Source of the DNA: a bacterium
GTDB lineage: Bacteria; Vulcanimicrobiota; Vulcanimicrobiia; Vulcanimicrobiales; Vulcanimicrobiaceae
DNA length: 35,995 nucleotides
Direction of reading: 5' to 3'
Assembly: GCA_028869385.1 (NCBI GenBank)
Contig: JAGWSR010000151.1
Coordinates: forward strand, 1-35,995
Part shown: in pieces, positions 1 through 35,995 of the stretch
How positions within the stretch are numbered: position 1 is the first letter of the stretch
How the letters are laid out: each line of letters starts with the position of its first letter
The notes under the pieces: model-generated
Seen by the model: only the letters and a program-made list of their open reading frames with translations
What the model was told of the DNA's origin: nothing
Database searches by the model: none
Translations under genes and position numbers: made by a program

Positions 1-354
1 ATGAACGTCGCGCATGCGATTGGTCGGGAGCATACCGCGCACGGCTTTTTCGATGAGACGCTCGGGGTGCTTCGCGTGAATCTCGCGCGCCGTCTGCGTC
101 TTGAGGCCGCCGGGGAATCCGCTGTGGTGATGATAGACTTTATCGTCCCACTTCTTGCCGCCGAGTTCGATCTTCTCCGCGTTGATCACGACGACGAAAT
201 CGCCGTCGTCGATGTGCGGCGTCCAGCTCGGCTTGTGTTTGCCGGAGAGCGCGCGCGCAATGCGCACCGCGAGCGTGCCGAGGCGTTGCCCCGCCGCATC
301 CACGATGAACCAATTGTGCGCCGTTTCTGCGGTCTTCTGCAGGGTGGTTCGCAT
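1..354 (-). CDS. rplM: 50S ribosomal protein L13 (3' end outside window)
   Basis: The 118 visible residues match the L13 family. They begin MRTTLQKTAETAHNWFIVDA and contain the conserved blocks GKHKPSWTPHIDDGDFVVV, DKVYYHH-like (here DKVYHHHSGFPGG) and RGMLPTNRMR near the cut edge. L13 is normally about 142-150 aa, so roughly the last 25-30 residues lie beyond the left end. It binds 23S rRNA in the large subunit. The ATG at 354 is preceded by AGGA about nine bases upstream. In many bacteria the order is truA-rplM-rpsI; here a plus-strand marR gene separates truA (910-1686) from rplM, and rplM has its own promoter (416-445). Confidence 0.95.
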   Translation of the reverse strand, partial: MRTTLQKTAETAHNWFIVDAAGQRLGTLAVRIARALSGKHKPSWTPHIDDGDFVVVINAEKIELGGKKWDDKVYHHHSGFPGGLKTQTAREIHAKHPERLIEKAVRGMLPTNRMRDVH

Positions 355-415
355 CTATCGATTTCCTGAAAACGTTCGTGTAGAATCTCCGCCCCGAGAC
401 GAGGCGAACTTCGGC

Positions 416-445
416 ATCTTACCCGAGTACTCGGAGCCCCGTCAA
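416..445 (-). promoter_or_regulatory. rplM sigma70-type promoter with palindromic spacer
   Basis: Read on the minus strand, TTGACG (445-440) and TAAGAT (421-416) are separated by 18 bases, about 60 bases upstream of the rplM start. The spacer contains the perfect 12-base palindrome CCGAGTACTCGG (423-434), which would place a bound dimer between the -35 and -10 boxes. Confidence 0.6.
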
Positions 446-463
446 GCGATTTCCCCATGTTTA

Positions 464-499
464 AATTGCTTGACAATTACTTGAGTCGTCACATATCAT
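464..499 (+). promoter_or_regulatory. marR promoter and overlapping inverted-repeat operator
   Basis: A consensus TTGACA (470-475) is followed after 18 bases by TATCAT (494-499). The -35 box lies inside the inverted repeat AATTG-CTTGA-CAATT (464-478), the spacing and size expected of a MarR dimer site, so autorepression is likely. The -10 box ends only six bases before the ATG at 506, so the transcript is predicted to be leaderless or nearly so. Confidence 0.55.
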
Positions 500-505
500 C
501 CGGGC

Positions 506-913
506 ATGCCAACCGAAGCCATCGAGACCATTCTCGCCCTCGCCCATGCCCACGCCACCATCGCCCGCGCCCTCGAGGTGCAGGGGCTGAGCTTCGCCGA
601 GCTCCGCCTGCTCTTCGCCCTGCGTGCCGCGGAGCCCGAGGGCCGTCGCCCGACCGAACTCGCCCGCGAGCTGCAGCTCACCCCGTCCGGCGTCACCCGG
701 GCGCTGCTCCCGCTCGAGAAGCGCGGCATCGTGCTGCGCGAAAAGGACCCCGGCGACGCCCGGGCCTCCCACGCTAAGCTGACGAGCGCGGGTTCGACGG
801 TCGTCGGGGATGCGATCGGTCCGGCCGGCGAGCGCGCGGCAAAGCTGCTGCGGCGCCTGAGCATCGGGCAGACGAAGCAGCTCCAACGTCTGCTCGAGGA
901 GATCGGCCGCTAG
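506..913 (+). CDS. MarR-family transcriptional regulator
   Basis: This 135-aa protein has the size and layout of a MarR winged-helix dimer. A helical N-terminus (ETILALAHAHATIARALEVQ) leads to a DNA-binding core with the recognition-helix segment ARELQLTPSGVTRALLPLEKRGIV (residues about 51-74) and a wing EKDPGDARASHAKLT, then a C-terminal dimerisation helix. MarR proteins usually repress a neighbouring efflux or stress gene and themselves; no such target is beside it, so the visible target is its own promoter. The gene is transcribed against its neighbours. Its TAG (911-913) overlaps the truA stop tail to tail, and it sits between truA and rplM, genes that are often adjacent. There is no obvious ribosome binding site, consistent with a leaderless message. 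The ligand cannot be told from sequence. Confidence 0.85.
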   Translation: MPTEAIETILALAHAHATIARALEVQGLSFAELRLLFALRAAEPEGRRPTELARELQLTPSGVTRALLPLEKRGIVLREKDPGDARASHAKLTSAGSTVVGDAIGPAGERAAKLLRRLSIGQTKQLQRLLEEIGR

Positions 914-1686
914 GGCGACCACGCGAAGACGGGCGGCTCCGCATAGGAGTCGTACCCGTCCTCGTACTTCACACCCGCGAGGTAGAGCCCGTGCGGCGGC
1001 GCGGTCAGGCCCGCCGCCGCCCGCGCGCGCGCTTCGAGCATCGCGGGCAGATCGCGCGGTTGGCGCCGCCCAACCCCGCACTCGACCAGCGTGCCGACGA
1101 TCGAGCGCACCATGCGATGCAAGAATCCGTCGGCCGAGATGCGCACGCGCACGAACGCCTCGCGGCGCTCGATCTCGAGCGCGCGCACGGTGCGTACGGT
1201 GATGCCGTTGTCGGGAACCGTGGCGCAGAACGAACGAAAGTCGTGCGTACCGACGAGCGCCGCGGCGGCCTCGCGCATGCGTGCGAGATCGAGCGGACGA
1301 TAGACGTGATACGCGCGCTCCGCGAGCAGCGCGGAGCGATCCGGTCGGTTGAGAATCGCGTACACGTACGTGCGCTCGCGCGCCGTGAAGCGCGCGGAGA
1401 ACTCCGGAGCGACCACGGCGACATCGCGTACGCTCACGTCGGGCGGCAGCGAACTATTGAGCGCGATCGCGAGGCGTTCGAACGGAAACGAGCGGGCGGT
1501 GGTAAACGAAACCACCTGCCCGCTCGCATGAACGCCGGTATCGGTACGCCCGGCGCCGGTGAGTTTCACCGGTTCGTCGAGCATCCGACTCAATTCGGTT
1601 TCGAGCGTGGCGGCAACGGTTCGCACCGACGGCTGCCACTGGAAACCGCAAAAGCGCGAGCCGTCATATTCGACGGCCGCGCGCAC
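910..1686 (-). CDS. truA: tRNA pseudouridine(38-40) synthase TruA
   Basis: TruA isomerises uridines 38-40 in the anticodon arm of many tRNAs. The protein (258 aa) contains the family motif GAGRTDTGVHA with the catalytic aspartate at residue 49, an N-terminal RAAVEYDGSRFCGFQWQ segment, and the downstream HDFRSFCATVP and DGFLHRMVRSIVGTL blocks. I chose the GTG at 1686 because homologues begin just before the Y-D-G-S/T-x-F segment and because it lies eight bases after the stop of the DUF5069 gene; longer in-frame starts would overlap that gene. No strong ribosome binding site precedes it, so translation is probably coupled. Its stop overlaps the marR stop. Confidence 0.93.
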   Translation of the reverse strand: MRAAVEYDGSRFCGFQWQPSVRTVAATLETELSRMLDEPVKLTGAGRTDTGVHASGQVVSFTTARSFPFERLAIALNSSLPPDVSVRDVAVVAPEFSARFTARERTYVYAILNRPDRSALLAERAYHVYRPLDLARMREAAAALVGTHDFRSFCATVPDNGITVRTVRALEIERREAFVRVRISADGFLHRMVRSIVGTLVECGVGRRQPRDLPAMLEARARAAAGLTAPPHGLYLAGVKYEDGYDSYAEPPVFAWSP

Positions 1687-1694
1687 GGTGAACG

Positions 1695-2135
1695 CTAGGC
1701 GTTCGCCGTCTCGCGAACCGGCACGGTCCGCTTCTCGTCCAGATCCAGCAGGTCGGCCCACGCCAGCACGTCCGTGCGGTCCGGGGCGATCTGATTGCGA
1801 AGGTTCAGGAAAAATTCGAGCGACTCTCCCTCGGGCTTACGCGTGACCCATTCCTGGTTCCAACGCGCGATCTCCTCGGCCGACTTCTTGTCGATGAAGG
1901 TCTTGACGTACGCATAGATCTCGTCGTCGCTCTTGGCCGTCTTGATGACCTCGAGCAGCGCCTCGTGATCGATGCCGAGGAACGTAAACACGGCGACGTC
2001 CATCGGGCAGTTGTAGTGGTACTCGCCGACGTTGCCGTGCGCGAGCGCTTTGCCCTTGTCGATCGTGCGGCCGATCTGGACGAGGCCGTGCACCTGCTCG
2101 TGCACGCTACGGGGGAATTCTTTGGTCAGGTCCAT
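1695..2135 (-). CDS. DUF5069 family protein
   Basis: This 146-aa protein matches the DUF5069 family. It begins MDLTKEFPRSVHEQVHGL and contains the diagnostic stretch IDKGKALAHGNVGEYHYNCP followed by FLGIDHEALLEVI. The function of the family is not established. The ATG at 2135 is preferred because AAGGAG lies 11 bases upstream and the family starts with D-L-T-K; the longer frame to 2264 runs into the metallothionein gene. It lies eight bases upstream of truA and is probably cotranscribed with it. Confidence 0.85.
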   Translation of the reverse strand: MDLTKEFPRSVHEQVHGLVQIGRTIDKGKALAHGNVGEYHYNCPMDVAVFTFLGIDHEALLEVIKTAKSDDEIYAYVKTFIDKKSAEEIARWNQEWVTRKPEGESLEFFLNLRNQIAPDRTDVLAWADLLDLDEKRTVPVRETANA

Positions 2136-2224
2136 GCAGGTGGAGGCTCCTTCGATGAGATGCTGTACATCGCGGGAGACCCAAGCCACCGAAAATTGGT
2201 TGCAGCCTTTAAGTAGCCTTAAGG

Positions 2225-2386
2225 TTACGCGCCGTTCGCGCACTCCGCGTGGCGACAGCCGCACCGCTCGTGGGGCGCCGCGTCACCGTCGGCGGCGTCG
2301 AGCTCCCGGCAGCGCTCGCTGCAGTACGTCTGTCCGAGGTCCACGTAGCAGGTGCACTGCGGGTGCTCGCACTTCTGTCCGTCCAT
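2225..2386 (-). CDS. Small bacterial metallothionein-like protein
   Basis: This 53-aa ORF reads MDGQKCEHPQCTCYVDLG and continues to CGCRHAECANGA. Eight cysteines (residues 6, 11, 13, 22, 26, 42, 44 and 49) plus His8, His39 and His46 follow the pattern C-x4-C-x-C, Y-C-S-x2-C, C-x-C-x4-C, which is that of short bacterial metallothioneins related to SmtA/BmtA. These proteins bind Zn, Cd or Cu in thiolate clusters in the cytoplasm. The ATG lies seven bases after the lysS stop, so it looks like the last gene of greA-lysS. Metal binding is inferred from cysteine spacing; a structural zinc finger is the alternative. Confidence 0.82.
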   Translation of the reverse strand: MDGQKCEHPQCTCYVDLGQTYCSERCRELDAADGDAAPHERCGCRHAECANGA

Positions 2387-2393
2387 ACGAGCC

Positions 2394-3893
2394 CTACCCG
2401 TGCTGGCGCTGGAGCGGGAAGAGCAGCACGTCGCGGATCGAGATGTTGTTCGTGAGGAGCATCACGAGGCGGTCCATGCCGATGCCGATGCCGGCGGTCG
2501 GCGGCATACCGTACTCGAGCGCGCGCACGAAATCCCAATCGGGCTCGGGAATCTCCTCGTCGCCCTTGGCGCGCTCTTCGACCTGCGCTTCGAAGCGCGA
2601 GCGTTGATCGTCGGGATCGTTCAACTCGGTGAACGCGTTCGAGATCTCCATGTTGTTCGCGAAGAGCTCGTAGCGATCCACGAAATCGGGATCGCCCGCC
2701 TTGCGCTTGGCGAGCGGCGAGATGATCACCGGATAGTCGGTCACGAACGTCGGCTGGATCAGATGCGGCTCGAGCACGCGTTCGAAGATCTTGTCGAGCG
2801 CGTGACCGTGCGTCGGCGATTTCGGCAGGCCGAGCTCTTCGAGAATCGCCGCGACGCCCTTGGGATCGAGCAGGCGTTCGCGCGTGAATTTTCCGTCGGA
2901 GTACTTCTCGATGCCCTCGAGGTAGCCGATGCGCGCGAACGGCCGCGCGAACGAAATCGTGCGCTCGCCGATCTGCAGATCGGTGCCGCCGCCGCTCACC
3001 ACGCCCGCGAGATGCGCGATCAACGCTTCGTTGAAGTCCATCATGTCGTGGACGTCCCAATACGCCGCGTAGAGTTCGAGCATCGTGAACTCGGGGTTGT
3101 GCGTCGTGTCGATGCCTTCGTTGCGGAAGATGCGCCCGATCTCGTACACGCGCTCCATGCCGCCGACGATCAGCCGTTTGAGGTTCAGCTCGGTCGCAAT
3201 GCGCAGCTGCATCTCTTCGCCCGAGAGCGCGTTTACGTTGGTGAGGAACGGTCGCGCCGAGGCGCCGCCGGCCACGTGCAGCAGCGTCGGCGTTTCGACT
3301 TCGTAGAAGCCCTGCGCGTCGATGAACCGGCGCGTCTCCGCGATGATGCGCGAACGCAGAATCATCACGTCGCGTACCTCGGGATTCACGATCAGGTCCA
3401 CGTACCGCTGCCGGTAGCGCTTCTCGACGTCCTGCAGGCCATGCCACTTGTCGGGCAACGGCATCAGCGCCTTACCGAGCACCGCGAACGTCACCACGTG
3501 CAGCGTCAGGTCGCCCTTCTTCGAACGGAACAGGTAGCCGTGCACGCCGACGAGATCGCCGCGGTCGAGATCCTCCCAATCCGCGAACGCGCCGTCGCCG
3601 ACTTCGTCTTTGCGGATGTAGCACTGGAGGCGTCCGGTGCGATCGTGAATGTCGGCGAAGATCGTCTTGCCCATCGTCCGCTTCGACATCACGCGACCGG
3701 CGACGTACCAGCGCTCCGATTCCGCGTTCTGCCCGACCTCGAGAAAGCCGTAGCGCGCGAGCAGCTCTTGCGCGGTCGCGTCGACGGGATAGCGCGTCTG
3801 CGCGAACGGATCGTTGCCGCGCGAACGTAAAGCGGCCAGATTGTCGCGTCTGGCCGCTACGAGGGCAGCTTCGGATTTCCCGAGCTCGTCCAT
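2394..3893 (-). CDS. lysS: Lysyl-tRNA synthetase, class II
   Basis: The protein (499 aa, usual family length) charges tRNA-Lys. An N-terminal OB-fold anticodon-binding domain (about residues 60-175, with RVMSKRTMGKTIFADIHDRTG) is followed by the class II catalytic core: motif 2 in the FRNEGIDTTHNPEFTMLELYAAYWD region and motif 3 in GIGIGMDRLVMLLTNNISIRDVLLFP at the C-terminus. It starts at ATG 3893, 25 bases after the greA stop, and ends seven bases before the metallothionein ATG. The greA-lysS adjacency is common in bacteria and supports cotranscription. Confidence 0.97.
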   Translation of the reverse strand: MDELGKSEAALVAARRDNLAALRSRGNDPFAQTRYPVDATAQELLARYGFLEVGQNAESERWYVAGRVMSKRTMGKTIFADIHDRTGRLQCYIRKDEVGDGAFADWEDLDRGDLVGVHGYLFRSKKGDLTLHVVTFAVLGKALMPLPDKWHGLQDVEKRYRQRYVDLIVNPEVRDVMILRSRIIAETRRFIDAQGFYEVETPTLLHVAGGASARPFLTNVNALSGEEMQLRIATELNLKRLIVGGMERVYEIGRIFRNEGIDTTHNPEFTMLELYAAYWDVHDMMDFNEALIAHLAGVVSGGGTDLQIGERTISFARPFARIGYLEGIEKYSDGKFTRERLLDPKGVAAILEELGLPKSPTHGHALDKIFERVLEPHLIQPTFVTDYPVIISPLAKRKAGDPDFVDRYELFANNMEISNAFTELNDPDDQRSRFEAQVEERAKGDEEIPEPDWDFVRALEYGMPPTAGIGIGMDRLVMLLTNNISIRDVLLFPLQRQHG

Positions 3894-3918
3894 GGATCTC
3901 CAGCCTCTACGCGAGGAG

Positions 3919-4440
3919 TTACGATGCTTTTTTCGTCGTCTTCTTTGCCGGGGCGGCGCCGCCCGAACTCTTGATCGCTTCGATCTTGTACTTTACCACG
4001 CCGCGCGGGGTGGTCACATCGACCGTCTCGCCCTTTTTGTGGCCGATGAGCGCGCGACCGAGCGGCGATTCGTTCGAGATGCGCTGCAGCTTCGGATCGG
4101 CCTCGGCCGAGCCCACGATGTGAAACTCGTAGCTGTCGTTGTTCTTGAGGTCTTTCACCTTGACGGTCGCACCGAGGTGCGCTTCGTCGGCGGCGTACTC
4201 CGACTCGTCGAGGATGCGCGCGCCGCGAATCATCGCCTCGAGTTTCAGAATGCGGCCTTCGATGAAGGCCTGCTCTTGCTTGGCGTCCTCGTACTCGGCA
4301 TTTTCGCTCAAGTCGCCGTACTCTTTGGCCTGACGGATCCGATCGTTGACTTCCTTGCGGTGGACGGTCTTCAACTCGTCGAGCTCATTTTGGAGCTTTT
4401 CGAGCCCCTCGGCGGTGAGGATGATCTCTTTCTCGTTCAA
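3919..4440 (-). CDS. greA: Transcription elongation factor GreA
   Basis: GreA rescues backtracked RNA polymerase by stimulating cleavage of the nascent RNA. This 173-aa protein has the N-terminal coiled coil with the family opening IILTAEGLEKLQNELDELK and the acidic-tip segment GDLSENAEYEDAKQEQ, then the C-terminal globular domain with SYEFHIVGSAEADP and ISNESPLGRALIGHKKGETV. A lysine/alanine-rich tail (APAKKTTKKAS) extends beyond the usual end. The start is TTG at 4440; it gives the normal distance to the ILTxEG motif and no in-frame ATG fits. It is the first gene of the greA-lysS-metallothionein unit. Confidence 0.95.
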   Translation of the reverse strand: MNEKEIILTAEGLEKLQNELDELKTVHRKEVNDRIRQAKEYGDLSENAEYEDAKQEQAFIEGRILKLEAMIRGARILDESEYAADEAHLGATVKVKDLKNNDSYEFHIVGSAEADPKLQRISNESPLGRALIGHKKGETVDVTTPRGVVKYKIEAIKSSGGAAPAKKTTKKAS

Positions 4441-4521
4441 ATCGAGCGACCCCGGATAACAGAGAACGCGCCCATGGAGGACGCTGGCGCGGTTTGTTTG
4501 GGGAGCTTCAAGCGTTCCCCT

Positions 4522-5865
4522 TCAACGGTGGCGGAGCTTGCGGCCGCGCCAGAACGCAAAGGGTATACCCAGCAGCACGCCGCCCCACGCATAGGCCTGC
4601 AGGACCCGATCCTCCACCACGATCGTCGCGGCGAGCACCCCGAGCAGCGCGATCGCACCGACGAGCGGCACGACCACACCGCCGAGCCGCGAGGAGCGCT
4701 CGCCCCAAAAGCGGCGCACCGCGGCCGCGGCCGAGAGCACGAAGAGGAGGCCCAAAAAGACGGAGCTGGCGTTCAGCACGATCTCGAGCTGGTCGGCGGC
4801 CGTCTTCGAAAAGCCGGTGATCAGCTCGCTCACCGTCACGAGCACGGCCACGACGGCCAGCGACCAAAAGGGCTCGTCGCGGTGATCCAACTCGCCGAGC
4901 ACACGCGGCAGAACCCCGTCGCGGCCCATCGCAAAGACCGAGCGCGAGAGGTACAGGATGGTCGTCCAGAGCGTCGAGAGCGTGGAGAGGAGCACGGTGA
5001 CGACGATGATCGTGCGCCACCAGCCGCCGCCGAGCAGTTCGCCGACGTAGGCGAGCGTGTCGGCCTGGTTGTCCACGAAGCCTTGGAGCGTGCCGAGGCG
5101 CAGGTAGGCGAACATGCAGAGCACGAGCACGACCGTCGAGACGATCAGGCCCACGATCCCGCCGCGCCCGGAGGCGATCGCGGTGTCGTCCACCTCTTCG
5201 CTCGTCGAGGCGCTCACCTCCCAGCCGTCGCTCATCCAGACCGCGAGCGTCATCGCGGTGACGAATCCCGCGAGCCCGATGCCCGGCGACGGCGTCTTGG
5301 CGCTCGACGCGGCCGGCGCGACCGCCGCGACGTGCGGATGCAGCACGGCCGCGATTGCCGTCGCCACGAGCACGACGAGCTCGAAGCCGAGCGCGAGAAA
5401 CGTCACGAGCGCGGTTGGGCGCATGCCGACGTAGAGCAAGAGCGAACTCGCGAGAATCCACACGGCGCCGACGATCGCCGCCCAGAGCGGATCCTGCGCG
5501 TGCGCGGGCGCGACCAGCGCGAGCGTGTAGATGCCCGCGGGTACCGCGATCGCCATCGTCGCGAAAAAGTTCGAGAGCAAGAGCAGCCACGCGCCGTACG
5601 CACCGGTGCGATCGCCGAAGGCCATGCGTATCCACGAATACGAGGAGCCCGCGTTCGGTTCGACGCGCGAGAGATACGAAAACGAGATCGCGACGCAGAG
5701 CATGATCGCCGAGAGCACGACGAGCGCGCCCGGCGCGGCGAATCCGGCGGCGGCGACCATCGGCCCCATCGTCGAGGCGAGCGAGTACGCGGGCCCCATC
5801 GATGCCGAGGCCAGCACCGAGATATCGAACGAATGGAGGACGCGCGGAAGGTGACGCGCGCGCAC
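4522..5865 (-). CDS. APC-superfamily amino acid/polyamine permease
   Basis: This is a 447-aa integral membrane protein with about 12 hydrophobic helices and the APC-type N-terminus SFDISVLASASMGPAYSLAS followed by a glycine-rich first helix. Another typical segment is PNAGSSYSWIRMAFGDRTGA, resembling the GG-x-Y loop between helices 2 and 3. Such carriers move amino acids, polyamines or related amines by proton symport or antiport. The GTG at 5865 shares its first base with the TAG of the upstream gene (TAGTG), and the longer in-frame ORF only adds out-of-family residues. It is the last gene of the aminotransferase/acyl-reductase operon, suggesting it moves that pathway's substrate or product. 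The exact substrate is unknown. Confidence 0.85.
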   Translation of the reverse strand: MRARHLPRVLHSFDISVLASASMGPAYSLASTMGPMVAAAGFAAPGALVVLSAIMLCVAISFSYLSRVEPNAGSSYSWIRMAFGDRTGAYGAWLLLLSNFFATMAIAVPAGIYTLALVAPAHAQDPLWAAIVGAVWILASSLLLYVGMRPTALVTFLALGFELVVLVATAIAAVLHPHVAAVAPAASSAKTPSPGIGLAGFVTAMTLAVWMSDGWEVSASTSEEVDDTAIASGRGGIVGLIVSTVVLVLCMFAYLRLGTLQGFVDNQADTLAYVGELLGGGWWRTIIVVTVLLSTLSTLWTTILYLSRSVFAMGRDGVLPRVLGELDHRDEPFWSLAVVAVLVTVSELITGFSKTAADQLEIVLNASSVFLGLLFVLSAAAAVRRFWGERSSRLGGVVVPLVGAIALLGVLAATIVVEDRVLQAYAWGGVLLGIPFAFWRGRKLRHR

Positions 5866-6773
5866 TAGGCGTTGAGCGGAACGACGCGAGGTTTCAGGTG
5901 AAGCTCGTGCAGCACGCGCTCGTAATCCGCGGCCGTGACGTCTTCCCAGCGCTTTCCGAGCAGCGCGAGCAGCGCCGCCTCGACGACGTTCGTTCCGAAC
6001 GAGCGTCCGGCAAAATCGGGCGTCGTGGTGATCAGCAGCTTCACGCCGCGCGCGCGCAACTCGTCCACGTTCGCTTCCGTGACCGTGTTCGTGAGCACGA
6101 TCTTCCCGTCGAGGCGGTCGGGCATGAACTGCCGCATGAAGTGGAAGTCGCCGGCGATGATGTCGGCTTCGGCGTAATACTCGGGATATTTTGGCTGCGG
6201 CGGCTTCTCTTGTTTCTTGCCGGTCGGATAGAAGAATTGGAACGGCAGCTTGCACGCGTCGGGCAGATACTTCTCCGCCATCTCTTCGAACGTGCGCAGA
6301 TCGCGCACCGCGATATCTTTGTCGAGCGCGAAGATGAAGTCGCCGAAGAGCACGTCGGCGCCCGCATCGACCAAGGCCTGCGCCATGCCGAAGCGGTCGA
6401 GCGCGCTCACCATCAGCACTTTTTTGCCGCGCAGGTCGAGCTTCAGTTCGTCCTGCATGAAGCGCACCGCCGCGCGTTCGAGCGTGTTCTTCAACCCGCT
6501 CCCGTCCACGACGGGCGTCACCTTCGCGGCCTGCAGCAAGCGCAAGCCGTCGCGCAGCGCATAGCGCTTCGAGCCAGCGTAGAGATACACGTCGATGCCG
6601 CCGAGCCCGATTGCATCGACCTTCCCATCGAGCTCCGCAATCTTGGCAAGCGCAACATCGAGTTTCCCGTCAACGCCCTCACGCGAAATATCGAACTCTT
6701 CGCCAAGCAGATTCACGACCGCGCGATGATCGCGCGTCGAAGAGCCCAGCGAAACCGAGACGATGCGTTTCAT
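5865..6773 (-). CDS. Conserved protein usually labelled quinate 5-dehydrogenase
   Basis: This 302-aa protein begins MKRIVSVSLGSSTRDHRAVV and has the blocks DAIGLGGIDVYLYAGSKRY, TPVVDGSGLKNTLER, GKKVLMVSALDRFGMAQAL and TTPDFAGRSFGTNVVEAAL. I recognise these from a Firmicutes-rich family that automatic pipelines call quinate 5-dehydrogenase; I know of no experimental proof of that activity. A nucleotide-binding half is plausible around KKVLMVSALDRFG. The ATG (6773-6771) overlaps the preceding TGA as ATGA, and its own stop overlaps the permease start, so it is translationally coupled on both sides. The company it keeps suggests a role in the operon's pathway rather than in quinate catabolism; no other quinate/shikimate gene is nearby. 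Confidence 0.7.
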   Translation of the reverse strand: MKRIVSVSLGSSTRDHRAVVNLLGEEFDISREGVDGKLDVALAKIAELDGKVDAIGLGGIDVYLYAGSKRYALRDGLRLLQAAKVTPVVDGSGLKNTLERAAVRFMQDELKLDLRGKKVLMVSALDRFGMAQALVDAGADVLFGDFIFALDKDIAVRDLRTFEEMAEKYLPDACKLPFQFFYPTGKKQEKPPQPKYPEYYAEADIIAGDFHFMRQFMPDRLDGKIVLTNTVTEANVDELRARGVKLLITTTPDFAGRSFGTNVVEAALLALLGKRWEDVTAADYERVLHELHLKPRVVPLNA

Positions 6774-8008
6774 GCTTGCGCCACCCGAACCGCGTCCGCC
6801 TGAGCAACGGCGGTGTCACCCCGAGCCACCCCAGTGTCACCCTGAGCCACCCCAGTGTCACCCTGAGCCGCCCCAGTGTCACCCTGAGCCTGTCGAAGGG
6901 CAGCTCGCCGCACCGCCGCCGCATCACGTGTCGCCGCGATCTTCTCCGGGGTGATGGCGGTGTCGAAGGCGCGCATGTCGGCGAGGGTAAAGCCGCAGCG
7001 CGTCGCCATCTCCTCGATCTCGATGACGCGGTCCAATTCGATGCCGCGGCCGAGCGTGTAGTTCTCGATGCGGTTCTCGAGCGCGAGCACCATCGTCTCG
7101 CTCATGCACGCGAGCGCGGTGCGCGGCGGGAGATTCAAATCGAACTCCGATCCCGGCTGACGCACGCGTTCGAAGCGCGGCGTCCCCGGCACGACCATGT
7201 TGCCGCCCTCGGTCACGAGCACGTCGGGGCGTTCGAGCGCGACGCGACGGCTCACGTCGTGCGGTAACGAGAGCTCGCACACCACCGCTCCGGTCTGCAA
7301 ATCTTCCGGCTGGATCACGTCCTGCGTGGACGAGGTCGCGGTGAGGATCAACTGCGCGCGGCGCACGGCGTCGCCGATATCGGTCGTGTACGACGACTCA
7401 CACCCGAGCGTGTCTTTGATCTCGTCGTGAAACTTCGCGAGGCGCGTGTTGTTGCGCGCGACGAGGATCACGTGCTTCACGCGTTTGGCGATCAGGCGCG
7501 CGCACGCGCTGCCGATCGAACCGGTCGCGCCCACGACCACCGCCGTCGCCTCGGCCGGATCGATCTCCATCTCGTGCGCGCCGCGAAACAGGCTCTGAAT
7601 GCCGGCGGCGATGGTAAGCGAATTGCCCGTGGTCACCGCGATCGGCGAGCGTTCGGCGATCGTCACGCCGCCGTCGCCGACGACGCCGGTGAAGGCGCCG
7701 AGCCCCGCGATCGTGGCGCCGAGTTCGACGCCGATCTCGATCGCGCGGAGGATGCGTTTGTAGACCTCTTCGCGCGGAAACTCCATCATCTGCTCGGGAA
7801 GCAATGGCGCGGTCACGAACCAGCCTTCGGTTTCGCGTCCGTCGGGCGTGCGGACGCCGGTCACGTGCACCGCGGCCCACGGCGGCATCCACTCCATGAT
7901 CTTGCGCACGATCGGCGCGCCCTTACCGGCGGCACCGGGCTCGTAGCGCGCGACGTCGTCGAGCGAGAGCGGATGGATGACGAAACAGAACTTCGGCGTG
8001 GCGGTCAC
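6770..8008 (-). CDS. Long-chain acyl-ACP reductase (AAR)-like oxidoreductase
   Basis: The 412-aa protein resembles cyanobacterial acyl-ACP reductase, which reduces acyl-ACP/CoA to a fatty aldehyde with NADPH. The Rossmann motif VVVGATGSIGSACARLIAKR lies at residues 157-176. ALACMSETMVLALEN (298-312) aligns with the AAR segment FACFAEAMLLEFE that holds the acyl-accepting cysteine, here Cys301. The N-terminal LGAFTGVVGDGG segment also matches AAR (LGGFTSII). Automatic pipelines often call relatives shikimate dehydrogenase. The GTG start overlaps the SRPBCC stop (GTGA). The last 40 or so residues are a tandem-repeat tail (ALRQAQGDTG then AQGDTGV units) encoded by a dispersed DNA repeat and absent from AAR. 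No aldehyde-deformylating oxygenase is adjacent. Acyl substrate and carrier are inferred. Confidence 0.72.
   Translation of the reverse strand: MTATPKFCFVIHPLSLDDVARYEPGAAGKGAPIVRKIMEWMPPWAAVHVTGVRTPDGRETEGWFVTAPLLPEQMMEFPREEVYKRILRAIEIGVELGATIAGLGAFTGVVGDGGVTIAERSPIAVTTGNSLTIAAGIQSLFRGAHEMEIDPAEATAVVVGATGSIGSACARLIAKRVKHVILVARNNTRLAKFHDEIKDTLGCESSYTTDIGDAVRRAQLILTATSSTQDVIQPEDLQTGAVVCELSLPHDVSRRVALERPDVLVTEGGNMVVPGTPRFERVRQPGSEFDLNLPPRTALACMSETMVLALENRIENYTLGRGIELDRVIEIEEMATRCGFTLADMRAFDTAITPEKIAATRDAAAVRRAALRQAQGDTGAAQGDTGVAQGDTGVARGDTAVAQADAVRVAQA
6797..6900 (+). repeat. Dispersed repeat R1: root plus four 21-nt units, translated
   Basis: On the plus strand, GTGTCA-containing units start at 6813, 6834, 6855 and 6876, exactly 21 bases apart, and end in the root CCTGAGCCTGTCGAAGGG (about 6883-6900). 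A decayed copy (CCTGAGCAACGGCG) lies to the left. The array is inside the acyl-reductase-like gene and is read in frame on the minus strand as seven-residue units AQGDTGV/A. Confidence 0.9.
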
Positions 8009-8442
8009 GCGCGTTCGGCCTCGGCTTTGAGCGCCGCGAGCATCATCTCGCTGTTCTCCTGCACCTTCTTGTGCAACGTCGGTCCGATCAGTTCGGCGAG
8101 CGTCGGCACGCCGAAATCGTATTCGACGCCGAGCGTCACGTGCGTCTGCCCGTCGCGCTCCTCGAAGATCCAGGCGCCCTCGAAGGTGTCGAGATCGCCG
8201 TCGAGCAGCTTGTAGTCAATGCGCAGCGCGCCGTCGTCGAAGCGATCTTCTTCGGTCCACTCGATCGGCGCCTCTTCCACGAGCGTCTTCCAGCGCGTGA
8301 TCACCCGGTCGGGGTGACGTTCGAGCACCACGACCGTCTCGACGTCCGGCATGAACTCGGGGAAGCGCTCTTGCTCTTTGGCAAGCTCGTAGACGCGAGC
8401 GGCAGGGGCCGCAACCGCGATGCGGGTTTCGACGTAGGGCAT
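8005..8442 (-). CDS. SRPBCC (START-like) domain protein
   Basis: This 145-aa protein has the SRPBCC helix-grip fold layout: MPYVETRIAVAAPAARVYEL, then KEQERFPEFMPDVETVVVLE, central strands with WKTLVEEAPIEWTEEDRFDD, and a long C-terminal helix. It is similar to polyketide cyclase/aromatase and RatA/Coq10-type proteins, which bind hydrophobic ligands. It starts seven bases after the aminotransferase stop, and its TGA overlaps the GTG of the acyl-reductase gene. In this context a lipid or acyl-chaperone role is a reasonable inference; nothing in the sequence fixes the ligand. There is no clear ribosome binding site, so coupling to the upstream gene is likely. Confidence 0.8.
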   Translation of the reverse strand: MPYVETRIAVAAPAARVYELAKEQERFPEFMPDVETVVVLERHPDRVITRWKTLVEEAPIEWTEEDRFDDGALRIDYKLLDGDLDTFEGAWIFEERDGQTHVTLGVEYDFGVPTLAELIGPTLHKKVQENSEMMLAALKAEAERA

Positions 8443-8449
8443 GATATTT

Positions 8450-9709
8450 TTACAAGCGGCCTAGCTTCTCAGCCGCGGTTGCTACCCCTGCCCGCAGGGC
8501 CCCGAGCGCCCGCTCCACCTCGGCCGCGGTGACCACGAGCGGCGGCTCCAGCCGGATCACCCGCTGCTGGTTCAGCGTCCAAGCGGCGGTGACGCCCGCC
8601 TTGAGCATCTCGGGGATGATCCAACCGCCGTAGCCCTCGCTCGTGAGCTCGGCGCCGACGAGCAGCCCGAGGCCGCGCGCCCGCGCGATCACCGAGGGAT
8701 ACTCCGCGGCGATGGCGCGCACGCCTTCGAGGAGTTGCGCGCCGCGCTCGCGCGCGTTCTCGACCAACCGATCCTCCACGAGCACCTCCATCGCGGCGAG
8801 CGCCGCCGCGCAGGCGATCTCACTGCCGCCGAAGGTTGAGGTGTGCACGAGCGGCTGCTTTGCGTAGGCGCGATTCCAGACGTCGGGACGCGCGATGAAG
8901 GCGCCGACCGGTACGATGCCGCCCGAGAGCCCTTTGGCGAGCGTCATCACGTCGGGCACGACCTCGTCGCGGTCGCAGCCGAAGAGATAGCCACAGCGCC
9001 CGAGCCCCGTCTGCACCTCGTCGGCGATGAAGAGTGCGCCCGCGCGGTCGCACGCCTCACGCACGGCGCGCAGGTAGCCCTCCGGCGGCACGTTCACGCC
9101 GCCCTCGCCCTGCACGGGCTCCACGATGAACGCCGCCGCATCGCGCAGCACGTCGTCGAGCACCGACGCGTCGCCGAACGGCACGTGCGCGACGTCGGCG
9201 AGCAACGGGCGAAACGGCGTCTGGAACGCCTCGCGACCGCTCACCGAGAGCGCGCCGTACGTCTTGCCGTGATACGCATCGTGCGTCGCGACGATCTTGG
9301 CGCGCCCCGTCGCGGCGCGCGCGAGTTTGATCGCGCCCTCGACCGCTTCGGTGCCGCTGTTGCACCAGAACGAGAGTTGCAGATCGCCCGGCGCGAGTTC
9401 GGCGAGGCGTTTGGCCGCGCGTCCGAGCACGACGTTGAACATCGTCTTGCCCGAGAGCGACATCGCCTCCATCTGTTCGCGCACCGCCGCGATCACGCGC
9501 GGATGCGAATGGCCGAGCGTGAAAACGCCGTAGCCACCGGCAAAATCGAGATACGCCTTGCCCTGCTGATCCCAAATCGTCGTGCCCTGCGCGCGCACTT
9601 CCACGGGCGAACCGGAGAGCTTCATCACGCGCGCGAGCGGCGGATTCAGATACCGCTTGTAATTCTCGAAGACTTCGCTCGCGAGATCCTGGGGATTGTT
9701 TGTCAGCAT
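8450..9709 (-). CDS. Class III PLP aminotransferase, putrescine aminotransferase-like
   Basis: The 419-aa protein is a fold-type I PLP enzyme. Hallmarks are the phosphate-binding NSGTEAVEGAIKLARA (residues 118-133), LFIADEVQTGLGRCGYLFG (226-244) and the Schiff-base lysine in MTLAKGLSGG (Lys259). The C-terminal half (HTSTFGGSEIACAAALAAME, then RVIRLEPPLVV) is closest in my memory to PatA-type putrescine/diamine aminotransferases, with acetylornithine and omega-amino acid aminotransferases as alternatives. It moves an amino group between a terminal amine and a 2-oxoacid. ATG 9709 is chosen because upstream in-frame codons run through the RNA element at 9731-9914. It is the first gene of the five-gene operon ending at 4522. 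Confidence 0.9.
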   Translation of the reverse strand: MLTNNPQDLASEVFENYKRYLNPPLARVMKLSGSPVEVRAQGTTIWDQQGKAYLDFAGGYGVFTLGHSHPRVIAAVREQMEAMSLSGKTMFNVVLGRAAKRLAELAPGDLQLSFWCNSGTEAVEGAIKLARAATGRAKIVATHDAYHGKTYGALSVSGREAFQTPFRPLLADVAHVPFGDASVLDDVLRDAAAFIVEPVQGEGGVNVPPEGYLRAVREACDRAGALFIADEVQTGLGRCGYLFGCDRDEVVPDVMTLAKGLSGGIVPVGAFIARPDVWNRAYAKQPLVHTSTFGGSEIACAAALAAMEVLVEDRLVENARERGAQLLEGVRAIAAEYPSVIARARGLGLLVGAELTSEGYGGWIIPEMLKAGVTAAWTLNQQRVIRLEPPLVVTAAEVERALGALRAGVATAAEKLGRL

Positions 9710-9730
9710 GGTTTGCGTGATCGTACCTCG

Positions 9731-9914
9731 CCTGGGGCGTCTCGATGGTGTCGACACCGAGCCTGATACCCTACGGTGCCGCGGGTTCGATTCCCGCACG
9801 CTCCAGGTGTCGCCCCTTGTGGCGGCTCGATACGGGTGATATCGTGGGAAGGTATCAGGCTCGGTGTCACTCGGGCGTCGGACGCGTTCATCGCGTCCGG
9901 CGCCTTTGTCTTTT
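9731..9914 (+). ncRNA. tRNA/tmRNA-like RNA element, copy 1
   Basis: A stem CCTGGGGCGT (9731-9740)/ACGCTCCAGG (9798-9807) closes a module with a perfect tRNA-type T arm: GCGGG (9781-9785), loop TTCGATT, CCCGC (9793-9797), joined directly to the acceptor strand as in tRNA and tmRNA. After the 5' strand comes TCGATGGTGTCGAC, reminiscent of the tmRNA D-loop GGTTTCGAC. An 18-base perfect helix joins 9753-9770 to 9851-9868, downstream of the module. A rho-independent terminator follows. There is no CCA, no anticodon arm and no tag-coding region. Copy 2 lies at 26474-26657. The strand is set by the T loop and the terminator. Only a weak TTGTCA-like box (9700-9705) hints at a promoter. Confidence 0.7.
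9875..9914 (+). terminator. Rho-independent terminator of RNA copy 1
   Basis: A 12-bp stem (9875-9886 with 9892-9903, loop TTCAT) is followed by CTTTGTCTTTT. The T-rich tract lies on the plus-strand side only, so it terminates the plus-strand RNA and not the minus-strand dusB gene, whose stop is at 9917-9919. Confidence 0.8.
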
Positions 9915-9916
9915 GC

Positions 9917-10921
9917 TTAGGCGGCTACCGCGGCGGATTCGAGGCGCGCGATGGCCGACTCGATGACGCCGATCGCTTCGGCGGCGCCGTCGATGCGCAT
10001 GATCTGCTCGCGAATGACCGCGGCGCCGGGAATGCCCTTGAGATAGAGCGCGACGTGGCGGCGCATCTGCGGCACCGCGCGCTTCTCGCCGAGCTCGTCA
10101 ACCATGCGCCGATAGTGCTCGATGCAGAAGCGCAGCCGCTCGGCGGGCGACGGCATCGGCTGCGCGTCGCGACCCTCCATGAGGTCGCGGACCTGCGAGA
10201 TCAGCCACGGATTGCCGAGCGTCGCGCGTCCGAGCATGATCGCATCGACGCCGCTCTCGCGCATGCGCTCCATCGCGACGGATGCGTCGTCGAGATCGCC
10301 GTTGCCGATCACGGGAATATCCACGTTCTGCTTGAGCCGCTTGATGTGATCCCAATTCGCGCTGCCGCGATAGAACTGACGCGCGGTACGCGCGTGCAGC
10401 GTCACGGCCCGTACGCCGACGCGTTGCGCGCGCTGCGCGACGTCCACGTACACCATCTGGTCTTCCGTCCAACCGAGGCGCATCTTCATCGTCACCGGGC
10501 AATCCACGGCCTCAACGACGGCGCGCATGATCTCCTCGCAGCGATCCACGTCGCGCAGGCAGGCCGAGCCGCCGTTGGTCTTGGTCACCTTGGGAGCCGG
10601 GCAGCCGAAATTGATGTCCACGATGTCCGCGCCGCACTCGCGCACGAGCTTGGCCGCCGCGGCCATCGTAACGGGATCGTCGCCCCAGAGCTGCGTGGCG
10701 ACCGGCTTCTCGAGCCCGTGCTGGTCGATCATCTCCATCGTGCGCTTGCTGCCGTACTTGAGCGCGTTCGAGGAGACGAACTCGGTCACCGTGAGGCCGA
10801 GTCCGAAGGGCTTGTAGAGCGCCCGCATGGTCTTATTGGTCACGCCGGACATCGGCGCGAGAACGAGGGGCGGCCAAATCTGATGTTCGCCGATCTGCAA
10901 CGGCGGCACGGTCCGGTTCAT
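9917..10921 (-). CDS. dusB: tRNA-dihydrouridine synthase (DusB-type)
   Basis: The 334-aa flavoenzyme reduces uridines in the tRNA D-loop. It has the TIM-barrel opening PPLVLAPMSGVTNKTMRALY, the substrate-binding VDINFGCPAPKVTKTNGGSA followed by the catalytic cysteine in SACLRD (Cys121), KMRLGW, LHARTARQFYRG and the phosphate-binding GNGDLDD and MLGRATLGNPWL motifs. The ATG at 10921 has GGGGGG about five bases upstream; the longer in-frame start lacks family similarity. It ends against the convergent RNA element at 9731-9914. Confidence 0.93.
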   Translation of the reverse strand: MNRTVPPLQIGEHQIWPPLVLAPMSGVTNKTMRALYKPFGLGLTVTEFVSSNALKYGSKRTMEMIDQHGLEKPVATQLWGDDPVTMAAAAKLVRECGADIVDINFGCPAPKVTKTNGGSACLRDVDRCEEIMRAVVEAVDCPVTMKMRLGWTEDQMVYVDVAQRAQRVGVRAVTLHARTARQFYRGSANWDHIKRLKQNVDIPVIGNGDLDDASVAMERMRESGVDAIMLGRATLGNPWLISQVRDLMEGRDAQPMPSPAERLRFCIEHYRRMVDELGEKRAVPQMRRHVALYLKGIPGAAVIREQIMRIDGAAEAIGVIESAIARLESAAVAA

Positions 10922-11019
10922 GGCGCCCCCCACTATACCACAAAGCCAAGAGCCCGCCCGCCCCAAAACTCCAGGCGCTGACGGGCCCCCAAGCCTCACC
11001 GAACGCTATCGGCGACGCT

Positions 11020-11091
11020 CACCGGGCGGTGCCGCAGCACCGCCCGGTGGTAACTTTAGCCCGCAAAGCTTCAGCTTTGCGAGCTAAAGTT
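11020..11091. terminator. Two consecutive strong hairpins after the lipoprotein gene
   Basis: One hairpin is a perfect 13-bp stem (11020-11032 with 11037-11049, loop CGCA). The other pairs AACTTTAGC (11052-11060) and GCAAAGC with GCTTTGC and GCTAAAGTT (ending 11091), with a 2x2 internal mismatch and a TTCA loop. The second includes the lipoprotein TAA. Neither has a good T tract on the minus strand, so termination is likely but not textbook. Confidence 0.5.
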
Positions 11092-12329
11092 TACCAATAG
11101 AAGTTGCAGTTCGCGCCGCTGCCGTTGCAGACGACGACGTCGCCGGTGTGCGGCCACGAGCTGCTCGTGTCGTCCTCGGTCCAGTCGATGCCTTGGCTCG
11201 AGGAATTGTCGTAGTAGTAGCGGCCCTGCACGTACACGTAATCGCCGACGGCGACCCACGGCCACGTGGAGGGAGGCTGGTTGGTCGAGGCCTGCGCCAT
11301 CGCATCGAGGTTCGAGACGATCTCGATGTTATAGCCCGAGGGCATCTGCACGTAGAAGTAGCCGTGCAGTCCGCTCGTCGTGGTCTTGGACGGCAGAACT
11401 TGCGTGACTTTGCCGCAGACCTGGACGAACTGATCCGCGCTGATCGAACCGGCGGCGAACGCCGACTGATCGTTCAGGAACTGTTGGTTGTTGCACGGAT
11501 AGGCCGGCGTGGCGGTCGGGGCCACGGTCGGGGTCGGCGTCGGAGCGATGGTCGGCGTGGCGGTCGGCTTCGGCGTGGGCGTCGGGCTCGAGCTCGGGCT
11601 CGCCGTCGGCTTCGGCGTCGGCGACGGGCTCGTCGTCGGCTTCGGCGTCGGCGATGCGGTCGCGGTCGGGACCGGCGTCGGCGTGGCGCCGTTCGCGCCG
11701 ATGAACACGTCGTCGACGTACTGGTAGATATATCCGCTGCTCCAACCGTTGCCGTACACGCCGAAGAACAGCCACACGGTCTGACCCGCGTACTGACTCA
11801 GGTCGAACGTCTTCTGCACCCACCCGTTGGTGGACGACGCTTCGCTGTAGAGCAGCGCGATCGTGTTGCCGTTCGAGTCGAGAAGATCGGCCTCTTGATC
11901 CGCATAGGCAACGGTATCGTTCGTGCCTTCGTACACCCAGAACGAGAGCTGTCCGTTCGTCGGAATCGTCACTTGCTGGCAGACGCCCGCGTAGCCGTTC
12001 ACCTCGGGCTTGGCGGTCGAGCCGTTGAGATCGCTGTAGGTTCCGCTATGCACGCGCGCGGTCGAGATCTTTGCGTTCACGTTGCCGCATTGCTGCCACG
12101 TCGCGAAACCGCCGCTCTCGAAACCGGGATCGCCGAGCACATTCGTCGTCATGCTCGTGACGTGCGCGCCGCTCTTCATCGCGGGCACCTTGATCCGCGC
12201 CGTCGCGGGCTTCTTCGCACCGTCGTTCGTCAACGCATGCGGTATCGTCGGCGATGACGTGGATCCACCGCTGCACGCGGCCATGGCGAGCGCGAGCAGC
12301 ACACCCGCCGCGCTAAAACGCTTAAGCAC
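11091..12329 (-). CDS. Secreted lipoprotein: jelly-roll-like domain, Pro/Thr linker, DUF3465-like OB domain
   Basis: The 412-aa protein has a lipoprotein signal ending LALAMAAC (Cys19). A domain of about residues 60-215 begins [20 protein letters not shown] and looks like a carbohydrate-binding jelly roll. Next is a long low-complexity linker of [12 protein letters not shown] repeats (about 215-275). The C-terminal domain has [38 protein letters not shown] and GIDWTEDD, matching the DUF3465 OB-fold pattern. GTG 12329 is the start because GGAGG lies six bases upstream. It stands alone and is probably anchored in the outer membrane with its domains outside the cytoplasm. Its role is unknown; DUF3465 proteins are themselves uncharacterised. 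Confidence 0.75.
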
Positions 12330-12426
12330 TCATATCCTCCAATTGCAAAAAAAGAGACTCGGAGACAACAGCATCGAGTCTAACGTGAGGATATTAAGTT
12401 GTCGTAAAGCTTACTAGATGAATTTC

Positions 12427-13215
12427 TCACATAGGTGCGGCGTCGTCACGCATCGCGCGATGAAAGAGCTGCAATCCGACGAGGCTGAGATACGGATCTA
12501 CGTCATCGATCGCCGCGCTGTGACGCGCGACGACGTCGGCGAGTCCGCCCGTGGCGACGACGCGCGCATGCGTGCCCATCTCGGCGCGCATGCGCGCCAC
12601 GATCGCTTCGGTCTGTCCGACGAATCCGAACGTGAAGCCGGCCTGCAGCGCTTCGACGGTGTTGCGACCGATCGCATGCTCGGGTGCATCGAGCGCGATC
12701 TGCGGCAGCTTCGCCGTGCGACCGACGAGTGCGTCGATCGAAATGTTGATACCCGGAGCAATAGCCACGCCGAGATACTCGCCCGCGGCCGAGATCGCGA
12801 TGAAGACCGTCGCGGTGCCGTAGCTCACGATGATGAGCGGCGTACCGTAGCGCGCCGCGCCGCCGATCGCCGCGGCGACGAGATCGGCGCCGACTTCGGC
12901 CGGACGATCGGTGAGCACCGGCATGAGGCGCTGATGCTGCGGTTCGAGAAAGCGCGGCGCGACGTTGAAGAACTTCTCGCACACGCTCTGCAGCGTGCGA
13001 TCGAGGCGCGGCACCACGCTCGCGATGACGACCGCGTCGATCTCATCCACGCGCACGCCCGCGGTCGCGAAGAGCTGCGTGAAGAACACGCCGTATTCGT
13101 CGGCGGTGCGGCGCGATTCGGTGGTCACGCGCCAGTAGTGGACGAGACGATCCACTCCATCGGTGAAGCAGCCGAGCTTCGTCTCGGTATTGCCGACGTC
13201 GATCGCGAGCAGCAT
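12427..13215 (-). CDS. coaX: Type III pantothenate kinase
   Basis: CoaX phosphorylates pantothenate, the first step of CoA synthesis. The 262-aa protein has the N-terminal phosphate loop MLLAIDVGNTETKLG, a SVVPRLDRTL segment, VGADLVAAA (usually G-A-D-R), SYGTATVFIAIS (usually D-F-G-T-A-T) and GVAIAPGINISIDALVGRTAKLP. The two departures from consensus are conservative in position, and the rest fits the family well. The ATG overlaps the coaBC stop by one base (TGATG), placing it third in panC-coaBC-coaX. This class is insensitive to CoA feedback in characterised cases. Confidence 0.92.
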   Translation of the reverse strand: MLLAIDVGNTETKLGCFTDGVDRLVHYWRVTTESRRTADEYGVFFTQLFATAGVRVDEIDAVVIASVVPRLDRTLQSVCEKFFNVAPRFLEPQHQRLMPVLTDRPAEVGADLVAAAIGGAARYGTPLIIVSYGTATVFIAISAAGEYLGVAIAPGINISIDALVGRTAKLPQIALDAPEHAIGRNTVEALQAGFTFGFVGQTEAIVARMRAEMGTHARVVATGGLADVVARHSAAIDDVDPYLSLVGLQLFHRAMRDDAAPM

Positions 13216-14411
13216 CAGCGGTTCTCCCGAAGGGCGATGAGTTCGTCGAGCAGCCGAGCGGCGAGCAGCGACTTCTCGGCGGTCCCGAGATCGCGCCGTC
13301 CGCCGGACCACAGGAGCGCGAGCGTGTTCTCCCCGGGTCCAAACCCGCGCTCGTCGCGCACGTCGTTCACGACGATGGCGTCGAGGTGTTTGCGCGCGAG
13401 CTTCTCCCGCGCGTTGGCTTCGTGGTCGTCGGTCTCGGCCGCGAACCCGACGAGGAACGTCGCGCCCTTGCGCGCGCCGAGCTCCGCGAGCACGTCGGGA
13501 TTGCGCACCATCCGCACCAGCAAATCGTCGTCGCTCTTCTTGCGCTTCGACTCGGCGCGTTCGGCCGGTCGCCAATCGGCTACCGCCGCGGTCGCGATCG
13601 TGATGTCGCTGCCGACCGCATGATCGAGGGCGAGCGCGTGCAGTTGCTCGGCCGTCGTAAAGCGCAGCGTGCGCACGCCGAAGGGCGGCTCCAACTGCGT
13701 CGGTCCGAGCAAGAGCGTCACGTCGGCGCCGCGCAGCGCGGCCTCGCGCGCGAGCGCGATTCCGGTCGCGCCGGTGGAAGCGTTGCTGACGAAACGAATC
13801 GGATCGAACGCTTCGCGCGTCGGACCGGCGGTGATCGCGACGCGCAGCCCCGCGAGCGACGTTCGCCGCGCGACGCCGAGCGCGAGCGCCTCGAAGAGCC
13901 GCTCCTCGGACGCGAGCCGTCCGACGCCGCTCTCGCGCTCGGCCAAGAACCCGCGCTCGGGCTCCACGACCTCATAGCCGCGCGCGCGCAGCGTCGTGAG
14001 ATTCTCGATCGTCGCCGGATGCTCGTACATCGCCGTGTTCATCGCGGGCGCGATCGCGACGGGCACGCGCGCGGCGAGCAACGCGGTCGTCAACAGATCG
14101 TCGGCGATGCCGTGCGCGAGCTTCGCGATCGTATTCGCGGTCGCGGGCGCAACGAGGATGGCCTGCGCCTCACGCACGAGCCGAATGTGCGGAATGCGCT
14201 CGGGCGCGTCCCAAAGCGAGGTATAGACCGGTCGCGCCGTCAGCGACGAAAACGTGAGCGGACCCACAAAGCGTTCGGCTTCGGGCGTCATGATCACGTC
14301 CACCGTCGCGCCATGCTGCACGAGCGCGCTCGTGAGGCTCGCCATCTTGTACGCGGCGATCCCTCCGCACACGCCGAGGAGGACGCGCGCGCCCTCTAAC
14401 CGTCGATCCAT
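13215..14411 (-). CDS. coaBC: Phosphopantothenoylcysteine decarboxylase / phosphopantothenate-cysteine ligase
   Basis: This bifunctional 398-aa protein carries out CoA steps 2 and 3. The CoaC flavodoxin-like half has ARVLLGVCGGIAAYKMASL and APAMNTAMYEHPATIENLTTL; the CoaB half has AGPTREAFDPIRFVSNASTG, VADWRP, MVRNPDVLAELG and LVGFAAETD. In the substrate clamp before GVGRLAS, the Leu-Ala-Cys-Gly of E. coli-type enzymes is replaced by LAERES, so the usual active-site cysteine is missing. Some other lineages also vary here. The start overlaps panC by 16 bases and the stop overlaps coaX. Confidence 0.93.
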   Translation of the reverse strand: MDRRLEGARVLLGVCGGIAAYKMASLTSALVQHGATVDVIMTPEAERFVGPLTFSSLTARPVYTSLWDAPERIPHIRLVREAQAILVAPATANTIAKLAHGIADDLLTTALLAARVPVAIAPAMNTAMYEHPATIENLTTLRARGYEVVEPERGFLAERESGVGRLASEERLFEALALGVARRTSLAGLRVAITAGPTREAFDPIRFVSNASTGATGIALAREAALRGADVTLLLGPTQLEPPFGVRTLRFTTAEQLHALALDHAVGSDITIATAAVADWRPAERAESKRKKSDDDLLVRMVRNPDVLAELGARKGATFLVGFAAETDDHEANAREKLARKHLDAIVVNDVRDERGFGPGENTLALLWSGGRRDLGTAEKSLLAARLLDELIALRENR

Positions 14412-15223
14412 AGATTATCCAACAGGCGCGTGGCGCCGAAGCGCGCCGCACCGATCACGAATGCCGGCGGTCGCAATTCTTCGATCGGTTCGAACGAATC
14501 GGCATCCACGACGTCGAGGTAGTCGAGTTCCGCCAGCGGACTCAAGAGCGCGCGCGCGGCGGCGATGGCGTCGGCCTTCGCGCGTCCGCCGGCCATCGCG
14601 AGCCGCAGTGCCTGCAGCGCGCGATGCAGCGTCGGGGCCGCGGCGCGTTCCTCCGGCGTGAGATAGACGTTACGGCTCGACCGCGCGAGACCATCTGGCT
14701 CGCGCTCGGTGGGCACGATCGCAACGGCGACCGGCAGGTCTAAGTCGCGCAGCGCGCGCCGCACGATCGCGGTCTGTTGCGCGTCTTTCTGTCCGAGATA
14801 GAGCACGTCCGGACGCACGATGTTCAGCAGCTTCAGCACCACGGTCGCCACGCCGCGAAAGTGCGTCGGACGGATCGCGCCTTCGAATCGCGTTCCCATC
14901 TCGCCGACTTCGACGAAGCTCGAGAATCCGTCGGGATACATCGCCTGCGCGTCGGGCGCGAAGATCACGTCCACGCCGCCACGCTGGAGTTTGACGCAGT
15001 CACCTTGCAGATCGCGCGGGTAGCGTTCGAGATCCTCGTTCGCCGCGAACTGCGTCGGATTCACGAATACGGATGCGCCGACCGCCGCCGACTCGTCGCG
15101 CGCGCGTGCCACGAGCGCGAGATGCCCCTCGTGCAGCGCTCCCATGGTCGGGATAAAGCCGAGCGGGCGCGGCAACACTTCGAAGAGTGCGCGCGCCTGC
15201 GGAATCGTCGACACGATATGCAC
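14396..15223 (-). CDS. panC: Pantothenate synthetase
   Basis: PanC joins D-pantoate and beta-alanine using ATP. The 275-aa protein has GFIPTMGALHEGHLALVARA with the H-x-G-H-type nucleotide site, VFVNPTQFAANEDLERYPRD, YLGQKDAQQTAIVRRAL and PDGLARSSRNVYLTPEER. It is the first gene of a three-gene overlapping unit with coaBC and coaX covering pantothenate synthesis through phosphopantetheine. panB and panD are not in the window. Confidence 0.96.
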   Translation of the reverse strand: MHIVSTIPQARALFEVLPRPLGFIPTMGALHEGHLALVARARDESAAVGASVFVNPTQFAANEDLERYPRDLQGDCVKLQRGGVDVIFAPDAQAMYPDGFSSFVEVGEMGTRFEGAIRPTHFRGVATVVLKLLNIVRPDVLYLGQKDAQQTAIVRRALRDLDLPVAVAIVPTEREPDGLARSSRNVYLTPEERAAAPTLHRALQALRLAMAGGRAKADAIAAARALLSPLAELDYLDVVDADSFEPIEELRPPAFVIGAARFGATRLLDNLWIDG

Positions 15224-15238
15224 GTCGCGCCGCGCTCG

Positions 15239-15532
15239 TCAGACGCGGGTGACGCGCAGAACGGTGCGGCCGACCATGAACGGCGTACCGAGCGCAAGGC
15301 TCGCATCACCCGAAACGGTCTCGCCGTTCACTTTCGTGCCGTTTCGACTGTCGAGGTCCGTCAGCTGTAATGTTTCGCCGCTGACGCGTACGTGCGCGTG
15401 TTTTCGGGAAACATAACGATCGAGCGCGATGCACGCTTCCGCGACGGTGTCGTCGCGGCCGATCGTGATCTCGCTCTCAAAGGACCAAGTCTTTCCATCT
15501 AACGGTCCGCTGAGGACCTCGAGCAGGTACAT
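15239..15532 (-). CDS. FHA-domain protein
   Basis: This 97-aa protein is essentially a single forkhead-associated domain: TIGRDDT (Gly25-Arg26), YVSRKHAHV (Ser42-Arg43-Lys44-His45) and LDSRNGTKVNG (Asn64-Gly65) are the phosphothreonine-binding loops in order. It should bind a Thr-phosphorylated partner of a Ser/Thr kinase; none is visible here. I prefer the ATG at 15532 because the domain begins there. A TTG at 15607, with AAGGGG six bases upstream, would add 25 residues and is a credible alternative. It lies downstream of a divergent gap shared with the orphan at 15643. Confidence 0.88.
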   Translation of the reverse strand: MYLLEVLSGPLDGKTWSFESEITIGRDDTVAEACIALDRYVSRKHAHVRVSGETLQLTDLDSRNGTKVNGETVSGDASLALGTPFMVGRTVLRVTRV

Positions 15533-15642
15533 GGCGGCGTGCCCTTCTCGCGTGCGGTAGCCCGGCTCCTGGTCCGGGGCGGGGTAAAAGCCTCGAAAGG
15601 CTAACAAAAGCGCCCCTTCGGACGATACCTCATAGGGTGACG

Positions 15643-15864
15643 ATGAACGACCGGATCGACGAGCTCTTGGAGCTCATAGAGGTGGAACCGGACGCACTGC
15701 GCGAGGCCGAATTTGTCCAGGCGCAGGCGATTCTGGAGACATTGGTCGGCAAGACCGTCACGTCGGCCGACATCGAAGACACGCGTATCGTCATCACGAC
15801 GGGCGACGGAAATCGCTATTTCTTCTACGGATTCTTGGGCGAATCGAGCGAGGCTCGCTTCTAG
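15643..15864 (+). CDS. Small conserved-looking protein of unknown function
   Basis: This 73-aa acidic protein (MNDRIDELLELIEVEPDALR, ending FYGFLGESSEARF) has a helical N-terminal half and a strand-rich C-terminal half (TRIVITTGDGNRYFFYGFLG). I do not recognise the family. It is likely real because AGGGTG lies just upstream of the ATG at 15643 (a GTG two codons earlier is possible), composition is ordinary coding, and its TAG overlaps the convergent PilZ gene stop exactly. It is divergent from the FHA gene, so a shared control region is likely. Confidence 0.65.
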   Translation: MNDRIDELLELIEVEPDALREAEFVQAQAILETLVGKTVTSADIEDTRIVITTGDGNRYFFYGFLGESSEARF

Positions 15865-16214
15865 CCCAGCTCCGCCGCGGCCATGAAGCCCGCGAGCGCG
15901 TCGTAATCTGCCGACGAGTACTGCGTGAACGCGATACCGTGCGCGTACGTCTTTGTGGCGGCGTCGTAGAACGACAGAACGATCTTCGCGCGCACCAAGA
16001 GTTCACGTTCGCCTTGCGGCAACGTGAAGCGCATCACGATCGGCTGACCCATCGGGAGGTCGGTCGTCGTCGAGACGCGCATGCCACCGCGGCTCACGTC
16101 GAGCGCCGTGCCGCTGAGGATCAGCTCGTGCCCCGGAACGATCAACGTCACCGGGAACGCGACTCGTGCTCGAAAGAAACGGCGTTCGTGCGAGCGATCT
16201 TCTTGCGTACCCAC
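15861..16214 (-). CDS. PilZ-domain protein
   Basis: The 117-aa protein is a stand-alone PilZ domain. It has RRFFRARVAFPV (residues 11-22) and DVSRGGMRV (39-47), matching the RxxxR and D/N-x-S-x-x-G cyclic-di-GMP-binding motifs, followed by a beta-barrel core (MRFTLPQGERELLVRAKIV). It probably senses c-di-GMP. The start is GTG at 16214, without a clear ribosome binding site. It lies 36 bases after the methionine-gamma-lyase-family gene and could be the last gene of the lexA unit. Confidence 0.85.
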   Translation of the reverse strand: MGTQEDRSHERRFFRARVAFPVTLIVPGHELILSGTALDVSRGGMRVSTTTDLPMGQPIVMRFTLPQGERELLVRAKIVLSFYDAATKTYAHGIAFTQYSSADYDALAGFMAAAELG

Positions 16215-16250
16215 CGGGGCTAGGTGTTCTCTGCGCTGCGCGCGCCGCCT

Positions 16251-17498
16251 TCAATCACGCAGGGCTTGCGCCGCGAACAGCGCGCCGACGACCGTATGCT
16301 CGGTGATCACGCCGCCCTGGAGATAGACTTCGTACGGCGCGCGTAGCGGCGCATCGCAGGAGAGTTCGATCGTGGCACCGCCCACGAACGACCCGCTGGA
16401 CATGATCACCGCATCCACGTACCCCGGCACCGCGCCCGGTTCGGGACGGAAGCGCGCGTTGAGCGGCATCGCGCGCTGCAGCCCCGCGGCGAAACGCTGC
16501 AGACGATCGGTCGAACCGAGTCGGATCGCCTGCACGATATCGGTTCGTACCGCGCCCGGCAGCGGGTCCACACCAAATCCGAGCTCGTCGAAGAGTGCGG
16601 CGGCAAAGTCGAGACCGCGCAGCGTCTGCTCCACGACGAGCGGCGCGAGAAAGAGTCCCTGCACGAACGCGCGCCCGAAGCCGAGCGAGGGCCCGAGTGC
16701 CGCACCGAGCCCCGGCGCGTAGAGGCGCGCCGCGACGCGCTCGACGAGATCGGCGCGGCCGGCGACGTAGCCGCCGGCGGGAGCGAGCGAACCCCCGAGA
16801 TTTTTGATCAGCGAGCCCATGACGAGATCCGCGCCGACGTGCGTCGGCTCGGTCGATTCGACGAGTTCGCCGTAACAGTTGTCCACGAGCATCAGGACGT
16901 GCGGCGCCGCCTCCTTCACCGCCGCGAAGAGCGCGGCGCACGCGGCGATATCGAGCGACGGCCGCGGCGCGTAGCCGCGCGAGCGCTGCACGAAGATCGC
17001 GCGCGCGTCGGAACGCCGTACCGCGGCGACGATCGCTTCGATATCGAGCGAGCCGTCGGCGCGCAGCGCGATCTCTTCGTAGCCGATGCCGCGCGACACG
17101 AGACTCTCGGGTGCGTCGCAGATCGCGTTGCGCAGCGTGTCGTAGGGGCGTCCCGCGACCGCGATCAGACGCTCGCCGGGAGCGACGCAGGCCGCAAGCG
17201 TGGTGACGATCGCGTGCGTGCCGCTCACGATGGAGAGGCGCGCGAGCGCCCGCTCCGCGCCGAAGATGCGCGCGATCAACGCTTCGTATCCCGCGCGCGC
17301 TGCATCGTCGTAGCCGTAACCGGTGGAACCGGCGAGATCGCTCTCGTTCAAGCCTTCGTCGTAGAACGCGCGCAGCACGTTCGCCTTCACCCGCGCCTGC
17401 GCGGGATAGGCGAGCGCCGCCGTACGCGCATGCGCGGCTCGTGCGGCATCGCGCACCTCGGGCGAGATGTTGAAGCGCGCGCAGAGATCGTCGATCAT
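16251..17498 (-). CDS. Methionine gamma-lyase family PLP enzyme (aluminium-resistance type)
   Basis: This 415-aa protein belongs to the PF06838-type family (YnbB and relatives): NVLRAFYDEGLNESDLAGST, GYGYDDAARAGYEALIARIF, VSGTHAIVTTLAACV, HVLMLVDNCYGELVE, the Schiff-base lysine in GSLIKNLGGSLAPAGGYVAG and a C-terminal YLQGGVITEHTVVGAL. Members are annotated as methionine gamma-lyase or aluminium resistance; the physiological substrate is uncertain. The ATG overlaps the EIIC stop as ATGA, so it is translationally coupled. Its place after lexA suggests SOS-linked transcription. Confidence 0.85.
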   Translation of the reverse strand: MIDDLCARFNISPEVRDAARAAHARTAALAYPAQARVKANVLRAFYDEGLNESDLAGSTGYGYDDAARAGYEALIARIFGAERALARLSIVSGTHAIVTTLAACVAPGERLIAVAGRPYDTLRNAICDAPESLVSRGIGYEEIALRADGSLDIEAIVAAVRRSDARAIFVQRSRGYAPRPSLDIAACAALFAAVKEAAPHVLMLVDNCYGELVESTEPTHVGADLVMGSLIKNLGGSLAPAGGYVAGRADLVERVAARLYAPGLGAALGPSLGFGRAFVQGLFLAPLVVEQTLRGLDFAAALFDELGFGVDPLPGAVRTDIVQAIRLGSTDRLQRFAAGLQRAMPLNARFRPEPGAVPGYVDAVIMSSGSFVGGATIELSCDAPLRAPYEVYLQGGVITEHTVVGALFAAQALRD

Positions 17499-18709
17499 AC
17501 GCGCCCTGATTCGCACGCCGCATCGCCCAACGCCTCTCGCGGCGGCACCTGCGCGTCGGCTTCGAGATGGCGCTCGTACGCGCGCACGAAGGGCAGATAG
17601 CAGATCGACGCGATCGCGATGTTCGCGACGACGAGCACGACGGCACGCCAGTCCAGCGTTGCGGCGACCGTGGCGACGACGCTCGGGACCACGCCCGGAA
17701 TGTAGTACGCGGCGCGCGCGACCCAGCCGAACGCGACCGCGCAGTACGTCGTGGTGGCGAGCAGCAACGGTACGATCACGAACGGGGGCACGAGATACGG
17801 GTTGAACACGACCGGCGCCCCGAAGAGCAGCGGTTCGTTCGTATTGAAGAGCGCGGGCACCAGCGCGACGCGACCGATTGCGCGCAGGCGCTTGATGCGT
17901 GAGAGCGCGAGCAGCGCCGCGAGCGGCAGCGTCGCGCCCGCGCCGCCGGGAAACACGAAGAGAAAGAGCGAGACGACGACGATATGCGGCAGCGGCAGAT
18001 GGTGCCGATAGGCATCGAGGTTCTGCATCTGGAGCGTGAAGTAAACCGGGGTGACGACCGCCGCGAGCAGCGCGGGTCCGTGCAAACCGCACGACCAGAG
18101 CAGCGTTTCGACCAGCACGATGAGGATCAGCGCCGGATAGCTGTCGCCTAGGTGTCCGAGCGGCACGAGCGCGCGGGCGATCGCGTCGGGTACCGAAATG
18201 TGCAGCGGATGCGTCGCGAGCGCGAGAAGCACGACGAGCGCGCAGGCGAGCCAGGCTCGGCCGAGCACCCGTACGAGGAACGCTAGCACGCCGCTCGCGA
18301 TCAGCGCGAGAAAGAGCCCGCTCGGCCCGACGGCATGGAGGTACGCGAGCACGTCGCCGCCCCCAGGTGGGGGCAACGCCCCGAGATAGGCGAGGGCGGC
18401 GCCGAGGGCGAGGAGCCACGGCGCTCGATCGACGCGGCGCGCGTACTGCCACCCGATCGACGGCGCGAGCACGAGGCCCATGACGCCGAAGGCCGGGAGC
18501 AACGCACCGGAGATACGCAGGCCGAAGGTCGAGCTAAAGAACGGGCCCGGCTCGCGCACGAAGGGGAGCAGCAGCGCGAAGGCCGCGAGGAGCCCGATGA
18601 AGGACCACGGCAATGCGTCGCGCGTCGCCGCAAGGAACGGCAACTCCGCGACGCGCGCGAACTTAGAGGCGGCGGACGACAGCCTCGACGCGACCGACGA
18701 TCTCGACAT
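17495..18709 (-). CDS. Stand-alone PTS EIIC-like membrane protein (lactose/cellobiose type)
   Basis: This membrane protein (about 404 aa, 9-10 hydrophobic helices) has the EIIC signature region FPGGAGATLPLAALLAL then ALFNTNEPLLFGAPVVFNPY, close to the N-E-P-I-x-F-G-x-P-x-x-x-N-P block of lactose/cellobiose EIIC. No EIIA, EIIB, HPr or EI gene is in the window and no IIB domain is fused. It may work without phosphorylation or with distant partners. The start is uncertain: ATG 18709 overlaps the lexA end by 47 bases but gives a normal N-terminus; TTG 18643 is the alternative. Its TGA overlaps the next start (ATGA). Confidence 0.78.
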   Translation of the reverse strand: MSRSSVASRLSSAASKFARVAELPFLAATRDALPWSFIGLLAAFALLLPFVREPGPFFSSTFGLRISGALLPAFGVMGLVLAPSIGWQYARRVDRAPWLLALGAALAYLGALPPPGGGDVLAYLHAVGPSGLFLALIASGVLAFLVRVLGRAWLACALVVLLALATHPLHISVPDAIARALVPLGHLGDSYPALILIVLVETLLWSCGLHGPALLAAVVTPVYFTLQMQNLDAYRHHLPLPHIVVVSLFLFVFPGGAGATLPLAALLALSRIKRLRAIGRVALVPALFNTNEPLLFGAPVVFNPYLVPPFVIVPLLLATTTYCAVAFGWVARAAYYIPGVVPSVVATVAATLDWRAVVLVVANIAIASICYLPFVRAYERHLEADAQVPPREALGDAACESGRV

Positions 18710-19283
18710 CGCTCGCGTAGATTGGCGCCATGCTCGCATTCTCCGGCTGCAGCCGCACGCGGCCGTCCTCACGGTAGAAGCGCTTTACGGTGGCCTCGCC
18801 GTCGAGCATCGCGACCACGATCTCGCCGTTGCTCGCGGTCTTCTGCGGGCGCACCACGATGAGGTCGCCGTCGAGGATCGCGGCCTCGATCATCGAGTCG
18901 CCCTGCACGCGAAGCATGAACCCATCGGAGGCACGCGACACGAACGAGCTCGGCAAGACGAAGTCGCCTTCGAGGTTCTCTTCGGCGGTGATCGGCACAC
19001 CCGCGGCGACCTTGCCGACGATCGGCATGACCACGCTTTCGGGCCCCGCACTCACGGGCGGTCCGCTCGGTTCGGATCGCATCGCGCGCGGCTTGGTCGG
19101 GTCGCGCTGGATCAGCCCGCGCCGCTCGAGCGCTTTAAGGTGGGCGTGGATGGTGGACGACGACGAGAGGCCGACGCGCTCGCCGATCTCGCGCACCGAG
19201 GGCGGGTATCCCCGCTCCGCGGTAAAGGCACGGATCACTTCGAGGATGCGCTGCTGACGTTCGGTCGCCGGTTTATCTATCAC
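18663..19283 (-). CDS. lexA: SOS repressor LexA
   Basis: The 206-aa protein has an N-terminal winged helix (PPSVREIGERVGLSSSSTIH, residues 28-47) and the C-terminal S24 autoprotease: cleavage site Ala94-Gly95 in GKVAAGVPI, Ser130 in GDSMIEAA and Lys167 in ATVKRF. It represses DNA-damage genes and self-cleaves with RecA-ssDNA. I chose GTG 19283 because AGGGGG lies about seven bases upstream and family length matches; the longer frame to 19379 crosses the promoter. It is divergent from a LysM gene, and three LexA-type boxes lie between them. It heads a unit with EIIC and the PLP lyase. Confidence 0.95.
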   Translation of the reverse strand: MIDKPATERQQRILEVIRAFTAERGYPPSVREIGERVGLSSSSTIHAHLKALERRGLIQRDPTKPRAMRSEPSGPPVSAGPESVVMPIVGKVAAGVPITAEENLEGDFVLPSSFVSRASDGFMLRVQGDSMIEAAILDGDLIVVRPQKTASNGEIVVAMLDGEATVKRFYREDGRVRLQPENASMAPIYASDVEIVGRVEAVVRRL

Positions 19284-19345
19284 CCTGGCCCCCTGGCAGA
19301 GATTTCGCGGTAAAGAGCCATGCGTATGGCACGGCCATGCCCTAT

Positions 19346-19386
19346 AACCTACCACAGAAAGTACGTTCGTGGCAAACATACGTTCG
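19346..19386 (-). promoter_or_regulatory. lexA promoter with SOS box
   Basis: On the minus strand, TTGCCA (19375-19370) and TAGGTT (19351-19346) are 18 bases apart. The box CGAAC-GTAT-GTTTG (19386-19373) overlaps the -35 element and fits the Gram-positive LexA consensus CGAACRNRYGTTYG at every position, indicating autorepression. Confidence 0.7.
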
Positions 19387-19394
19387 CAGCAAGC

Positions 19395-19425
19395 TTGACA
19401 GATGGCGAATCGAATGTGCTAAAAT
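19395..19425 (+). promoter_or_regulatory. Promoter of the LysM gene
   Basis: A perfect TTGACA (19395-19400) is followed after 19 bases by TAAAAT (19420-19425). Transcription should begin near 19432, right at the second LexA-type box. This leaves an untranslated leader of roughly 95 bases. Confidence 0.65.
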
Positions 19426-19433
19426 CTAGGGGA

Positions 19434-19447
19434 CGAACAGTTGTTTG
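19434..19447 (+). promoter_or_regulatory. LexA-type SOS box 2
   Basis: CGAAC-AGTT-GTTTG matches the box consensus except for one central base. It overlaps the predicted start of transcription of the LysM gene, an ideal place for repression. Confidence 0.7.
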
Positions 19448-19473
19448 GCCCAATATCTAGACCGATTGGTGGT

Positions 19474-19487
19474 CGAACGCTCGTTTG
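19474..19487 (+). promoter_or_regulatory. LexA-type SOS box 3
   Basis: CGAAC-GCTC-GTTTG has intact half sites and lies in the LysM leader, 40 bases (about four helical turns) from box 2, compatible with cooperative binding on one face. Confidence 0.6.
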
Positions 19488-19527
19488 CCACAAGATATGG
19501 CGGTAACGCCAAAGGAGTTTTTGCAGA

Positions 19528-19809
19528 GTGGTACGGCGCAAACGGTTCAGTCTAATGCCGGTGATCTCACTGGCTGCGCTCAGCCTCATGGTCGCGCTTC
19601 CGTCGCTCTCGAACATGCATCTCTATGCAGCGAGCGCGCAGCGGTACACGACCGTCACGGTGAAGCCCGGCGACACGCTGTGGTCGATCGCCGCGCGCCA
19701 TACGAGCTCCGGCGACGTGCAAGACACCATCGATCGCATCAGCGAAGCGAACCACCTCGCGCTCGCGTCGACGATCCAGCCGGGAGAGCATCTGCGGATT
19801 CCGCAGTAG
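19528..19809 (+). CDS. LysM-domain membrane protein divergent from lexA (YneA/Rv2719c-like)
   Basis: This 93-aa protein has a basic N-terminus (VRRKR), a signal anchor (about residues 9-27) and one LysM domain (about 40-93: YTTVTVKPGDTLWSIAARH, then ASTIQPGEHLRIPQ). It is built like the SOS-induced cell-division inhibitor YneA of Bacillus and the mycobacterial Rv2719c/ChiZ protein, both LysM proteins divergent from lexA. The start is GTG 19528 with AAAGGAG ten bases upstream. Two LexA-type boxes lie in its promoter and leader, so induction by DNA damage is expected. A division-block role is inferred from synteny and domain. Confidence 0.8.
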   Translation: MVRRKRFSLMPVISLAALSLMVALPSLSNMHLYAASAQRYTTVTVKPGDTLWSIAARHTSSGDVQDTIDRISEANHLALASTIQPGEHLRIPQ

Positions 19810-19824
19810 CCAACTTCTCGATAA

Positions 19825-19873
19825 CATAGGAAAAACGAGCGGCGCCTTCAGGGCGCCGCTCGTTTTTCCTATG
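19825..19873. terminator. Bidirectional terminator between LysM gene and CxxC gene
   Basis: CATAGGAAAAACGAGCGGCG pairs perfectly with its complement on the right, giving a stem of over 20 bp around a short loop near 19848. A-tracts on the left arm and T-tracts on the right arm serve both strands: the LysM gene from the left and the 19891-20100 gene from the right. Confidence 0.85.
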
Positions 19874-19890
19874 CAGGCGTGTGCCTCGCG

Positions 19891-20100
19891 CTAACGACGA
19901 GCGACGAGGACGATCGCGTGTCCTTGGTGATCGTTCAAAAACTCGAGCCCTTCCATCATCCACGAATCGAGCCCACCGCTCGAGTGCTGTGCGACTTCGC
20001 GCGCGACGTGGAGACGATTGCGAAGCCACTGAAGCTCCGTGCGGGTGGTGGTTGGGAAGACGGCCGTCTCGCAGTCTTCGCACTTGTAGCCGTGCTGCAT
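19891..20100 (-). CDS. Small CxxC protein of unknown function
   Basis: This 69-aa protein begins MQHGYKCEDCETAVFPTTTR and ends GLEFLNDHQGHAIVLVARR. A single C-x-x-C (Cys7, Cys10) near the N-terminus suggests half of a zinc site, completed by dimerisation or by the histidines further on. I do not recognise the family. It lies between two terminators, downstream of the TonB receptor terminator, and is read by itself. The ribosome binding site is weak. Support is the coherent, non-repetitive sequence and the terminator just after its stop. Confidence 0.6.
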   Translation of the reverse strand: MQHGYKCEDCETAVFPTTTRTELQWLRNRLHVAREVAQHSSGGLDSWMMEGLEFLNDHQGHAIVLVARR

Positions 20101-20125
20101 CCCGAGAAGCGTACCACAAGGCGCA

Positions 20126-20157
20126 AAGAGGGCCCCCGCGATTGCGGGAGCCCTCTT
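20126..20157 (-). terminator. Terminator of the TonB receptor gene
   Basis: A 14-bp stem (20126-20139 with 20144-20157, one mismatch, loop GATT) begins 38 bases after the receptor stop and is followed on the minus strand by a short T-containing tract. Confidence 0.7.
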
Positions 20158-20195
20158 CGACCGTGTTGTCGCGGTCGTTTGCTCGAAGCCGAAGC

Positions 20196-23100
20196 TTAGA
20201 GCTTGACGTTGACCGTCAGGTAGGCGTTGAACGGAGCCGGGATGAAGCCGGCGCCCGAACCCGTCGTCGGAGCGTACGACTGGAACTGCCACGGGGCAAG
20301 CGTCGTACCGTTCGCGGCGGCGTTGTAGGACGCGGAGTTACCCGGCGTCTTCATGCCATCGCCCGACTGGTAGTTCGAGACCTGCAGACCGTTGGCACCG
20401 TAGCCGCAAACCGTCGAGCTCGGCTTGTAGAGCGTGCTCCAGGGCTCCTTGCTTCCACCGAAGCAGGTGTGGAACACGTTCGCGAGCGTCAGGTTGAGGC
20501 TGACCTTCGGCGAGAGGTCGTAGCTGACGGCGATGTTACCCACCATCAGGTTCGGGTTGCGGTACTGACCGACGCCGTCAAACGTTCCCGTCTGCCAGTT
20601 CGGCACGTAGAGCAGACCCGTTTGGGTCGCACCGGCACCGAGCACCGAGGTCCAGGCGCACTGCGCCGGGTCGGTAGCGGCGGTGTCGTTGGCCGTGCAC
20701 TCGCGCGGGTCGAGACCCTGCGTGGTGAACGGCGAGCCGTACGACGAGCCAGAGACGAGCTGGAGGCTCGGCGTGATCGCCAGCTTATCCTTACGGTAGT
20801 TCAGGATGAGCGTGGTCACCCACGGCGCATCGTAGATGCCGAGGCCCGTGTTGACGCCCGGAAGAGCGACGTCGCTCGTCGGGGCATACCAGCCGCTCGG
20901 ATCAAGCAGCGCCTGCTGCGGTGCGTTGAAGTACGGATTGGTCACCGTACCCGCGGCGCACGTCGCGGCCGTGCCCGCCGTACCGATTCCGGTACCGGCG
21001 TTCGCACCGGCGAAGTTGAAGCACGCAAAGTTCTGCGAGCCGCCCTTCGCGAGGGCGTTGTAGTCCTTGATCGCCTGGTTGTAGACGCCGATCTGGTTTA
21101 CGCCGAAGCCGTTGACCAGACCGCTCTGGAACTGCACCTTCGCGTCCGTGTACGTCACCGACAACGAACCCGAAAGGCCGTTCTTCGCAAAGTCACCCTT
21201 GGTGACTGCCGCTTCGACGCCTTCGCTGCGGAATTTGCCGATCGGGACCTGGGTCACGAAGCCCGAACCGATGAACGACTGGGCCTGGTAACCGTTCGTG
21301 AGGTTGTAGAACGGCGTCAGCTTGAAGCTGATATCCGTTCCGCGGATGTGACGCTCGAGCGAGACGTCATACTGGCTCGCGGTCTGGGCCGGAACGTTAT
21401 GGAACGGCGTGAAGAAGCCGAGACCCATGAAGTTCGCCCAAAGCGCGGTGTTGTTACCCGACTGATCGAGGTACTGCACCGACGCCGAGATCGGCGGCTC
21501 GATGAAGCGGCCACCCGAGAAGCGCCAGACGGTATCCGGCGACTGGGTGTAGGTGCCCGAGAAGCGGGCCGACCAGTAGTCGAGCTTGTACGAGTTCGGC
21601 GAGTTCACCGTGAAGTTCGGGGCCTGCACACCGTCCTGCACCGTGCCGTTCGGGTGAACCCAACCGGTTGCGCTCGGCTGACCGAGCGTCGTGGCGACGT
21701 AGGTGTTGCAGTCCTGAGTCGTCGCGGCCGGGCTCGCCGGCGGGAACTGACCCGGAAGCAGCGGAGCCGAGAAGACGCCCTCGGATCCCGGGGTCGTGTT
21801 GTAGCAGTAGTAGTTCGATGCGATGTCCGCATAGAAGCCGTCTGCCTGCGTCGTGCTATCCGGGAGCTTGTAGAGGTAGTTCTCGTAACGCGCGCTCAGG
21901 TTGAAGAGCCAGCGGTCGTTCGGACGGAACTGGTCGCTGAGCGAGACGTTGAGGAACTCCGGCTTAACCGTGTTGTACGAACCCTTCGTCGGGCCGTCCC
22001 ACAGGCTCACGTACTGTGCGCCCGCAAGTGCGGCGGCCGAGCCGGCCGGCGGTCCGCCGGCGGGGTTGAAGAACCCGTTCGCGACCTGCGCCGCGCTGTA
22101 CACGCGCGAGTTCGCGCTCGAGATCGCCGAGTAGCAGCCCGCGTAGGCCGCACCGGTGCCCGGGTTGTAGCAGGTGTAGGGATCCGTACCGGCCGGCGCA
22201 CTCGCGTTGTACGTGAAGAGGCCGAACGGCGAGGTCTGTCCGAGCGCGCCACCGGCCGCGAAGCCGTTGTTGTTGTCGCGCAGGACGTTCGCTTCCGTGT
22301 AGTTGGCGGTCAACTGCAGGAGGTGCTTGTCGTTGATTTCATCCGTCAGCTGGAACTCACCACCAGTGGTGTGCGTGCTGAGGATGTAGTTGGCCGCGAG
22401 GGCCTGGGCCGGATAACCGAAGAGGTAGTTCGCCTCGGTCGAGTTCTCGCCCGTCTGATCCCAGTCGGAGTAGAACGTGTAGGCCGAGAGGCGTGCGAAC
22501 GCGCGCTGGCCGAGCGCGTGCGTGTACTGCATCTTCACGATGCCGGTATCGTTGTAGATACCATCACGCGAGTTCGCGGGAAGCTGCGAGAACATGCCGC
22601 GCGACGGGTTGCTGTCAGGCGACAGGTACACCGACGGAGCCATGTTCTGGATGCTCTGACCGAAGCGCGCGTTATACACCCACGCATCGGCGTACCACGG
22701 ATACGCGCAGCCGCCGGTGAGGAGGCAGCCGACCGCGGCACCATTTCCGGTGTAGAGACCGCCGAGGTTGTACGGCGGAAGGTTCGTCGTGCCGGGGTAG
22801 TTGTACGGAACGCCTTCTTGCGCCAGCGTGTACTGGTTGTATCCGCCGACGTCGTTGACCGATCCGTAGTACTGCGTCTTCAGCATCGAGCCGCTCCAGA
22901 GGAGCTGGAGGTCATCACGCTGGCCGTCTTTGCGCGGAATCGCGAAGTGCAGGTTGATGACGTTCTCGCGGTCGGCAATGTTGCTCTGCAGACCGGAGAT
23001 GCCCGTGTACGGGAAGAGGCAGAGGTTGGTCGAGCCGTAGGTGTTGTTGAGCGCCGTACCCGCGGCCGAGGCCAGGACCGCAGCCGAGGTCGCGCCGGTG

Positions 23101-24131
23101 TTCTGGTTACAGAACGAGAGCGCGCCGCCGCCGAAGGCGACGTTTCCGCCGAGGCCGTTGTTCGCCGACGAGTAGTCGGAGTAGATGCCGCCGGCACCCA
23201 TCAGGCCCGCCCCGTTGCTGTTATCGAGGAAGCGGAAGTCCTGATTGTAGCCGCTGAAACCAGCGTAGTAGCTGAAGCGACGATCCGGCGTTGCGCCGCC
23301 CGCTTCGGCTTTGAGCTGGTGGTAGAACGCGTTGCTCGCGATGCCGCCGCTCAGCGTGGCATAGCCCGGGTACGTACCGGTCTTGATGACCTGGTTGATG
23401 AAGCCCGAGGTGCCCGAGCTCGCGTTCGACGACGGGCCACCGCCCGTGTACACCTGCAGCTCCTGAAGGCCGAGGTTCGACTCGGTCGAGGAGTTGTAGT
23501 TGTCGAAGGCGCGGTTGACCGGAACGCCGTCGTATTCGAAGCCGGTGAAGAACGACTGGGAGCCGCGAACGTACACGACGTTCGAGTTCCAGCCGGAGCC
23601 GCCGATCGGCACGTTCACGCCGGGAACCGACGACATCGCCGAGTAGGCGCTGTTGAGGTTACCGCCGCCGCCGAGCGACTGCGACGCCGCGATCTGCGAC
23701 GAGTTGACGCTGTAGATGTCAGCGCCGACCGAGCCCTTGACGAGCGAGCTCGCCGCCGCAGCGGTTTCCTTCGCGATCGTCTTGAGTTGCGGAGAGAGTT
23801 GGAACGTGAGCGTCTGCTGTTGGTCTGCAAAGACCGTGACGCCCACAACGTTCAGGGGAGCAAAGTTGTCCTTATCGATCGAGACGGTATACGTATCCGG
23901 CTCGAGCGAGAGGAACGAAAAGTGCCCCGACGCGTCCGTCTTCGCGGAGACGACCTGCGAAGCGGAGACCAGCTTGACAGCTGCTCCCGCAACCGGTGCC
24001 CCCTTGGTGTCCGTAACAACGCCGCTGAGACCGCCCGTCGTACCTGCCAGTGCCCATGTTCCCTGGAACAGGAAGGCGACGAGAAGAAGCAGCGCCACGG
24101 CCACCTGACGGAGGGTTCGTTTGCTATTCAA
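20196..24131 (-). CDS. TonB-dependent outer-membrane receptor with carboxypeptidase-regulatory-like domain
   Basis: The protein (about 1311 aa) has a signal peptide (RQVAVALLLLVAFLFQGTWA), a CarboxypepD_reg/CarboxypepD-like beta domain (GGLSGVVTDTKGAPVAGAAV to about residue 115), a plug domain (NSAYSAMSSVPGVNVPIGGS, VVYVRGSQSFFTGFEYDGVP, SGFINQVIKTG) and a very long 22-strand-type barrel rich in Tyr, Asn and Gly, ending in FNAYLTVNVKL. Such receptors import large substrates (glycans, siderophores, peptides) using TonB energy. I chose TTG 24131, with GAGG about eight bases upstream, over ATG 24197, which would add a charged stretch before the signal peptide. No clear TonB box or partner gene is visible. 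Confidence 0.88.
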   Translation of the reverse strand: MNSKRTLRQVAVALLLLVAFLFQGTWALAGTTGGLSGVVTDTKGAPVAGAAVKLVSASQVVSAKTDASGHFSFLSLEPDTYTVSIDKDNFAPLNVVGVTVFADQQQTLTFQLSPQLKTIAKETAAAASSLVKGSVGADIYSVNSSQIAASQSLGGGGNLNSAYSAMSSVPGVNVPIGGSGWNSNVVYVRGSQSFFTGFEYDGVPVNRAFDNYNSSTESNLGLQELQVYTGGGPSSNASSGTSGFINQVIKTGTYPGYATLSGGIASNAFYHQLKAEAGGATPDRRFSYYAGFSGYNQDFRFLDNSNGAGLMGAGGIYSDYSSANNGLGGNVAFGGGALSFCNQNTGATSAAVLASAAGTALNNTYGSTNLCLFPYTGISGLQSNIADRENVINLHFAIPRKDGQRDDLQLLWSGSMLKTQYYGSVNDVGGYNQYTLAQEGVPYNYPGTTNLPPYNLGGLYTGNGAAVGCLLTGGCAYPWYADAWVYNARFGQSIQNMAPSVYLSPDSNPSRGMFSQLPANSRDGIYNDTGIVKMQYTHALGQRAFARLSAYTFYSDWDQTGENSTEANYLFGYPAQALAANYILSTHTTGGEFQLTDEINDKHLLQLTANYTEANVLRDNNNGFAAGGALGQTSPFGLFTYNASAPAGTDPYTCYNPGTGAAYAGCYSAISSANSRVYSAAQVANGFFNPAGGPPAGSAAALAGAQYVSLWDGPTKGSYNTVKPEFLNVSLSDQFRPNDRWLFNLSARYENYLYKLPDSTTQADGFYADIASNYYCYNTTPGSEGVFSAPLLPGQFPPASPAATTQDCNTYVATTLGQPSATGWVHPNGTVQDGVQAPNFTVNSPNSYKLDYWSARFSGTYTQSPDTVWRFSGGRFIEPPISASVQYLDQSGNNTALWANFMGLGFFTPFHNVPAQTASQYDVSLERHIRGTDISFKLTPFYNLTNGYQAQSFIGSGFVTQVPIGKFRSEGVEAAVTKGDFAKNGLSGSLSVTYTDAKVQFQSGLVNGFGVNQIGVYNQAIKDYNALAKGGSQNFACFNFAGANAGTGIGTAGTAATCAAGTVTNPYFNAPQQALLDPSGWYAPTSDVALPGVNTGLGIYDAPWVTTLILNYRKDKLAITPSLQLVSGSSYGSPFTTQGLDPRECTANDTAATDPAQCAWTSVLGAGATQTGLLYVPNWQTGTFDGVGQYRNPNLMVGNIAVSYDLSPKVSLNLTLANVFHTCFGGSKEPWSTLYKPSSTVCGYGANGLQVSNYQSGDGMKTPGNSASYNAAANGTTLAPWQFQSYAPTTGSGAGFIPAPFNAYLTVNVKL

Positions 24132-24294
24132 ATTGATAGCCCTCAGTAGATGTGAGTGACATACGTGCCGACGAACGTGCCGACACGACGACAACATGCG
24201 AAACGCTGAGCGGCGCGAGCCTCTCCGCGGTTCCCATGTGACGTGATCTTGACGATTCTCTCGACAAAGGTCGCCTCCTTTAACGGAGCTTAAA
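24132..24294. other. Leader region of the TonB receptor gene
   Basis: This gap holds the receptor's upstream region on the minus strand. A small hairpin (AAAGG-AGGCGA-CCTTT on the minus strand) lies near 24268-24283. I see no convincing -35/-10 pair and no known riboswitch. Confidence 0.4.
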
Positions 24295-24332
24295 AAATGA
24301 GAGGTCGCTGAATCGTCAGCGACCTCTCATTT
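24295..24332 (-). terminator. Rho-independent terminator of sucCD
   Basis: A perfect 17-bp stem (24295-24311 with 24316-24332, loop of four) lies 25 bases after the sucD stop and is followed on the minus strand by a run of T (the stem end and tract read CATTTTTTAAGC). Confidence 0.9.
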
Positions 24333-24357
24333 GTGACAACGGCGACGCGAAAAAGCG

Positions 24358-25233
24358 TTATACCGCGGCCATGCGCTCGGCGAGAAGCTTCGGAATATCC
24401 GACGGACGCTCCGCGACTGGTACTCCCGCTGCCTGGAATGCTTTGATCTTGCTCTCCGGCGTACCGAAGCCGCCCGAGATGATCGCGCCCGCGTGGCCGA
24501 GCGATTTGCCCGGCGGTGCATTGCGGCCGCCGACGAACGCGACGATCGGCATGCCCGCGAGATGCTCCTTGACGAACGCGGCGGCATCTTCTTCGTCGGA
24601 TCCGCCGATCTCACCGCAGATCACGATCGCCTTGGTCTGCGCGTCGTTCGCGAACTCGCGCAAGCAATCGACGAACGTGGTGCCGATGATCGGGTCGCCG
24701 CCGATGCCGACGCAGGTGGACTGTCCGAGTCCCGCGCGCGTGAGCCCATCGACGACTTCGTACGTCAGCGTTCCCGAACGCGAGATGAGGCCGACGTTGC
24801 CTTCTTTGAAGATGTGACCCGGCATGATACCGATCGAGGATTTACCCGGCGAGATGAGGCCGGGGCAGTTCGGGCCGATGATGCGCATGCCGGGCGTCGC
24901 GCCGACGACGCGCAGCATGTCGTGCACCGGCACGCCTTCGGTGATGCAGACCGAGAAACGGATTCCCGCTTCGTACGCTTCGAAAAGCGCGTCGGCCGCA
25001 CCGGCCGGCGGAACGAAGATGCACTGATGCGTCGCGCCGGTCGCGGCGACGCACTCTTCGACGGTGTTGAAGACGGGCAAGCCGTGCTCGGTCTTTTGGC
25101 CGCCCTTGCCCGGCGTCACGCCGCCGACGATGTTGGTGCCGTACGCGAGCATGCGTCCGGTGTGATACGAGCCTTCCGCGCCGGTGATGCCCTGCACGAA
25201 GACCTTGCTGTTCTTATCTAAGAAAATCGACAT
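24358..25233 (-). CDS. sucD: Succinyl-CoA synthetase (ADP-forming) alpha subunit
   Basis: The 291-aa alpha subunit binds CoA and carries the phosphohistidine. It shows the CoA-binding [49 protein letters not shown], and the phosphorylated His247 in SLGHAGAII. It follows sucC after a 22-base gap that holds most of repeat R2. Together they make the TCA-cycle succinyl-CoA/succinate interconverting enzyme. Confidence 0.97.
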
Positions 25234-25242
25234 GTAAATGAA

Positions 25243-25267
25243 TCCTTCGACAGGCTCAGGATGACAC
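25243..25267 (-). repeat. Dispersed repeat R2: single unit at the sucC stop
   Basis: Read along the sucC message it is GTGTCATCCTGAGCCTGTCG followed by AAGGA, the same core as R1 and R3-R5 but inverted relative to the host gene. Its bases encode the last Val-Ser-Ser and supply the TGA stop. Confidence 0.9.
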
Positions 25268-26428
25268 GGCGGCGAGTTCGACGGCGCGTTTGGCGCCTTC
25301 GTCCATCGTTTCGACCGGCGTCATGCCAGCTTCCGCGAGGATACGGCGGCCTTCTACTTCGTTCGTTCCCGTCAAGCGGATCACGAGCGGAATCTTGCGC
25401 GACTTGGTCGTGTTCAACGCTTCGACGATGCCCTTCGCGACTTCGTCGCCGCGCGTGATGCCGCCGAAGATGTTGATGAAGAACACTTTGGCGTTCGTGT
25501 GATTCACCACCAGCTCGTAGCACTTACGCACGCGCTCGGCATTGGCGCCGCCGCCGACGTCGAGAAAGTTCGCGATCTCGCCGCCGGCGTTCTTGACCGC
25601 GTCCATCGTGCCCATCGCGAGCCCGGCGCCGTTGGCCATCGTGCCGACCGTCCCACCGAAGCGACGGAAATTGCGAATACCCAAGCCCGCATCGGTCGCG
25701 AGCGTCTCGTCTTCATCGAGCGGCAGCACCGTCTGCCACTGCTTGAATTCGGGGTGGCGGAAGAGCGCGTCGTCGTCGAGCTCCACCTTCGCGTCGGCCG
25801 CGATCACACGGCCGTCTTTGGTGAGTACGAGCGGATTGATTTCGACGAGTTTCGCGCCGTAAGCGAAGAACAGCTCGTACATGCCGGCGAGAATCGCGGG
25901 GAACTGCTTGCGATAGCCGGGGTCGAGATCGGTCGAGAACGCGAGCTTTCGTCCGATGAAGGGCGAATACCCGATCGCCGTATCCACGAAGAACGTGCTG
26001 AACGACTCGGGATGCTTGTCGTGCACCTCTTCGACGTCCATGCCGCCGAATTTGGTGACGATGACCGCGGGCTTCTTCGTCGTGCGATCGACGCTGATCG
26101 CGCAGTACGCTTCGAGTGCGACGTCGAGCGTCTCCTCGACGAGCAGCGATTTGATCGCCTCACCGTTCGGGTTTTGACGGTTCGGCGGCATCGGCGTCGC
26201 CATGATCTCCTGCGCGACCTTGCGGCCTTCGTCCGCGTTCGTCGCGAACTTGATCTTCCCGGCCTTGCCGCGGCCGCCCATCAGCACCTGAGCCTTGACG
26301 ACCCATTTGCCGGGGTTTTGTTCGATGAACGCCGCGACTTCGTCGGGCGTCGTGCAGTGCTGCGAGCGCGGAACCGGAATGCCGCTGCGGCGGAACAGTT
26401 CCTTACCCTGATACTCCATGAGATTCAT
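25256..26428 (-). CDS. sucC: Succinyl-CoA synthetase (ADP-forming) beta subunit
   Basis: The 390-aa ATP-grasp subunit begins [20 protein letters not shown] and shows [72 protein letters not shown] and [20 protein letters not shown]. The start may be ATG 26428 or the in-frame ATG three codons on (26419), which gives the more usual M-x-Y/H-Q-G-K-E start; GGAG lies rather far upstream of either. Its stop codon and last three residues lie inside repeat R2. It sits just downstream of the divergent RNA copy 2. Confidence 0.96.
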
Positions 26429-26473
26429 GGCGTGCTCTTGTTACTCTCCTGTTGACGCGTGATGGTGCCCGCG

Positions 26474-26657
26474 CTGGGGCCTTTCGATGGTGTCGACGGT
26501 CGAACCGACGATTCACGCCGCAGCGGGTTCGATTCCCGCAGGTTCCAGTCGCGATCGCATTGCGATGACGCGCCCGGTGTGTTAGCGTGAAACGGTCGGT
26601 TCGGCCAACGCGCCATCATCCAAGCCGCTCCTCTACGAGGGGCGGCTTGGTACGTTT
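26474..26657 (+). ncRNA. tRNA/tmRNA-like RNA element, copy 2
   Basis: It matches copy 1 (9731-9914) in architecture and module length. Stem CTGGGGCCT (26474-26482)/AGGTTCCAG (26540-26548); identical TCGATGGTGTCGAC; identical T arm GCGGG-TTCGATT-CCCGC (26523-26539). The paired bases differ compensatorily: the sixth acceptor pair is G-C in copy 1 and C-G here. A long-range helix pairs 26498-26509 with 26595-26606 (12 bp, one G-U); its sequence is unrelated to copy 1 but its position is the same. A hairpin near 26550-26572 and a terminator follow. No CCA, anticodon arm or tag frame is present. Confidence 0.7.
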
Positions 26658-26660
26658 TAG
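26620..26660 (+). terminator. Rho-independent terminator of RNA copy 2
   Basis: A 12-bp stem (26620-26631 with 26639-26650, one G-U, loop TCTACGA) is followed by TACGTTTTAG on the plus strand. The T run overlaps the stop of the convergent acyl-CoA dehydrogenase gene. Confidence 0.8.
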
Positions 26661-27823
26661 TCCAGTTTTCCCAGCAGCGACCTCGCGATGATGATCTGCT
26701 GGATCTCCGAGGTTCCCTCGTAGATTTCCGTAATCTTCGCATCGCGGTAGAAACGCTCGATCGGAAATTCGGTCGTATAGCCGTAGCCGCCGTGAATCTG
26801 CAGCGCCTCAGCCGCATGCTTGCGCGCCGCGGTTGACGCGAAGAGTTTCGCCTTGCTCGCTTCGACGACGAACGGCTTGCCGGCATCGGCGAGGCCCGCC
26901 GCGCGATATACGAGCAGGCGCGCGGCATCGAGATCCATCGCCATCTGCGCGATCTTGAACGAGACGCCCTCGAACGCGCCGATCGCCCGGCCGAACGCGA
27001 CGCGATCCTTCGCGAACGCGACCGATTGATCGAGACAACCCGCGAGGATGCCGACCGCCTGCGACGCGATGCCGATGCGTCCGCCCGCGAGCGCCGTCAT
27101 CGCCGAACCGAAGCCGTCGCCTTCGTTGCCGAGCAATGCCTCGTGGGGAACGAAGACGTCGTCGAATGCGAGATCGCACGTGTTGCTCGTGTGAATGCCG
27201 AGCTTCTCGGTCACCTTCTCGACCGTGATGCCCTTCGACGCGTTGTCGATGAGAAACGCGCTCACGCCCCGCGCACCGCCGCCGCCGGTGCGAAACATTC
27301 CCATCGTGACGCCCGCGTAGCTGCCGTTCGTGCACCACTGCTTGCGCCCGTTGAGCAGATATCCGCCCTCGACGCGCTTGGCGCTCGCGCGCAGCGACGC
27401 CGCGTCGGAACCGCAATCCGGTTCGGTGAGCGCGAAGCCCGCGATCGTATCGCCGCTCGCGAGCTTCGGAAGCCACTGCTGCTGCTGCGCTTCGTTGCCG
27501 AGGCGCACGATCGCCGAGGCGATCATCGAATGCACCGAGACGGTCACCGCGGTTCCCGCGTCAATGCGCGCGAGCTCTTCGATCGCGAGCGCGTACGACA
27601 CGTAATCGGCGCCGACGCCGCCGTGCGACTCGGGCACGATGATGCCCATGATGCCCGCGTCGTTGAGCTTCGTATACAGCGCACGCGGGAAGGTGTGTTC
27701 GCGATCCCACTGCGCGATGTGCGGAGCGATCTCTCGCTGCGCGATCTCCGCGGCGAGCGCCGCGATCTGGCGTTGCTCGTCGGTGAGGTCGAACTGCGCG
27801 CGCGCGACGCCGGCGTCGAGCAT
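26657..27823 (-). CDS. Acyl-CoA dehydrogenase (short-chain/butyryl-type)
   Basis: The 388-aa FAD enzyme introduces the alpha-beta double bond in acyl-CoA or, in fermenters, works as butyryl-CoA dehydrogenase. It shows FDLTDEQRQIAALAAEIAQR, GFALTEPDCGSDAASL, RKQWCTNGSYAGVTMGMFRT, the signature QIHGGYGYTTEFPIERFYRD and the catalytic glutamate in IYEGTSEIQ (about Glu369). The ATG at 27823 overlaps the upstream stop by one base (TGATG), which rules for this start over longer in-frame ones. It is third in thiolase-Hbd-AcdA; no etfAB or crotonase is visible nearby. Confidence 0.93.
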   Translation of the reverse strand: MLDAGVARAQFDLTDEQRQIAALAAEIAQREIAPHIAQWDREHTFPRALYTKLNDAGIMGIIVPESHGGVGADYVSYALAIEELARIDAGTAVTVSVHSMIASAIVRLGNEAQQQQWLPKLASGDTIAGFALTEPDCGSDAASLRASAKRVEGGYLLNGRKQWCTNGSYAGVTMGMFRTGGGGARGVSAFLIDNASKGITVEKVTEKLGIHTSNTCDLAFDDVFVPHEALLGNEGDGFGSAMTALAGGRIGIASQAVGILAGCLDQSVAFAKDRVAFGRAIGAFEGVSFKIAQMAMDLDAARLLVYRAAGLADAGKPFVVEASKAKLFASTAARKHAAEALQIHGGYGYTTEFPIERFYRDAKITEIYEGTSEIQQIIIARSLLGKLD

Positions 27824-28665
27824 CAGTTGTACGTGTAGAAGCCGCGGCCGCTCTTGCGACCGAGCCACCCTGCGGCGACGTACTGCTTGAGCAACGGACA
27901 CGGACGGTATTTGGAATCCGCGAAGCCGTCGTAGAGCACGTTCATGATCGCGAGGCACGTATCGAGCCCGATGAAATCCGCAAGCGTGAGCGGTCCCATC
28001 GGATGGTTCATGCCGAGCTTCATCACCGTGTCGATCGCCTCGACGGAACCGACGCCCTCGTACAACGCGTAGATCGCTTCGTTGATCATCGGCATCAGCA
28101 CGCGATTCGAAACGAATCCCGGAAAATCGCGCACTTCGACGGGCGTCTTGCCCATCTGTTTCGCCAGCGACTCGGTGAAGTCGTAGGTCTCTTGCGAGGT
28201 CGCGATGCCGCGAATGATCTCGACGAGGGCCATCACCGGCACGGGATTCATGAAGTGCATGCCGATCACGCGCTCGGCGCGCTTGGTGGCGCCACCGAGC
28301 AGCGTGATCGAGATGGACGACGTGTTGCTCGCGAGGATCGCGCTCGGCGGCAGTTCGGCATCGAGTTTGCGGAAGAGTTCGAGTTTGGTCTCGAGGTGCT
28401 CGCTCGCCGCTTCGATCGCGATCTCGACGCCGTCGAGCCGTTCGAGCGCCGGATGCGGTACGATGCGCGCGAGAATCGCGTCGCGTTCGGCCGCATCGAG
28501 CTTGCCCTTCTCGACGCTGCGGTTGAGGTTCTTCGCGATAACGCCGAGACCGCGCTCGATGAATTCGGGAGCGCGGTCGTTGAGCAGAACGGTGTGCCCG
28601 CTCTGCGCGGCCACGTGCGCGATGCCGGACCCCATCTGCCCGGCACCGATAACGAGAATTTTCAC
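27823..28665 (-). CDS. hbd: 3-Hydroxybutyryl-CoA dehydrogenase
   Basis: This 280-aa NAD(P)-dependent enzyme interconverts acetoacetyl-CoA and 3-hydroxybutyryl-CoA. It has the Rossmann start KILVIGAGQMGSGIAHVAAQ, ASNTSSISITLLG, the catalytic His region GMHFMNPVPVMALVEIIRG, DFPGFVSNRVLMPMINEAI and the C-terminal GWLGRKSGRGFYTY. The start is GTG 28665; AGGA, ten bases upstream, is part of the last degenerate unit of repeat R3. It is coupled to the downstream acyl-CoA dehydrogenase by TGATG. Confidence 0.95.
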   Translation of the reverse strand: MKILVIGAGQMGSGIAHVAAQSGHTVLLNDRAPEFIERGLGVIAKNLNRSVEKGKLDAAERDAILARIVPHPALERLDGVEIAIEAASEHLETKLELFRKLDAELPPSAILASNTSSISITLLGGATKRAERVIGMHFMNPVPVMALVEIIRGIATSQETYDFTESLAKQMGKTPVEVRDFPGFVSNRVLMPMINEAIYALYEGVGSVEAIDTVMKLGMNHPMGPLTLADFIGLDTCLAIMNVLYDGFADSKYRPCPLLKQYVAAGWLGRKSGRGFYTYN

Positions 28666-28670
28666 AACAT

Positions 28671-28796
28671 TGTCATCCTGAACTTACAACTGTGTCATCC
28701 AGAGCGCTACCGTGTCATCCTGAGCGCTACCGTGTCATCCTGAGCTCTACTGTGTCATCCTGAGCTCTACTGTGTCATCCTGAGCTTGTCGAAGGA
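28671..28796 (+). repeat. Dispersed repeat R3: root plus tandem 20-nt units, untranslated
   Basis: TGTCATCC-type units start at 28671, 28693, 28713, 28733, 28753 and 28773, spaced 22, 20, 20, 20 and 20 bases. The root CTGAGCTTGTCGAAGGA (28780-28796) abuts the thiolase stop. The copy furthest from the root is the most degenerate. The array fills almost the whole gap between thiolase and hbd. Confidence 0.92.
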
Positions 28797-30137
28797 TCAG
28801 TCCACGCGCACCAGGAGCGCGTCGCCCTGGCCGCCGCCCGAGCAGATCGCGGCGATACCGTAGCCGCCGCCGCGCTTGCGCAGCTGGTTGATCAGCGTGC
28901 CCGTGATACGCGCGCCCGATGCGCCGATCGGATGACCCATGGCCACCGCGCCGCCGAACTGGTTGAGCATCTCTTCGCCGATGCCGAGGTTGCGCGCCGA
29001 GGTGATCGCGACCGCCGAGAACGCCTCGTTGATCTCCCACACGGCAATGTCGCTCGTCTTGAGGCCGTGACGCTCCATCAACTTCTGCGCCGCCATCGCG
29101 GGCGTGAGGCAGATGTACGGCGAGTCCCAGCCGACCGTCGCGTGATCCACGACCGTCGCGAGCGCTTCGTGCCCGTGCTGCTTTGCGTACGCGGCATCGG
29201 CCAGGATCAGCGCGGCCGCGCCGTCGTTGACGCCGGGCGCGTTGGCCGCGGTGATCGTGCCGTCTTTTTCGAGCGGCTTGAGCTTGGCCATCGCCTCGAT
29301 GCTCGCGTCGCCGCGCACCGGCTCGTCGCGATCGACGAGCGTGAAGGGCACGTCGCCGGTGACGAACGGCGCCCATTTCGCGTAGTCGAGCGTGAACTGC
29401 GCCGAGGGCTCGTGATTCCACACCTTGTCGCTGCCGCCGACGGCCGCGGGCACGCGCGCCTGCGCGACGCGCGGCAGTTCGTCCATGACGACCTTGCCTT
29501 TAGCCTTGTTCGCAACTTTCACGGCCACGATCTCGTCGGCGAAATTCCCCGCCTCGTGCGCGGCGTGGGCGCGACGATGGCTCTCGTACGCGAAGCGATC
29601 CTGCTCTTCACGCGACATACCGAATTCGTTCGCCACGATGCTGCCCTGCGTGGACATCGTCATCGGGAAGTACTGATCCCACAGACCATCGTGCACCATC
29701 GCGTCGATCAACTTGCCGTCGCCGAAGCGATAGCCCGTGCGCGCCTCTTTGAGCAGATACGGCGCGTTCGACATGGACTCCATGCCGCCGGCGGCGACCA
29801 CGGCGTTCGCGCCGGTGTTGATCAGGCGCATCGCGTTCGCGACGGCGAGCATGCCCGACGCGCAGACCTTGTTGATCGTCTCGGCGGTCGTCGTTTTCGC
29901 GAGCCCCGACTTGAAGAGCACCTGGCGCGCGGGGTTCTGCCCCACGCCCGCCTGGAGCACCTCGCCGAAGATCACGTGCTCGATCGCGGCGGGATCGAGC
30001 CCGGCACGGCGCAGGGCGCCGATCAGGGCCACGGCGCCTAGCGTCGTGGCATCGAGCGAGGAGAGGGCGCCGCCGAGCTTGCCGAAGGGCGTGCGGGCGG
30101 TTGAAAGGACGACGGCGGATGAGTTCATAGAGGCCAT
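28797..30137 (-). CDS. Acetyl-CoA C-acetyltransferase (thiolase)
   Basis: The 446-aa biosynthetic-type thiolase condenses two acetyl-CoA or cleaves acetoacetyl-CoA. It shows the nucleophile in ETINKVCASGM (Cys92), GGMESMSNAPYLL, NAPGVNDGAAALILAD, WEINEAFSAVAI, GGAVAMGHPIGASGARI and the second cysteine in AAICSGGGQG. ATG 30137 or the fourth codon ATG (30128) may be the start. Its TGA is immediately followed by repeat R3, and hbd and the acyl-CoA dehydrogenase lie downstream. Together these are three of the four steps between acetyl-CoA and butyryl-CoA. Confidence 0.95.
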   Translation of the reverse strand: MASMNSSAVVLSTARTPFGKLGGALSSLDATTLGAVALIGALRRAGLDPAAIEHVIFGEVLQAGVGQNPARQVLFKSGLAKTTTAETINKVCASGMLAVANAMRLINTGANAVVAAGGMESMSNAPYLLKEARTGYRFGDGKLIDAMVHDGLWDQYFPMTMSTQGSIVANEFGMSREEQDRFAYESHRRAHAAHEAGNFADEIVAVKVANKAKGKVVMDELPRVAQARVPAAVGGSDKVWNHEPSAQFTLDYAKWAPFVTGDVPFTLVDRDEPVRGDASIEAMAKLKPLEKDGTITAANAPGVNDGAAALILADAAYAKQHGHEALATVVDHATVGWDSPYICLTPAMAAQKLMERHGLKTSDIAVWEINEAFSAVAITSARNLGIGEEMLNQFGGAVAMGHPIGASGARITGTLINQLRKRGGGYGIAAICSGGGQGDALLVRVD

Positions 30138-30204
30138 AACCTGCCGCGCCTTCGGGGCGTATGCGCCATTTACTTGCAGGGAGACTCTTCTCGCACCCCG
30201 CGCG

Positions 30205-31092
30205 CTACGTGTCGGAGCGGCAAATGACGATGCCGCCGGGGTCGCAGTGCTCGGCCTCCACCTGCACCGTGACGTGGCCGATGCCGAAGCTCTCGCGGAG
30301 CAGGCGACGCAGGCAGTCGAGAATCTCGCCGCCGCGCGCGAGGGCTCGATCCTCGAGCAGCACGTGCGCCGACATGGCGTACGATCCGCTTCCGATGCTC
30401 CACACGTGCAGGTCGTGCACGCCGCTCACCCCCGCGACCGCGCGCATCCGCGCCTCGACGACGTCACAGTCGATGCCGCGAGGCGTGCTCTCGAGCAGCA
30501 CGTCGGTCGCGTCGCGCAGCACGCGCACGATGCCCGCGATGATGATCGCCGCGACGAAGATCGAGAGGAGCGGATCGATCCAGGCGGCGCGGGTGAGCGA
30601 GATGGCGATGCCGCCGACGATCACGGCGAACGCACCGAGCGCGTCGCCCGCCACGTGAAAGAGCGCGGCGCGTATGTTGAGATTCTCTTCGTGCGCGTGA
30701 CCGTGCGCGAGCGTGAGGCCGATCGTGACGTTCGCGATCAACCCGATCGTCGCGACCGCCGTCATCGTGGCGCCGTGCGGCTCGACCGGCGCTCCGAAGC
30801 GGCGAATCGCTTCGTACACGAGCACCGCCGTCGCTCCGAGCAGCAGCGTGCCGTTCAACAACGCGCCGAGCACCTCGATGCGTCCGTAGCCCCAGGTCTT
30901 ACGGCTATCGGCGCGACGCGCCGCCACGACCGACGCGACGAGCGCGACCGCAAGCGCGAACACGTCCGTGCATACGTGCACGGCGTCGGTGAGGAGCGCG
31001 AGACTGTGCGAGATCGCGCCGCCCCAAAACTCGAGCGCGGCGACGGCGCCGGCGAGGATGAGTGCGAGCCAGAGACGGCGCTGCGTGCTCAT
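30205..31092 (-). CDS. Cation diffusion facilitator (Zn/Cd/Co efflux)
   Basis: The 295-aa protein has six hydrophobic helices and the CDF metal-site pattern: SLALLTDAVHVCTDVFALAV in helix 2 and FHVAGDALGAFAVI in helix 5 supply the His/Asp residues. A histidine-containing loop (AHGHAHEEN, about residues 129-137) and the cytoplasmic domain (GVHDLHVWSIGSG, HVLLEDRA, HVTVQVEAEHC) follow. It exports Zn or a similar divalent cation in exchange for protons. It lies 13 bases after the methyltransferase gene, so they are probably cotranscribed. Confidence 0.93.
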   Translation of the reverse strand: MSTQRRLWLALILAGAVAALEFWGGAISHSLALLTDAVHVCTDVFALAVALVASVVAARRADSRKTWGYGRIEVLGALLNGTLLLGATAVLVYEAIRRFGAPVEPHGATMTAVATIGLIANVTIGLTLAHGHAHEENLNIRAALFHVAGDALGAFAVIVGGIAISLTRAAWIDPLLSIFVAAIIIAGIVRVLRDATDVLLESTPRGIDCDVVEARMRAVAGVSGVHDLHVWSIGSGSYAMSAHVLLEDRALARGGEILDCLRRLLRESFGIGHVTVQVEAEHCDPGGIVICRSDT

Positions 31093-31105
31093 CGCACGGA
31101 CGAAC

Positions 31106-31705
31106 CTACGCTTTGAGCGTCTTGAGCAACAGCACCGCGAACATCGCGCCGAAGGTCGCGAAGGTGCGGGTCTCGGCCTCTTTGATCACCGAGGGATCCC
31201 ACGATCCGTGCTGCTCCGCCGCGGGCTCGGCCTGCGGCACGAGCGGAGGGACGCGCTCGCAATAGCGTTCGAAATCTTCGCCGAACTGCGAGTGCAGAAA
31301 TTGTTCTTCGTGCGGAATGATCGTCGCATACACGGCAGCCATCGTGCCGAGCGAGGCGCCGAGCAGTGCGAGCTTCTCGCCGAACGAGTTCTTGCCGGTG
31401 AACGCGATCCCGAAGCCGAGCGCCGTGATGAAATTGCCCACATAGAGCGGGTTGCGAACGTGCGCGTACGGACCGGCCGTCACGAGCTTGGGCGCCTCGA
31501 CGTGATCGCCGCGTGTGGTCACGCCGGAGTACCCGACGGCCCAGCAACGCACGAGCTCGCCCGCGATAGCGAGCGGCAGACCGACCGCAACGCTCGTCGC
31601 GCTCGGCTTTCCGAACGCGGCGAGCACCGCCGCGGGGATCGCGAGCAGCGTACCGCGATTTTTGAAGACGAACGCTTGAAATTCTTCGGAACGTGGATCG
31701 GTCAT
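31106..31705 (-). CDS. Membrane methyltransferase, ICMT/PEMT family
   Basis: This 199-aa membrane protein has four or so hydrophobic segments and the family SAM-binding signature GPYAHVRNPLYVGNFITALG followed by HEEQFLHSQFGEDFERYCER, the conserved E-E-x-L-x-x-x-F-G-x-x-Y region. Relatives methylate isoprenylcysteine or phospholipid head groups; bacterial members have varied, mostly unknown substrates. It has ATG at 31705 and is the first gene of a pair with the CDF transporter. Confidence 0.85.
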   Translation of the reverse strand: MTDPRSEEFQAFVFKNRGTLLAIPAAVLAAFGKPSATSVAVGLPLAIAGELVRCWAVGYSGVTTRGDHVEAPKLVTAGPYAHVRNPLYVGNFITALGFGIAFTGKNSFGEKLALLGASLGTMAAVYATIIPHEEQFLHSQFGEDFERYCERVPPLVPQAEPAAEQHGSWDPSVIKEAETRTFATFGAMFAVLLLKTLKA

Positions 31706-31779
31706 GAGGCTACCCTACTACGGGTCCCCACAACCCCGCACCTGTATCGTCAGGAACGCATCACCGCAAGCGCGCCCCC

Positions 31780-31849
31780 ACGTCACAGAGAGCTCGGCCC
31801 CGTGTCAACGTGAGCTAGGCCCCGTGTCACCCTGAGCGTGTCGAAGGGC
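31780..31849 (+). repeat. Dispersed repeat R4: root plus decayed 22-nt units
   Basis: Units begin near 31780, 31802 and 31824, 22 bases apart, and end in the root CCTGAGCGTGTCGAAGGG (about 31831-31848). The root-side unit is translated as the tail of rmd (ALRHAQGDTG). The next unit is one base longer than in R1 and R5, so TGACAC falls in frame as the rmd stop codon (31805-31807). The rest of this 99-base gap holds nothing else I can see. Confidence 0.85.
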
Positions 31850-32758
31850 GGCTTCCCAGATTTCGCGGATCGAGCGCGTGAAGGGGATGCTCGGTGCCCA
31901 TCCCGTCGCGGCCCGCAGCTTGCCGTTGTCTCCGACAAAGAGCGGAACGTCGGAGGGGCGCATGCGCGCCGGATCGTCGCGTACCTCCACGGGTACGTGC
32001 GCCGCGATGATCAGTTCGCGCAGCAATTCGCGAATCGAGCGCGCCGCGCCGCTCGCGATGTTGTAGGTCTCGCCTCTCGCGCCGTGCGTCGCGAGCGCGA
32101 CGTAGGCCGCCACGACGTCGCGCACGTCGAGAAAATCGCGTTTCGCGTCGAGATTGCCCACGTACATCGTCGGCTCGCTTCCGGCGGCGATGCGCGCGAG
32201 CTGCGCGGCGAAATTCGCGACCACGAAGCGATCGCTCTGTCCGGGGCCGATGTGGTTGAACGCGCGCGCGATCACCACGTCGAGCCCGTAGGCGCGTGCC
32301 TCGCCGAGCAGCAGCATCTCGGCCGCCGCCTTGCTCGCCGCGTAGGGGTTGGACGGATTCGGCGGCGTCGTTTCGACGAGCGGAAAACGATCGGGCGACT
32401 GCGCGCCGTACACTTCGGCCGAACTCGTGAAGAGCAGGCGCGGCAGGCGTTCGCCGCCGCCCGCGTACTCGCGCATCGCCTGCGTGAGGTGCGCGACGCC
32501 CAGGACGTTCGCGCGGTAGGTCGCCTCGGGCGCGGCGAGCGCGTCGGGCACGAACGTCTGCGCGGCGAGGTGAAAGACGACGTCGGGCCGAGCGAGATCG
32601 AGCGCCGCGCGCAGGCTCGCCGGATCGGCGAGATCGATCGGAAACGCGTCGGCGTCGTTCGGTCCGCCGCAGGCGAGGGTTTCGACACCGCTCGCATCGA
32701 GCGCTTCGAGGAGGTAACGACCGACGAAGCCCGTCGCGCCGGTGACGAGCGCGCGCAT
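31805..32758 (-). CDS. rmd: GDP-4-keto-6-deoxy-D-mannose reductase (Rmd-type NAD-dependent epimerase/dehydratase)
   Basis: The 317-aa extended short-chain dehydrogenase has the nucleotide site RALVTGATGFVGRYLLEALD, FHLAAQTFVPDAL, the Ser-Tyr-Lys site with TSSAEVYG and NPYAASKAAAEMLL, and FNHIGPGQSDRFVVANFAAQ. This last block and the neighbouring gmd point to reduction of GDP-4-keto-6-deoxymannose to GDP-rhamnose; other GDP-sugar epimerase roles are possible. It starts four bases after the gmd stop. The last 13 or so residues come from repeat R4, and the stop codon lies in the repeat. Confidence 0.85.
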   Translation of the reverse strand: MRALVTGATGFVGRYLLEALDASGVETLACGGPNDADAFPIDLADPASLRAALDLARPDVVFHLAAQTFVPDALAAPEATYRANVLGVAHLTQAMREYAGGGERLPRLLFTSSAEVYGAQSPDRFPLVETTPPNPSNPYAASKAAAEMLLLGEARAYGLDVVIARAFNHIGPGQSDRFVVANFAAQLARIAAGSEPTMYVGNLDAKRDFLDVRDVVAAYVALATHGARGETYNIASGAARSIRELLRELIIAAHVPVEVRDDPARMRPSDVPLFVGDNGKLRAATGWAPSIPFTRSIREIWEAALRHAQGDTGPSSR

Positions 32759-32762
32759 CGCG

Positions 32763-34441
<1,679 letters not shown>

Positions 34442-34483
34442 GTCGTCTCGTATTGGCTACGGGCGCAGGGTAACCATGCAGCG

Positions 34484-35227
34484 TCAGCGCGCCGCCGCGA
34501 GCCGCGCCGCCAGGGTCGTGGCGACGAAGGCCGCGACCTCGCTCGGCAGCGTGCCGCGCCCGAAGCCCGCGTCGTAGCCGATTTCGCTCGCCATCAGGTT
34601 CGTGACCCGCGGACCACCGCAGATCAGCACGACCCGGTCGCGCAGCCCTTCGGCTTCGAGCAGTTCCGCGAGCGCCGTGAAGTTCTTGATGTCGCTCCCC
34701 TTCTGCGTCACCACCTGCGAGGCCAAGAGCGCGTCGACCGCGTGCTCCTTGGCGAAGCGCACGAAGTCTTCGACCGCGACTTGGCTGCCCAAGTTGAAGG
34801 TCTCGAACTGCTGGTAGCGCTCGAGACCGTAGTCGCCCTTGTAGCCCTTCATGTTGAGGATCGCGTCGATTCCGACGGTGTGCGCGTCGGTGCCGATGCA
34901 CGCGCCCGCCACGCGCAGCTTGCGACCGAGATGCTCGACGACGTACGCGTCGATCTCTTCCATCGACATCGCGTGCGTCTTGGCCGACGGCGCCTTAATC
35001 GTCGAGAAATCGATGCTCTGCGGCGTGCTCGCATAGACGACGAAGAACGAGAAGTTGGTCGCGATGCGGCGCCCCTCGACCACCTGCACGTCGGCGAAGC
35101 CCATCTTGGTGACGAGTTGGCGCGCCGCTTCGTCGGCCGCCTCGCTCCACTCGACGGGTAGCGTGAATGACAGCTGCACCTTGCCGTCGTTCATCGTATC
35201 GCCGTACGGCTTGATCACCTGACTCAT
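34484..35227 (-). CDS. kamE: Lysine 5,6-aminomutase beta subunit
   Basis: The 247-aa subunit binds adenosylcobalamin. An N-terminal dimerisation domain (about 1-85) precedes the B12-binding Rossmann domain with the base-off motif GTDAHTVGIDAILN (Asp114, His116, Gly119; His116 is the cobalt ligand), then NLGSQVAVEDFVRFAKEHAV, ALLASQVVTQKGSDIKNFTA and RVVLICGGPRVTN. The complex moves the terminal amino group of beta-lysine or D-lysine to carbon 5. The ATG overlaps the kamD stop (ATGA). D-ornithine 4,5-aminomutase is the nearest alternative. Confidence 0.9.
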   Translation of the reverse strand: MSQVIKPYGDTMNDGKVQLSFTLPVEWSEAADEAARQLVTKMGFADVQVVEGRRIATNFSFFVVYASTPQSIDFSTIKAPSAKTHAMSMEEIDAYVVEHLGRKLRVAGACIGTDAHTVGIDAILNMKGYKGDYGLERYQQFETFNLGSQVAVEDFVRFAKEHAVDALLASQVVTQKGSDIKNFTALAELLEAEGLRDRVVLICGGPRVTNLMASEIGYDAGFGRGTLPSEVAAFVATTLAARLAAAR

Positions 35228-35995
35228 CGCCCCACCCCCATCGCATCACCCTGAGCTGCACCCGTGTCACCCTGAGCTGCACCCGTGTCACCCTGAGCTT
35301 GTCGAAGGGCATCATCGAACGGATTCCAATACCCGTCGCCGCGCGCGAACACGCCGTCGAATCCGCGTCCGCCGTCGGGCGAGCGCGAGACGTCGGCGAA
35401 GACGGCGGCCTCGATCGCCGTCATCAGGCCCATATCGGCCACGCGCTCCAAGAGCGCTTGCGCGTCGGTGAGCACCGCCTGCGCGCGGCGCTCGATCGTG
35501 CCGTTCGGTTTGAACGCGATCTCGTCGCCGAAGTGTCGCGCCGTATTCATGATGTAGCGCGCATTCTCGATCGAGAGCGCGCGATCGCCGAGGAACGGCG
35601 TGTGAATCGCCTCGGTCAACATGCCGACGAGATGGATCGTCTGGTTCGTCATCACCGAGGTGAGGTTGAACATCGCGTCCATCAAGTGGCCCTTGAACAC
35701 GTCGCCGGTCATGTGCTTGGTCGGCGGCATGTACTTGAGCGGCGCCTTCGGGAAGATCTGGCGCGTAAGCTGCGCCTGCGCGACTTGATAGAGAAACCCG
35801 TCCTGGAGATCGGGGTTGATTTCGTAGGCGTCGCCGAGCCCGATCTGCTCGTCGGGCATGCCCGCGCGATGCGCGAACTCCTCGTTGATGAACTGCGATG
35901 CGAGCACGGCGGGCGCTTGCTCCACCGCGTCGGCGGTGGTGAGGTAGTTATCCTCGCCGGTATTGATGATGATGCCCGCGTAGGCGTTGAGCATG
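35224..35995 (-). CDS. kamD: Lysine 5,6-aminomutase alpha subunit (5' end outside window)
   Basis: The visible 256 residues are the C-terminal half of a family of about 515-530 aa. Recognisable blocks are IINTGEDNYLTTADAVEQAP, VLASQFINEEFAHRAGMPDE, QIGLGDAYEINPDLQDGFLY and APLKYMPPTKHMTGDVFKGH, typical of the PLP/TIM-barrel subunit. The natural end should be near GYWNPF. After it comes a tail ALRQAQGDTG plus AQGDTGA units and AMGVGR, encoded by repeat R5, not part of the family. The stop overlaps the kamE start, so coupling is kept despite the extension. Confidence 0.9.
   Translation of the reverse strand, partial: MLNAYAGIIINTGEDNYLTTADAVEQAPAVLASQFINEEFAHRAGMPDEQIGLGDAYEINPDLQDGFLYQVAQAQLTRQIFPKAPLKYMPPTKHMTGDVFKGHLMDAMFNLTSVMTNQTIHLVGMLTEAIHTPFLGDRALSIENARYIMNTARHFGDEIAFKPNGTIERRAQAVLTDAQALLERVADMGLMTAIEAAVFADVSRSPDGGRGFDGVFARGDGYWNPFDDALRQAQGDTGAAQGDTGAAQGDAMGVGR
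35243..35309 (+). repeat. Dispersed repeat R5: root plus 21-nt units, translated
   Basis: Units begin at 35243 (GCATCA), 35264 and 35285 (GTGTCA), exactly 21 bases apart, and end in the root CTGAGCTTGTCGAAGGG (35293-35309). On the minus strand the array is read in frame as AQGDTGA units at the C-terminus of kamD. Confidence 0.92.

Follow-up and report, generated by a model that had tools for sequence, protein, structure and literature searches.

The window, the whole 35,995-nt stretch of DNA analysed here, carries two related plus-strand elements at positions 9731-9914 and 26474-26657, whose presence and layout were confirmed (Table 1). As the earlier note had reported, the copies share an identical TCGATGGTGTCGAC and an identical GCGGGTTCGATTCCCGC. 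Their acceptor stems (GGGGCGT/ACGCTCC in one copy, GGGGCCT/AGGTTCC in the other) differ in a compensatory manner at pair six, G-C versus C-G, and each copy closes with a hairpin and a U-tract, followed by a convergent gene. Compared with dinucleotide shuffles, both copies fold better (z of -7.0 for copy 1 and -5.5 for copy 2), and a pattern derived from the module matched twice in the window against 0.00 matches expected.

Table 1. Features of the two elements. RNA-A, tRNA-like RNA with candidate promoter P_A; RNA-B, predicted short RNA with promoter P_B; X and X', complementary segments.
Feature	Position	Strand	Remark
Copy 1 candidate P_A, ATTG-N18-GTGAT	9695..9722	+	conserved upstream element
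Copy 1 RNA-A module	9732..9807	+	covariance-model match 90 bits; covariation
Copy 1 acceptor 5' strand, GGGGCGT	9734..9740	+	pairs with 9798-9804; G3.U70; A73 at 9805
Copy 1 D arm, TCGA-TGGTG-TCGA	9742..9754	+	stem covaries in distant members
Copy 1 X, 18 nt complementary to X'	9753..9770	+	
Copy 1 anticodon-like arm, 24 nt	9755..9778	+	loop CTGATAC at 9763-9769
Copy 1 T arm, GCGGG-TTCGATT-CCCGC	9781..9797	+	
Copy 1 P_B, TTGTGG-N17-TATCGT with extended TG	9817..9845	+	
Copy 1 X', predicted RNA-B 5' end	9851..9868	+	predicted start ~9852
Copy 1 intrinsic terminator	9873..9914	+	would end RNA-B and any RNA-A read-through; from sequence, fold, family
Copy 2 candidate P_A, CTTG-N18-GTGAT	26437..26463	+	
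Copy 2 RNA-A module	26474..26549	+	87.6 bits
Copy 2 anticodon-like arm	26497..26520	+	loop CCGACGA
Copy 2 X	26498-26509	+	within anticodon-like arm
Copy 2 P_B, TTGCGA-N17-TAGCGT with extended TG	26560..26588	+	
Copy 2 X', predicted RNA-B 5' end	26595..26606	+	
Copy 2 intrinsic terminator	26620..26657	+	from sequence, fold

No Rfam family reached its gathering score anywhere in the window. Under permissive settings copy 1 matched tmRNA at 17 bits (cut-off 47) and YrlA at 20.5 bits (cut-off 69), while copy 2 matched tRNA-Sec at 23 bits and YrlA at 12.6 bits, far below cut-off, with tmRNA unlisted. The element resembles YrlA (RF02553) in joining a tRNA-mimicking domain to a long helix and differs in that its helix is probably intermolecular; assignment to YrlA or the bacterial Y RNAs was rejected on these scores and on the lack of a Ro60/TROVE gene in the genome. 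A tmRNA or permuted tmRNA was rejected because the match is sub-threshold and there is no tag domain, and a T-box or riboswitch because no coding gene lies downstream on the same strand. Full-text searches of open-access literature showed no account of such an RNA family.

Of 103 genomes in the order, 29 had a match to a degenerate module pattern and none to a reversed control pattern. The covariance-model scan for homologues that the earlier note had proposed was performed with a model (R1) built from 41 copies. Of 149 genomes from the phylum Ca. Eremiobacterota, 51 proved to carry the element, usually with one to three copies each and with strong covariation among the homologues, and the model also recovered a second, more distant family of the same class (f3); where stated, counts below refer to a wider set of 83 copies. 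Among GTDB r220 contigs, complete-module matches sit in records named Candidatus Eremiobacterota, WPS-2 or unnamed bacterial MAG. Matches in other named phyla were set aside as resembling chance matches within coding sequence, and the few matches outside the Eremiobacterota that have a pairable flank all lack a G3.U70 acceptor. Additional copies sought in the window's genome through the tmRNA model proved to be ordinary tRNAs. The Ca. Eremiobacterota, uncultured soil bacteria, are apparently host to an undescribed family of small RNAs resembling alanine tRNAs.

Covariation within this family is extensive. In alignment A2, 96.3% of cells are paired in a cloverleaf-like structure, with two-sided changes at 14 of 25 pairs (131 cells), and none of 500 shuffles was as good; the acceptor, the anticodon-like arm and the T stem all covary. 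Together with the missing Rfam match, this bears out the original proposal of a structured plus-strand RNA that has tRNA/tmRNA character and has not been described. The sub-threshold tmRNA and tRNA-Sec matches might be read as traces of degenerate tmRNA or tRNA pseudogenes or of repeat debris, but covariation refutes this reading, and an invariant G3.U70 pair, a conserved promoter and terminator (described below) and a normal tmRNA elsewhere in the genome leave its probability negligible. That tmRNA is an ordinary one-piece molecule (L001, G000:C73:2-355), so the element does not replace it.

On the evidence of the aligned sequences, the 75-nt module is a tRNA fold and not a tmRNA. It consists of a 7-bp acceptor, a 4-bp D arm, a stretched anticodon-like arm and a T arm with the loop TTCGATT or similar. 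The D stem is mostly TCGA/TCGA, is replaced by CTGC/GCAG, TGGA/TCCA, CTCT/AGAG or TCGG/CCGA in distant members, and reaches at least 4 bp in 89% of copies compared with 7% of shuffles; its loop usually contains GG. Because this D arm is that of a normal tRNA and covaries among distant members, the likeness to the tmRNA D-loop is not a feature of the family, although the main clade does share a GGnnTCGAC-like D region with tmRNA (RF00023). The hairpin directly after GTCGAC, where no anticodon had been recognised before, is an anticodon-like arm with a 7-nt loop: a covarying 24-nt hairpin between the D and T stems, built either of 4 bp, a small bulge and 3 bp or of 8 bp, with a loop that is mostly 7 nt and of the form YYGNNAC. 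The absence of an encoded CCA was upheld. So was that of a tag frame, and the pseudoknots of tmRNA are likewise lacking: only about 26 nt (the 24-nt hairpin and 2 nt) lie between the D and T parts. The comparison with tmRNA therefore stands for the T arm and the 7-bp acceptor with its G3.U70/A73 alanine identity and fails elsewhere: between its half-domains the element has no tag frame or mRNA-like domain, and it has its own normal D arm and an intact anticodon-like hairpin. These features argue that RNA-A is a tRNA mimic.

G3.U70 is the identity pair recognised in AlaRS substrates and tmRNA. In the first 41 copies G2-C71, G3.U70, C72 and A73 are invariant (41/41), and the wider set retains G3.U70 in 77 of 83 copies and A73 in 81 of 83, the exceptions to G3.U70 occurring only where the acceptor is degenerate, gapped or partly broken. 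Acceptor pairs 4-7 drift while G3.U70 stays, and the host's own tRNA-Ala copies and tmRNA also carry the pair. G3-U70 is described as the main feature by which AlaRS is determined across all three domains (PMC6451123). RNA-A does not encode CCA, which 24 of 29 sampled host tRNAs do; a CCA-adding enzyme is present, together with an RNase Z-like match below its curated cut-off. The acceptor extension is base-paired (CT/AG and variants), which could hinder charging.

ARAGORN did not call the window copies as tRNAs, nor are they among the RF00005 matches of the genome. Over the 83 copies it returned 16 tRNA calls, as Ile(gat), Val(gac), Asp(gtc), Ser(cga) and Leu(gag). Of 61 parsed loops, 47 read GAU, GUC or GAC (mostly G34-type) and none GGC or UGC. 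The arm does not have the 5-bp anticodon stem of elongator tRNAs; since its stem is longer, decoding is not assumed.

The anticodon-like arm is also the site of the long-range pairing. The helix described in the earlier note was recovered, with 18 bp between X and X' in copy 1 and 12 bp in copy 2, and it covaries across homologues. X comprises the 5' strand and loop of the arm, and X', typically 12-19 nt, follows the T arm at a distance of about 50-70 nt in most copies and at a greater distance in f3. The pairing is strongly cognate: X:X' averages 14.4 bp within a copy compared with 7.6 bp with the downstream regions of other copies, reaches at least 12 bp in 86% of own pairs compared with 2.8% of swapped ones, and distinguishes the paralogues of a single genome (14.6 bp for cognate and 7.0 bp for non-cognate pairs). 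The predicted energy of the duplex is about -30 kcal/mol, compared with -15 for swapped pairs and -6 for the local arm. At the sucC/acyl-CoA dehydrogenase site X and X' have changed together between copies, reading GGTCGAACCGAC/GTCGGTTCGGCC in window copy 2, ACGGTCGAACTGTC/GACAGTTCGGCCGT in L068 and GGCTGGACCGTC/GACGGTCCAGCC in L213. Tandem arrays of two or three non-identical copies a few hundred bases apart also occur (L046, L047, L049, L051, L053 and L063), and their X/X' pairs are distinct between copies.

Further pairing is present around X'. The main family has an O stem enclosing X', with at least 6 bp in 64% of copies compared with 38% of swaps (6.4 bp own, 5.3 bp swapped), a weaker signal than that of X:X'; it is absent in f3. 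Members of f3 (L188-L192, L205) have a hairpin between the module and P_B whose loop contains a second X complement of 6-10 nt, which is 9-10 nt long in L188, L191, L192 and L205.

X' begins just after a conserved promoter. In 79 copies with a TAnnnT hexamer near X', alignments gave the sigma70-type consensus TTG-N17-TGnTAnnnT: an extended -10 TG was present in 74 of 79 and TTG at 16-18 bp in 73 of 79 (61 at exactly 17), where the hexamer itself was required by the search pattern and TG, TTG and distance only chose between candidate hexamers. The hexamer is TATAAT in two copies, both f3. In the same 79 copies X' starts 1-14 nt after the hexamer, mostly 5-7 nt, and a terminator hairpin with a T run, likewise identified from the alignments, follows X' in 74. 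The earlier reading of the long helix as merely part of one RNA with a topology unlike tmRNA is not sustained by this arrangement. Pairing that begins at the predicted +1 is hard to account for in a single RNA and natural for an antisense transcript, which points to a second RNA; by sequence, the distal strand is most likely a separate short RNA-B, antisense to the anticodon-like arm of RNA-A.

A functional single read-through RNA, composed of the module, a short hairpin, the X' hairpin and the terminator, with X:X' forming an intramolecular kissing or pseudoknot contact and P_B adding copies of the 3' part or being incidental, has also to be considered. No terminator was seen between RNA-A and P_B, which leaves room for read-through transcripts of RNA-A with X' in cis, and the full-length RNA has a stable fold. 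The O stem of the main family (64% versus 38% swapped at 6 bp) points to structure within a read-through RNA itself and, like the second X complement in the f3 hairpin, would suit such a molecule. It leaves unexplained why pairing starts at the predicted start of a strongly conserved promoter, however, and f3 has no O stem, and we consider it rather unlikely. In a read-through RNA, X is probably contacted in cis too, which is the main reason why the two-RNA model is not rated higher.

Upstream of RNA-A, 63 of 83 copies have a G[TG]GA[AT] box at a distance of 15-19 nt from G1, compared with 3.8% in shuffles. It forms part of the candidate promoter P_A, in which a CTTG-like box precedes a GTGAT-like box at a usual offset of 22 nt. 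From the position of this element, RNA-A would be expected to start at the acceptor stem. The candidate P_A CTTG-N18-GTGAT departs from the sigma70 consensus, and its -10 is unlike that of P_B. A phage copy carries TTGACC-N17-TACGAT, a sigma70 consensus-like promoter, at the place of P_A.

This phage copy (L228:5186-5261, minus strand) is full (91.9 bits) and lies on a 64.5-kb viral contig (IMGVR_UViG_3300047171_000080), within a 15-kb stretch that also holds terminase-like genes. Apart from L228, matches to looser viral patterns, mostly at about 26-38 bits, are probably ordinary tRNAs and were rejected. Chromosomal copies occupy a few shared syntenic sites beside housekeeping genes (e.g. sucC/acyl-CoA dehydrogenase) across genera; the neighbours are housekeeping genes, and no partner gene common to the neighbourhoods was found. 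Synteny of this kind would fit a role in housekeeping or stress regulation instead of toxicity, in which uncharged RNA-A regulates AlaRS or EF-Tu or sequesters them as a decoy and RNA-B sets the level of RNA-A, as would a near-invariant G3.U70 and A73 next to a base-paired acceptor extension and no encoded CCA. CCA could nevertheless be added by the enzyme present (the RNase Z-like match being below cut-off), and patchy occurrence (51 of 149 genomes) and the phage copy fit an accessory element better, making this alternative unlikely. Alanine identity and an anticodon arm longer than normal decoding allows might instead suggest a non-ribosomal alanine donor, an Ala-tRNA gated by RNA-B and dedicated to cell-wall or lipid aminoacylation. 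Since no aminoacyl-transferase gene lies beside the window copies, no partner gene is common, and several orthogonal pairs per genome would be left unexplained, we regard it as very improbable.

Both RNA-A and RNA-B are intact in 74 copies; in 5 RNA-A is damaged and RNA-B intact, in 3 both are damaged, and the one copy classed as RNA-A intact with RNA-B absent (L204) has its arm deleted. Hence no functional-looking RNA-A occurs without RNA-B, in a search whose model needs RNA-A and would miss orphan RNA-B genes. This asymmetry is suggestive of RNA-A being harmful alone, although decayed copies are few and co-dependence fits too. A third, decayed copy in the window's genome (L187, G000:C52:42862-42924) has kept X, promoter, X' and terminator and lost its T arm.

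We propose that each locus would yield two plus-strand RNAs. RNA-A, from P_A, would be a 75-nt tRNA-Ala mimic with G3.U70/A73 identity and a stretched anticodon-like arm, and RNA-B, from P_B, a short antisense RNA made up of X', a short linker and the terminator. X' would base-pair with the arm along its loop and 5' strand, such that RNA-B nucleates on the loop, strand-invades the arm and silences RNA-A, with every paralogue forming its own insulated pair. Upon induction of P_A, free RNA-A would engage AlaRS, and perhaps EF-Tu or the ribosome too; the two RNAs would function as an RNA-RNA toxin-antitoxin or threshold switch. Production of both RNAs, strand invasion, alanylation and toxicity are what we infer here, and from the sequences compared the antisense-controlled tRNA-Ala mimic as a whole stands at about an even chance. 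That the pair is a true toxin-antitoxin is possible but doubtful. Its predicted cognate complementary RNAs with separate promoters match the layout of a type VIII-like RNA-RNA toxin-antitoxin.

We know of no class with this layout, an AlaRS-identity tRNA mimic linked to a promoter-driven complement of its own anticodon-like arm, and it was not found in the literature searched; nor was any description of the small-RNA biology of Ca. Eremiobacterota. Among known systems, SdsR/RyeA likewise consists of two small RNAs acting by complementarity, and the difference between P_A and P_B recalls that pair, in which a sigma70 promoter drives the antitoxin and an alternative (sigmaS) promoter the toxin (PMC6610125). 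SdsR and RyeA are, however, cis-antisense on opposite strands, whereas RNA-B lies downstream on the same strand, typically pairs over 12-19 nt and has a tRNA mimic as its partner. CreTA resembles the element in that a second RNA restrains an RNA-level toxin directed at tRNA function, but CreA represses transcription as a CRISPR-type guide and CreT is a mini-ORF RNA that sequesters a rare tRNA (PMC8501985). The tRNA-ProX of Streptomyces is a natural dual-identity tRNA, whose amino-acid identity and anticodon do not correspond, and a G3:U70 pair in the acceptor can by itself be enough for other tRNAs to be mis-alanylated (PMC11415595); the partner of tRNA-ProX is a ProRS paralogue and that of RNA-A would be an antisense RNA, and RNA-A has a longer anticodon stem and putative decoding. 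These precedents make it testable whether RNA-A is a mistranslating chimeric tRNA, charged by AlaRS through G3.U70 and bearing non-alanine anticodons. Freed from an anticodon-masking RNA-B, it would mistranslate or jam Ile, Asp or Val codons, forming an anticodon-sheath toxin-antitoxin that is carried by phage too. We consider this extension improbable.

If the antisense-controlled tRNA-Ala mimic is correct, it would represent an RNA-only control circuit at aminoacylation or decoding, and possibly a phage-host battleground. Alanylation of RNA-A and its switch-off by RNA-B would thereby become directly testable questions.
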